Assembly: GCA_947466695.1 (NCBI GenBank)
Contig: CANIFC010000003.1
Coordinates: 1 to 58,635, forward strand
Reading direction: 5' to 3'
Length of the DNA: 58,635 nucleotides
Source: Oxalobacteraceae bacterium
GTDB taxonomy: Bacteria; Pseudomonadota; Gammaproteobacteria; Burkholderiales; Burkholderiaceae_D
The notes under the pieces are model-generated. The model was not told where the DNA came from. It made no database searches and saw only the letters and a list, made by a program, of their open reading frames with translations. Within the stretch, counting starts at the first letter, position 1. Each line of letters opens with the position of its first letter. The position numbers were made by a program, and so were the translations under genes. Below are positions 1-58,635 of this stretch, in pieces.

Positions 1-1596
1 AATTTTGACGGCATGATCATTTTTGCCCGCACCAAGCTCGGTACCGAAGAGCTGGCCGGCAAACTGGCTGCCCGTGGTTTCTCGGTGGCGGCGATCAATG
101 GTGACATTCAGCAGCAACAGCGCGAGCGCACGATCCAGCAACTGAAAGACGGCAAGATCGATATTCTCGTCGCCACCGACGTTGCCGCCCGTGGTCTCGA
201 TGTGGAACGCATCAGCCACGTCGTGAACTACGACGTACCGCACGATCCGGAAAGCTATACCCACCGTATCGGCCGTACCGGCCGTGCCGGCCGCAGCGGT
301 GAAGCGATCCTGTTCATCACACCACGCGAAAAGAACTTGCTCAAGGCGATTGAACGCGCTACGCGCCAGCCCATCTCACCACTCGAACTGCCTAGCATCC
401 AGGCCGTGAATGACGTGCGGATTGCGCGCTTCAAGGACCAGATTACCGAAACGCTGGCACAAGGTGAACTGGAGCAGTTCCTTGCCATTATCGAAGATTA
501 CGAACGCGAGAAAAACGTTCCGGCGTTTGAAATCGCGGCCGCCCTGGCCAAGATGGCACGCGGCAATGAACCTCTGCTGCTCGACAAAAACAAGCGTGAA
601 GTCAAGAGCGACGACAGCTGGCGCGATGAGCAACCCGCACGCAATACCCGCACCGAACGCGGCGATCGTCCTGCCCGTGGTGAAAGAAGCGAGCGCAATG
701 AGCGTTTTGAACGCCCGGAACGCGAAGAGCGCGGCCCACGCCGAGAGCATAGCCCACGCACGCCAGAACCTGGCATGCGTACCTTCCGTATCGCGGTTGG
801 TCATGAACATGGCGTCAAGCCGGGCAACATCGTCGGCGCGATCGCCAATGAAGCCAATATCGAATCCAAATTCATCGGCCGCATCGATATTTACGACGAT
901 TACACCGTGCTCGATTTGCCGGACAATCTGCCAAGCGAGATGATGGATCATCTGAAATCGGTACGCGTGGCAGGCCAGGCATTAAATATCATGCCAGCCA
1001 AGGCTGCATCATCCTCATCGCCAGCGTCCGCTGTTGCAGCGCCGGCGTTTGCCACACCGGCCAGCAAGCTGACCAAGGTTGTAGAACGCGCCGCCAGATT
1101 CCCTACGGAAGAAGAGGCGCCTGCCAAATCCGAGAAAAAGCGTCTGGAAAACAAAAACAAAGTGCATATCCCTATGCTCAGTTACCGCATAGAAGTCGGT
1201 AGCGAGCACGCTGTCACACCGAGCAATATCGTCGGTGCGATCGCCAATGAAGCAGGGTTGGAAGCCAAGCATATCGGCAAGATCGCTATCTTTGACAGCT
1301 ACACCACGCTTGAGTTGCCCGATGGCATGCCGCCAGAAGTGCTGACACATCTCAAAGGCGTGTGGGTTGCCAATAGGCAGTTGAAGATTAGTCCGGTTGC
1401 CGCCGGGTCGGTCAACGCAGATAAGCCAGCCAAGTTTTCAAGCAAGCCTTCTTCCGCCTTTGGTGAAAGAAAAGCCGGTGGTGACCGCCGTGTATTGGAA
1501 AAATCTGCACCACATGCAAAAACCGAAGGCGTCAAGCGTCCTTTCAATGCCGATGCCGGCAGCAAGCCACCACGCAAGGGTCCCAAGGTAAGCTGA
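1..1596 (+). CDS. deaD: DEAD-box ATP-dependent RNA helicase, C-terminal part (truncated by window start), with two tandem DbpA/CsdA-type RNA-binding domains
   Basis: Frame is open from base 1; helicase motifs VATDVAARGLD and HRIGRTGRAGR; two homologous segments FRIAVGHEHGVKPGNIVGAIANEA and YRIEVGSEHAVTPSNIVGAIANEA. Confidence 0.9.
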   Translation, partial: NFDGMIIFARTKLGTEELAGKLAARGFSVAAINGDIQQQQRERTIQQLKDGKIDILVATDVAARGLDVERISHVVNYDVPHDPESYTHRIGRTGRAGRSGEAILFITPREKNLLKAIERATRQPISPLELPSIQAVNDVRIARFKDQITETLAQGELEQFLAIIEDYEREKNVPAFEIAAALAKMARGNEPLLLDKNKREVKSDDSWRDEQPARNTRTERGDRPARGERSERNERFERPEREERGPRREHSPRTPEPGMRTFRIAVGHEHGVKPGNIVGAIANEANIESKFIGRIDIYDDYTVLDLPDNLPSEMMDHLKSVRVAGQALNIMPAKAASSSSPASAVAAPAFATPASKLTKVVERAARFPTEEEAPAKSEKKRLENKNKVHIPMLSYRIEVGSEHAVTPSNIVGAIANEAGLEAKHIGKIAIFDSYTTLELPDGMPPEVLTHLKGVWVANRQLKISPVAAGSVNADKPAKFSSKPSSAFGERKAGGDRRVLEKSAPHAKTEGVKRPFNADAGSKPPRKGPKVS

Positions 1597-1618
1597 TCGC
1601 CAAAGCACCGCAGTAAAA

Positions 1619-1660
1619 TAAAAAGCCCCGTCACAGACATGCTGTGACGGGGCTTTTTAT
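1619..1660. terminator. Bidirectional rho-independent terminator between convergent helicase and PPIase genes
   Basis: AAAAAGCCCCGTCACAgacatgcTGTGACGGGGCTTTTT. Confidence 0.9.
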
Positions 1661-1707
1661 TATTAAAACGATTGATTACCGGTAGCAAGTACCGGTAATG
1701 CGTACTT

Positions 1708-2640
1708 TTATTTAACCTCAGGTGCCGGTGCTGCGGCAGCCGGTGCTGCGGCAGCCGGTGCTGCGGCAGCCGATGCCGGTGCTGCAGGTACGACGACAGC
1801 TGGAGCCGTGATTTCTATCTTGGCTTTCGCCTTCATCTCATCAAGCATCGTTTTCAAGTTCTGCTGCTGCACTTGCTGGGTCAGGCGTGGCTTGACCTGT
1901 TCCAGGGTCGGGACTGGATTAGCGCGGGTATCATCGAGCATGATGACGTGGTAACCAAATTGTGACTTGACCGGCTCTTGCGTAAAGCTGTCTTTTTCCA
2001 GTTTTGCTACGGCAGCGCCAAATTCAGGCACCATGCCGCGCGGGTCAAACCAGCCCAGATCGCCGCCCTTGTCTTTCGAACCAGGATCTTTGGATTTCGA
2101 CTTGGCCAGCGCGTCAAAGGCTTTTGGATCTTTTTTCAGCTTGGCAATAATATCTTTCGCATCAGCTTCTTTTTCGACCAGGATATGACGTGCCTTGTAC
2201 TGGGTACCAGTGGCCTGAGCCTTGATCTTGTCGTACTCAACTGCCAGCATGGCATCGGTAACGACGTTGTTCTTCATGTAGTCTTGTACAAAGGCGTCGG
2301 CCAGTATCGATTGGCGGGCCATTTCCAGCTGGTCAGCAACATCAGGATTTTTATCCATACCTTTTTTTGCCGACTCTTGCGCAACGATCAATTGCATTGC
2401 CAGGTTGTCAATAATCATCTTACGCGACTCGGCATTGTCCGGCATACCCTGGGCAGCTTGCTGTTGCAAGATCAGCTCAACTTGCTTCTGGCTGATTGCC
2501 GTGCCATTCACGGTAGCGGCAACCAAAGCGGCAGGTGCGCTGGCGGTGGCTGCGGGTTTAGCTGCGTCTTTGGAATTACAGGCACTCAGCACCAATAAGG
2601 CAAGGGCGCTAGTGAGCACGACGCGGGACTTGATGAACAT
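1708..2640 (-). CDS. Parvulin-type (PpiC/SurA-like) peptidyl-prolyl isomerase, predicted lipoprotein
   Basis: Lipobox-like signal LALLVLSAC; rotamase core YKARHILVEKEADAKDII...GGDLGWFDPRGMVPEF; Ala/Pro C-terminal tail. Confidence 0.9.
   Translation of the reverse strand: MFIKSRVVLTSALALLVLSACNSKDAAKPAATASAPAALVAATVNGTAISQKQVELILQQQAAQGMPDNAESRKMIIDNLAMQLIVAQESAKKGMDKNPDVADQLEMARQSILADAFVQDYMKNNVVTDAMLAVEYDKIKAQATGTQYKARHILVEKEADAKDIIAKLKKDPKAFDALAKSKSKDPGSKDKGGDLGWFDPRGMVPEFGAAVAKLEKDSFTQEPVKSQFGYHVIMLDDTRANPVPTLEQVKPRLTQQVQQQNLKTMLDEMKAKAKIEITAPAVVVPAAPASAAAAPAAAAPAAAAPAPEVK
1724..1768. repeat. 15-bp tandem repeat (3 copies) in the C-terminal tail of the PPIase
   Basis: gccggtgctgcggca x3, in frame. 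Confidence 0.85.
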
Positions 2641-3026
2641 TTTTTATCTTCCTTCGGGAGGTAGGCATTCTGGGTGACATGTGCTCGGGTTCGATCACAT
2701 GCAGGCTTATCGTCAGCACAGCTGCGGATTCTACCCGTGATTGAAAAAATTTACTTAAAAGTCATGATTTATTAATGATGTCTGGCCGATGCTGGATAGA
2801 TTATAGATATTAGCCCAGGCGGGCTGCCAGCTGGATCGTCGCAAGGCAAGGCGAGTTTAATGCAGACCGGTGCAGTTGCCACTACGCTGCCATCGGGCCC
2901 CTCAGATGTTGTATCCTGTCGGGAAAGGCATGTCAGGCCGTTATTTGCCTGCCGACGCAGCAGTAGGCAACACAGCAACCGATACCATCAAACCAGCAAC
3001 AGCGAGATACCTGAAACAACTTACCT

Positions 3027-3566
3027 ATGAACGATACGACCAAACTACCTGGTACTGACGTGCCAGACGACCTTTCTGACATGTTGCCGGTAGGGATGCT
3101 GGCCAACGGCGGCCTTGCCGCTGAAGCCATGATAGCGCTTGCTAATCGCCTTCACGACGTTCCAGGCTGGGGAGCGTTTCACTATGAACGCAATTCTGAA
3201 ACGAGCTTTGATATTACCGGCGGCATGGTCGTCATGGCGGGCGCCAGCAAAAAATGGCCGGGACCGCATGATACGGTTACGGTCACCGAGACGCAGATCC
3301 TGCAGGAAATGCGCGATCTGCGTAATCCACTCCAGGCACCGGTAACCGGACCTGCAGCGGCCGCGGCTGTTATGCCGATAAACCAGGCGGTACCGGTCAT
3401 TGGCAACAGCGGTGTGAGTGCAGGGACCGCAGGGACATATCTGAACGTGACTTTTTCGTTACCGGAAGATGACGCTGGCAGACAGAGAATTCTTAAGGCA
3501 TTTCATTTGCAGGCCGATTTTTTTGGCGCCAGGGTTGAAGCCTGCAGCTTGCAAAAGCAGTCATAG
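3027..3566 (+). CDS. Hypothetical protein
   Basis: 179-aa ORF with no larger competing ORF; family not recognised. Confidence 0.55.
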   Translation: MNDTTKLPGTDVPDDLSDMLPVGMLANGGLAAEAMIALANRLHDVPGWGAFHYERNSETSFDITGGMVVMAGASKKWPGPHDTVTVTETQILQEMRDLRNPLQAPVTGPAAAAAVMPINQAVPVIGNSGVSAGTAGTYLNVTFSLPEDDAGRQRILKAFHLQADFFGARVEACSLQKQS

Positions 3567-3630
3567 ATTCGTCTAAATGTTGGCTGAGTCAGCATCAGTA
3601 GTTTCACTAGCTTCAATAATTTCAGTCGGC

Positions 3631-4635
3631 TTATTCAGGCTCGCGGATTCTCAAGAAACTGGGAAATTTTGGTAAACCGCTGGTGCTCAGATCACGGTAG
3701 CGGTACGTCACCATGCTGCCGATGGCTGGCGGATGAAGCCGTTGGGTATCAGAGAAACCGGTACCAAGGCGAAAAAGCCGGCCATCTGGCAGCGCCACCA
3801 GCAAGGCACCCAACTGACCCTGATATTTGCCATGACCAGGCTCATACGCTACGACTAGCGCTTCGGCATCTTGCTGCGGCTTGAGTTTTAGCAGTACGTC
3901 CGAGCGTCCGGTTTGCCACGAAGCGTCAGCCAGATGCAACATCAGGCCTTCACCGCCGTCACGCAAGACCGCATCAAGCATGCGCCGCAGTGCCATCCGG
4001 TCGGCCACCCGCACTTGTGGCAAAACCTGCAACCACGGTATCGCGGCCTGTGCAACACTCGCTTGCAAACTGGCAATACGCTCACTGAAGCTACCCGCGC
4101 CACCGGGTAATTCGAAAAGCTGGTAGCGGATCAGTTTCCACTCGGCGTCAAGTGGCTCTTGCCGGCGCACCGCCGCGGACAGGCGCTCAAAAGTCTGCCG
4201 CCCCATCCATAATTCACCATCCATGGCGTGCACCGGAAAAGGCGCGGTGAACCACGCTGGCGCCTGTATCGCCCTGCCACTACGAAAATAAAGATTTTTG
4301 CCATCCCAGTAAGCCCGTACCCCATCGAGCTTCTCACTCACCAGATAGGGTGAGGGATCAACTTTATCCGTGTAGCTGCGTGCAAGCAATAACGAGGGTG
4401 AGGAGGGTGGGGAGGATGAAAGCGCGGCTGGCGGGGAAACTGTCGCTGGCTCCTCGGCAGACTGAGCCCGAGGCAACAAAACGGCAACGGGCAACAAGGA
4501 CAAGGAAATGAAAAGACGAACCGACAAAAACCGGGTATGTGCCATATCTGCTGTGCCATGAGATGATGGATCTGAATATAAAGCCGGGCTGATCCATGTC
4601 ATCTGCAACGCCATGTCGCCCAAGCTGCCTGTCAA
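3631..4635 (-). CDS. ATP-dependent DNA ligase, LigE/periplasmic-type, with N-terminal signal-like segment
   Basis: SEKLDGVRAYWDG nucleotidyltransferase motif I, HAMDGELW motif, C-terminal OB-like segment; hydrophobic leader FISLSLLPVAVLLPRAQSA. Confidence 0.85.
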   Translation of the reverse strand: MTGSLGDMALQMTWISPALYSDPSSHGTADMAHTRFLSVRLFISLSLLPVAVLLPRAQSAEEPATVSPPAALSSSPPSSPSLLLARSYTDKVDPSPYLVSEKLDGVRAYWDGKNLYFRSGRAIQAPAWFTAPFPVHAMDGELWMGRQTFERLSAAVRRQEPLDAEWKLIRYQLFELPGGAGSFSERIASLQASVAQAAIPWLQVLPQVRVADRMALRRMLDAVLRDGGEGLMLHLADASWQTGRSDVLLKLKPQQDAEALVVAYEPGHGKYQGQLGALLVALPDGRLFRLGTGFSDTQRLHPPAIGSMVTYRYRDLSTSGLPKFPSFLRIREPE

Positions 4636-4733
4636 GGAGTGTAGACGTTAAAAAAATAATTCCAAGTCCTTATTGACACGTGCTGTTGATGCGCTCGCGA
4701 CGAGAGATTCCACCTGGCCGGACCAAGGCCGGG

Positions 4734-7700
4734 TTAGGCAAGAATGGTTCGGATCATGGTGCGCAGCTCGGCCGCCAGTGTATTGCACAGCACATGAAGC
4801 TCACCGATCCGGGTCTGCGTCTGGTGCTTTTCGCCGAGCTCATGGAGCGCGCACAACTCGCTTGCCAGCTGGTGCATCTGGCGGTGCAGGGTGTCAACAA
4901 TGACAAAACTGGCTTGTGTGCCATGGCGTACCCGACCCTCACCCTCGAGCCAGCGACCGAAATGACAACGCCGGTGCTCCGGCGCAGTTATCGTCTCTTG
5001 GGCGCCACTAAAATAACTTTCCAATTCGTTGATCCATGCCCGGTGCTCAACGCCAGCAAACAGCAAAGGAAGATCCTCACGGCTGACCGGTTCCAGGTCA
5101 AGCCAGGCCGGATCGGGCCGCCAGGCATTGGCCCATGCCGGTAATTGTTGCGCCGGCATGGGCCGGGCGATGCCATAGCCCTGGGCCAGGTCACAGCCAA
5201 GTTGCAGCAACATGACGCCGTGCTCGATTGTCTCTACCCCTTCGGCGATCACCTCACGTCGAAAGGCGGTCGCCAGCCCGATCACGCCTTCCAGTATGGC
5301 CAGGTCGTCCGGATCATCGAGCATGTCGCGAACAAAACTCTGGTCTATCTTTAATTGCCCCACCGGCAGCCGCTTGAGATAGGTCAGTGAGGAGTAGCCG
5401 GTACCGAAATCATCCAGTGCAAACGTCACACCCAGCGCACGACAGGCATTCATGGTCTGCGAAACGCCGGCCATGTCTTGCAGCGCATTGGTTTCCAGCA
5501 CTTCCAGTTCGAGCAAGGACGGACTGACCTGCGGATGCGCCGCCAGCATCTCGCGCAGGCGACGGACAAAATTTTCCTGCTGCAACTGGCGCGCACCAAT
5601 ATTTACACTAACCGGAATAGTGAGGCCTTGCGCCAGCCACAAGGAAATCTGCTGTAGCGCGGTATCAATGACCCATTCGCCGATGTCGATGGCAAACGCA
5701 TCGTCTTCAATCACCGGCAAGAATAAGGCGGGCGCCAGCAGGCCCTGCTGCGGATGCTGCCAGCGGATCAGGGCTTCGGCACCGATGACGGCACCGGTAC
5801 GCATGTTGACCTTGGGCTGGTAATACAGGACAAATTCGCGCTCACTCAGGGCAAGGCGTATCCGCTCCAGGCTTTCGTGATGGCCACGCACGTGACGGTC
5901 TTGCTCGGCATCAAAGATGTGGTAACGATTCTTGCCCGACAGCTTGGCCTGATACATCGCCTGATCTGCCTGACGTAACAACTGATCGGCATCCACTACA
6001 CCGGCCTGTGGATAAAAGGTGACGCCCAGGCTGGCCGACACCTGCAGCGAGAGTTCGCCAAACGGTACCGGCAGCGCGGCAGCAGCCAGGAGACGCTCCA
6101 AAAATGAGGCACTATCGTTGGCATCCACCAGGTCAAGCATCACCGCGACAAATTCGTCGCCACCGATGCGTGCCAGCGTGTCGCCGTCCCGCAGCACTTC
6201 CCTCATATTGTTCGCCACGGCAATGAGCAAATGGTCGCCAGCCTCATGTCCATGCTTGTCGTTGATCGCCTTGAAGCCGTCCAGATCAAGAAACGCCACC
6301 GCCAGCGGCTGATGACGACGCTGGGCCTGCATCATGCCCTGGCGCAGCCGGTCGGCCAGCAGCACGCGGTTGGGCAGGCTGGTGAGGGCGTCATAATGGA
6401 CAATGCGCTCAAGCCGGCTTTGATGCTCCTTGAGCGTCGTGATATCGGACGACAGCGATACGTACTGCACCGTCTTGCCCTGCGCATCGCGCACGCAGCT
6501 GATGGTTTGTATCTCGGCATACACTTCGCCATTCTTGCGCCGGTTCCAGACTTCGCCGTACCAGTGGCCATTGGTAATGAGGCTGTGCCACAACGTGCTA
6601 TAAAAATCGGGCTCGTGGCGGCCAGAATTGAGTAGCCGCGGATTTTTTCCCAGCACGTCATCACGGCTGTAACCGGTGATGCGGCTAAACGCCTCGTTGA
6701 CATCGATGATCGCCCCTTCAATGGAGGTAATCATGATGCCCTCGCGTGCGTGCGTGAAAACATTGGCAGCCAGCTGAAGCTGTTCCTCGGCCTGTGTATG
6801 CGCTATCGCCAGACTGGCGAGGCGGGCAGACTGCTCTATTACCGACAGGTCAAATTGCGCCGGCGCGTGGGCGCTGCGATGGTAGATGGCAAACGTGCCG
6901 ACGACCTGACCTGAAGAGGAGAGGATAGGCTGCGACCAGCAGGCACCAAGTCCGGCCCTGCCGGCCAGTTCTTTGTAAGCGCCCCAGTATGGATGGCTGG
7001 CGATATCAGCCACGATTACGCGCTCTCCGGTAAAAGCTGCAGTACCGCAGGACCCCTCGCCCATGCCAATGTCCATGCCTGCCAAAGCGGCATTGTAAAA
7101 GTCCGGCAGACCCGGTGCAATACCCTTGAGCAGATGCTGTCCCCCGGCATCGAGCAACATGATGCTGCAGAGCATGGACGGATTGAGTTGCTCTACACCG
7201 CGTACGATGGCGGTAAAGATGCTTTCTAGGGATGCCCCTTGCGCCAGCAATTCAAGGGTATTGCTGCGAAACTGCTCATAAAGGGCGCTCTGGCGGCGCT
7301 CGGTAATGTCAGAGATCACGCCAACGAGTACGAATTGCTCTCCATTGGCACCATTGGCACCGTTGGCACCGTTGGCACCATTGGAGCGCTTGCCGGTCAG
7401 CCGTCCCCAAAACTTGCTCTGGTCAGCGCGCAGATAAAGGCGGTCCAGATCAACCGAATCGCAATCACTGGCCAGCAAGGCCTGCATTTGCTCCGGTCCA
7501 AAATCCGTCCCGGAAGGGTCGATCAGAGAAAGATAGTGCGTGCCTTCCAGCGATTGCAGCGGACAACGGAACATCTCTGCCATGCGCTGGTTGGCGCGGG
7601 TAATACGACCTTCCATATCGACGACAAAAATTGCTACGCTTGAGGTGTCGAGAATCTGTTGCAGTAAAGATTCACGCTGCGCCAGCGTACTGAGCAGTCG

Positions 7701-8786
7701 GTTGAAACCACCGACCAGTTCACCAATTTCATCTCGTCGGTAGACCGGTAAAGGCTGCACCGGCTGGGTCGAACCGGACTGCCTGATCATGGTTCTTGCG
7801 GCAGTTAGCATGGGTGAAAGCTGCCTATTGAGCATAAAAGAAATCACGCCCCAGGTCAGCGCAGCGGCCAGCAAAGTGAGAAAAAGCATCACTATCAGCA
7901 TTTGCTGCTGCATGGCATGAATCGGTGCAAAGGCTTCGGCGGCAGGCAGCGTGATCACCAGGAACCAGCCCGCGAACGGAACACGTTTGGCCGCTGTCAG
8001 TTCCTCGGCACCCAATGAATTGGTCGCAAGGCCAAAGCCCTCAATGCCTTGCATGTACTGGTCATACATCGCATTGACACCAGAGGCGGGAACCGGCTGC
8101 ATGATACGGCTTTTTTCAGTCGCGGTGACAAGCAGGCCATACTGCGGTGCAACCAGCAGATAGCCGCCGGTTTTGCCATAACGGTTTTGCGTAATGTTAT
8201 CAAGAAAATTTGCCTTTGCCAGATTAGTAACGCCAAACAAGGCGGCAATCACCTTCCCCTCCTTATTGCGTACCGGCACTGCCATGCTAAAGACAGGGGC
8301 ATGCTGCGATTTCCCCATAACAGGTTTACCTATGCCGGATCTGCCGTTTCGCAGGGCACCAATGACGGTATCAACCTCTGCATAGTTGATACCGATACGG
8401 CTGGCCGGAAGCGGAACTTCGGCAATCGCGGTACCGTCGGGACGCAGCACCATGACGCCGCTGTTGAACAGATTTTGTACAAAAAAGCGCTGGGCCATGA
8501 AGCCTTGCAGTTGCGTGGTATCAGCAAGCATTTCGGGAGTGATACTCAACGCGACCGATTCCAGCGCTTTGATGCGGTTTTCCAGCGCCTGATTGACCGC
8601 ATTGGCAGCAAAAGAGACGGAAGAATATTGCTGCTCCCCAAGCAACTTTTGCATATCCTTACGCAAGATCGCGCTGGCGAAAAATACCAGCAGCCAGACA
8701 CTGACAACGTAAATAATGACGGTCAGCAAACTTACCCTGGTTTTCAGGGAGCGCCACGGAAACAGATGAATGAACATGGAAGGCAT
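4734..8786 (-). CDS. Membrane-anchored sensor protein: extracellular Cache-like domain, HAMP, PAS, GAF, PAS, GGDEF, EAL, C-terminal CZB zinc-binding domain
   Basis: Two TM segments flanking a ~270-aa sensor region; IGGDEFVAV; GAEALIRWQHP; DDFGTGYSSLTYLKRLPV; C-terminal HRRCHFGRWLEGEG...LHRQMHQLA resembles the CZB motif. Confidence 0.9.
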   Translation of the reverse strand: MPSMFIHLFPWRSLKTRVSLLTVIIYVVSVWLLVFFASAILRKDMQKLLGEQQYSSVSFAANAVNQALENRIKALESVALSITPEMLADTTQLQGFMAQRFFVQNLFNSGVMVLRPDGTAIAEVPLPASRIGINYAEVDTVIGALRNGRSGIGKPVMGKSQHAPVFSMAVPVRNKEGKVIAALFGVTNLAKANFLDNITQNRYGKTGGYLLVAPQYGLLVTATEKSRIMQPVPASGVNAMYDQYMQGIEGFGLATNSLGAEELTAAKRVPFAGWFLVITLPAAEAFAPIHAMQQQMLIVMLFLTLLAAALTWGVISFMLNRQLSPMLTAARTMIRQSGSTQPVQPLPVYRRDEIGELVGGFNRLLSTLAQRESLLQQILDTSSVAIFVVDMEGRITRANQRMAEMFRCPLQSLEGTHYLSLIDPSGTDFGPEQMQALLASDCDSVDLDRLYLRADQSKFWGRLTGKRSNGANGANGANGANGEQFVLVGVISDITERRQSALYEQFRSNTLELLAQGASLESIFTAIVRGVEQLNPSMLCSIMLLDAGGQHLLKGIAPGLPDFYNAALAGMDIGMGEGSCGTAAFTGERVIVADIASHPYWGAYKELAGRAGLGACWSQPILSSSGQVVGTFAIYHRSAHAPAQFDLSVIEQSARLASLAIAHTQAEEQLQLAANVFTHAREGIMITSIEGAIIDVNEAFSRITGYSRDDVLGKNPRLLNSGRHEPDFYSTLWHSLITNGHWYGEVWNRRKNGEVYAEIQTISCVRDAQGKTVQYVSLSSDITTLKEHQSRLERIVHYDALTSLPNRVLLADRLRQGMMQAQRRHQPLAVAFLDLDGFKAINDKHGHEAGDHLLIAVANNMREVLRDGDTLARIGGDEFVAVMLDLVDANDSASFLERLLAAAALPVPFGELSLQVSASLGVTFYPQAGVVDADQLLRQADQAMYQAKLSGKNRYHIFDAEQDRHVRGHHESLERIRLALSEREFVLYYQPKVNMRTGAVIGAEALIRWQHPQQGLLAPALFLPVIEDDAFAIDIGEWVIDTALQQISLWLAQGLTIPVSVNIGARQLQQENFVRRLREMLAAHPQVSPSLLELEVLETNALQDMAGVSQTMNACRALGVTFALDDFGTGYSSLTYLKRLPVGQLKIDQSFVRDMLDDPDDLAILEGVIGLATAFRREVIAEGVETIEHGVMLLQLGCDLAQGYGIARPMPAQQLPAWANAWRPDPAWLDLEPVSREDLPLLFAGVEHRAWINELESYFSGAQETITAPEHRRCHFGRWLEGEGRVRHGTQASFVIVDTLHRQMHQLASELCALHELGEKHQTQTRIGELHVLCNTLAAELRTMIRTILA
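7341..7386. repeat. 9-bp in-frame tandem repeat encoding (NGA)n in a PAS domain
   Basis: ttggcacca/g repeated; protein NGANGANGANGANGE. Confidence 0.85.
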
Positions 8787-8981
8787 TTATTTTTTAGTGA
8801 ATTTTTTTGTACGCAAAGACCATTATTGACGTCAAAAATTGATGCCTGAAAAATAAGACGTCTTTCATACCCAAGGGAAATGACCGGTCCGACGCACAAA
8901 AGAAGCCCTGAACCTATGTTTCTAAGATGCATTATACGGCTATTGCCAGTCGGCAATAGCTACATAAGCAATAATAACTAA

Positions 8982-9011
8982 TGATAAGCAAAGATAAGCA
9001 AAGATAAGCAA
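8982..9011. repeat. 10-bp tandem repeat gataagcaaa x3
   Basis: gataagcaaagataagcaaagataagcaat. Confidence 0.75.
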
Positions 9012-9372
9012 TGCAAATATCATTTGCGTAAAGAGTTTTTTGCACATAACCGGCAGGGTAGTGGCGCAGCTGCCGATAGATTAACATTGTTGCAATATTG
9101 AACCAAAAATACATTTGACCCGGTGCTTGATACGCTCTTGTCTCGTCTGATGATCATTGCGGTCATTGTCATCAGGCACCGGTACAACAAGCGGGAAGGC
9201 GTTCTTTCCAAACCACAAGAGTTGCATGCGCCCCTGAATTGAGGCTTAAATCTGCCCTTAAGCGAGGATTTACGAAATTTTCTTTTGAAATTGATTAAAA
9301 AATCACCATAGTTACGAGATAATGTCAGCATTAACATCAGCCAGCATGCCTAATTTATTATTTAATTTCTAA

Positions 9373-9397
9373 TTTAAGTGAAAACCACTTCACTTAA
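9373..9397. promoter_or_regulatory. Overlapping inverted repeats upstream of acnB (possible operator)
   Basis: TTAAGTGaaaaccacttCACTTAA and AAGTGaaaacCACTT. Confidence 0.35.
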
Positions 9398-9546
9398 TCA
9401 CTGCGGGAACCGCATGTCATCACACCTGAGGTCAGTACCGCTGGCAAAAATTCAGTCTGTCTGATAGAAAACCTTGAGTGCTGATGCACCCGTCCGTTCT
9501 CAACCGGATGGGAGAATTATTTTTGTTCATTAACAGGGAGTTGATT

Positions 9547-12129
9547 ATGTTGCAAGCCTATCGTGCCCACGTCGCCGAACGCGCCGCCCTTGGCATTCCA
9601 CCTTTGCCGTTGTCTGCCAAGCAGACCAGTGAAGTGATTGAATTATTGAAAAACCCACCACAAGGTGAAGAGACCACTCTGGTTGACCTGATCACCCACC
9701 GTGTTCCCGCTGGCGTCGATGATGCCGCCAAAGTCAAGGCAAGCTATCTGTCCGCCGTGGCACACGGTACCGAAACATGTGCCCTGATCTCACGCGAAAA
9801 AGCGACCCAATTGCTGGGCACCATGCTCGGTGGCTATAACATCAGCCCCCTGATAGCATTGCTCGATGACGCCGTCGTGGCGCAAGCCGCAGCCGATGGC
9901 TTGAAAAAGACCCTGCTGATGTTTGACCAGTTTCATGACGTCAAGGAAAAGGCAGATAAGGGCAATGCCCAGGCCAAAGCCGTTTTGCAAAGCTGGGCTG
10001 ATGCAGAGTGGTTCACTTCGCGTCCGGAAGTGCCGGCATCCATCACGCTGACAATCTTCAAGGTCGATGGCGAAATCAACACCGATGACCTCTCTCCTGC
10101 ACCTGATGCCTTCAGCCGCCCGGATATCCCGATGCACGCGCTGGCGATGCACAAGAATGCCCGTCCCGGTATCGTGCCGGAAGAAGATGGCAAGCGTGGC
10201 CCGGTCAAGTTTTTTGACGACCTCAAAACCAAGGGCCATCTGGTGGCCTACGTTGGCGACGTAGTGGGTACTGGCTCTTCACGTAAATCTGCGACCAACT
10301 CGGTTCTGTGGTTTACCGGTGAAGACATTCCTTTTGTGCCGAACAAACGCTTCGGTGGTGTCTGCCTGGGTAGCAAGATTGCGCCGATTTTCTACAACAC
10401 CATGGAAGATTCCGGTGCCTTGCCCATTGAGCTCGATGTCAGCCAGATGCACATGGGCGACGTTGTTGAACTGCGTCCGTTTGACGGCCAGGCATTGAAA
10501 GACGGCAAAGTCATCGCTGAATTTAAGGTCAAGAGCGAAGTGCTGTTTGACGAAGTGCGTGCCGGTGGCCGTATTCCTTTGATCATTGGCCGTGGCCTGA
10601 CAGCCAAGGCGCGTGAAGCGCTGGGCCTGCCGGTCAGCACCCAGTTCCGCCTGCCGCAAAATCCGGTCGATACCAAAAAAGGTTTCACGCTGGCGCAAAA
10701 AATGGTCGGTCGCGCTTGCGGCTTGCCTGAAGGTCAGGGCGTTCGTCCCGGTACCTATTGCGAACCGAAGATGACCAGTGTCGGCTCACAAGACACCACC
10801 GGACCGATGACCCGCGACGAACTGAAAGACCTGGCTTGCCTGGGTTTCAGCGCAGACCTGGTGATGCAGTCGTTTTGCCATACTGCCGCCTATCCAAAAC
10901 CGGTTGACGTCAAGATGCACCATGAGTTGCCTGATTTCATGAGCACCCGCGGCGGTGTTCCGCTGCGTCCGGGCGATGGCATCATCCATAGCTGGCTCAA
11001 CCGCATGCTCTTGCCCGATACCGTCGGCACTGGCGGCGACAGCCACACACGCTTCCCGATCGGCATCAGCTTCCCGGCCGGTTCCGGACTGGTCGCTTTT
11101 GGTGCGGCAACCGGCGTCATGCCACTGGACATGCCGGAAAGCGTATTGGTTCGCTTCAAGGGCAAGTTGCAGCCTGGCGTCACCCTGCGTGACCTGGTCA
11201 ATGCCATTCCGCTGTACGCCATCAAGGCCGGTCTGCTGACCGTTGCCAAACAAGGCAAGGTCAATATTTTCTCCGGCCGCATTCTGGAGATCGAAGGCTT
11301 GCCGGACCTGAAGGTAGAGCAGGCATTTGAACTGTCCGATGCGTCCGCTGAACGTAGCGCCGGCGGTTGCACCGTGCACCTGAACAAAGAGCCGATCATC
11401 GAGTACATCAACAGCAACATCACCATGTTGAAGTGGATGATCGCTACCGGTTACTCCGACGTGCGCACCATCAATCGCCGTATCGCGGCAATGGAAGCAT
11501 GGCTGGCTAATCCTGAGTTGCTCAAAGGCGATGCAGATGCCGAATACGCCGCCATTATTGATATCGACCTGGCCGATATCCACGAGCCTATCGTGGCCTG
11601 CCCGAACGACCCGGATGACGTCAAGACCTTGTCCGATGTTGCCGGTGCCGTGATTGAAGAGGTCTTCATCGGTTCCTGCATGACCAATATCGGTCACTTC
11701 CGTGCCGCCTCCAAGCTGCTGGAAAACAAGCGTGATATTCCGGTCAAGCTGTGGATGGCGCCGCCGACCAAGATGGACGCCAAGCAACTGACCGAAGAAG
11801 GCCACTACAACGTGCTCGGTTCTGCCGGCGCGCGGATGGAAATGCCGGGTTGCAGCTTGTGCATGGGTAACCAGGCACAAGTGAAAGAGGGCGCCACCGT
11901 GTTCTCGACCTCGACCCGCAACTTCCCTAACCGTCTGGGCAAGAACAGCAATGTCTACCTCGGTAGCGCCGAACTGGCTGCCATTTGCTCCAAGCTGGGT
12001 CGTATCCCGACAAAAGCGGAGTACATGGCCGACATGCAGGTATTGACCGGTGTCAACGACACTGTGTATCAGTATCTCAATTTCGACAAGGTCAAGGATT
12101 ACACCGACGCCGCAGCAACTGTTGCCTGA
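9547..12129 (+). CDS. acnB: Bifunctional aconitate hydratase 2 / 2-methylisocitrate dehydratase
   Basis: Begins [69 protein letters not shown]; start taken at 9547 behind an SD-like sequence (acagggag). Confidence 0.97.
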
Positions 12130-12160
12130 GCAGTTCCCGGCTAGCTAAATAGCCAGCCAC

Positions 12161-12199
12161 AAAAAAGCCCCGCAAGCGTATCGCTTGCGGGGCTTTTTT
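12161..12199 (+). terminator. Rho-independent terminator after acnB
   Basis: AAAAAAGCCCCGCAAGCGtatCGCTTGCGGGGCTTTTTT. Confidence 0.93.
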
Positions 12200-12524
12200 C
12201 ATTTTGGCTACCCGGATCACATAAAACTTACTTTGAAAAAAGTGAAAAACAGCGAGAAGGCAACGCAATAACAATGCGCAGGCCGATCCACTCTTGTGCT
12301 AAACCCGCTGTTTTACAGCAATGCCGGTTGATGTTGATAATTGTCACGCAATCAACCAGACCAAATCGTAAAATTCAAATAGTTGGTGTTGAAAAGCCAT
12401 AAAACAATCTACCCTGTGGCTCACGCAGGCTGTGTTGGTGAGGTACCGGCACCATCGGGATTCCTGTGAGCCTGCTTATACAGTCCAGTCACCCGCATCA
12501 TGCATTTCAGATGGAGTCTTACTT

Positions 12525-14252
12525 ATGGTCACCGCTAACGAGGGTTTCATCAGCAAAACACCTACCGGAATTGAAGGTCTCGATGAGATTACCGGCGGCG
12601 GTTTGCCAAGCGGCAGGTCAACCTTGCTATGTGGCTATACCGGCACCGGCAAGACCTTGTTTGCCTTGGAATTTTTAGTACGCGGTGTGCTGTTGCAGGG
12701 CGAAAATGGCGTTTTCATCACTTTCGAAGAAAACGCTGACGAATTATGCAAGAACGTTGCCTCGTTTGGTTTCGACGTTGATAAATTGCTGGCACAAAAC
12801 AAGCTCGAAATTGATCACGTCCAGCTCGAGCGCAATCAGGTCAACGGCACTTACGATCTTGACGGCCTGTTTATCCGGCTCGATCTGGCCTTAAAGAAAA
12901 CCGGTGCAAAGCGGGTCGTACTCGATTCTGTCGACATGCTTTTTCTGGCACTGCCCAATCCGGTTTTGGTACGCGAGGAAATCCGCCGTCTTTTACAGTG
13001 GCTCAAGAAACGCGCCCTGACCGTGATCATTACTGCCGAGCGCGGCAGCGTTGACCTGACCCGGGACGGCATGGAAGAATACGTTTCAGACTGTGTCATC
13101 GCGCTGGAAAACAGGATCGTACGCTATACCACGATGCGCCTGTTGCGCATCGTCAAGTATCGCGGCTCGGCACATGGTGCCAATGAATATCCGTTCCTCA
13201 TTGGTGAAAAGGGTATCTCAGTCATGCCCATCACCACCCTGAGCCTGGATCTGGATGTGTCACTGGAACGCATTTCCACTGGCGTACCAAGGCTCGACAC
13301 CATGCTGGGTGGCCAGGGCTATTTTCGCGGCAGTACCATTTTAGTATCCGGTCCGGTCGGTAGCGGCAAGAGCAGCCTGGGTGCCAAATTTGCCCTTGCC
13401 GCCTGCAGCAGGGGTGAGCGCTGCCTGTATTTTTCGCTGGAAGAGCCGCGCAACCAGATCATCCGCAATATGCGCTCGATAGGCATTGAGCTGCAACCCA
13501 TGCTCGACTCTGGCCTGTTGCAATTTGTCATGACACGACCCGCGCTGTGCGGTCTGGAAATGCATCTGGCCAATTTTCATCAGGCCATTACGGATTTCAA
13601 GCCTGCTGTTGTCGTCTTCGATCCGATCAGCACCCTGCATTCGATTGAAGACCCTACGGCTCTCAAGTCGATGCTGTTGCGTCTGGTCAATTTTCTCAGG
13701 GCACAAAAAATTACCGCTCACTTTATCTCGCTGACCGATAGCAGCACCTTGCCGGCAATCCCGGAAATGGGGATCTCGTCCATGATTGACAGCTGGGTGC
13801 AGTTGCGCGATATAGAGGTCAATGGTGAACGCAACCGCCTGATCCTGGTACTGAAGTCACGCGGCATGCCGCACTCTAATCAGCTACGCGAATTCACCCT
13901 CAGCGAGCATGGTATTGAATTAAGTGATGTCTATCTTGGCGCGAATGGTGTCCTGACCGGATCTGCCAGGCTGGCCCAGGAAGCGCGGGATAAGGCGATC
14001 ACCTTGTCGGTCCGACACGACATCGAATACCGCACACTTGAACTGGACACGAAGCGCAAGCTCAAAGATGCCCGGATCGCTGCCGTTGAAGCAGAGTTTG
14101 CCGCCAGTGAAGCGCAACTATTGCGCGCTACCAAGATTGACCGGCAAGAAGTGCAGCAAAGCAGAGAAACGAGCGAAAGACTGTCAAAATTGCGCCAGTC
14201 AGATACGCCGTTTACGGATGACCCGTCAAGCCACGATGGCACATCGTCCTGA
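12525..14252 (+). CDS. kaiC: KaiC-like circadian clock/RecA-superfamily ATPase with two KaiC domains
   Basis: Walker A GYTGTGKT and GPVGSGKS; catalytic FEE/LEE (FITFEENADE, YFSLEEPRNQ); C-terminal MGISSMIDSWVQLRDIEVNGERNRLILVLKSRG. Confidence 0.93.
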   Translation: MVTANEGFISKTPTGIEGLDEITGGGLPSGRSTLLCGYTGTGKTLFALEFLVRGVLLQGENGVFITFEENADELCKNVASFGFDVDKLLAQNKLEIDHVQLERNQVNGTYDLDGLFIRLDLALKKTGAKRVVLDSVDMLFLALPNPVLVREEIRRLLQWLKKRALTVIITAERGSVDLTRDGMEEYVSDCVIALENRIVRYTTMRLLRIVKYRGSAHGANEYPFLIGEKGISVMPITTLSLDLDVSLERISTGVPRLDTMLGGQGYFRGSTILVSGPVGSGKSSLGAKFALAACSRGERCLYFSLEEPRNQIIRNMRSIGIELQPMLDSGLLQFVMTRPALCGLEMHLANFHQAITDFKPAVVVFDPISTLHSIEDPTALKSMLLRLVNFLRAQKITAHFISLTDSSTLPAIPEMGISSMIDSWVQLRDIEVNGERNRLILVLKSRGMPHSNQLREFTLSEHGIELSDVYLGANGVLTGSARLAQEARDKAITLSVRHDIEYRTLELDTKRKLKDARIAAVEAEFAASEAQLLRATKIDRQEVQQSRETSERLSKLRQSDTPFTDDPSSHDGTSS

Positions 14253-14260
14253 GCCCCACC

Positions 14261-14626
14261 ATGTCCAGTACCCGGGGAGCAAGAATGAAAGTGGTCAAAA
14301 CGCCGCAAGGTGAACCGGCGATGCCGTCCGTCGAGTACGTGCTGCGGCTCTACGTGGCAGGTTCCGGCCTGCGGTCCATGCATGCGGTCGTCAACCTCAG
14401 GGCAATTTGCGAGCGTTACCTCAAGGGATCTTATCAGCTGGAGGTTATCGATTTGTATCAGCAACCGGAGCGCGCCAAGAGCGAGCAGATCATTGCCATA
14501 CCAACCCTGGTGAAAGAACTGCCGCTACCGGTTTGCCGCATTATTGGCGATTTATCAGATGCTGACAGGGTGTGCGATAGCCTGGGCATACATTCCGGGC
14601 GACGGCCACGTGGCATCTTGCCTTAA
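14261..14626 (+). CDS. kaiB: KaiB-like circadian clock protein
   Basis: YVLRLYVAGSGLRSMHAVVNLRAICERYL...LEVIDLYQQPERAKSEQIIAIPTLVKELPLPVCRIIGDLSD; start 14261 or 14285. Confidence 0.9.
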   Translation: MSSTRGARMKVVKTPQGEPAMPSVEYVLRLYVAGSGLRSMHAVVNLRAICERYLKGSYQLEVIDLYQQPERAKSEQIIAIPTLVKELPLPVCRIIGDLSDADRVCDSLGIHSGRRPRGILP

Positions 14627-14714
14627 CCAGATCGTTATCCTGAAACACGGTATCCCATCAACCTGTATGCCATTGCCCCATCCCATTACACTCCGGCGAG
14701 AGAGCCTGACCGCT

Positions 14715-17270
14715 ATGACAAAACGTCCCACACCCCACACCCTGGCACGTGTCCGCAGTGAATGCGGCAAATTGCGCGAACAACTCAAGCAACTGACCGC
14801 GACCCTGCATGCGATCCAGAATGGCCAGGTTGATGCCATCATGTCTTATACCGGCGACAAAGACCATGTACTGACCATCGAAAAGGCCGATAGCGCCTAC
14901 CGTACCCTGATCGAGGGCATGAATGAAGGGATCGTCACGATGGGCTTTGACGGCATCATCCTTTACAGCAACCGTCGCTTTGCCGAGATCCTCAATGCGC
15001 CGCTACCGAAGGTGATCTCCTCTCAAATCGAGGACTGGATCGTGCCCGGCGATATCGCCTTGTACGAATCCTTGCAGGAGCGCGCACGCAAGGGCGGTGG
15101 CAGGGCCGAACTGACGCTGTACAACAATGGTGCCATGATCCCGATTCAGGCCTCGGTCAATCTGGTGCGGCTCAATGGCCGCGACGCCATCTCCTGCATG
15201 GTCACTGACCTGACCGAACAAAAACTGGCGCTCCTGGTGCTGGAACAGGCCATCGAGGCAATTATTGTCTGTAATGACAAGGGCGATATCATCCGCGCCA
15301 GCGACGTCGCCCATGCGCTCACCACCGCCGATGTCATGGGCTTGCCGTTTGCCAGCGCCTTTCCGCTCAAGCTCACCGACGGCTCGGGCTTTGACCTCAT
15401 GCCCGCCCTGAGTGGCAAGCGGCTGCAGGTTGAAGTCATGCTGCGGCGTAATGATACCAGCCTGCATTTTTTACTCAATGCCGGTCCCTTGTCGAGCTTT
15501 CAGCCGGCGCTGCTCGGCGCCATCGTGACACTGACGGACATCACCGAACGTAAATTAGCCGAAAATGTCCTGCTGCTACGTAACCGCGCCCTTGAGGCCA
15601 GTACTGAAGCGATCTTCATCGCCCGCTGTGATACCGGAGGCAATATCATTGAATACGTGAATCCGGCCTTTGAGAAAATTACCGGCTATTCTGCCCGGCA
15701 AGTCATGGGTAAAGACTTGCTGGCGATCGAGCAGCAAATCGCCAGAAACCAGAACCTGAGCAAAATCAAGGACGCGCTGCACGATAAACGTCCCGGCCAT
15801 GCGATCACGCACAATACCCGACCCGATGGCAGTCACTTCTGGAGCGATCTCCATATCGCTCCCGTTACCGACGAGCATGGCGAAACTACACACTTTGTCG
15901 GTATACAAAACGACATCAGTGAATCGATGTTGCACCAGAGTACGCTTGAGTATCAGGCCAACCACGACGCCCTTACCGGCCTGCCTAACCGCCACCTGCT
16001 CAATGAGCGCTTGCAGCACGCCATCAAGACTGCCAGGCGGAGCCAGAACTTGCTGGCGCTGGTGTTTGTCGACCTTGATCACTTCAAGCTGGTCAACGAT
16101 ACGCTTGGGCATGATGTCGGCGATGTCGTCCTCAAGACCATTGCCAACCGGCTGCTGTCCTGCCTGCGCGATGCCGATACGGCCGCACGCTCGGGTGGCG
16201 ATGAATTTTTGCTGATCCTCGTCGAGCAGGAAAGTACCGAGAGTATCTCGGCCGTGATACGCCGCCTGCTCAAGGCGATTGCCCAGCCTATCGTCGTCAA
16301 TGAACAAAGCCTGCACGTCACCTGCAGCATTGGTATCAGCCTGTACGCCCAGGATGGCGACAACGTCAGCACCCTGCTCAAGAATGCCGACACGGCGATG
16401 TATCACGCCAAGGAAAAAGGCCGCAATAATTTTCAGTTTTTTAATAATGAAATGAATGTCAGGGTGCATGAGCGCTTCATGCTTGAAGCCTATCTGCGCC
16501 AGGCGATGGCTGAAGATAGCCTGACGCTCGCCTACCAGCCGCAAATCGACATCAGGACCGGCAGGCTGATCGGTATGGAAGCATTGCTGCGCTGGCATCA
16601 TGCCGACTTGGGCGAAGTGCCGCCGTCGCGTTTTATTCCGGTCGCCGAAGAGTCCGGCCTGATTATCCCACTGGGTGAATGGGTCTTGCGAACCGCCTGT
16701 GCTCAGGCCAAAGCATGGCAAGAAGCGGGTCTGCCGGCAGTCACCATGGCGGTCAACTTGTCCACCCGCCAGTTCAGGCATAATAATCTGGCGCATCTGG
16801 TGGCATCCATACTCAAAGAGACTGGCCTGCCAGCACAGTATCTGGAACTGGAACTGACAGAAAGCCTGGCGCTGGAGGACTCCGAAAAATTCATTCACAC
16901 CCTCAATGAACTAAAAATGCTGGGGCTACAGCTGACGATCGATGATTTCGGCACCGGTTATTCGAGTTTAAGCTACCTGAAACATCTGCCAGTGGACCGC
17001 TTGAAGATCGACATCAGCTTTATTCATGACATCGTCAGGGATAAGGGTGACGCAGCAATTGCGCAGATTATCATCATGCTCGGCCACAGCTTGCAGCTCA
17101 AGGTGATCGCCGAAGGTGTCGAAACCAACGAACAGCTCACGCTGCTGCTGCAGCAGGGCTGCGATGAGATCCAGGGCTTCTTTTTTAGCGAACCGCTGTC
17201 AACGGTAAAGATGGAAAAATTACTGCACAGCGCACGTACCCCGCAAGACTGGCTAGCGCACCAGACGTAA
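14715..17270 (+). CDS. PAS-PAS-PAS-GGDEF-EAL c-di-GMP signalling protein
   Basis: SGGDEFLLIL, GMEALLRWHH, DDFGTGYSSLSYLKHLPVDRLKID; N-terminal LHAIQNGQVDAIM...YRTLIEGMNEGIVTM. Confidence 0.92.
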   Translation: MTKRPTPHTLARVRSECGKLREQLKQLTATLHAIQNGQVDAIMSYTGDKDHVLTIEKADSAYRTLIEGMNEGIVTMGFDGIILYSNRRFAEILNAPLPKVISSQIEDWIVPGDIALYESLQERARKGGGRAELTLYNNGAMIPIQASVNLVRLNGRDAISCMVTDLTEQKLALLVLEQAIEAIIVCNDKGDIIRASDVAHALTTADVMGLPFASAFPLKLTDGSGFDLMPALSGKRLQVEVMLRRNDTSLHFLLNAGPLSSFQPALLGAIVTLTDITERKLAENVLLLRNRALEASTEAIFIARCDTGGNIIEYVNPAFEKITGYSARQVMGKDLLAIEQQIARNQNLSKIKDALHDKRPGHAITHNTRPDGSHFWSDLHIAPVTDEHGETTHFVGIQNDISESMLHQSTLEYQANHDALTGLPNRHLLNERLQHAIKTARRSQNLLALVFVDLDHFKLVNDTLGHDVGDVVLKTIANRLLSCLRDADTAARSGGDEFLLILVEQESTESISAVIRRLLKAIAQPIVVNEQSLHVTCSIGISLYAQDGDNVSTLLKNADTAMYHAKEKGRNNFQFFNNEMNVRVHERFMLEAYLRQAMAEDSLTLAYQPQIDIRTGRLIGMEALLRWHHADLGEVPPSRFIPVAEESGLIIPLGEWVLRTACAQAKAWQEAGLPAVTMAVNLSTRQFRHNNLAHLVASILKETGLPAQYLELELTESLALEDSEKFIHTLNELKMLGLQLTIDDFGTGYSSLSYLKHLPVDRLKIDISFIHDIVRDKGDAAIAQIIIMLGHSLQLKVIAEGVETNEQLTLLLQQGCDEIQGFFFSEPLSTVKMEKLLHSARTPQDWLAHQT

Positions 17271-17383
17271 TTTTTTGCAGTCAGCCATCCCGGGGATCAA
17301 AAGCTGCCGCGCACTACAGCGTACGATCAAGGCGATTGCATGAATAATGATCCAATTTTGTCAATGAGAATCCCAAATACCCA

Positions 17384-17419
17384 CGTCGTTCCCGCTTGTG
17401 TGAGAACGACGGCCTTTTT
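17384..17419 (+). terminator. Stem-loop followed by a T-tract
   Basis: GTCGTTCccgcttgtgtgaGAACGACggccttttt. Confidence 0.6.
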
Positions 17420-17481
17420 GAAATTGTCTTTATGTAATCACTATGGAGGTGGGCTAGGCAGAGATTGCAAAAAAACTTTTT

Positions 17482-17512
17482 ATGAATAATAATGAGAATC
17501 ATTATTATTCAT
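17482..17512. promoter_or_regulatory. Fur box upstream of TonB receptor
   Basis: ATGAATAATAATGAgaaTCATTATTATTCAT, 14+3+14 perfect arms. Confidence 0.9.
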
Positions 17513-17529
17513 ACCTAGTTGGAGATCTC

Positions 17530-19710
17530 ATGCCGCAACCATTTTCTGCCCGTTTATCCACGATCTCAATTGCCCTGCGTGCGGCATTCGCCGTCACCGT
17601 GTCCTGCCTTTCCATCGGGGCTGCGCTGGCGGACACGGTTGGGGCTACGGTCAAGCTTAGCGAGACCGAACCGCAGGCGTCTCCGATGAAACCGCAGGTA
17701 CCACCGATCACTCAGGTGAAGATCGTCGGCGTGATCGAGCGTGGCTATAAGGTCAAGAGCACAGCGATCGCGACCAAGACCGACACCTTGCTGCGCGATA
17801 CGCCGCAAGCGATTACGGTTATCACCGGCGAATTGATGCGCGATCAGGCGGTACAAAACATGGCCGATGTGATTCGCTACGTGCCCGGCATCGTCACGTC
17901 ACAAGGAGAAGGCAATCGCGACACCGTGATTTTTCGTGGTAACAGTTCAACCTCCGATTTCTACATCGATGGCATGCGCGACGATGTCCAGTATTTCCGC
18001 GATTTTTACAACATCGATAGCGTCGAGGCGATCAAGGGGCCCAATGCAATGATCTTCGGACGCGGCGGTTCGGGTGGCGTTATCAACCGCGTCAGCAAAC
18101 AGGCCCAGTGGAATGAGGTGCGAGAAGTGGCATTGAGCGTTGGCTCAAACAATGCACGTCGGGCGACTGCCGATCTCGGGGGCGCCGTCAACGACCATGT
18201 AGCGCTGCGTGTGAATGCGATGGTAGAAGAATCAGACAGCTTTCGCGATGGCGTCTCGCTCAAGCGCAGTGGCATCAATCCGACGATGGCGATCGGCGTC
18301 AATGCAGATACCAAAGTGCTGCTCGGTTACGAGCATTTTGAGGATAGTCGTATCGCGGATCGAGGCATTCCTTCGTTCAATGGCGAGCCTTTCGCGACCG
18401 ATCCATCGGTTTTTTTCGGCAATGCGAAAGCCAGTCCGACCTGGGCCAGGGTCGACGCGTTCAGCGCCGTCATTGATCACGATCTGGGCCATGGAATAAA
18501 GCTGCGCAACAGCACGCGCTTTGCCGATTACGACAAATTTTACCAAAACGTGTTTCCCGGAGCGGTTAGCGCGGATGGCAGCTCAGTATCCATTTCAGCC
18601 TATAACAATGCGACCCAGCGCAAAAATTTCTTCAACCAGACTGACCTGACCTTCTCGGAAATGACCGGTGCGATCGAGCACAAATTTGCCACCGGCATCG
18701 AATTGGGGCGCCAGGTGACGGACAATTTCCGCAACACCGGCTACTTTGCCGGGAACAAAACATCAATTGCTACTCCTACAAGCAATCCGGGCAGCGCGCC
18801 GGCACCCACGTTCAGACAAAGTGCGACGGACGCCGACAACCATAGTACAGCAACCGTTGCCTCCGTTTATCTACAAGACCAGATCATCTTTTCGCCGCAA
18901 TGGCAAGCCATCGTTGGACTGCGCTACGACCACTTCAAGATCGATTTCTTAAACCAGCGCAACAATACGACGATCGTACAAACAGATACCCCGCTGTCGC
19001 CACGCGCAGGATTGATTTACAAGCCATTTGAGGCCTTGTCGCTGTACGCAAGTTACAGCCTGGCGTTCGTGCCACGCGCTGGCGAGCAACTATCGTCGCT
19101 GACCCCTACCAATAAAGCCTTCGATCCGGAACAATTCAAGAACATGGAACTGGGCGTAAAATGGGACATTCAACCCAATCTGGCCGCCACCGCAGCACTG
19201 TATCAGCTCGATCGCAGCAATGTGATCATCGCCGACCCGAGCGATGCGAGCAAATCGGTACTGGCCGATGGCCAGCGCAGTAAGGGACTCGAACTCGGCC
19301 TGAGTGGCAAACTGAGCCGTGACTGGAGTCTGATGGGCGCCTATGCCTATCAGGATGCAAAGATCACGCAGACGCAGTCGAACGCGATTGTCGCTGGAGC
19401 ACGCGTGGCGCAAGTGCCCAAGCATACTTTTTCATTATGGAATCGCTACGATCTCAACGCTGCATGGGGTGCCGGCCTGGGCGTGATTTATCGCAGCAGC
19501 ATCGATGCATCGACATCAAACAGCGTTACCCTGCCCGGTTTCACCCGTTTTGATGGCGCGCTGTACTACCAGGTCAACAAGAATTTGACACTGCAAGTCA
19601 ATCTGGAAAACATATTTGATAAGCCATATTTTGCCTCGGCGCACAACGATAACAACATCACGCCCGGCGCACCGCGCGCGATCCGGATCGGTTTGAACGC
19701 CAAGTTCTGA
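17530..19710 (+). CDS. TonB-dependent siderophore receptor
   Basis: Plug DTPQAITVITGELMRDQ; YIDGMRDDVQYFRDFYNIDSVEAIKGPNAMIFGRGGSGGVINRVSKQ; C-terminal LENIFDKPYFASAHNDNNITPGAPRAIRIGLNAKF; start 17530 behind ttggag. Confidence 0.95.
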   Translation: MPQPFSARLSTISIALRAAFAVTVSCLSIGAALADTVGATVKLSETEPQASPMKPQVPPITQVKIVGVIERGYKVKSTAIATKTDTLLRDTPQAITVITGELMRDQAVQNMADVIRYVPGIVTSQGEGNRDTVIFRGNSSTSDFYIDGMRDDVQYFRDFYNIDSVEAIKGPNAMIFGRGGSGGVINRVSKQAQWNEVREVALSVGSNNARRATADLGGAVNDHVALRVNAMVEESDSFRDGVSLKRSGINPTMAIGVNADTKVLLGYEHFEDSRIADRGIPSFNGEPFATDPSVFFGNAKASPTWARVDAFSAVIDHDLGHGIKLRNSTRFADYDKFYQNVFPGAVSADGSSVSISAYNNATQRKNFFNQTDLTFSEMTGAIEHKFATGIELGRQVTDNFRNTGYFAGNKTSIATPTSNPGSAPAPTFRQSATDADNHSTATVASVYLQDQIIFSPQWQAIVGLRYDHFKIDFLNQRNNTTIVQTDTPLSPRAGLIYKPFEALSLYASYSLAFVPRAGEQLSSLTPTNKAFDPEQFKNMELGVKWDIQPNLAATAALYQLDRSNVIIADPSDASKSVLADGQRSKGLELGLSGKLSRDWSLMGAYAYQDAKITQTQSNAIVAGARVAQVPKHTFSLWNRYDLNAAWGAGLGVIYRSSIDASTSNSVTLPGFTRFDGALYYQVNKNLTLQVNLENIFDKPYFASAHNDNNITPGAPRAIRIGLNAKF

Positions 19711-19717
19711 TGTAGGG

Positions 19718-20115
19718 TTAATGCTTCAGTCTGATGCTAACGGGGGTGGTCGCCGGGTGCGATGGATACCAGCCGATCGCCTGCTGCAAGCCGCGTGCGA
19801 TATCGTGCGCGGGCGCATAACCGAACAGCGCAGCCGCTTTCGAAATGTCTGCTTGCGAATGGCGCCCGTCGCCGCTACGAAACTCGGCATAATGCGGAGC
19901 GTAATGGCGCAAACGAGGATAACGTTCGATCAGGAACGCACGCGTCATCGCAAACAACGCATTGAGCCGGGTACGCCCGTTGAAGGCCACGTTATAGACT
20001 TGACTGACGGTGGCCGGATTGTCGCTCAGCGCCGCCAGCAAATTAGCCTGGACGGCATTACCAACATAGTAAAAATACTGGCTGCTTTCGCCGTCGCTAT
20101 TGAGATACAACGGGC
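19718..20115 (-). pseudogene. C-terminal fragment of a UDP-GlcNAc 4-epimerase/NAD-dependent epimerase
   Basis: NSDGESSQYFYYVGNAVQANLLAAL...VYNVAFNGRTRLNALF...FRSGDGRHSQADISKAAALFGYAPAHDIARGLQQAIGWY; N-terminal Rossmann domain absent. Confidence 0.75.
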
Positions 20116-20244
20116 ATACAACGGGCGCGCATGAATCATTGAGGCGATCCAGTGCGGAATGGCGACAGCATAAGCGCATTCCGGATTCTGCTATGGTCAG
20201 AAAATATTGACGTGGTGCAGCCCGATTGTCTCCATGCCACAGCC

Positions 20245-20990
20245 AGGGCGATTGCATGAAGGATCAGACTGGCAAGCCCAACACCTACCAAGATAGCTGT
20301 CAAAACCCGCGCGGTTATATACTCGCTTGGCAGCGATGGCGGGTTTCGTCGTCTTCTCTTTTTTTGAGCAATTTGAGGCCAATTCGGCGCAGAATGGCAA
20401 AATTCTGCGCCGCGTCACCTACGCGGATTCGGCAATCGTCTTCGCGCAATGCGAGCTCCAGTACCCAGTGCATGCTGTTTTCGATGCCCCAGTGCGCCCT
20501 TACAATCCGACCCAGCGGCGCCGCCTTGGCCGGCAAACTGCTGATGTAATACCGGCGCTCCACGCTGGCTGTGCCGGTACTGTTTCGCCCGATGATTTCA
20601 CATATCGATTCAATCATGATGAGGCTTTTCAAGCCGCCCCAATGCTGGTTTTGTTCACTGAGCCAGGCGACGTCGTTGATGACCAGGCAGCGCCGGGTTT
20701 CGATTCGTCCGTGATCTTTTTAGGTCTGGCGATGATCTCGTTGCTCTTGTCTGCAGTGCGGACCACCCAGTGTCACGCCGCTCACACTGCTCCATGCCGA
20801 GGCAAGATAAATCGCGCTGTGCTTGCCATTGTGCGAGCCAATGCCAGTGGTAAATGGCAGGTGTTGGCGCAGCTAATCGAGCGTTCATTTTGCTCCACTC
20901 AACAACCGTCGTCCCGTTGATATCTACACTCACGTGCCCGGGGATCGCGCAATTCATCGAATGCTTCCAGTAGCGAAATCGGTTCAACTG
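20245..20990 (-). pseudogene. Decayed ISAs1-family transposase
   Basis: NDVAWLSEQNQHWGGLKSLIMIES and VRAHWGIENSMHWVLELALREDDCRIRVGDAAQNFAILRRIGLKLLKK; homology jumps between minus-strand frames (frameshifts near 20345 and 20640). Confidence 0.8.
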
Positions 20991-21151
20991 TCTAAATATT
21001 GAAAGTAAACGTCTTTTTCGGCGAGCTTATAAGCAATATTCGAGAACGATGGCCACCACGCCGACCTTTCCTTCATGCAATTGCCCAGGATGTACGATAG
21101 ACATCGTTGACATCTACCGCTAACAAATATATCAAAAAAACTTCAGATGGG

Positions 21152-23353
21152 TTAAAAATCGACCGTCGCCGACACGGTGAATGTACGCGGCAATGCCAAG
21201 ACCAGATAACCCGAGCCGGGATAGCCACCAGCAGAAGCCCAATAATTCTTGTCAGTCACATTATCGACACGAGCGCGAAAAGTGACATCGCGCTGGCCGA
21301 TCTTGGTCATGTAGCGGGCACTCAGGTCAAGCCGGGTCCATGACGGCAGCCGTTGCAGGTTAGCTGCATCGGCAAACTGACTTGAGGTGTAAATAGTACG
21401 CCCCGAAACAGCCAGGCCGCTGATACCGGGAACATCCCAGTCAACACCCGCGTTGAGCTGGGTACCGGGCACACCGATGGCATCTTTACCATCGTTGGTG
21501 CCACCAAAACTGTGAAGCTGCGTGGCATCGAGCAAGGTCAGGCCACCCAATAATCGCAGACCACGCAAGGGCTGGCCGAAAACCGATAACTCAAGACCGC
21601 GGTTACGCTGCTCGCCGAATACGCCGAAAATTTTATCCTGCACATAGGCCGAAGGCTGCGCCGTCGTAAATAGAGCGGCGTTGACACCAAAAGTGCCAGC
21701 ATCATATTTCACGCCGACTTCTTTTTGTTTCGCTTTGTACGGCGCAAACGTCTGACCAATATTGAGCACACCGGTGCCCGCCGCTACCGCGCCTTTTTGC
21801 AGACCTTCCGTATAGTTGGCATAGAGCGAGATGTCCTTATTGAGCTTCAATACCGCGGCAGCGAGCGGGGTCACAACGCTTTCGTCATATCCGGACTCCT
21901 GCTTGCCAGTATCATAATTGTAGCTAAAATCACGGATATTCTGGCTACGTGCACCGATTGTCAGCAACACTGTTTCATTAGCGAAGGACATTGTGTCGGC
22001 TACTGCGTAACTTGATAAAATACTCTTGCTCGTGACCAGAGGTGCGCTGAGCTTGCCGCCGGTATAAAAATTGGCCGGCGGCGCAGCGGAATCGAGCGGC
22101 TGATAAATATTGGTTGGAATCAATGCCACAAAAAAATCGCTCAAGGCGTAAGCGTTGCGGGACTCGGACCAGAAGCCGGAGGCGACTGCACTGAGGCTAT
22201 GGCCGACATTGCCTGTCTGCAGCTTGGCGCGAATACCGATTTCACCTGTCCGCACCGAATCCCTGCGTTCATTATCGAAACGGTACATGCCGGCACGACC
22301 ATCAACGTTCGTCACAGACGGCGCGGCAAGAATGTTTGATTCGCTGCCAGAGCGTGCGCCCAGCGCACCCCATGCAACAAGGTTATCACTGATATCGAAT
22401 TCACCGCGTAGCGTTCCAAAGGTATCGCGTTCATTCGACCGGGTCCATTTCTGGGCAAAGCTGGCGGAGGCATCCGGCGCGACGGGCAGAGCGATGGCAC
22501 TTGCGATTGTCACGCTGGGACGCGGTGCGTCAAGCTGATGATCCTGATGGCCGATATCAGCAGAAACCCGGAAATGCTCCCCACGATAATCGAGTCCGGC
22601 AGAGAAGACGGATAACGCGCGTTGTTCGTGATCAACACTGGTATCACCCTGACGCCGGACGGCATTGAGACGAATACCGGTATGATCGTTTTCTCCGAAA
22701 CGGCGACCGATGTCTGCTGCAAGATATGACTGGCCACCGCTTTCGACACCGGCTGTGAATTGGGTCAGTGCCGCACTGGTCGCACGTTTTGGCAGTAAAT
22801 TAATGGCACCACCGATACCGCCACCGCCGGGTGCAGCCCCGTTAATGAAAGAATTGGCGCCACGCAGAACTTCAACCCGCTCCAGCAACTCGGAGGCGAC
22901 GAACTGGCGCGGCAACAGGCCGTACAAGCCGTTATAGCCAATGTCATCGGAACTGACGGCGAAACCGCGGATCATGTAGAGCTCCTGAAAATTACCGAAA
23001 CCGCGCGCAATACGCACCGACGGATCGTTTTGTAACACGTCGGCCACGCCCCGCGCCTGCTGATCCTGGATTAATTGCTGCGTGTAATTGGTCGTATTAA
23101 ATGGCGTACTCATCGCATCGACATTACCCAGCAAGCCCAGATGGCCTCCACGCGCAACCTGACCGCCGGAATACGCCTTGGACAAACCTTCTGCCGAGGC
23201 ATCAGCAGACGCGTTGATGGTCACTGTCGGTATACTTTTTGCGGCATCGGCCGGAAGCGCTTCCCGCTGACTGTCCTGACTGTAAGCTGATGTGGTTACC
23301 GCAAGAAAGGCTGCCAGCGCGAGCGGAGTGAGTTTGAAACAAAATGTGTGCAT
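21152..23353 (-). CDS. TonB-dependent siderophore receptor
   Basis: Signal peptide; plug VLQNDPSVRIARGFGNFQELYMIRGFAVSSDDIGYNGLYGLLPRQ; ERVEVLRGANSFINGAAPGGGGIGGAINLLPKRA; C-terminal VDNVTDKNYWASAGGYPGSGYLVLALPRTFTVSATVDF. Confidence 0.95.
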   Translation of the reverse strand: MHTFCFKLTPLALAAFLAVTTSAYSQDSQREALPADAAKSIPTVTINASADASAEGLSKAYSGGQVARGGHLGLLGNVDAMSTPFNTTNYTQQLIQDQQARGVADVLQNDPSVRIARGFGNFQELYMIRGFAVSSDDIGYNGLYGLLPRQFVASELLERVEVLRGANSFINGAAPGGGGIGGAINLLPKRATSAALTQFTAGVESGGQSYLAADIGRRFGENDHTGIRLNAVRRQGDTSVDHEQRALSVFSAGLDYRGEHFRVSADIGHQDHQLDAPRPSVTIASAIALPVAPDASASFAQKWTRSNERDTFGTLRGEFDISDNLVAWGALGARSGSESNILAAPSVTNVDGRAGMYRFDNERRDSVRTGEIGIRAKLQTGNVGHSLSAVASGFWSESRNAYALSDFFVALIPTNIYQPLDSAAPPANFYTGGKLSAPLVTSKSILSSYAVADTMSFANETVLLTIGARSQNIRDFSYNYDTGKQESGYDESVVTPLAAAVLKLNKDISLYANYTEGLQKGAVAAGTGVLNIGQTFAPYKAKQKEVGVKYDAGTFGVNAALFTTAQPSAYVQDKIFGVFGEQRNRGLELSVFGQPLRGLRLLGGLTLLDATQLHSFGGTNDGKDAIGVPGTQLNAGVDWDVPGISGLAVSGRTIYTSSQFADAANLQRLPSWTRLDLSARYMTKIGQRDVTFRARVDNVTDKNYWASAGGYPGSGYLVLALPRTFTVSATVDF

Positions 23354-23447
23354 GAGATGCCAGCCTGAGGAGTGAATGAACGCTTGAATTAATAAATAAC
23401 AGGAAAAACTACCATGTAGATGAGATTAATAAACATCATCTACAAAC

Positions 23448-23466
23448 AAGAATGATTCTCATTATA
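23448..23466. promoter_or_regulatory. Fur box 1 in divergent TonB receptor/PepSY promoter region
   Basis: aagaatgattctcattata. Confidence 0.75.
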
Positions 23467-23492
23467 TAGAAAATATTTGAAATTAATATACT

Positions 23493-23516
23493 AAATGAGA
23501 ATGATTTGCATTATTA
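23493..23516. promoter_or_regulatory. Fur box 2 in the same divergent region
   Basis: aaatgagaatgatttgcattatta. Confidence 0.75.
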
Positions 23517-23533
23517 TTTGTTCTTTATAGCTC

Positions 23534-24967
23534 ATGATCACCTTAAAGACCATGTCGATGACACCCGCTACAATCAGGCGCTGGACCTGGCTCCACAAAT
23601 GGTCCAGCCTGCCCTGTACTATTTTTATGTTGCTGCTATGCCTGACCGGTCTGCCGCTGATCTTTCATCACGAAATCGATCACTTGCTGGGAAATTCGAT
23701 CGAAGCGCCGTTTATGCCAGCCGACACGGCAAAGGCAGATCTTGATGAGGTTATCGCTTCTGCGCTAAAAGTCTATCCAGGCAAGATCATGCTGTACATG
23801 TCACAAGAGAGGGGTGACGACAGCAAATGGAATATGACCGTTGGCGACTACGCGACGGACGAACAGTACAAATCGATCGCGGTAGATTCCCGAACCGCCA
23901 AAGTACTGGCAGAAGCGCCTACCAGCGGGACATTCCTCAGCGTGATGTTCCGCCTCCACGTTGATCTGTTCGCCGGTTTGCCGGGTATGCTTTTTCTTGG
24001 ACTGATGGGATTTCTGCTATTGCTGGCGCTGGTCTCTGGCACAGTATTGTATGCACCCTTCATGCGCAAACTTGATTTTGGCACGGTAAGACATGAACGG
24101 GCGCCAAGACTCAAATGGCTCGATCTGCACAACATGCTGGGCATTGTCACGCTGGTGTGGGTTTTTGTTGTAGGTGGAACCGGCATGATCAATACGTGGG
24201 CAGATCTGCTGCTAAAGTACTGGAAAGTCACCGAGATGGCAGAAATGACCGCACCCTACAAAGGACTGCCGGTACCCGCCAAGCTGGCATCCGTACAGCA
24301 GTCTTCTGAGCGTGCCAGAGCGATCGAGCCGGGTATGCAAATTGCCTTTATTGCCTTTCCCGGTACGGCATTCAGCAGTCCGCATCACTATGGCGTCTTC
24401 ATGCGTGGCAACGAGGCATTTACCTCGCGCCTATACCAGCCGGTACTGGTCGACGCCCGCACCGCGCAAGTCACTGACAGCCGCCGTCTGCCCTGGTATC
24501 TGACAGCACTACTGCTATCCCAGCCGCTCCATTTTGGCGATTACGGCGGGAGATGGATGCAAATAGTGTGGGCGCTACTCGATATCACCACCATCATTGT
24601 CTTAGGCAGCGGTGTATATCTGTGGCTGACAAGGGCCAGCCAGGTAAATGTCGCACTACGTGCCACGGGCAAAAAACGCAGTGCCAGCTCACACCCCTTC
24701 AACGCGCGACGGAGTATTGCGATGAAACGCTCGTTATACCTTTTATGGGCGGGGCCTTGCATCATGGCTCTGCTGACATTGACAGGACTAATTTCAGCCT
24801 TGCTTGGAGATGGGATATGGGATGCACTTTCCGCCCTGGCCCTGGGCATACCCGTGGCAAGCTGTGCCTGGTATGGCTTACGGCATACAGTGCAGGCAAG
24901 GGCTTATCTCCCCTATCGTAAAGCCCGCAAAGCCCGCAAATTGCTCTGTCCGGCTTCCGTCAGGTGA
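23534..24967 (+). CDS. PepSY-associated TM helix protein (iron-regulated)
   Basis: RRWTWLHKWSSLPCTIFMLLLCLTGLPLIFHHEIDHLL; several TM segments; LKWLDLHNMLGIVTLVWVFVVGGTGMINTW; start could be 23552. Confidence 0.88.
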   Translation: MITLKTMSMTPATIRRWTWLHKWSSLPCTIFMLLLCLTGLPLIFHHEIDHLLGNSIEAPFMPADTAKADLDEVIASALKVYPGKIMLYMSQERGDDSKWNMTVGDYATDEQYKSIAVDSRTAKVLAEAPTSGTFLSVMFRLHVDLFAGLPGMLFLGLMGFLLLLALVSGTVLYAPFMRKLDFGTVRHERAPRLKWLDLHNMLGIVTLVWVFVVGGTGMINTWADLLLKYWKVTEMAEMTAPYKGLPVPAKLASVQQSSERARAIEPGMQIAFIAFPGTAFSSPHHYGVFMRGNEAFTSRLYQPVLVDARTAQVTDSRRLPWYLTALLLSQPLHFGDYGGRWMQIVWALLDITTIIVLGSGVYLWLTRASQVNVALRATGKKRSASSHPFNARRSIAMKRSLYLLWAGPCIMALLTLTGLISALLGDGIWDALSALALGIPVASCAWYGLRHTVQARAYLPYRKARKARKLLCPASVR

Positions 24968-25886
24968 CGATTTCAGCCGCGGCACCGGCAATAATCCGGC
25001 GCAACCACTGCACCTCGGCAGCGGCATGCACCCGCTCATGCCAGAGCATGAAAAACTGCATCCTGGGCATGGTAACCGGTACCGGCAACACGGCGATCGG
25101 CCAATCCCTGGCGCACTGCAAGGCAAAACTGCGGCTGGTGGTGAAGACCAGATCGGTGCGCGACAAAATATAGGGCACCATGCCAAAATAAGGTACGGTC
25201 ATCTGGATCTTGCGCTTGAGACCCTGCTCCGCCAGCGCCTGGTCAATAATGCTGCGGTGGCCCGACATATACGGGGTCGGCGCCAGATGCGACATGTCCA
25301 GATAGTGTTTTAACGACAAACCGCTCCTGACCACCGGATGATCACGCTTGATCATGCAGACGATGTCGTCTTCCAATAATTGCGCCAGATGGAGATTTTG
25401 CGGCAGGTCGGGCCAGTTACCGATGACACAATCGAGTGTCCCGTTTTCCAGCGCCGAGGCATAGTCAAACCCGGCATTAAGTGCATGCACCACCAGCCCG
25501 GCCTGCGGCGCCTGCAAACGGATTTTTTCCATGATCAGCGGGATCAGCAAGAAACTCAGGTAATCGGGCGCACCAAGCTGAAACACACGCCGCGTCTGGC
25601 CGGGCACAAAAGTCGGCGCCGGATTGGCAATGCGCTCCATGATGTCCAGTGCCTCTTGGGCGAGCAGTAATAATTGCTCACCACGTACGGTCGGCATCAG
25701 GCCATTTTTACCGCGCACCACAATGGCGTCACCAGTAATGTCGCGCAGGCGCTTGAGGACATTGCTCACGGCCGGCTGGGACAGGCCCAGCTTCATGGCG
25801 GCACGGGTGACACTACGCTCGCTCAGTACGGCGGCCAATACGCGTAGTAAATGCGTATCGAGATGCTCGTGACGCGCTGTATTCAT
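24960..25886 (-). CDS. LysR-family transcriptional regulator
   Basis: N-terminal HTH DTHLLRVLAAVLSERSVTRAAMKLGLSQPAVSNVLKRLRDITGDAIVVRGKNGLMPT. Confidence 0.95.
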   Translation of the reverse strand: MNTARHEHLDTHLLRVLAAVLSERSVTRAAMKLGLSQPAVSNVLKRLRDITGDAIVVRGKNGLMPTVRGEQLLLLAQEALDIMERIANPAPTFVPGQTRRVFQLGAPDYLSFLLIPLIMEKIRLQAPQAGLVVHALNAGFDYASALENGTLDCVIGNWPDLPQNLHLAQLLEDDIVCMIKRDHPVVRSGLSLKHYLDMSHLAPTPYMSGHRSIIDQALAEQGLKRKIQMTVPYFGMVPYILSRTDLVFTTSRSFALQCARDWPIAVLPVPVTMPRMQFFMLWHERVHAAAEVQWLRRIIAGAAAEIVT

Positions 25887-26662
25887 GCCATCAAAGGTTC
25901 AACGATGGCACCATCGACAAAGACCTTGAACTCTCCCGGCAAGAATTGACGCCAGTTTTCATTGTTCGTCAGTGGTTCAGTGACAATCACTGCGACGCGG
26001 TCGTCCGGTGTCGTCACCTCGGTAAAATCGATCTCGTATTCTTCGTCGGCCAAGCTCGCCGCGGTGAAGGGAAACTGGCGTACCAGATAATGCAGATTGG
26101 TAGAGCAGTGGACGAACAGGGCGGCACCATTTGAAAGTGTCATGTTAAAGGTGCCGTAGCTGGCAATTTCACGACAGATTTCACGCAGAAAAACCGTGAG
26201 ATCTGCCGTTGAAGGGGCCTGATCGACAAAGCGGCGGCGCATTTCCTGCATCACATAACAAAACGCTGTTTCGCTGTCGGTACTGCCGACCGGAAGAAAG
26301 ACCCCGTCGAGCGCCGGTGCAAAATTTTTCAGGTCGCCGTTATGGGCAAAAACCCAGTAGCGGCCCCAGCATTCACGCACGAAGGGATGGCAGTTTTCCA
26401 GGCTGACCACACCTTGCGTAGCCTTGCGGATATGCGCAATGACGTTTTTTGATTTAATCGGATAGCGCTTGATCAGTTCGGCCAGCGGAGAATCGACGGC
26501 GGCATGATGATCAACAAAATGGCGCACCCCATTGCCCTCGAAAAATGCGATACCCCAGCCATCCCTGTGTTCATCGGTGTTCCCGCCGCGCAGCGCAAAA
26601 CCGGTAAAACTGAACATGATATCTGTAGGGGTATTGCAATTCATTGCGAGTAGCTGACACAT
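25883..26662 (-). CDS. Class II glutamine amidotransferase, YafJ-like
   Basis: MCQLLAMNCNTPTDIMFSFTGFALRGGNTDEHRDGWGIAFFEG with Cys2 nucleophile; VIAHIRKATQG; FAHNGDL; ATGA overlap with the LysR gene. Confidence 0.92.
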   Translation of the reverse strand: MCQLLAMNCNTPTDIMFSFTGFALRGGNTDEHRDGWGIAFFEGNGVRHFVDHHAAVDSPLAELIKRYPIKSKNVIAHIRKATQGVVSLENCHPFVRECWGRYWVFAHNGDLKNFAPALDGVFLPVGSTDSETAFCYVMQEMRRRFVDQAPSTADLTVFLREICREIASYGTFNMTLSNGAALFVHCSTNLHYLVRQFPFTAASLADEEYEIDFTEVTTPDDRVAVIVTEPLTNNENWRQFLPGEFKVFVDGAIVEPLMA

Positions 26663-26778
26663 GTCGGTAAGAAATAAAAATGAGCGATTCATTACCTTAG
26701 CACATGCCATCGCCTGCGATGTGCGATTTACGGATAATCAATCACGCGTGCCTGCGCTTTTTCGTCTGCCCGCTATTG

Positions 26779-26800
26779 TTATCGTTTTAAAAAACGATAA
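26779..26800. promoter_or_regulatory. 22-bp perfect palindrome between divergent yafJ-like and protease genes
   Basis: TTATCGTTTTAAAAAACGATAA (fully self-complementary). Confidence 0.6.
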
Positions 26801-26951
26801 AAGCAGCTAATTTGCTGACTGCTCTGCTTTTTTCACCGGCGGCAGAGAATCGACAAGCTGTATTTTATTTAACAGGTCAAAAAAATCGTTTATGCTCTTG
26901 CCACTATTCTCGTCTGTCACTGAATTTTTAAAAGTCTTGAAAGCTTTTTGC

Positions 26952-28415
26952 ATGAAATTTTTCTCTTTTTTGGTCTTGTCCCTGCTCTCTGCCGTCCCGG
27001 CGCTGGCAACACCGGCAACGCCAGCGACACCCGCTGCGACGGCAGCGCTGGTGACTCCCCTGGCTCCGGCAACGAAAGTAACGCAGGAGACAAAAATAAC
27101 ACTCGCGCCTCCCGTCGCGGCCGAGCCAGCCCTCGATTTACCACCCGAAGCGAGCCCGGAAACGACGCCCCTGATCCCGCCCTCATCGGCCGCACAAAAA
27201 CTGTATTTACTCGCCAAAAACGATCTTTTGCAGATCCGCGTGCTGTTAAAAAATGGCCGTACCCAGGCGTCGGTCGGATCTGGCTTCCTGATCGGCACCA
27301 GCGACCTGGTGGTCACCAACTATCATGTCATGTCGCAGATCGCGCTTGAACCGGACGTCTATGTCGGTGAATTTGTCGATACCAATGGCCAGAAAGGGGC
27401 GGTTGAATTACTTGCCGTCGACGTGCTGCATGATCTGGCGGTAGTGCGGGTGAGCCGCAAGGGAACCGGATTTTTTAAAGTGCCTGAACAGGTCAGTCAG
27501 CTGTCGACGCTGTCCCAGGGACAGTATCTGTACTCGCTGGGTAACCCGCTCGACCTCGGCTTTGCCATTTCCGAGGGATCTTACAATGGCATCATCGGCC
27601 GGGCTTTTTATGATCAGTTCATGTTTACCGGACCGATCAATTCAGGCATGAGCGGCGGACCGAATGTGAATGCGCAGGGTAAGATCGCCGGAGTCAATGT
27701 CTCCAAACGGCTCGATGGTGAACTGGTCAGTTTTCTGGTGCCGGCACGGTTCGTGGTGGAACTGCTTCATCAGGTCGCCTTGCAACAAGCACAAAAAAAG
27801 AAACCTCCCAAGGATTTCAGCACGGAGGTAGGCCAGCAGCTCATGACGCATCAAAACCTGATGGTGAGCAAGCTGCTCGGCATGCCACTGACACTCAAGG
27901 CGCTCGGTCCGTATCGCGTACCGGTCCGGGAATCGGACCAGGTGCGCTGCTGGGGGCGCTCCAACACCAAGCCGGAAGCGACCTTTGCGGTTGACCAGAT
28001 GAATTGCCGCATGGAATCGGCGATTTTTATCTCGGCACAACTGCAAACTGGCAATATCGCGATCCGCCATACCTTTACGCGCAGCGTGACGCTGGACGCC
28101 TTGCGTTTTTCCCACCTGATCAGCAGCGGTTTTAAAAATCAGGTCGCCAGTGTGAGCGGCGACCCGCGCCTGACAGGTTCGGTGTGCACCGAAGAATTTG
28201 TCAAAAACCAGAGCCTGTCACTGCGCGCAGTCCTGTGCGTGCAGGCCTACCGTAAATTTACCGGCCTGTACGACTTTGCCCTGTTCACGGCCAGTACAAA
28301 CAGCAGCAGCATGAGCCTGCAAAGCCGTATCGATACCAAGGGCGTCTCTTACGACAATGGCTTGCGCCTGTCACGCGCATTTCTCAGTTCAATCAATAAG
28401 GAGGCCAAGCCATGA
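26952..28415 (+). CDS. Secreted trypsin-like serine protease (S1C/trypsin_2 type) with Ala/Pro/Thr-rich linker
   Basis: Signal peptide MKFFSFLVLSLLSAVPALA; triad region VVTNYHVMS, HDLAVVRV, NSGMSGGPN. Confidence 0.85.
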   Translation: MKFFSFLVLSLLSAVPALATPATPATPAATAALVTPLAPATKVTQETKITLAPPVAAEPALDLPPEASPETTPLIPPSSAAQKLYLLAKNDLLQIRVLLKNGRTQASVGSGFLIGTSDLVVTNYHVMSQIALEPDVYVGEFVDTNGQKGAVELLAVDVLHDLAVVRVSRKGTGFFKVPEQVSQLSTLSQGQYLYSLGNPLDLGFAISEGSYNGIIGRAFYDQFMFTGPINSGMSGGPNVNAQGKIAGVNVSKRLDGELVSFLVPARFVVELLHQVALQQAQKKKPPKDFSTEVGQQLMTHQNLMVSKLLGMPLTLKALGPYRVPVRESDQVRCWGRSNTKPEATFAVDQMNCRMESAIFISAQLQTGNIAIRHTFTRSVTLDALRFSHLISSGFKNQVASVSGDPRLTGSVCTEEFVKNQSLSLRAVLCVQAYRKFTGLYDFALFTASTNSSSMSLQSRIDTKGVSYDNGLRLSRAFLSSINKEAKP

Positions 28416-29392
28416 AATTTGCCTACTTTATCGAAGTCCTCTCGCGTACCGGCGAGGTTGAGCGCCGCCAGGGCCTGAGCAGTTTGCCGATCCGGCTGGG
28501 ACGCGGCTATGACAATGATTTCATTCTGGATGATATCCATATCGCTGCGCATCATGCAGTGGTCGATCTCGATACGGCAGGCCGGCTAGGTATCAGCGAT
28601 CTGGGTAGCCGCAATGGCTTGATATATCAGGGCAAACGACACGATCACCTGCACCTTGAAGGCAATAGCGTGGTCAGGTTAGGCCAGACCAGTATCCGCA
28701 TCCGGCCGGTCAATTTTGAAGTCGGGCCGGAAATTTTTGACGATAACAATTATGGCTGGGAGGGCTGGCCGCCAGCCATCAGCGGACTGGTCGTCATCAG
28801 CCTGCTGGCCATTTTTGGTATCTGGCTCTCGAGTACCGAAAAATTCACGCCGGTACACTACCTGATGGCCTTGGCTCCCCTCTGCGCCGGAGCCATGCTC
28901 TGGTGCGGCGTCTGGGGTTTTGCCAACCGGCTGTTTGGTGGCCACGCCCGCTTCGGACGACATCTGTTTATTGCCGCTAGCGCTCTGCTGGCGGCAGAAC
29001 TCTGGAGTTTCCTCAGCGCTGTCGTGGCGTTCTCCTTTTCACTGGAACTGCTGGCCCGCTATGGCAATCACATTTTTGTCGCGATCGCCGTCACCACCCT
29101 GTATTTTCACCTGAGCACCATTAAGCACCCGCGCGGGCGGCGTTTGCTGTTCACGATGGTCACCCTGGCAGCACTCGGTTCTGGCCTGGTGTTGATGGTC
29201 AACCACCAGCGCAACGGCCGGCTGGCCGATGAGTTCTACATGAGCCAGTTATTCACGCCGGCCTTGCGCCTGAGTAAAGACCATAGCGTCGATGAGTTCA
29301 TGGCGGGAGCTGAAAAACTCCAGGCGCAAGTTGACCAGAAACGCAAGAAGGATATTGCCGCCGACGCCAGCGACGACGATGACAGCGAATAA
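28412..29392 (+). CDS. FHA-domain protein with multiple C-terminal TM helices
   Basis: IRLGRGYDNDFILDDIHIAAHHAVV...GLGSRNGL-type FHA core (ISDLGSRNGLIYQG); several hydrophobic helices; ATGA overlap with the protease gene. Confidence 0.88.
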   Translation: MKFAYFIEVLSRTGEVERRQGLSSLPIRLGRGYDNDFILDDIHIAAHHAVVDLDTAGRLGISDLGSRNGLIYQGKRHDHLHLEGNSVVRLGQTSIRIRPVNFEVGPEIFDDNNYGWEGWPPAISGLVVISLLAIFGIWLSSTEKFTPVHYLMALAPLCAGAMLWCGVWGFANRLFGGHARFGRHLFIAASALLAAELWSFLSAVVAFSFSLELLARYGNHIFVAIAVTTLYFHLSTIKHPRGRRLLFTMVTLAALGSGLVLMVNHQRNGRLADEFYMSQLFTPALRLSKDHSVDEFMAGAEKLQAQVDQKRKKDIAADASDDDDSE

Positions 29393-29604
29393 AGTCATGG
29401 ATGGTGGCAGGGCAGGAATGCTTGTGCCAGGCAAGCGCGGGCAAAGCTTTGACAGCTCGTGTACGATAACGCACCGGTCAAGGCTTGCCATTGCGTTGCC
29501 GTGGCCTAACCAAGTACACAAACCAGGTAGCTTCACTGACGCTGTCACCCCGTTGTAAAGCTGCGCTAAAAACCGATTTATCCCACCCGTTTAAAGGACC
29601 ATCC

Positions 29605-30213
29605 ATGAAGCTCTATTACTCTGCAGGTGCCTGCTCGCTGACACCGCATATTGCCCTGAAAGAAGCCGGCTTGGCTTTTGAGGCGATTTCAGCGCCGACC
29701 AAGACACATCAGTTACCCGACGGTAGCGACTACTACCTGGTCAATCCCCTTGGCTATGTGCCTTTGCTGGTTCTCGATGACGGTAGCCAGCTGCGTGAAA
29801 CCGCGGCGATTATCCAATATATCGCTGATCTGGTACCGGAAAAAGACCTGGCCCCGGCCAACGGCAGTTTTGCGCGCTACAAGCTGCAAGAGTGGCTGCA
29901 CTTTATCGGTACCGAATTGCACAAGGGTTTTGCCCCCCTGTTTAATCCGGCCACACCAGCAGAATTAAAGCCGGCGATCATCGCACGACTGCAAGAACGT
30001 CTCGCCTTTACAGACAGCGAGCTGGCAGGCAAGACCTATGTAATGGGTGACACGTTCACGGTCGCCGATGGCTATCTGTTCAACATCACCAACTGGTCAA
30101 GGTTAGTCGGCGTTGACCTCTCTGGCTATGCCAACCTGCTCGCGATACGCGCCCGCATTGCGGCCCGTCCCGCAGTGATCGAGGCGATGAAAGCGGAAGG
30201 CTTGATCAGGTAA
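29605..30213 (+). CDS. Glutathione S-transferase family protein
   Basis: MKLYYSAGACSLTPHIALKEAGLAFEAI; NPLGYVPLLVLDDGSQLRETAAIIQYIADL. Confidence 0.95.
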   Translation: MKLYYSAGACSLTPHIALKEAGLAFEAISAPTKTHQLPDGSDYYLVNPLGYVPLLVLDDGSQLRETAAIIQYIADLVPEKDLAPANGSFARYKLQEWLHFIGTELHKGFAPLFNPATPAELKPAIIARLQERLAFTDSELAGKTYVMGDTFTVADGYLFNITNWSRLVGVDLSGYANLLAIRARIAARPAVIEAMKAEGLIR

Positions 30214-30340
30214 GCATCCGGGATGTATGTCTGCTGCAGCGCTGCCGGTGTGTGCGCTACGGCAGGCACATCAGCACGTCACAAGTACACACTGATCTCG
30301 CATAGAAAAGCGTTTTCCTGCAAGCAGATAGCGTTCAGGC

Positions 30341-30405
30341 AAAAAAAACCCGCTAGCATAAGGCTGCGGGTTGAAATCCAAACCTTTGGGGTATTGGAGG
30401 AGACA
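30341..30405 (-). ncRNA. Candidate anti-SD small RNA, copy 1
   Basis: Minus strand: TATAGT -10 (30412-30417), then TGTCTCCTCCAATACCCCAAAGGTTTGGATTTC, then AACCCGC...GCGGGTT stem and T8. Confidence 0.7.
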
Positions 30406-30580
30406 AGACAGACTATATAGATGCAGGACAACTTTGTATGCTTTGTTATTTATATATCAGACATATACAATGTGAATATATGCCATTTGTTATATTTTAT
30501 TTAATTATTTCTTGAGTGATCAACAGGATGCCAGCCGCATCTGACAATTTTTTTCTGCCCCAGGCCGCGGATCGCCAGGC

Positions 30581-30640
30581 AAAAAAAAGCCCGCAGAGTG
30601 TGCGGGCTAAATCCAAACCTTAGGAGGTGTTGGAGGAGAC
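30581..30640 (-). ncRNA. Candidate anti-SD small RNA, copy 2
   Basis: Minus strand: TTGGAC-17-TATAGT promoter, then GTCTCCTCCAACACCTCCTAAGGTTTGGATTT, then AGCCCGCacactctGCGGGCT and T8. Confidence 0.75.
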
Positions 30641-30800
30641 AAACGAACTATATCGCACCGCAGCATTTTGTCCAATACTTTTTAATAGATATCAGTCATT
30701 ACTCAAACAGATATCTGCTGATCAAGCTTTTGATCAAGAGGCCTAGCAAACGGTAACAGGCTTGGCTGCGTCGCTCATTCACCTAGCAGAAAAGAAATGC

Positions 30801-30866
30801 AAAAAAATGCCCGCGAGCTAAAAAGCTGCGGGCTAAATCCAAACCTTAGGAGATGTTGGAGGAGAC
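30801..30866 (-). ncRNA. Candidate anti-SD small RNA, copy 3
   Basis: Minus strand: TATAGT -10 (30873-30878), then TGTCTCCTCCAACATCTCCTAAGGTTTGGATTT, then AGCCCGCAGC...GCGGGC stem and T7. Confidence 0.75.
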
Positions 30867-31163
30867 AGAAGAACTATACCGCATCGCAGCATAAAAACCC
30901 ATTTGGTTTTTTATATATCGCTCATAAGAAATTACTATGACAGGACTGCGGCCGCATTCAACACTCTTTTGGCCCGATAACTGCAAAGCGCATGGAGCGC
31001 GCATGGAGCACGCCTGAAAAGCACCTGCACCTGTTGGCAACACCCTGGCAGAGGCGCAGCCTCCGGGATGAAGGGTGCATGTCAGCCAATACCGCTGACA
31101 AAATGCATTACACTCAAACTATCTGGGAAAACAAGACCTTATAACAGCATCACGGAGACCGCC

Positions 31164-32354
31164 ATGAAGTTAATTGACCCTATCGTCCAGTTTCACGCCG
31201 AGTTGCAGCAAATTCGCCGCGCCATTCACGCCTACCCGGAACTATGTTACGCAGAACACCGCACCTCGAGCCTGGTAGCGGAAAAACTGCAGGAATGGGG
31301 TATTCCCATTTTGCGTGGCCTCGGAGGAACCGGCATTGTCGGCATCATTAAAAATGGCAATAGCGAGAGAGCGATCGGCCTGCGTGCGGATATGGATGCC
31401 TTGCCGATGCAGGAATTCAATACCTTCGCGCACGCCTCTAAAAATGACGGAAAGATGCACGCCTGCGGTCATGATGGCCACACCGCCATGTTGCTCGGTG
31501 CAGCCCACTACCTGTCGCAGCACAGAAATTTTGACGGCACCGTGTATGTCATCTTTCAACCGGCGGAAGAAGGCGGCGGTGGTGCCAGGCGGATGATGGA
31601 CGACGGCTTGTTCGTGCAATGCCCGATGCAGGCAGTCTTTGGCATGCATAACTGGCCGGGCGCCGCCGCTGGCAGCTTTGGCGTGACGGCCGGCCCGATG
31701 ATGGCATCCTCCAATGAATTTGAAGTGGTGATCAAGGGCAAGGGCGCGCACGCGGCGCAGCCACACAAGAGCATCGACCCGATCATGGTGGCAGTCCAGA
31801 TTGCCCAAAGCTGGCAAACCATTATCAGCCGCAACGCCAGTCCGCTCGATTCAGCAGTACTGTCAATTACCCAGATTCATTCGGGTAGTGCGACCAATGT
31901 GATCCCGGACGAAGCCACCCTGATCGGTACGGTCAGGAGTTTTACTACCGAAATGATCGATCTGGTCGAACGGCGCATGCGCGATATCGCCAGCCATACT
32001 GCGGCGGCCTTCGACGCCACGGTGACGTTTGAATTCAAGCGCAATTACCCGCCGCTGCTCAATCATGCCAAGGAAACGGCGTTTGCCGTCGAGGTGATGC
32101 AGTCTATCGCCGGACCCGATAACGTCAACGCGCATGTCGAGCCAACCATGGGTGCCGAGGATTTTGCCTTCATGTTGCAAGAAAAGCCGGGCTGCTATGT
32201 CTTTCTTGGTAATGGTGAAGGCGAACACCGGAGCATGGGTCACGGCCTGGGGCCCTGCAATCTGCATAACGCAAGCTATGATTTTAATGATGATCTGTTA
32301 CCGATTGGCGCCACTTACTGGGTCCGGCTGGCAGAAAAATTCTTACAGGACTGA
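31164..32354 (+). CDS. M20-family amidohydrolase (hippurate hydrolase-like)
   Basis: IRRAIHAYPELCYAEHRTS; LRADMDALPMQE; HACGHDGHTAMLLGAA; QPAEEGGGGARRM. Confidence 0.95.
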   Translation: MKLIDPIVQFHAELQQIRRAIHAYPELCYAEHRTSSLVAEKLQEWGIPILRGLGGTGIVGIIKNGNSERAIGLRADMDALPMQEFNTFAHASKNDGKMHACGHDGHTAMLLGAAHYLSQHRNFDGTVYVIFQPAEEGGGGARRMMDDGLFVQCPMQAVFGMHNWPGAAAGSFGVTAGPMMASSNEFEVVIKGKGAHAAQPHKSIDPIMVAVQIAQSWQTIISRNASPLDSAVLSITQIHSGSATNVIPDEATLIGTVRSFTTEMIDLVERRMRDIASHTAAAFDATVTFEFKRNYPPLLNHAKETAFAVEVMQSIAGPDNVNAHVEPTMGAEDFAFMLQEKPGCYVFLGNGEGEHRSMGHGLGPCNLHNASYDFNDDLLPIGATYWVRLAEKFLQD

Positions 32355-32481
32355 GCAGCTGGTGACGGAAGGCATATCTGTTTTCCCTGAGGCAATGAGC
32401 GCATAACAGGCGGAGGCAAGAACAGGGACGCAAACGCGCTCATTGCCCCGGTTTTATGAAATTCATACATAAAATCAATAG

Positions 32482-32546
32482 ATGAAACCGGAACGTGAAA
32501 CAGGAACGTGAAATCGGGACATGAAACCGGGACATGAAACCAAAAC
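32482..32546. repeat. 13-bp tandem repeat, 5 imperfect copies
   Basis: atgaaaccggaac/gtgaaacaggaac/gtgaaatcgggac/atgaaaccgggac/atgaaaccaaaac. Confidence 0.9.
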
Positions 32547-32578
32547 ATCTGGTTAAGCAAATTTTTTAAAAAACTTGC

Positions 32579-34102
32579 TTAATGTTCGCGCAATGCGCGC
32601 CGGTATTGAATTGCCTCGGCGATATGCGCCGGATGAATTGCGGCTGAACCGCTCAGGTCGGCAATAGAGCGGGCAACTTTCAGTACGCGGTGATAGGCCC
32701 GGGCCGACCAGTTCAGTTTGCTCATGGCCGCGCGCAATAGCTGCTCGGCAGCGGCATCGTGATGGCAATATTGTTCAATCTCCAGCGTCGATAAAAGACA
32801 ATTTGCCTTTCCCTGACGCTCCAGCTGGCGCGTATAGGCGCACTCTACGCGCTGTTGAATGTCGGCACTCGGTTCGCCATCAGCCTGTTTGAGTAAATCC
32901 GCATGCGGCAGTTCACCGACCTGGATTTGCATGTCGATACGGTCAAGAAATGGCCCGGAAATCCTGTTTTGATAACGTAGCACCATATCCGGCGTACAGC
33001 GGCATTTGCCATTGCTATGTCCATAATAACCACAGGGACAGGGATTCATGGCGGCGATTAATTGAAACCTGGCCGGAAAGTCTGCCTGCCTGGCCGCGCG
33101 TGAAATGGTGATATGCCCCGACTCCAGCGGCTCACGCAATACTTCCAGCACTTTGCGGTCAAATTCGGGTAACTCATCAAGGAACAGGACACCGCGGTGC
33201 GCCAGCGAAATCTCTCCGGGACGGGGAGTGCCACCACCACCGACCAACGCGACTCCTGAAGCGGTGTGGTGCGGCGAACGAAAAGGCCGCAGTTTCCATT
33301 TATCAACCGAAAAGCCGCTGGTCAGTGATTGGACGGCAGCAGATTCGAGTGCCTCCTGATCCGTCATGGTCGGCAAGATTCCCGGAAAGCGTACTGCCAG
33401 CATGGACTTTCCCGTTCCCGGCGGGCCAACCATCAAAACACTATGGCCGCCGGCAGCCGCCACTTCAAGCGCACGTTTTGCCTGCAACTGTCCCTTCACT
33501 TCCGAAAAATCAGGATAAGTGCGTGCCACTGGCACGGCATGAACCAGATGCTGGCGCAGTCTGGCCCCGGCATCAACGCCGGCAAAATGGGCGCAGACCT
33601 GTAACAGTGAATCAGCCGGAAAGATAATAGCCTCACTTGCCAGCGCAGCCTCGTCCGCGTTGGCGCTGGGCAAAATAAACGCCCTTGGACTTGCCCCGCC
33701 GAGGGCGCTCTTGCAAATAGCAAACGTCATCGCCAGGGCACCGCGTATCGGTCTTAACTCGCCCGACAAGGAAAGTTCACCGGCAAATTCGTACTGATCA
33801 AGGGTCTCGCCGGGAATCTGGCCGGACGCCGCCAATATGCCCAAGGCAATGGGTAAATCGAAGCGGCCCGATTCCTTGGGCAGATCGGCCGGCGCCAGAT
33901 TGACGGTAATACGTTGCGCAGGAAAATCAAAGCGCGCATTTTGCAAGGCCGCCCGGACCCGGTCCTTTGATTCCTTCACTTCCGTTTCAGGCAAGCCAAC
34001 TATCGTAAAAGAAGGCAAGCCGTTTGCCAGATGCACCTCAACGGTGACTTGTGGTGCATCCATGCCGCTGAGGGCACGACTTTTCAGGACGGCAAGTGAC
34101 AT
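32579..34102 (-). CDS. comM: YifB/ComM-family Mg chelatase-like AAA+ ATPase
   Basis: MSLAVLKSRALSGMDAPQVTVEVHLANGLPSFTIVGLPETEVKESKDRVRAA; Walker A GPPGTGKS; FRSPHHTAS; FLDELPEF. Confidence 0.96.
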   Translation of the reverse strand: MSLAVLKSRALSGMDAPQVTVEVHLANGLPSFTIVGLPETEVKESKDRVRAALQNARFDFPAQRITVNLAPADLPKESGRFDLPIALGILAASGQIPGETLDQYEFAGELSLSGELRPIRGALAMTFAICKSALGGASPRAFILPSANADEAALASEAIIFPADSLLQVCAHFAGVDAGARLRQHLVHAVPVARTYPDFSEVKGQLQAKRALEVAAAGGHSVLMVGPPGTGKSMLAVRFPGILPTMTDQEALESAAVQSLTSGFSVDKWKLRPFRSPHHTASGVALVGGGGTPRPGEISLAHRGVLFLDELPEFDRKVLEVLREPLESGHITISRAARQADFPARFQLIAAMNPCPCGYYGHSNGKCRCTPDMVLRYQNRISGPFLDRIDMQIQVGELPHADLLKQADGEPSADIQQRVECAYTRQLERQGKANCLLSTLEIEQYCHHDAAAEQLLRAAMSKLNWSARAYHRVLKVARSIADLSGSAAIHPAHIAEAIQYRRALREH

Positions 34103-34140
34103 GGCGGTCTATTGTCGGGCACTACCTAATTTCAATGGTC

Positions 34141-34371
34141 TTACTTTACCTCTAATAAAGCGACGCGCGCTTCGAGCTCTTCGAGCTTGGCACGGGTTTT
34201 AGCCAGAACTTGCGCCTGAATATCAAATTCTTCGCGTGTGACCAGATCAAGTTTGGAAAATCCCTGGCTCATCATTGCCTTGACATTTTTTTCAATATCT
34301 TTGGCAGGCGAATTTTCCAACACCTGATTAATCTTGGCTTGTACATCGGAAAAAAAATTCTGCTTGTTCAT
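34141..34371 (-). CDS. ubiK: UbiK/YqiC-family ubiquinone biosynthesis accessory factor
   Basis: Short coiled-coil: VKAMMSQGFSKLDLVTREEFDIQAQVLAKTRAKLEELEARVALLE. Confidence 0.92.
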   Translation of the reverse strand: MNKQNFFSDVQAKINQVLENSPAKDIEKNVKAMMSQGFSKLDLVTREEFDIQAQVLAKTRAKLEELEARVALLEVK

Positions 34372-34395
34372 GGTGTGTCCTTGTGACGCCGCAAA

Positions 34396-34412
34396 TGCAC
34401 TTTATTGGTGCA
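34396..34412. promoter_or_regulatory. NtrC-type binding site
   Basis: TGCACTTTATTGGTGCA, matches TGCACYNNNNTGGTGCA. Confidence 0.8.
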
Positions 34413-34627
34413 ATGCGACCGAGTGATGAAATTGTGCTGCGTCAAACCGGTGCGTCAAAGAGGCGATGGAAATAAAAAAGCGCCATTGACTACATGCCCG
34501 CGCGGCGTGAGGTGAATCATAACGCAATCGAGGCTGGCAGGTCGATGGATTTTCATCAATCAAATTCATGCTTTTTCCAGCTAAATACATTTTTTGATAG
34601 CCATTGTTGCACAGCAGATTCAATACT

Positions 34628-34643
34628 TGGCACGACTCATGCT
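34628..34643 (+). promoter_or_regulatory. Sigma54-type -24/-12 promoter
   Basis: TGGCACGactcATGCT, close to TGGCACG-N4-TTGCA; 62 bp before the porin ATG. Confidence 0.8.
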
Positions 34644-34704
34644 TAAGAGAGATTACATCCGAATTAATTTTTACTTGACCAGCAATTTAAAAGAGAGAAA
34701 CAAA

Positions 34705-35436
34705 ATGAAAAAACTATTACTCTGTGCCGCGATAGCAGCAACTTTCACTGGCAATCTTGCTTATGCAGAAGATGCCAAGCCGGATAACGAACTTGCATTT
34801 AATGTTGGCGCGGTCACCGATTATCGCTTCCGCGGCATTTCACAAACCCGTCTCGACCCAGCGGTTTTCGGTGGCGCCGACTACACACACAATCCTAGCG
34901 GATTTTATGCCGGCACCTGGTTATCAAGCATCAAATGGACCAAAGACGCCGGTGGTAGCGGCAACGTTGAATGGGATTTGTATGCAGGTAAAAAAGGCGA
35001 GATCGTCAAGGATGTCTCGTATGACGTGGGCGTTCTGACCTACGTGTATCCATCGAACGGTTTAGTCACCAACGCCAACACCACAGAAATCTATGGCCAG
35101 CTTGGCTATGGTCCGGTCTATCTCAAGTATTCCCACTCAGTGACCAATCTGTTTGGTTTCGTCGACAGTAAAAACAGTGGTTATATCGATGCCGGTGCAA
35201 GCTTTGAAGTCGTACCGGGCTATACGCTGGGACTGCACTACGGACATCAGTCGGTCAAGAATAATGGTGCCTCTTCTTATGACGACTGGAAAGTGGGCGT
35301 CACCAAGGAATTTTTCGGCGTAAATTTCAACCTGGCAGCCATTGGCACCAATGCGGACAAGCAGCTGTATGTCACACCGGCCCGCAAGTTCACAGGCAAG
35401 ACCGCCCTTGTCCTGTCTGCTGTCAAATCATTCTAA
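34705..35436 (+). CDS. TorF-family putative porin
   Basis: Signal peptide MKKLLLCAAIAATFTGNLAYA; FNVGAVTDYRFRGISQTRLDPAVFGGADYTH. Confidence 0.92.
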   Translation: MKKLLLCAAIAATFTGNLAYAEDAKPDNELAFNVGAVTDYRFRGISQTRLDPAVFGGADYTHNPSGFYAGTWLSSIKWTKDAGGSGNVEWDLYAGKKGEIVKDVSYDVGVLTYVYPSNGLVTNANTTEIYGQLGYGPVYLKYSHSVTNLFGFVDSKNSGYIDAGASFEVVPGYTLGLHYGHQSVKNNGASSYDDWKVGVTKEFFGVNFNLAAIGTNADKQLYVTPARKFTGKTALVLSAVKSF

Positions 35437-35790
<354 letters not shown>

Positions 35791-35808
35791 TTGGCATACG
35801 GAGAATCC

Positions 35809-37350
35809 ATGAAAAAATTCATTACACACGTACTTGCTGCCAGCGTCTTGTTGCTGTCGGCAGGTTTTTCTTCCTCCGCTATCGGCGCAGACGAAACCAC
35901 TGCGGCATCAATGCCAGCAGCGGGCTCCGCCACGACTTCCGCGATCGCAGAATTACCCCCAGCGGTTCCCACTGCGTTGGCTGAAGTCAGTCCGGCTGCC
36001 GAAGTGGTGGCAGCTGCACCAGCACCCAATAAAGGCGATACCGCCTGGATGATGGTGTCGACCATGCTGGTTATCCTGATGACTATCCCTGGCCTGGCCT
36101 TGTTTTACGGCGGACTGGTGCGCTCCAAGAATATGCTGTCGATCCTGATGCAGGTCTTCATGATCTTCGCCGTCATTGTCGTGTTGTGGTGTATTTATGG
36201 CTACTCACTGGCTTTCACTGAGGGGGGTAAATTCATCGGTTCCTTCGATCGCCTCTTTCTTAACGGTATCTGGGATCCGGTCAAGGGCAGTTTCTCGACT
36301 GCAGCGACGTTTAGCAAAGGTGTTGTCCTTCCCGAATTTGTCTACGTCGCCTTCCAGGCAACTTTCGCCGCGATTACCTGTAGCCTGATCATCGGCGCCT
36401 TTGCTGAACGCGCCAAATTTACCGCCGTCCTGTTTTTTATCGTCTTGTGGTTCACCTTCAGTTATTTGCCGGTCGCTCATATGGTCTGGTTCTGGACTGG
36501 TCCGGACGCGATCAAAGATGCTGCCACACTGGTCACTGAAACTGCCAAAGCCGGCTTCCTGTTCCAAAAAGGTGCGCTTGATTTTGCCGGTGGCACCGTC
36601 GTACATATCAACGCCGCAGTTGCTGGTCTGGTTGGTGCATTCCTGATCGGTAAACGGGTTGGTTATGGCAAAGAAGCGATGGCACCACACTCATTGACGA
36701 TGACCATGATCGGTGCGTCCCTGTTGTGGGTAGGCTGGTTTGGTTTCAATGCAGGTTCGGCACTGGAAGCCAATGATATTGCCGGCCTGGCTTTCATCAA
36801 TACCTTGCTGGCAACTGCTGCAGCAACTGTCTCCTGGGTGTTTGGCGAATGGATGTCCAAAGGTAAGCCCTCCATGCTCGGTGGCGCTTCCGGTGCGGTA
36901 GCCGGTCTGGTTGCCATCACTCCGGCCTGCGGTTTCGTTGGCCCGATGGGCGCCCTGATCATCGGTTTACTTTCCGGTGTGGTCTGCCTGTGGGGTGTCA
37001 ATGGCCTCAAGCGCCTGCTCGGTGCAGATGATTCCCTCGACGTGTTCGGTGTACATGGCGTCGGCGGTATCCTCGGTGCCTTGCTGACTGGTGTGTTTGC
37101 CGCCCCTTCACTGGGTGGACAAGGCATCATGGACTACGTTACCAACAAGGCGTCCGCAGATCCTTACTCGATCATCGGTCAGGTCACTGTGCAGGCCACG
37201 GCAGTCGGTACGACCATCCTCTGGTCGGCCGTCGTTTCCATCATCGCCTTTAAATTGGTCGACCTGATCGTTGGCTTGCGGGTTCCGGAAGATGAAGAGC
37301 GCGAAGGTCTGGATATTTCCAGCCACGGCGAGTCTGCCTATCACGCGTAA
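35809..37350 (+). CDS. amtB: Ammonium transporter
   Basis: Multi-TM; GDTAWMMVSTMLVILMTIPGLALFYGGLVRSKN; DFAGGTVVHINAAVAGLVGA; VFGVHGVGGILGALLTG. Confidence 0.97.
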   Translation: MKKFITHVLAASVLLLSAGFSSSAIGADETTAASMPAAGSATTSAIAELPPAVPTALAEVSPAAEVVAAAPAPNKGDTAWMMVSTMLVILMTIPGLALFYGGLVRSKNMLSILMQVFMIFAVIVVLWCIYGYSLAFTEGGKFIGSFDRLFLNGIWDPVKGSFSTAATFSKGVVLPEFVYVAFQATFAAITCSLIIGAFAERAKFTAVLFFIVLWFTFSYLPVAHMVWFWTGPDAIKDAATLVTETAKAGFLFQKGALDFAGGTVVHINAAVAGLVGAFLIGKRVGYGKEAMAPHSLTMTMIGASLLWVGWFGFNAGSALEANDIAGLAFINTLLATAAATVSWVFGEWMSKGKPSMLGGASGAVAGLVAITPACGFVGPMGALIIGLLSGVVCLWGVNGLKRLLGADDSLDVFGVHGVGGILGALLTGVFAAPSLGGQGIMDYVTNKASADPYSIIGQVTVQATAVGTTILWSAVVSIIAFKLVDLIVGLRVPEDEEREGLDISSHGESAYHA

Positions 37351-37455
37351 TTTCTTGAGTGCCTATTCTGCAGTAGTCAATCTGCAGAGTTGAATTTTTA
37401 TCGGTTTCATAGCGGGTATCCTCAGTCTGTGCTTAGAGCGCATAGCTGATTTTAT

Positions 37456-37483
37456 AAGCACCTCTCCGGAGGTGCTTTTTTTT
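37456..37483 (+). terminator. Rho-independent terminator after amtB
   Basis: AAGCACCTctccggAGGTGCTTTTTTTT. Confidence 0.9.
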
Positions 37484-37739
37484 CGCCTGATTAACTATAT
37501 GAACAACGATTCTATTTCGCTAAAAAAATGGAAACTATCTTTCTTTTTTATCATTTTTTAAACAAAATAACAACGAAAATACATGCTTTTAAGCAAAATT
37601 CTGAATTATTTACCAACTCAACTGCACAACATGACACACTCAAAAAAATTGGCGTAGGGAAAGCCCTACATCTTCACTAGAAAGTGGTGTCGACGATAGT
37701 GCTTGTCTCTCCAGATAAAACTCACGGATAACGAAGGTA

Positions 37740-38612
37740 ATGATGCTTGAAGCAACAGGACAGCGGCGTACTGCCATTTTACGGGGTGGACATTTTCCCG
37801 CTACGGATGCAGTGCTCAATGATCAGGAATTTGCGCAGTTCTGCGGGCTGATCTATCGCATTGCCGGCATCAGCATGTCCGCCGCCAAGAAACCCTTGAT
37901 TTCAAGCCGGCTGGCCAAGCGGGTCAAGTTTCATCAACTGGCGAGCTACGGTGACTATTACCGCATGATTACCTCGGCAACAGGCCTGGATGAATTGCAG
38001 ATTGCCGTCGATTCACTCACGACCAACGAAACGCATTTTTTTCGTGAACCCAAGCACTTTGACTTCTTGCGCCAGCGCGTCATTCCGTCCCGGCAAGCCG
38101 GCCGCGGCTTGCGCGTGTGGAGCGCGGCCTGCTCCAGCGGCGAAGAGCCTTACAGCATCGCCATGCTGTTTGACGAACTGATGGGCAGCGAACCATGGGA
38201 AGTGGTCGCTTCCGACATCAGCTCGCGAATTCTGGACCGCGCGCGTAGCGGCTTGTTTCCCATGGAGCGCATGCCGGAAATTCCTAAACCGTATTTAAGC
38301 CGTTATTGCCTCAAAGGTACTGGCGAATATGACGGCAGCTTGCTCATTGAGAAAAACCTGCGTGAGCGCGTGCGCTTCATGCCACATAACCTGACCGAAA
38401 TAGCGCCTAAATTGGGCCTGTTTGATGTGATTTTCTTGCGTAACGTCATGATCTATTTTGACGCAGAAACCAAGCGCCAGGTTGTATCACGCTTACTGCC
38501 ACTGCTGCGTCCGGGCGGGTATTTTCTGGTTGGACATTCAGAAACACTCAATGGCGTAACCGATGCCGTCAAGCTGGTTCAGCCCGCTGTTTACCAAAAA
38601 CCGAACGGGTGA
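37740..38612 (+). CDS. cheR: Chemotaxis protein methyltransferase CheR
   Basis: TNETHFFREPKHFDFL; RVWSAACSSGEEPYSIAML; LFDVIFLRNVMIYFD. Confidence 0.95.
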   Translation: MMLEATGQRRTAILRGGHFPATDAVLNDQEFAQFCGLIYRIAGISMSAAKKPLISSRLAKRVKFHQLASYGDYYRMITSATGLDELQIAVDSLTTNETHFFREPKHFDFLRQRVIPSRQAGRGLRVWSAACSSGEEPYSIAMLFDELMGSEPWEVVASDISSRILDRARSGLFPMERMPEIPKPYLSRYCLKGTGEYDGSLLIEKNLRERVRFMPHNLTEIAPKLGLFDVIFLRNVMIYFDAETKRQVVSRLLPLLRPGGYFLVGHSETLNGVTDAVKLVQPAVYQKPNG

Positions 38613-38820
38613 ATAAAACGTCGCCTTGTAGTACTTCTGTTCGCGATGCTGAAAAGAGCGATGGCCGTCAGCGACACACCAATTATCTTGTTCCAGCTGG
38701 TTCCTGCACCGTGATACCGCTCAAGCGGCCGTATCGTGACCGGAGCGCGAAGCCAAGAACCTGGCCTGAACCACTCCCGCTTTTTGCACTCATCAAGAGC
38801 TCACTGTAAGGTCAAAAAAT

Positions 38821-39906
38821 ATGTCTGCCCGTATAACAGTATTGATTGTTGACGATTCCGCTGTCGTGCGTCAGGTACTTACCGCCATTTTGGAAAAAGA
38901 CTCCAGCATCGAGGTGATGGGTGCCGCGGCAGACCCGCTCTTTGCCATTGAGCGCATGCGCGCGCGCTGGCCCGATGTGATTGTGCTTGACGTAGAAATG
39001 CCGCGTATGGACGGTATTACTTTCCTGAAAAAACTCATGGCGGAGCGCCCGACACCGGTCGTAATCTGCTCTACCCTGACGGAAAAAAACGCCGCCACTA
39101 CCATGCAAGCACTTGCCGCGGGTGCTGTCAGCATCATTCCCAAGCCTAAACTCGGGCTCAAGCAATTCTTGCAAGACAGTGCAGAAGATCTGGTCGGCGC
39201 CGTGAAGGCTGCAGCGCAAGCCAATGTAAGGCGGCTGGTGCCGTCGCGCAGCCTGCCACCGGTCGCGCCCAAGCTCACTGCCGATGCGGTGCTGCCGGCG
39301 TCTTCCCATGCCATGGCCGAGACGACTGACCGGGTTGTAGCTATCGGCACTTCAACCGGTGGCACGCAGGCGCTGGAAATGGTCCTGACGGCACTGCCAC
39401 GGGTGTGCCCTGGTATCGTCATCGTGCAGCACATGCCGGAAAAATTCACCGAGGCTTTTGCCAACCGTCTCAACAGCCTGTGCAAGATCGAGGTCAAGGA
39501 AGCCAGGTCCGGTGACCGCGTCATTGCGGGACGCGCGCTGATCGCCCCGGGCGGGCGCCACATGCTGCTCAAGCGCAGCGGCGCGCAGTACCACGTCGAC
39601 ATCATTGACGGACCGCTGGTGAGCCGTCACCGGCCTTCGGTCGATGTCCTGTTTCGCTCGGTCGCCAAGTGTGCCGGCAAGAACGTACTCGGCATCATCA
39701 TGACCGGTATGGGAGACGATGGCGCGCATGGCATGAAAGAGCTGCACGACATGGGTGCCCGCACCCTGGCGCAGGACGAAGCGAGCTGTGTGGTCTACGG
39801 CATGCCCAAGGAAGCGGTCAAACTGGGCGCAGTCGACCGCGTCTTGCCGCTGGCTGAAATTCATCTGGAAATCATCCGTGCATTGCATGGCGGCAATATT
39901 TCTTAA
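38821..39906 (+). CDS. cheB: Chemotaxis protein-glutamate methylesterase CheB
   Basis: [17 protein letters not shown]...[17 protein letters not shown]; esterase: [28 protein letters not shown]. Confidence 0.96.
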
Positions 39907-40377
39907 CAATAATAATGTGACGCAAGGCAATATGTTTGCTATGATCAATAAAATACTTTTTGTAGGGCAATTCTTACATATTTGTTGCTACATAAAAATT
40001 GCATTTAATTATTTTTCCGCATGCTGCAGGCGCTCCTGTACAGAGGCACTCACAGTATGAAGCCATCATCAGAGAAATGATAAAACATGCAGATGCAAAG
40101 ATGTATTACCTGCATTCGTCATAATGAATAGCAACTGGAATAACGGAATAGTTTTTTATTCAGACCATTTGTCTAGTGGGGCTTTTACTTAAAAAAGAAC
40201 TTGTTGTTGATGTAAAACAACAGAATTGCTGATTTACTCGAAGTTATTTAATTAATTTTTAAAAAGTGGAACAAATTTTTCCAGATACTTTACCGATGCG
40301 ACTTGCCTAAAAAAAATACCTTGCGCTAAATAATTGTCAATAGAATTAGTTCATTAATTCACTTCAGAGGCTACTCA

Positions 40378-41562
40378 GTGTCACAAAGTTTCAGTTCAAA
40401 ATTTGTAGCCGTTGCTACAGCCGTGCCGGCGATTGCCGCAATACTTGTTATCTTTACTTTCATCGAAAGTACATCGCTTGCTGTTGGCCTTGCCGCAGCG
40501 ATCGCTCTGGTATCTGTTGGCGCTGCATGGTGGGGCCTGTGGCAGTCCGGCATATCGCACCAGCGTCTTGAGGAAAATGTACGAGCCGAGTGTATTGATG
40601 GTCTGGACCTGTTGTGTGCCGAGGTACTTCCGCTCTGGTCCGGCGAGGTCGAGATCGCCCGCAGCCAGACCGAGCACTCCATCAATGATCTGGCGCTGCG
40701 CTTTGCCAACCTGTCCCAGCGTCTTGAATCGGCCGTAAGCGCCTCGCAAAACGCGACTGGCAACAGCAACACAAGCGGGCCCAAAGGCATCGTCCACCTG
40801 CTCAATGACAGCCAGACCGAGCTCAATTCCATCATCGTCTCGTTGCGCTCTGCGCTCACGGAAAAAGAAGCGCTGCTGCACGAAGTGCATGCCTTGTCAG
40901 GCTTCACCAAAGAGCTCAAGGAAATGGCCAACAACGTCGGCCTCATCGCCCAGCAGACCAATTTGCTCGCCCTCAACGCCGCCATTGAAGCGGCACGCGC
41001 CGGCGAGGTTGGTCGTGGCTTTGCCGTGGTGGCCAACGAAGTGCGCACGCTGGCCCGGCTCTCTGCCGACACCGGCAAAAAAATGACCGATACGGTCGAT
41101 ACCGTGAACAACGCAATCGTCAACACACTCAAGGTGTCGCAGCAGTACGCCGTACAGGATGCACAGATGGCGTCCCGTTCAGAGCAGGTGATTGACAATG
41201 TACTGGAACAATTCAGCGCTACCGCGACCGGCTTGAACGACTCAAGCGAAGTGCTGCGCAGCGAGAGCTTGCTGATACAAAACGAGATTTCCGAGGTTCT
41301 GGTGGCACTGCAGTTTCAGGACCGGGTCAGCCAGGTATTGGTGCATGTCCGTAACGACATCAATAAGCTCAACCAGACACTGGACGACTCCGGACAAGAC
41401 CTGGCCGAAGGCCTGATGCCAACACCCATCAATGTCAACGCCTGGATTGACGCACTACAGAAATCAAGCTCCATGCCAGAACAACATGCGATGCATGGTC
41501 GCACTACGGCGCCGGCGCCGGCGCCAGCACTGGCCAGCGAATCAGAAATTACATTTTTTTAG
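40378..41562 (+). CDS. Methyl-accepting chemotaxis-like protein with no periplasmic sensor domain (GTG start)
   Basis: Two adjacent TM helices; signalling hairpin [46 protein letters not shown] motif; APAPAPAL linker and SESEITFF tail. Confidence 0.9.
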
Positions 41563-41582
41563 AGTTTAAGAGGACAAGCAAG

Positions 41583-41948
41583 ATGAAAACCGTTTTGATC
41601 GTGGATGACTCCATTTCACTGCGACAAGTTGTCGCCATTGCGCTCAAGGGTGCTGGTTATGCGGTCATTGAAGCCTGCGACGGCCTGGATGCATTGAAAA
41701 AGCTCGACGGGCAAAAAATTCATCTCATTATCAGCGACGTCAATATGCCCAATATGGACGGCATCACCTTTGTGGCCGAGGCAAAAAAACTGGCGGCCTA
41801 TAAATTTACTCCCATCATCATGCTCACTACCGAAGCTGGTGCGGAAAAGAAAACCGCTGGCCAGGCTGCGGGCGCCAAAGCCTGGATTGTCAAGCCATTC
41901 CAGCCAGCGCAGATGCTCTCTGCGGTGGCAAAGCTCATCCTGCCCTGA
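41583..41948 (+). CDS. cheY: CheY-type response regulator
   Basis: VLIVDDSISLRQVV...LIISDVNMPNMDGITF...IIMLTTEAG...AWIVKPF. Confidence 0.95.
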   Translation: MKTVLIVDDSISLRQVVAIALKGAGYAVIEACDGLDALKKLDGQKIHLIISDVNMPNMDGITFVAEAKKLAAYKFTPIIMLTTEAGAEKKTAGQAAGAKAWIVKPFQPAQMLSAVAKLILP

Positions 41949-42056
41949 AGCGGCGGCAAAGCTCCATAAGAAAAAAATGACGTTAATGCAACGTTAACAA
42001 TCACAAAAGTTCCGGTAGCAGCAATAGTGCGCGAATGACTCACTAGGGAGAATCGT

Positions 42057-42380
42057 ATGGCAATGAGTATGAAACAGGGTGATGGCGGCGCTTGCTGCTG
42101 CACCATTGAGGGTGAGATGACGATTTACACGGCGCTGGAACTCAAAGAGCAGTTAATGGCCGCCCTGACGCAATGCAGCGCGCTGGAACTGTCCATGGCC
42201 GGAGTGGATGAAATTGATTCGGCCGGCTTACAGCTGCTGATGCTGACCAAGACCGAAGCCAAAGCCCAGGACAAAACCCTGAGCCTGTCCGACCATAGCG
42301 CCGCCGTACTCGACATCCTGGCCTTATGCAATCTGGAGAGCTTCTTTGGCGATCCTGTACTCATCCGCTCAAGAGGATAG
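42057..42380 (+). CDS. STAS-domain protein
   Basis: CCTIEGEMTIYTALELKEQLMAAL...LELSMAGVDEIDSAGLQLLMLTKTEA. Confidence 0.9.
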   Translation: MAMSMKQGDGGACCCTIEGEMTIYTALELKEQLMAALTQCSALELSMAGVDEIDSAGLQLLMLTKTEAKAQDKTLSLSDHSAAVLDILALCNLESFFGDPVLIRSRG

Positions 42381-42385
42381 ATCCT

Positions 42386-44584
42386 ATGAATCTCGACGAC
42401 GCATTACAGACCTTCATTGCCGAAAGCCGCGAACTGCTGCAGGACATGGAAGAGGCGCTACTGCAAATTGAACAGGCCCCCGACGACGCCGACACGCTCA
42501 ACGCGATCTTTCGCGCAGCCCACACCATCAAGGGCTCGGCGGGCCTGTTCGGGCTCGATGACATTGTCGCCTTTACCCATGTAGCCGAAAGCGTACTGGA
42601 CAAGGTGCGCGGCGGCGAACTACGGGTCGACGCGACACTGGTGGCATTGTTGCTGGCCTGGGGTGACCAGGTCAACGAACTGGTTAACCATGCCGCCGAT
42701 GGTACTGACCTGAGCGACAGCACGCGTAATATCAGCCAGACGCTGGTGGATCAGCTCAACGTCTATCTTGGCGGTAATAAGCACGCATCAGCCACTGGCA
42801 CCAAGATGCCGGTGGCCTATGAAATACCCTCCGTCACCGAAGGCGGCGGTGAGGTTGAAACCGATCTCTGGCATATTTCGCTGCGCTTCGGACCCGATGT
42901 CCTGCGCAGCGGCATGGATCCGCTGTCGTTCATCCGCTATCTGGCGACGCAAGGCGAAATTCACCATCTCCTGACCCTGTTTGACCACATGCCGGCAGCG
43001 GCCGAGATGGATCCGGAAAGCTGTTACCTCGGTTTCGAAATCAGCTTCAAGAGCACTGCCGACAAGGCAACCATTGAAAGTGTCTTCGAATTCGTGCGCG
43101 ATGACTGCCAGATACGCATCATGCCGCCGCACAGCAAGATCACCGAATATCTGCAATTTATTGCCAATATGCCGGGAGAGCAACTGCGCGTAGGTGAAAT
43201 GCTGGTCCGCTGCGGCACCCTGACACAGTATGAGCTGGAAACTGCGCTCGCCTTGCAGACTGCAGAAGCAACCGGGCGTCCACGCCAGATCGGCGAAGTG
43301 CTGGTTGCCGCCAAACTGGTACCACCGCCAGTCATGACTGCCGTTCTCGAGAAACAACGCCAGGTCAAGGAGGGCAAGAGTGTCGAAACCAACCTGATCA
43401 GGGTCGACGCCGACAAGCTTGACCAGCTGATCAATCTGGTCGGTGAACTCATCATTGCCGGCGCCGGTGCCAACCTGGTCGCGCAGCGCGCCGGCGTGCC
43501 CGAATTGCTTGAAGCCACCGCCACCCTGTCAGGGCTGGTGGAAGAGGTGCGCGATATTGCGCTGACCCTGCGCATGGTACAGATCGGCGGTACGTTCAGC
43601 CGTTTTCAGCGCGTCGTACGCGATGTCGGAAATGCGCTGGGTAAGGATATCGAGCTGGTCATCAGTGGCGCCGAGACCGAACTGGATAAGACCGTGGTAG
43701 AGAAAATCGGCGATCCGCTCACCCACCTGGTACGCAATTCGATGGACCATGGCATTGAACCAGCCGAGGTTCGCCTGGCCAGGGGTAAACCGGCCAAAGG
43801 GACACTCAGGCTCAATGCCTACCACGATGCCGGCAGCGTCGTGATCGAAGTGTCGGACGACGGTGGCGGACTGAACAAGGAACGTATCCTCAGAAAAGCT
43901 AATGAGCGCGGGCTGATCAGCGAAGGCACCATCCTGAGCGACAAGGAAATACACAACCTCATTTTTGAGGCTGGCTTTTCTACCGCCGATGCCGTCAGCG
44001 ACCTCTCTGGCCGGGGCGTGGGCATGGACGTGGTACGCCGCAATATCGAAGCCTTGCGCGGTACCGTCAATCTGGAAAGTATTGAGGGTCAGGGCAGCAC
44101 GGTACGCATACGCTTGCCACTGACGCTGGCCATCATCGACGGTTTTCTGGTCGGCGTAGGTAACGCCGCCTACATCATCCCGCTCGATGTCGTGGTGGAG
44201 TGCATAGAACTCAGTAGCGAAGACCGCGACAGCGGTGACCGCCACTACATTAATTTGCGTGGTGAAGTCTTGCCGTACTGCCGCCTGCGCGAACACTTTG
44301 ACATTGAAGGCCAGCCGGTGCGGCGGGAAAACATCGTCGTCGTACGTCATGGTGAGCAGAAATTTGGTCTGGTGGTCGACAAGCTGATGGGTGAATTTCA
44401 GACCGTCATCAAGCCGCTTGGCAGTATTTTTAAGCACGTCCAGGGTATCGGCGGATCCACTATTTTAGGTAGCGGTGAAGTGGCACTGATTCTTGATATT
44501 CCGGGATTGATGAAACAGGTCGCGGCCAATACAGAAATGCAAGCTGGCGCTATAAGTCTGTCAGCGTTATCCAAGGCAAGTTGA
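42386..44584 (+). CDS. cheA: Chemotaxis histidine kinase CheA with an extra MshEN-like segment between P2-like region and P3
   Basis: Hpt AAHTIKGSAGLFG; NLVGELIIAGA; HLVRNSMDHGIE; DDGGGLN; GRGVGMDVV; C-terminal CheW-like domain. Confidence 0.95.
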   Translation: MNLDDALQTFIAESRELLQDMEEALLQIEQAPDDADTLNAIFRAAHTIKGSAGLFGLDDIVAFTHVAESVLDKVRGGELRVDATLVALLLAWGDQVNELVNHAADGTDLSDSTRNISQTLVDQLNVYLGGNKHASATGTKMPVAYEIPSVTEGGGEVETDLWHISLRFGPDVLRSGMDPLSFIRYLATQGEIHHLLTLFDHMPAAAEMDPESCYLGFEISFKSTADKATIESVFEFVRDDCQIRIMPPHSKITEYLQFIANMPGEQLRVGEMLVRCGTLTQYELETALALQTAEATGRPRQIGEVLVAAKLVPPPVMTAVLEKQRQVKEGKSVETNLIRVDADKLDQLINLVGELIIAGAGANLVAQRAGVPELLEATATLSGLVEEVRDIALTLRMVQIGGTFSRFQRVVRDVGNALGKDIELVISGAETELDKTVVEKIGDPLTHLVRNSMDHGIEPAEVRLARGKPAKGTLRLNAYHDAGSVVIEVSDDGGGLNKERILRKANERGLISEGTILSDKEIHNLIFEAGFSTADAVSDLSGRGVGMDVVRRNIEALRGTVNLESIEGQGSTVRIRLPLTLAIIDGFLVGVGNAAYIIPLDVVVECIELSSEDRDSGDRHYINLRGEVLPYCRLREHFDIEGQPVRRENIVVVRHGEQKFGLVVDKLMGEFQTVIKPLGSIFKHVQGIGGSTILGSGEVALILDIPGLMKQVAANTEMQAGAISLSALSKAS

Positions 44585-44693
44585 TTCAACATACCAGTAT
44601 CACCCTCGTTATCCGGGTCAGGGAATGGCACGGATCGGTTATTTTTTAACTTTTTGATTTTTGACTTTTTGATTTTTTAATTGAAAGAATACA

Positions 44694-46298
44694 ATGTTTA
44701 AAAACATGAAAATCGGCACGCGCCTCGGTTTGGGTTTTAGCATCGTGCTGCTGTTGCTAGTCACGGTGATTCTGCTGGGTGTCACGCGCATGGCGGAAAT
44801 CAACGACCGGCTCGATGTCACGGTCAACGAAAACAACGTCAAGATCAAGTTAGCTTCAGACATGCGCAGCGGCGTTCTTGATGTTCTCATTGCCATTCGT
44901 AATGTGGTGCTGCTTGATGACGACATCGAGATGCAGGCCCAGGTCAAGCGCATCGCTGACCAATTTAAACAATACCATGCGAACGAAGAACACTTGAGCA
45001 AGCTGGTCAATACCGACCAGGGCCGGGCGATTGTGGTGAAGATCAAAGAGCACGAGGCGGCCATAGTTCCGCTGTTCGACAAGGTCGTAAAACTGGGACT
45101 GGCCAACAATACCCAGGATGCCGTTCCGGTGCTAGTGAAGGAAATTCGTCCGGTACAACTCAAGTGGTTAGCTAGCCTGACCGAAATGCTGGATCTGCAG
45201 GAAGCTATGAATAAAAAAGACGCTGAAATGGCGACCCAGGCTTATCTGGCAGCGCGCACCCTGATGTACATCGTTGGCGCCATTGGCCTGCTACTTGGTG
45301 CCGGTATCGCTTTCTGGGTGACCCGCAGCATCACCATCCCACTCAATGAAGCCGTGATCGTGGCCAACAAACTGGCGGAAGGTGACCTGACCGCGACAAT
45401 CATCGTCACTTCGAGGGACGAAACCGGCATGTTACTGCGATCCATGAAAAACATGATGGAAAAACTCTCTGGCATTATCGGCGAGGTACGCGGCTCGGCT
45501 GACTCTCTGTCGAGCGCATCCGAAGAGATTTCTGCCACCGCACAATCGATCTCCCAGGCAACGTCAGAACAGGCGGCCAGTGTCGAAGAAACCTCAGCCT
45601 CAATCGAGCAAATGAGTTCGTCTATCAACCAAAATACCGATAACGCCAAGGTCACCGAAGGCATGGCTTCACAGGCCACCAGACAAGCCAGTGAAGGCGG
45701 ACAAGCCGTGAAGGAAACAGTGGCCGCGATGAAGAGCATCGCCAGCAAGATTGGCATCATCGACGAGATCGCTTACCAGACCAACTTGCTTGCGCTTAAT
45801 GCAGCGATTGAAGCGGCCCGTGCCGGCGAACACGGCAAGGGCTTTGCGGTTGTGGCGGCAGAAGTGCGCAAACTGGCTGAACGTAGCCAGGTGGCCGCCC
45901 AGGAAATTGGTGAACTCGCTTCCGGCAGTGTCGAAAAAGCCGAGAGCGCCGGTAAATTGCTGACCGAGATTGTTCCTGCCATCAGCAAGACCTCCGATTT
46001 GGTACAAGAGATTGCCGCTGCATCGTCAGAACAGTCGGTCGGCGTCGGCCAGATTAATGCCGCCATGGGTCAGCTTAATCAGATCACGCAGCAAAATGCC
46101 AGCGCGTCCGAAGAACTGGCCGCAACTGCAGAAGAAATGAGCGGCCAGGCCGGACAACTGCAGGATCTGATGTCTTTCTTTACGGTCGACAATTCAGGCA
46201 ATACGTCAGGCAAGAGCGCGGCCAGTTCCAAGGTCGTGGCAAAGAAATCAGGCACGCCTAAAACAACACCGAACGAATCGAGTTTCGTCCATTTTTGA
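44694..46298 (+). CDS. Methyl-accepting chemotaxis protein (4HB_MCP-like sensor, single HAMP), 534 aa
   Basis: [63 protein letters not shown]. Confidence 0.95.
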
Positions 46299-46308
46299 GG
46301 AGAACGCC

Positions 46309-46890
46309 ATGAGTATCATGACGCAAACAAACCAACTAACTACGGCACCCGCGCCAGGACAGCAAGACCAGCAGCAATACCTGACCTTTATGCTCGGCGG
46401 TGAAACCTATGCCATGGGGATTCTGGCGATCAAGGAAATCATCGAATATGGTGACCTGACCGAAGTGCCGCGCATGCCCGAATTCATACGCGGGGTCATC
46501 AACCTGCGTGGTGCGGTCGTGCCGGTCATTGACCTCAGTTCGCGCTTTGGCAAGCCAGCCAGTAAAGTCACCCGACGCACCTGCATTGTCATCACGGAAG
46601 TGTCCGGCGAGCATGGCCAGCAGGATGTCGGCGTGATGGTCGACGCCGTTAACGCGGTACTCGATATTCCGCCACAAGAGATTGAACCGGCACCCTCGTT
46701 CGGTGCCAACATCCGCGCCGATTTTATCCGCGGAATGGGTAAGGTCAACGGCAAGTTCGTCATCATCATCCATATTCAGCATGTGCTCGATATCAATGAC
46801 ATGTCCGCACTTTCCATCATTGACCAGAACAATACTGCAGGGAATGGTACGGCCGGTTTAGTTTCCGGCACAACGACAACCACGTCCTGA
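46309..46890 (+). CDS. cheW: CheW coupling protein
   Basis: QQYLTFMLGGETYAMGILAIKEIIEYGDLTEVPRMPEFIRGVINLRGAVVPVIDL. Confidence 0.95.
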   Translation: MSIMTQTNQLTTAPAPGQQDQQQYLTFMLGGETYAMGILAIKEIIEYGDLTEVPRMPEFIRGVINLRGAVVPVIDLSSRFGKPASKVTRRTCIVITEVSGEHGQQDVGVMVDAVNAVLDIPPQEIEPAPSFGANIRADFIRGMGKVNGKFVIIIHIQHVLDINDMSALSIIDQNNTAGNGTAGLVSGTTTTTS

Positions 46891-46923
46891 CACCTTTAAA
46901 AAACACACTATTTTTTATGTATG

Positions 46924-46966
46924 GCCCGGTAAGGCTGGCTCTTTTGTGGAGCCGGACCTGCCGGGC
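46924..46966. other. Long stem-loop between cheW and next MCP
   Basis: GCCCGGtaaGGCtGGCTCttttgtgGAGCCgGaCCtGCCGGGC, no T-tract. Confidence 0.6.
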
Positions 46967-47104
46967 TAATTTATTCACCAGACCAGAATCACTTTTACTT
47001 TACCTCCTACCCACACTCTCCTACATACCCACACTCTCTCTCACTAACCGCGCCATCAACGCATGGCAGGGTTCACACAATTTTGCTTTATTAGAAAGAA
47101 CGAC

Positions 47105-48985
47105 ATGTTTAAGAATATGAAAATAGGAATGCGTCTGGGTTTGGGATTTGGCCTGATACTGATCTTTTTGTCCGTGATTGCCTTTATGGGCATCACGCAT
47201 ATGGCGGATATAAAAGAAGATCTTGACGTAGTCGACAAGGAAAGTAATGTCAAAATTTCCCATGCCAACGATATGCTCACCCAGATGAACATCATTGCCC
47301 GCTCGGTACGTAACATGGCCCTGCTTGGCACTGACCTGCAAGCAGCACAAAAGGAGAAAGAAAGAATAATTGCGGCTCGCATCAAATATGACGAATTCCG
47401 CGACAAAATGACAGCCATTGTGAAAACAGAGAGTGGCAAAAAACAAATGCATGATATCAGCGAAGCCTATGCAACCACCAAGCCACAGATCGATATGGCA
47501 ATGGAATTGATCCAAGCGGGGAAACTTGAGCCGGCAGTGGCTCTATTGGTTGGCGATATCCGGACGTCCCAGCTCAAGCTGTTTGACGCCATTGAAGCCA
47601 TGATTGAATATCAGGAAGCAAATAGCAAAACCTTGGTGGAAGAGGCTAACAAGTCTTATAACAGTGCCTTCAAGCTGATAGTGGTTCTGGCGATTGCTTC
47701 CCTTGTTTTAGGTGTGGGAATCGCCATATGGATTACCCGTAGCATCACCCAACCAATCGGAGTGGCAGTAAAAGTGGCCAACCAGCTGGCGGCCGGTGAC
47801 CTGACGGCGCAAATTGAAGTCAATTCAAACGATGAAGCCGGACAATTACTCAACGCGATGAAAAATATGGTCGCGACCATCAAGAATGTCCTGAGCGACA
47901 ATGCGGTACTGGTCAAGTCGATTACTGACGGCCAGCTAGATGCGCGGGCCGATGCCGGCAAGTACCAGGGCGATTTTTACAATATGGTCAATGGTACCAA
48001 CCAGATTGTCGAAGGTATTGCAGTACCTTTGAGTGAAGTCGTTGCCGTACTGATGGAGATGGAAAAAGGCAACCTGACAACGACTGTCGAAGGTAATTAC
48101 AAAGGACAGCTTAACGACTTCAAGGAAGCGGTCAATAATACGATTGCCAAACTCTCCGGCATCATTGGCGAGGTACGCGGAGCAGCCGATGCCTTGTCCA
48201 GCGCCTCGGAAGAAATTTCCGCCACCGCACAATCGATCTCCCAGGCAACGTCAGAGCAGGCCGCCAGCGTCGAACAGACCTCGGCCTCGATTGAGGAAAT
48301 GAGCGCTTCCATCAACCAAAATACCGATAACGCCAAGGTCACCGAAGGCATGGCATCGCAAGCAGCCAGACAAGCTGGTGAGGGTGGTCAGGCAGTGAAG
48401 GATACCGTGACGGCGATGAAAATCATCGCCAGCAAGATCGGCATCATCGACGAGATCGCCTACCAGACCAATCTGCTGGCGCTCAATGCAGCAATTGAAG
48501 CGGCGCGTGCCGGCGAGCACGGCAAGGGCTTTGCCGTGGTCGCCGCCGAAGTGCGCAAACTGGCAGAGCGCAGTCAAATTGCCGCTCAGGAGATCGGTGA
48601 ACTTGCTTCCGGTAGTGTCGAAAAAGCCGAAAGCGCAGGTAAGCTTCTGAGCGAAATTGTTCCTGCGATCAGCAAGACCTCGGACCTGGTGCAGGAGATT
48701 GCCGCGGCATCGTCAGAGCAATCAGTTGGCGTCGGCCAGATTAACTCGGCGATGGGTCAGCTCAATCAGACCACCCAGCAAAACGCCAGCGCTTCGGAAG
48801 AGCTGGCGGCAACCGCTGAAGAGATGAGTAGTCAGGCCGAACAGCTGCAGGATCTCATGTCTTTCTTTACAGTCGACACATCAGTGAGCCCGGTGGCCGG
48901 AAAATCGACCAGCGTCAGGCAAGTGAATAAAAAGCTGATTACCCGTAAAACAATGGCTCCCGATTCGAGCTTCGTCCATTTTTAG
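47105..48985 (+). CDS. Methyl-accepting chemotaxis protein, 626 aa, one additional HAMP-type module
   Basis: [15 protein letters not shown]; module [43 protein letters not shown]; canonical hairpin. Confidence 0.95.
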
Positions 48986-48994
48986 GAAAACGCC

Positions 48995-49594
48995 ATGAAC
49001 GAAACAAGAGCAACGGGACTAAGCCCGCCACGCCAACAGGGGTCGCAAAATCAGGCTAACCAGCAGAGTCTATTACTTCAACAACAATACCTGACCTTCA
49101 TGCTGGGCGGTGAAACCTATGCCATGGGAATTCTGGCGATCAAGGAAATCATCGAATACGGCAACCTGACCGTCGTGCCACGCGTGCCCGGATTTGTCCG
49201 TGGCGTCATCAACCTGCGCGGCGCAGTCGTGCCGGTGATTGACCTCAGCGCGCGCTTTGGCAAGCCGGTCACGAAGGTAACGCGACGCACCTGTATCGTC
49301 ATCATCGAAGTCGCCGGGGAACACGGACAACAAGATATGGGCGTCATGGTCGATGCAGTGAACGCCGTACTGGATATCTTGCCGCAGGAAATCGAACCGG
49401 CACCGTCTTTCGGCGCCAGTATCCGCGCTGATTTTATCAGCGGCATGGGCAAGGTGAATGGCAAGTTCGTCATTATCCTGGACATGCGGCAAGTGCTCGA
49501 CATCAACGATCTGTCAGCGCCAGCCAGTGGACGGCAGAACAGTTTGGCAGCGATTTCAGCGGGCGCCATTAATGCTGGCGCTACCTTAAATTGA
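48995..49594 (+). CDS. cheW: CheW coupling protein (paralogue)
   Basis: QQYLTFMLGGETYAMGILAIKEIIEYGNLTVVPRVPGFVRGVINLRGAVVPVIDL. Confidence 0.95.
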   Translation: MNETRATGLSPPRQQGSQNQANQQSLLLQQQYLTFMLGGETYAMGILAIKEIIEYGNLTVVPRVPGFVRGVINLRGAVVPVIDLSARFGKPVTKVTRRTCIVIIEVAGEHGQQDMGVMVDAVNAVLDILPQEIEPAPSFGASIRADFISGMGKVNGKFVIILDMRQVLDINDLSAPASGRQNSLAAISAGAINAGATLN

Positions 49595-49721
49595 CATAGT
49601 GAGGAAGGTCAGGAGGCGTAAATCATTGAGGAGCGAGACAAATAAAAGCTGTGCCAGATGGGTTAACTCCGGCACTGACATAGCGCCAGATGCGGCAGGC
49701 CAGATCAGCAGCGAGATTAAG

Positions 49722-49755
49722 AAGTAAGTTTAAAAAGTAAGTTTAAAAAGTAAGA
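49722..49755. repeat. 13-bp tandem repeat (about 2.6 copies)
   Basis: aagtaagtttaaa aagtaagtttaaa aagtaaga. Confidence 0.75.
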
Positions 49756-49895
49756 TTGAGCAGTAATTTCAGGACTCATTTGAGTACTCATTTTAGTGGC
49801 CACACAACATCAACACAGTGCAGTAAAACTCACATTAACGTCACTATCCTGCGCCGCACACACACTTGCGGCAGGGATCACTCAGAAAGAACGAC

Positions 49896-52322
49896 ATGTT
49901 TACAAATATGAAGATAGGTACGCGTTTGGGATTGGGCTTTGGCTTGTTACTAATACTGCTTTCAGTCATTGCCTTTTTTGGTGTTACCCGCATGGCCAGC
50001 GTAAAAAGTAACCTCGATATCGTGATTACCAAAAATAACGTCAAGATTGCTCTGGCCAACGACATGCTCGAAGAAATGAACGTTACCGCCACGGCTATCC
50101 GCAATATGGTCATACTGGGCAAGGTTCCTCTGGCAGTCTTAAGAGAGAAAGAAGCGATACTTGGGGCGCGCGTCAAATATGGCGAACTGCGTGACAAGCT
50201 GGCGACTATGGTTAAATCGGAGGCTGGTAAAAAGACCCTGCGCGACATCAATGAAGCACATGCCAATACCAAACCCAAAGTTGACATCGCCATGGAACTG
50301 ATCGCAACTGGCAAGATGGAGGAGGCTGCAGCACTCATCATCGGTGATATCCGTAGCGCCCAGCTCACGTGGTCGGCGGCAATCCAGGCCGCCATCTCGT
50401 ACGAAGAGTTAGTTAACAGTAATCTGACTGAAGAAGCCAATAGCAGCTACGAGAATGCCTTCAACCTGATACTGGCGCTGGCAATTACCGCTATCGTGCT
50501 CGGTGCTGCGATGGCCTTTTTAGTCACCCGCAGCATTACCCGTCCGCTGGCGCTGGCAGTGAAGGTCGCCAACCAGCTCGCTGCCGGCGACCTCACAACC
50601 CAGCTTGACGTCCGCTCCAGCGATGAAGCCGGACAATTGCTCAACGCCATGAAAAACCTGACAGCAACGCTGAAAAGCGTCCTGAGCGATACCGACGACC
50701 TGGTCAAGGCGGCCGCCAATGGTGAGCTCGATACACGGGCCGATGCCAGCAAATATCAGGGTGACTTCCGCATGCTGGTAAGCGGTGTCAATGACACCAT
50801 CAGCAATATTGCAGAACCACTGAAAGTCACTTCAGATTACGTCGACCAGATTGCCAGAGGCATCATTCCGGCAGTCATCACTACCGACTACAAGGGACAG
50901 TACGGCCTGATCAAAAATAACCTAAACACGCTGGTAAAAACCATGGGCGAGCTGCTTGAGCAAACCGACATCCTGATCAAAGGGGCTGCGGATGGAGATC
51001 TCACCAAACGTGCCAACGCAGACCTGTTCAAGGGTGGCTGGAACAGTCTGGTATCAGGCATCAACAGCACTGTGACCAATATCGCCGAACCATTGAAAGT
51101 CACGTCGGACTATGTCGACCAGATTGCCAAGGGGATCATTCCGGCAGTCATCACCACCGACTATAAGGGCGAGTACGGCGTCATCAAGAACAATCTCAAT
51201 ACACTGGTAAAAATGATGAGCAGCCTGCTGATGCAAACCGATGCCCTGATCAAAGGCGTCGCTAACGGCGAGCTTGATAAGCGTGCCAATGCCGACCTGT
51301 TTCAGGGTGGCTGGAATCAACTGGTGAGTGGTATCAATCAAGCCGTCGAAGGCATTGTATTACCTTTGAACGAAGTCATTAGCGTCATCACGGAAATGGA
51401 AAAAGGTAACCTGACTCTCACGGTAGAAGGTGACTATAAGGGCCAGCTCAACGACTTCAAGGAAACGGTCAACAATACCATCGCCAAGCTCTCCGGCGTC
51501 ATCGGCGAGGTGCGCGGTTCTGCCGACTTACTGTCGAGCGCCTCGGAAGAAATCTCTGCCACTTCGCAGTCCATCTCGCAATCGACTTCCGAGCAGGCTG
51601 CCAGCGTCGAGCAGACCTCAGCCTCGATCGAGGAAATGAGCGCCTCCATCAACCAAAATACCGACAATGCCAAGGTCACCGAAGGCATGGCATCACAAGC
51701 CGCCCGCCAGGCCGGCGAGGGTGGCCAGGCGGTGAAGGATACTGTTGCGGCGATGAAAATCATCGCCAGCAAAATCGGTATCATCGACGAGATCGCCTAC
51801 CAGACCAATCTGCTCGCGCTCAATGCAGCAATCGAAGCGGCGCGTGCCGGCGAACACGGCAAGGGCTTTGCCGTGGTCGCTGCCGAAGTGCGCAAACTGG
51901 CCGAACGCAGTCAAATTGCTGCTCAGGAGATCGGTGAACTCGCGAGCGGCAGCGTCGAAAAAGCCGAAGTTGCCGGCAAACTGCTCAATGAAATCGTTCC
52001 AGCCATCAGCAAGACCTCCGATCTGGTGCAAGAAATATCAGCAGCATCGACCGAGCAATCAGTCGGTGTCGGCCAGATCAATTCGGCCATGGGCCAACTC
52101 AACCAGATCACCCAGCAAAACGCCAGCGCGTCCGAAGAACTGGCTGCAACCGCAGAAGAGATGAGCGGCCAGGCCGGCCAGCTGCAGGACCTCATGTCTT
52201 TCTTCACGGTCGATACGCCGGATAGAGTATCAGTCAAAAAACCAACCAGTACCAAGCCTGTTGGTAAAAAACTGGTCGCCCGCAAAATAATGTCAAACGA
52301 ATCGAGCTTCGTCCATTTCTAA
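49896..52322 (+). CDS. Methyl-accepting chemotaxis protein, 808 aa, poly-HAMP
   Basis: [15 protein letters not shown]; two 91-aa repeats beginning [17 protein letters not shown] at 50805 and 51078; canonical hairpin. Confidence 0.95.
50805..51350 (+). repeat. Two tandem in-frame 273-bp repeats encoding HAMP-type modules
   Basis: [17 protein letters not shown](R/K)[13 protein letters not shown](Q/E)YG(L/V)[10 protein letters not shown] repeated exactly 91 codons apart. Confidence 0.9.
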
Positions 52323-52332
52323 TCGAGTACGC

Positions 52333-52358
52333 CGTGCACTGCCGGTCCGCAGTGCACG
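52333..52358. other. Perfect 10-bp stem-loop after the 808-aa MCP
   Basis: CGTGCACTGCcggtccGCAGTGCACG, no T-tract. Confidence 0.6.
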
Positions 52359-52561
52359 TAGAGAACAGAGCGGACCGAAAGAATCAATACATCCTCGTTG
52401 CGGTTCATCAACATCAAGAACTTGTCTATCCTCACGAGGGAAAAAAACGATTTGCTCACCGTGATTTCACTGGATGTAGCTAAGCAGTAGTCCAACTGGT
52501 ACGCACTTTTTAAACCAACTGAACGACGCACTTTTTACAAAAAAGTATCACCCGTTTATTC

Positions 52562-52580
52562 AAACCAGTACAACTGGTTT
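52562..52580. promoter_or_regulatory. Inverted repeat upstream of last MCP
   Basis: AAACCAGTacaACTGGTTT. Confidence 0.4.
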
Positions 52581-52610
52581 CATGACTGTTAGTTTTTTTG
52601 AGAGAACGCT

Positions 52611-54764
52611 ATGTTTACAAATATGAAAATTGGTATGCGTCTGGGAATGGGTTTTCTGGCCGCAACGATCCTGCTTGCCCTCATCGGCATCGTTGGAATA
52701 TCGAGTCTTAAAACCACCATCGCCGGACTGGAAACCATTTATCTTGACCGGGTAGTCCCGCTCAAGGGCCTCAACGTCATAGGGAGCGCTTATGCCGTCA
52801 ATATTATCGATGCCGTTAACAAAACGAACGCTGGGGTCATGCATGCCGAAGTAGCGCTCAAAGGTATCGAGCATGCCAATGAGCAAATCAAGAAAGAGTG
52901 GACCGCCTACACGGCCACGACACTCACTACAGAAGAGACCAAACTGGCGCGTGAAGCCGAACAGCTGTTTGAACCGGCCAACCGCGATATTGCAAAACTC
53001 ATCTCCGTCTTACAAGGAAAAGAGGGAAATATCCAGGGACAACTGAGTCAATTCAACGGGCCCTTATATGTGAGCATCGATCCTATCGGCGGCAAGATCG
53101 ATGAACTCATCGAATTGCAACTGCGCGTATCCAAAGAAGTCTTTGACCAGGCCAACGCGCAATATCATACGACCCTGATGCTGACTATCGGTCTCATCAT
53201 GGCGGCGATCATTATCTGCGCCGCAATCGGTTTCTGGGTCACGCGCAGCATTACGACACCCTTGAGCGTCGCCGTGGGAGTGGCGAACCAACTGGCCGCA
53301 GGAGACCTGACGGCACAGATCAACGTCACGTCTAAAGATGAAACCGGTCAGCTGCTCAATGCCATGAAAAATCTCGTCACAACACTCAAAGGCGTCCTGA
53401 GCGATACGGCAATCGTCGTGAAGGCAGCAGCCGACGGCGAACTCACCATTCGTACGGACGCAAAAAAATATCAGGGCGGCTGGAACGAGCTGGTGAGCGG
53501 CGTCAATGACACCATCGGCAATATCGCAGAGCCACTAAAAATGACCTCAACTTTTGTGGACCAGATCGCCAAAGGCATCATTCCACCCTCAATCACAGCG
53601 GACTACAAGGGCGAATACGGCATCATCAAAAACAATCTCAATACACTAGTGGTGGTGATGAACAACCTGTTGGCGCAAACCGACCTTCTCATTAAGGGCG
53701 TCGCCAATGGCGAGCTCGACAAACGTGCCAATGCCGACCTGTTTCAACATAGCTGGCATGCACTGGTCAGCGGTACCAATCAGATTGTCGAAGGCATTGC
53801 CGTACCTTTGAACGAAGTCGTTGCGGTACTGATGGAAATGGAAAAAGGTAATCTGACCCTGACGGTAGAAGGTGACTACAAGGGCCAGCTCGACGACTTT
53901 AAAGAAGCGGTCAACAATACCATTGCCAAACTCTCCGGCATCATCGGCGAGGTGCGCGGTTCAGCCGACTCTCTGTCGAGCGCTTCCGAAGAGATCTCCG
54001 CCACAGCACAATCAATCTCACAAGCGACTTCCGAGCAGGCTGCCAGCGTCGAACAGACCTCGGCCTCAATCGAGGAAATGAGCGCCTCCATCAACCAAAA
54101 TACCGATAACGCCAAGGTCACTGAAGGCATGGCATCACAAGCGGCTAAACAGGCCGGTGAGGGTGGCCAGGCGGTGAAAGACACCGTTGCGGCGATGAAA
54201 ATCATCGCCAGCAAAATCGGCATCATCGATGAGATCGCCTACCAGACCAATCTGCTCGCGCTCAATGCAGCAATCGAAGCGGCGCGTGCCGGCGAACACG
54301 GCAAGGGTTTCGCAGTGGTCGCTGCCGAAGTGCGCAAACTGGCCGAACGCAGCCAGATCGCGGCTCAGGAGATCGGTGAACTCGCGAGCGGCAGCGTCGA
54401 AAAAGCCGAAGTTGCCGGCAAACTGCTCAATGAAATCGTTCCAGCCATCAGCAAGACCTCGGACCTGGTGCAGGAGATATCGGCTGCGTCAACCGAGCAA
54501 TCAGTCGGTGTCGGCCAGATTAATTCGGCCATGGGTCAGCTCAACCAGATCACCCAGCAAAACGCCAGCGCGTCCGAAGAACTGGCGGCAACCGCAGAAG
54601 AGATGAGCGGCCAGGCCGGACAGCTGCAGGACCTGATGGCATTCTTTACGGTGCAGACCTCAGCCAGTCCTGTGACCAGGAAAACGACCGCAAACAAGCC
54701 CGTCGTAAAGAAAGTAATCAGCCGTAAGTTCACGCCTGATCCCTCGAATTTTGTCCACTTTTAA
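52611..54764 (+). CDS. Methyl-accepting chemotaxis protein, 717 aa, poly-HAMP
   Basis: [15 protein letters not shown]; modules [44 protein letters not shown]; canonical hairpin. Confidence 0.95.
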
Positions 54765-54831
54765 GCGAACCCAGGCGTACTCCTGCTGTAACGATGGCGA
54801 GAGAAAAAACAGGCTGTAAATAGTAGGCAAT

Positions 54832-54874
54832 AAAAAAAGAGGCGTTGCAGTGTGAACTGCAGCGCCTCTTTTTT
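54832..54874. terminator. Bidirectional rho-independent terminator
   Basis: AAAAAAAGAGGCGtTGCAGTgtgaACTGCAgCGCCTCTTTTTTC. Confidence 0.92.
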
Positions 54875-54904
54875 CTGACGTTTTTTCTGACGTTTTTTCT
54901 GACC
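54869..54904. repeat. 12-bp tandem repeat x3 overlapping terminator T-tract
   Basis: ttttttctgacg ttttttctgacg ttttttctgacc. Confidence 0.85.
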
Positions 54905-54912
54905 TTATCTGC

Positions 54913-56172
54913 TTACTTCACCAGCAACCACAAACGGCCCAGATCGGCAGCGCCATCAGTGCCTTGTATGGTCTTGAAGGTTTCTGCTGCCTTGATTTTA
55001 TTTCCTGCCTGCAGATAGGCCATGCCTAAATGCAGCCTGGCTTCGTCCAGCGCCTTCAGACCACCTTTGGCAATACCTTGCTCAATCAGGGTGATCCCTT
55101 TATCGGCTTGCGCATTGATCACCAGGTTGTAACCCATATTAACCATGCCCACACCGGTCTTTGCCGACCTGGCGGCAGCTTCGCCGGCATCGAGTGTTTT
55201 GGCATCATCGGTGGCTTGCTTATTGACCTTGTCGCGCAGCTGTTTATGTCTCGCCGCGTCTTTACCGGTGCCGAGCATATTGGCTTCATAACCGGCATCC
55301 ATCACTTTTTTTGCCTCTACCGGCAGACCCGCCAGCAATGATAATTCAGTCATCTCAACATATTGCGGCCCTTCTTCCAGGCTGCCGGTTGCGAGCATCA
55401 GGCGATACCAGTCGAGACGCAGGCGTTCCGCAAAGCCGGCCTTGTTGGGCAAGCGGTAAAGCAGATCGGCCCAGTATTCTTTTTTCGGATAGTGCGTCAC
55501 CATGCGCTCAAGCACTGTGGTGTAACCGGCGGTATCTTTTAATTTTAAATAACAGCTGATCAGGAGATGCAGTTTGTCGTGACTTGGCACCCGGTTCGCC
55601 AGATCATCGGCTTGCAATTGCGCATTGAGCTCTTTAATGGCTCCGGTGAAATCCTCTTGCAGGTACATGATGCGCGCCAGCAGGTCATGCATCGGGACAC
55701 TGCTGTTGTCGAGTGCAAGATAACGCACGGTCCATTGTTTCGCCAGATCGTACTTTTTCTCATTATAAAAAGTACCGGCCATACCTTCGGTGTATTTGAG
55801 CTTTTCTGCCGTGGTCAGAAAATCGGTCTTGATCATGCTGTCAAAAGCGGCTGCGAGCATGGCGTTGTCACTGGTGCTTGAGGCAATCACGGCGCGCATA
55901 CGGTCTATGGCAAACAACTCGTAAGGTGTCTTGTTTTCAAACGCATCGAGCACCTTGATTTTTTCCAGCGCCGCAGGAAAATTCTTTTCCTTGATGGAGG
56001 TTTCAACATCGGTAAACGGCTTACCCATTTCTTTACGTACTGTCGGGGCCGGTACTGCAGTGGCTGCCGGAGCAGCCGTTTGTGCCTGCGCCTGAGCGGG
56101 TAGCAGGGCTAAGGGCGCTGAACCAAGCGCGAGAAACAGGGCGGTTAATGCAATAGGAGATTTTTTTATCAT
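54913..56172 (-). CDS. Secreted TPR-like hypothetical protein
   Basis: Signal peptide IALTALFLALGSAPLALLPAQAQA; helical repeat-like sequence throughout. Confidence 0.75.
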   Translation of the reverse strand: MIKKSPIALTALFLALGSAPLALLPAQAQAQTAAPAATAVPAPTVRKEMGKPFTDVETSIKEKNFPAALEKIKVLDAFENKTPYELFAIDRMRAVIASSTSDNAMLAAAFDSMIKTDFLTTAEKLKYTEGMAGTFYNEKKYDLAKQWTVRYLALDNSSVPMHDLLARIMYLQEDFTGAIKELNAQLQADDLANRVPSHDKLHLLISCYLKLKDTAGYTTVLERMVTHYPKKEYWADLLYRLPNKAGFAERLRLDWYRLMLATGSLEEGPQYVEMTELSLLAGLPVEAKKVMDAGYEANMLGTGKDAARHKQLRDKVNKQATDDAKTLDAGEAAARSAKTGVGMVNMGYNLVINAQADKGITLIEQGIAKGGLKALDEARLHLGMAYLQAGNKIKAAETFKTIQGTDGAADLGRLWLLVK

Positions 56173-56416
56173 GGCAATAAGAGTTCAATGAGCGGTCACT
56201 AAAATGGATGATGAATAAGACGATGATGTGAATGACGGCATCGATCAGGGAATCGATAAGCCCTGGATAAAAACAGCTATTCCTGAGGTGTCTGTGCAAG
56301 GAAACTATTATTTATCATGCTTCATTATATCTGAGCCTGAGCCTGAGAAAGGAGGCTGTGATAAAAATGGTATTTAAATCGTCATTTTTGAATGGAAACG
56401 GTCTTGGCAAAACTTA

Positions 56417-57283
56417 TCAGGCCTTGAGCCAGTCCAGCGTCCAGCGGCCTATCTGTTCACGCCACGTGCGTTGGGAAAAGGTGTGATTGGCCAACGCCAG
56501 ATCATGACGCGTCACCTGTCTGCGTGACATCAGCTTTTTCCATGCGCCGGAGCCACCTGCCAGATCAGAAAATTCTTGCGCCGTCAGGTCGTCGCTGCAT
56601 AAGATAAAAAGTATCCGGCCTTGAAACAAGGAGAAACCCTGGCGCATTTTTTCGGGCAGGCTGAGCGTACTGCCGGGATACGTCATTACGCTCAGGCTGA
56701 TACCGGGCTCTTGCCTGAATGGCGTCAACTGGCGGATCTGCCGCATAAACGATAGTGCTGAATCGGCCGGATTAAAACGTCCTGTGCCGAGCTTGCGCCA
56801 TAACTCAGGCTTGAACAGACGTTGCAGATAATAGTGCCGCAGATAGGTCTTGGCGATACTTACGTCAGTCCTCACCCAGGGATTCACCAGTACCAATCCG
56901 CATACCCGGCTGTCCTGGTGAGCATACAATAGCGCCGCTGATGCACCATCACACAAGCCCCAGAGCACGACTTCGCGCAGTGTAGTTACTTGCTTAAAAA
57001 AACAAGTGATGGCAGCGCGAATATCGTCGTCGATGCCATTGAAGTCGCGTTGCTCGCCTTCACTGTCACCCATGCCGCGATAATCAAAGCGCATGACTGC
57101 GATCCCATGCGCAGCGAATTGCCGCGCAAGCAGCGTGAACTGGCGATGGCTGCCGGCCCGGTATTGCGGACCGCCGACAATAAACAGCACGCCACGCTCA
57201 GATGGCTGCAAAGGCAGGCTCAGGACTGCGTGCAAGGTGGCGTCCTGGCAGCGAAATGACAGGGCTTTTTCCTGATACGTCAT
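56417..57283 (-). CDS. Exosortase A system-associated alpha/beta hydrolase, type 1
   Basis: GVLFIVGGPQYRAGSHRQFTLLARQFAAHGIAVMRFDYRGMGDSEGEQRDFNGIDDDIRAAI; ATGA overlap with upstream hydrolase. Confidence 0.88.
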   Translation of the reverse strand: MTYQEKALSFRCQDATLHAVLSLPLQPSERGVLFIVGGPQYRAGSHRQFTLLARQFAAHGIAVMRFDYRGMGDSEGEQRDFNGIDDDIRAAITCFFKQVTTLREVVLWGLCDGASAALLYAHQDSRVCGLVLVNPWVRTDVSIAKTYLRHYYLQRLFKPELWRKLGTGRFNPADSALSFMRQIRQLTPFRQEPGISLSVMTYPGSTLSLPEKMRQGFSLFQGRILFILCSDDLTAQEFSDLAGGSGAWKKLMSRRQVTRHDLALANHTFSQRTWREQIGRWTLDWLKA

Positions 57284-58164
57284 CCCGGCTCCAGCTCGAA
57301 TGACTCGAACAATTGCACCGTGCGTACCAGAAGCTCAGGGCAGATACTGATTTCCTGTGCATCCCAAAATGGGGGGCCAGCCAGCAGGGAGAGATGCAGC
57401 TCAACGGCATCCCGCGTCCATTGTTGTGCAATCTTCATTTTAGCTGCACCAAGATCCGCGCCAGCACCGGGCAGAATTTCAAACCAGTGCACCGGACACG
57501 GTAAAGGTGTGAACATGCCGGCATCGAGCAAGTCCAGCGGCAACGCCAGCTGTGACGAAATTTCATAGCCCGCGATTTCTAGCGTTTCACCACCTTGGAG
57601 TGATTGACGGAGAGCTGCGGTTGCGCCGCCCGCTGCCACTTTACCGCTGAGCATATCACTGGCCAGACGCAATCGAAAAAATTGATTCAGGAACTGCGCA
57701 CCATTCATGACCGGTTGCCACAACACAAGCTGTTTAATTGGGGAAAGCAGACGGAGCGGACCAACCGGATCAGTTTGATCCGCCAAAAAATCAAGGGCGA
57801 GCAGTGCACCGAGACGCAGTGCCAGCAAACTGACCGGCACATTGGTACGCGCAGACAACCAGTCACAGGCCACGGCAAGGTCAGCTTTCCAGCCATCCCA
57901 GCTGGCATCGCGTAATTCTCCATCGCTGTCCCCACACCCGTACAAGTCCATGCTGAGCACGGCGACGCCACTGCGGGCCAGCGCTTGCGCTTGCAGAGCC
58001 AGCATCCGGCGCGATTTGTTCATTTCATCGCCAAATGGCGGAACAAAAACAACGGCATGCTGACACACAGAACCACTGGCTGCCGGGTAATACAGGCAAT
58101 AACGTTGTCCGTCGCCGGTAGCCAAAAAAAAGGCTTCAACCGGTGGCGTCACCACTGCGGACAT
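57280..58164 (-). CDS. Exosortase A system-associated alpha/beta hydrolase, type 2
   Basis: VFVPPFGDEMNKSRRMLALQAQALARSGVAVLSMDLYGCGDSDGELRDASWDGWKADL. Confidence 0.88.
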   Translation of the reverse strand: MSAVVTPPVEAFFLATGDGQRYCLYYPAASGSVCQHAVVFVPPFGDEMNKSRRMLALQAQALARSGVAVLSMDLYGCGDSDGELRDASWDGWKADLAVACDWLSARTNVPVSLLALRLGALLALDFLADQTDPVGPLRLLSPIKQLVLWQPVMNGAQFLNQFFRLRLASDMLSGKVAAGGATAALRQSLQGGETLEIAGYEISSQLALPLDLLDAGMFTPLPCPVHWFEILPGAGADLGAAKMKIAQQWTRDAVELHLSLLAGPPFWDAQEISICPELLVRTVQLFESFELEPG

Positions 58165-58412
58165 CAGGCGAGTTTGCTGTCAACGAAACGGCTGAGACTG
58201 CCAAGCGTGCTAAAAATCTGGCCACTGATCTCGTCATCATCGATAGTAAAACCAAAATGATCTTCCAGCCTGGTCAGGACGCTGACGACCGCCATCGAGT
58301 CGAGTTCAGCGATACTTCCAAGCAGCGGGGAATCAGGGCCAAGATCGAGTCCTTGCGCTCCAAGATGGAGTGTTTCGATCAGGATTTTTTTTACGGCATC
58401 AATAGAATTCAT
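58164..58412 (-). CDS. Acyl carrier protein (exosortase-associated type)
   Basis: LGSIAELDSMAVVSVLTRLEDHFGFTIDDDEI with DSM phosphopantetheine site; 1-nt overlap with hydrolase 2 start. Confidence 0.88.
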   Translation of the reverse strand: MNSIDAVKKILIETLHLGAQGLDLGPDSPLLGSIAELDSMAVVSVLTRLEDHFGFTIDDDEISGQIFSTLGSLSRFVDSKLA

Positions 58413-58489
58413 GGCGGCGCTATAGGTTAAAAAAAGTAAAAAATAAATGAAAAAACTATTTTTAAATAATCATCTATTTTACATTGCGC

Positions 58490-58512
58490 GAGTTCAAATT
58501 CGAAGTGCAACA
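58490..58512. mobile_element. Possible left end of IS30-family element
   Basis: gagttcaaattcgaagtgcaaca located ~75-95 bp before an IS30-like start; right end not in window. Confidence 0.35.
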
Positions 58513-58586
58513 GAAGATTAATTGGATGGGGTGGGAAGATGCGGTAGCATCCGAACTCCCAGACCTCCCAGTCAAAGTTGCCCGAA

Positions 58587-58635
58587 ATGATCTACACACA
58601 TCTATCCCAAGAAGAACGATACCAGATTTACGCCC
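58587..58635 (+). CDS. IS30-family transposase, N-terminal fragment (truncated by window end)
   Basis: Translation MIYTHLSQEERYQIYA matches the typical IS30 transposase N-terminus; missed by the ORF track. Confidence 0.75.
   Translation, partial: MIYTHLSQEERYQIYA

Follow-up and report, generated by a model that had tools for sequence, protein, structure and literature searches.

The 58,635-nt stretch of DNA analysed here (the window) raises the question of what is encoded by three repeated minus-strand units within positions 30335-30900, and of what controls their expression. The units lie between a glutathione S-transferase (GST)-like gene (29602-30213, plus strand; Pfam PF00043/PF13409) and a divergent M20 peptidase/amidohydrolase gene (31161-32354, plus strand; Pfam PF01546). 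A direct reading of the DNA placed them where an earlier sequence-only reading had seen them, with 5' ends at 30867 (copy 3, the first in the minus-strand direction), 30641 (copy 2), and 30405 (copy 1); the intervals, previously given as about 220 and 240 bp, were 226 and 236 bp. Every unit possesses a TATAGT -10 box (minus strand; 30873-30878 in copy 3, 30647-30652 in copy 2, and 30412-30417 in copy 1), followed 5-6 nt on, well within the 10 nt or so originally described, by the pyrimidine-rich block TGTCTCCTCCAA, a first hairpin closing with TTTGGATTT, and, as had also been described, a GC-rich terminator hairpin ending in 7-8 T. The -10 box of copy 3 is kept in relatives, and the start site behind it is a predicted one; that of copy 2 was recovered by a promoter scan as well and is preceded at a distance of 17 bp by the -35-like TTGGAC already noticed there (30670-30675, minus strand). 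Both a simple promoter scan and a simple terminator scan were passed by copy 2 only. The earlier description needed a small correction, as copy 3 reads ACATCTCCT and not ACACCTCCT. Copy 1 has AATACCCCAAAGG where copy 2 has AACACCTCCTAAGG and has thus lost the second CCTCC, as originally stated; a second CU tract is present in the first hairpin of copies 2 and 3 and is lost from copy 1.

The sequence-only reading had suggested an Rfam family of toxic small RNAs from Betaproteobacteria, and the Rfam scan that it asked for recovered this family. At the gathering threshold, the whole window gave a single match, to RF02278 (Betaproteobacteria_toxic_sRNA), on copy 2 (30581-30641, minus strand; 58.5 bits against a cut-off of 50 bits, E-value 4e-11), which is the copy nearest to the family consensus. 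In a permissive scan, the same model matched at full length on copy 3 (30801-30867, minus strand; 46.0 bits, E-value 6e-8) and copy 1 (30340-30405, minus strand; 44.7 bits, E-value 1e-7), both under the cut-off. The fold z-scores were -4.4, -4.7, and -3.9 for copies 2, 3, and 1, respectively, with none of 200 shuffles equally stable, and the minimum free energy structures agreed with covariation on two hairpins, the second being the terminator with its U tail. An alignment of 22 diverse copies contained 35 double-sided changes, compared with 11.3 in shuffles, and 97.3% standard pairs over both helices; the signal was gone when the pairing partners were slid. The 5' UGUCUCCUCC block, carried by all three copies, was near-invariant across the same 22 sequences. 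Judged by the covariance model and the fold, the three units are new members of the known family RF02278, whose name is said to go back to Kimelman 2012. The host is placed in the Burkholderiales, the nearest relatives of the neighbouring GST protein being from Comamonadaceae/Burkholderiales.

The interpretation of the units as tandem anti-Shine-Dalgarno (anti-SD) sRNAs is supported by the family match, the near-invariant 5' CU block, and the compensating stems. Weaker conservation of the CCTCC block than of the hairpin in related genomes had been named in advance as evidence against it. The first block shows nothing of the kind, since it stays near-invariant in the 22 copies while the stems change by compensation; the second CCTCC, on the other hand, is lost in copy 1 and in some relatives. 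The earlier mention of the alphaproteobacterial "cuckoo" RNAs held as a resemblance only. Those CCUCCUCCC RNAs likewise occur as tandem copies with a CU-rich anti-SD stretch; they belong to another bacterial class, however, and the full Rfam scan of the window gave no match of that kind. The suhB model RF00519, which covers MmgR (alpha-r8) of Sinorhizobium meliloti, reached 16.6 bits on the window against a cut-off of 41, and the NmsRb model 29.3 bits on copy 3 and 17.3 bits on copy 2 against a cut-off of 52.

RF02278 copies were found to be widespread in relatives. The organism's own genome (3.6 Mb, 65% complete assembly) carries six clear copies, three in the array, two on contig C161 (322 bp apart), and one on contig C18. 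All 44 genomes examined from the genus were positive, and the table of positions shows clusters of 2-4 neighbouring copies in 30. Within the taxonomic family, the RNA was found in 179 of the 196 genomes and 42 of the 44 genera, with up to 20 copies per genome. Across the order, 111 of 200 genomes carried it, and those outside the taxonomic family mostly had one or two copies. A homologue of the M20 gene adjoins sRNA copies in 27 loci of relatives, which indicates that the site of the array is conserved; the M20 gene itself is probably a conserved flank only, outside the mechanism. The GST gene had no match in the sRNA loci of relatives. In Burkholderia, the family RNAs are not in tandem according to Sass et al. 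(PMC5688073), so that the tandem layout represents a real difference.

The genus copies fall into the array class A (CTCCAACACCTCCTAAGGTTTGG), a class B (CTCCACCTACTCCTTTGGTGG) with another upstream region, and a minor third form. A set of 73 non-redundant class A copies shows joint conservation of promoter, CU block, and terminator. This joint conservation, the covarying stems, and the M20-adjacent site kept in 27 loci all make it very unlikely that the three units are mere leftovers of duplication, decaying or silent, that persist by chance and regulate nothing from this locus, as might be supposed from the scores of copies 1 and 3 under the Rfam cut-off and from the absence of both the second CCTCC and an operator-like motif in copy 1. 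It is extremely unlikely that the region belongs to a longer minus-strand transcript, whether as a leader, a repeat element, or a terminator cluster: Bordetella S17S is indeed processed from a 190-nt precursor (PMC11722255), but here every unit comes with an individual -10 box, at a constant distance, and an individual U-tailed terminator, no minus-strand coding sequence lies within reach downstream, and the downstream GST gene is on the opposite strand.

Class A promoters share two blocks, an upstream GATAT repeat and TG[CT]TGC-N3-GC directly before the -10 box. The repeat, seen upstream of copy 2 as GATAT-N17-GATAT (30689-30715, minus strand), is kept in the 73 class A copies, where it lies some 50-80 bp ahead of the RNA start with a 22-bp periodicity, and is likely to represent two half-sites for an activator. 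The second block resembles known operators of the polyhydroxybutyrate (PHB) regulators PhaR and PhbF. For Herbaspirillum PhbF, footprinting supports the operator TG[N]TGC[N]3GCAA (PMC3206438); for Sinorhizobium PhaR, the motif has the core YGCRNYGCR (PMC12542648). This core occurs in the putative operator TGCTGCGATGCGG of copy 3 (30879-30891, minus strand), which abuts the -10 box on its upstream side, and in the putative operator TGCTGCGGTGCGA of copy 2 (30653-30665, minus strand), which lies in the -35/-10 spacer. The two sites differ from the PhbF motif by two mismatches and one mismatch, respectively, and the copy 1 promoter contains neither the core nor the PhbF motif; one copy each in two related arrays (L029 and L036) is likewise without the core. 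A phaP matrix gave p values of about 0.004 for copy 3, about 0.007 for copy 2, and 0.40 for copy 1, and because the first such matrix had been trained on consensus-picked sites and was partly circular, the test was repeated with the two motifs from the papers.

An initial tally of 68 distinct class A copies placed TGNTGCN3GC at precisely 25 or 24 nt ahead of the 5' end of the RNA in 60 of them. YGCRNYGCR was found in 89.3% of 84 class A promoters, which are related by descent and hence not independent, in all cases at -22 or -21 between -35 and -10, compared with 2.6% of random genome 60-mers and none of 21 class B promoters. When up to one mismatch was allowed, TGNTGCN3GCAA was found in 87% of class A promoters, 2.2% of random sequences, and 4.8% of class B promoters. 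The phasin (phaP) promoters of the genus passed both motif tests in 30 of 30 cases, 19 of them with the exact PhbF motif. The arrangement of sRNA and motif recurred in 61 of the 196 genomes of the taxonomic family, representing 14 of its 44 genera, with one match for the reversed control; at copy 3, its pattern matches 30858-30891. By inspection, the 3' arm of the motif coincides with the -10 box, and part of its conservation could therefore reflect promoter function.

These figures have to be weighed against another explanation, namely that the units are ordinary RF02278 anti-SD sRNAs whose spacer motif is recognised by a different regulator, not PhaR, or is kept as a component of an unusual core promoter, with expression following starvation or the stringent response as in the Neisseria NmsR siblings. 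The exact PhbF consensus was present in 0 of the 84 class A promoters, and the full 21-bp Sinorhizobium motif with its AT arms, absent from the window copies, was present in 3.6% of class A promoters versus 93% of phaP promoters; the further conserved direct repeat upstream also points to another regulator, and the NmsRs are under RelA control (PMC5362039). Against this stand the same core in all 30 phasin promoters of the genus and its absence from class B sRNA promoters. Moreover, promoter spacers are not normally conserved in sequence. We regard this explanation as a serious but rather unlikely one, and on balance we favour the testable hypothesis, drawn from motif position and sharing, that the spacer motif is a PhaR/PhbF operator. 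A PhaR link is plausible because PhaR control of an sRNA is already known: Sinorhizobium PhaR represses MmgR via a dyad between -35 and -10 (PMC8401924; PMC12542648). For the B. cenocepacia members, PMC5688073 refers to a common upstream motif in its Fig. S3; a plasmid search for named Burkholderia records for comparison with that motif returned just two short Pseudomonas matches.

A PhaR gene is present in the organism's own genome (PF07879, G000:C102) and in 43 of the 44 genomes of the genus. All 17 RF02278-free genomes of the taxonomic family (G049, G083, G091, G142, and 13 others) also lack PhaR; as most of these are small and belong to two genera, the co-absence is confounded by genome reduction, although it persists at 2.2-2.6 Mb, where four genomes have both, six have neither, and one has the sRNA only. 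The motif occurred upstream of phaR at only 3 of 29 loci, so that autoregulation through it is not supported in the genus. The pattern TTTGNTGCRNYGCR has 19 matches in the organism's own genome, the intergenic ones including three class A sRNA promoters, phaP, and a position upstream of sdhC. Sinorhizobium PhaR also bound its own sdhC promoter (PMC12542648). As a separate observation, contig C198 of the own genome (L269:1349) has a PhaR-like site that is a perfect palindrome, TTTTGGTGCATTGCACCAACA, in the interval separating sdhC from a divergent regulator-like gene. At the phasin loci (L219-L248), many promoters have a pair of PhaR-like sites spaced by 56 bp, the first lying immediately upstream of a TTGAC -35 box and the other near the expected transcription start.

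Taken together, we give a probability of roughly 0.7 to the reading that the array consists of three separately promoted and terminated, trans-acting RF02278 sRNAs, which would be repressed by PhaR/PhbF at copies 2 and 3 and would block mRNAs for uptake and catabolism. Each unit would yield an RNA of 61-67 nt in which a free 5' UGUCUCC is followed by a first hairpin, bearing the second CU tract except in copy 1, and by a U-tailed terminator hairpin. Together with Hfq, the CU tract at the 5' end would pair with the purine-rich ribosome-binding sites of a few mRNAs and block their translation, a mode of action shown or strongly supported in relatives. The targets would be mostly mRNAs for taking up and degrading carbon compounds and amino acids. 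In the absence of PHB, free PhaR/PhbF, bound at the conserved motif between -35 and -10, would repress copies 2 and 3; as PHB accumulates, PhaR would be held on the granules, the RNAs would be made, and further uptake and catabolism would be throttled. Copy 1, which has neither the motif nor the second CU tract, is probably PhaR-independent with a narrower target set. The rise of B. cenocepacia family members in glucose medium (PMC5688073) fits the PHB circuit expected here.

As to the pairing partner, the sequence-only reading had allowed for mRNA Shine-Dalgarno sequences and for 16S rRNA; only mRNA ribosome-binding sites are expected from the relatives. The search for targets covered 590 genes obtained by simple ORF calling on 816 kb of the own genome. 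At each energy threshold, composition-shuffled RNAs let more of the 590 genes pass than the real CU region did, and since the pairing energies do not exceed those of shuffled CU-rich RNAs, we claim no target list. An uninterrupted complementarity of 11 nt at the ribosome-binding site was found for only two genes, a hydantoinase/oxoprolinase-like gene (L343:6962) and a gene for a 560-aa protein (L309:17180). The phaP mRNA was considered as a main target, as proposed for MmgR, and is not favoured because its pairing with the sRNA was weak (about -5 to -13 kcal/mol).

The known members of RF02278 include ncS03, ncS05, ncS27, and ncS62 of Burkholderia cenocepacia, which are double-hairpin RNAs, S17S of Bordetella pertussis, and Hsnc59/63/86/107 of Herbaspirillum seropedicae. 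The units described here share with them the covariance model, size, double hairpin, 5' CU block, and occurrence of several copies per genome; they differ in forming a tandem array, a layout that the Burkholderia authors report not to occur there, and in the PhaR-like operator of the promoters. Bordetella S17S represses translation at ribosome-binding sites, with 70 regulated genes that have matching sites (PMC11722255). It is cut from a longer RNA, whereas class A RNAs appear to start directly after their own -10 box. Overexpression of B. cenocepacia ncS27 slows growth and its silencing speeds growth (PMC5688073), whereas Bordetella S17 left the exponential growth of E. coli unimpaired (PMC11722255), which shows that not all members are toxic. 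The structurally similar Neisseria NmsR siblings (NmsRA/NmsRB, RcoF, NgncR_162/163) are likewise in tandem, as two sRNAs, act through two CU-rich anti-SD tracts (PMC5362039), have metabolic targets, and slow E. coli growth when expressed; they differ in having three stem-loops and RelA control and in the low NmsRb model score given above. If the PhaR step holds, MmgR would be alike in having a dyad for PhaR in the -35/-10 interval and in being repressed by PhaR; by model it is not homologous, and it acts on phasin expression.

The control of RF02278 RNA accumulation was described as unknown by the Burkholderia authors (PMC5688073). For these RNAs, widespread in betaproteobacteria, the promoter motif shared with phasins offers a specific candidate answer, PHB status sensed via PhaR. 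We think it somewhat probable that the PhaR regulon includes the array-type RF02278 sRNAs in at least 14 genera of the taxonomic family, with carbon-storage status setting the dose of a tandem, copy-number-amplified anti-SD sRNA that would halt the import of carbon compounds and amino acids. If so, the array would be a betaproteobacterial counterpart of the PhaR-MmgR circuit, the same regulator-sRNA logic would operate in alpha- and betaproteobacteria on unrelated RNAs, and the "toxic sRNA" family would gain a physiological role as a link between carbon reserves and the uptake of nutrients. Further attention is best directed at the conserved tandem locus and the PhaR-like operator.

In the genus, class B copies (L010-L028, L037, and L038, around positions 1450-1565) often show the inverted repeat GGTTAGTT...AACTAACC immediately 5' of the RNA; their processing may resemble that of S17/ncS27. 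The third form, TGACTACTCCTCCAAGGGTGTGGATT (L184-L187, around positions 1500-1600), scored about 34-37 bits, has a CGTCAT-rich upstream region, and was found in one subclade of the genus.
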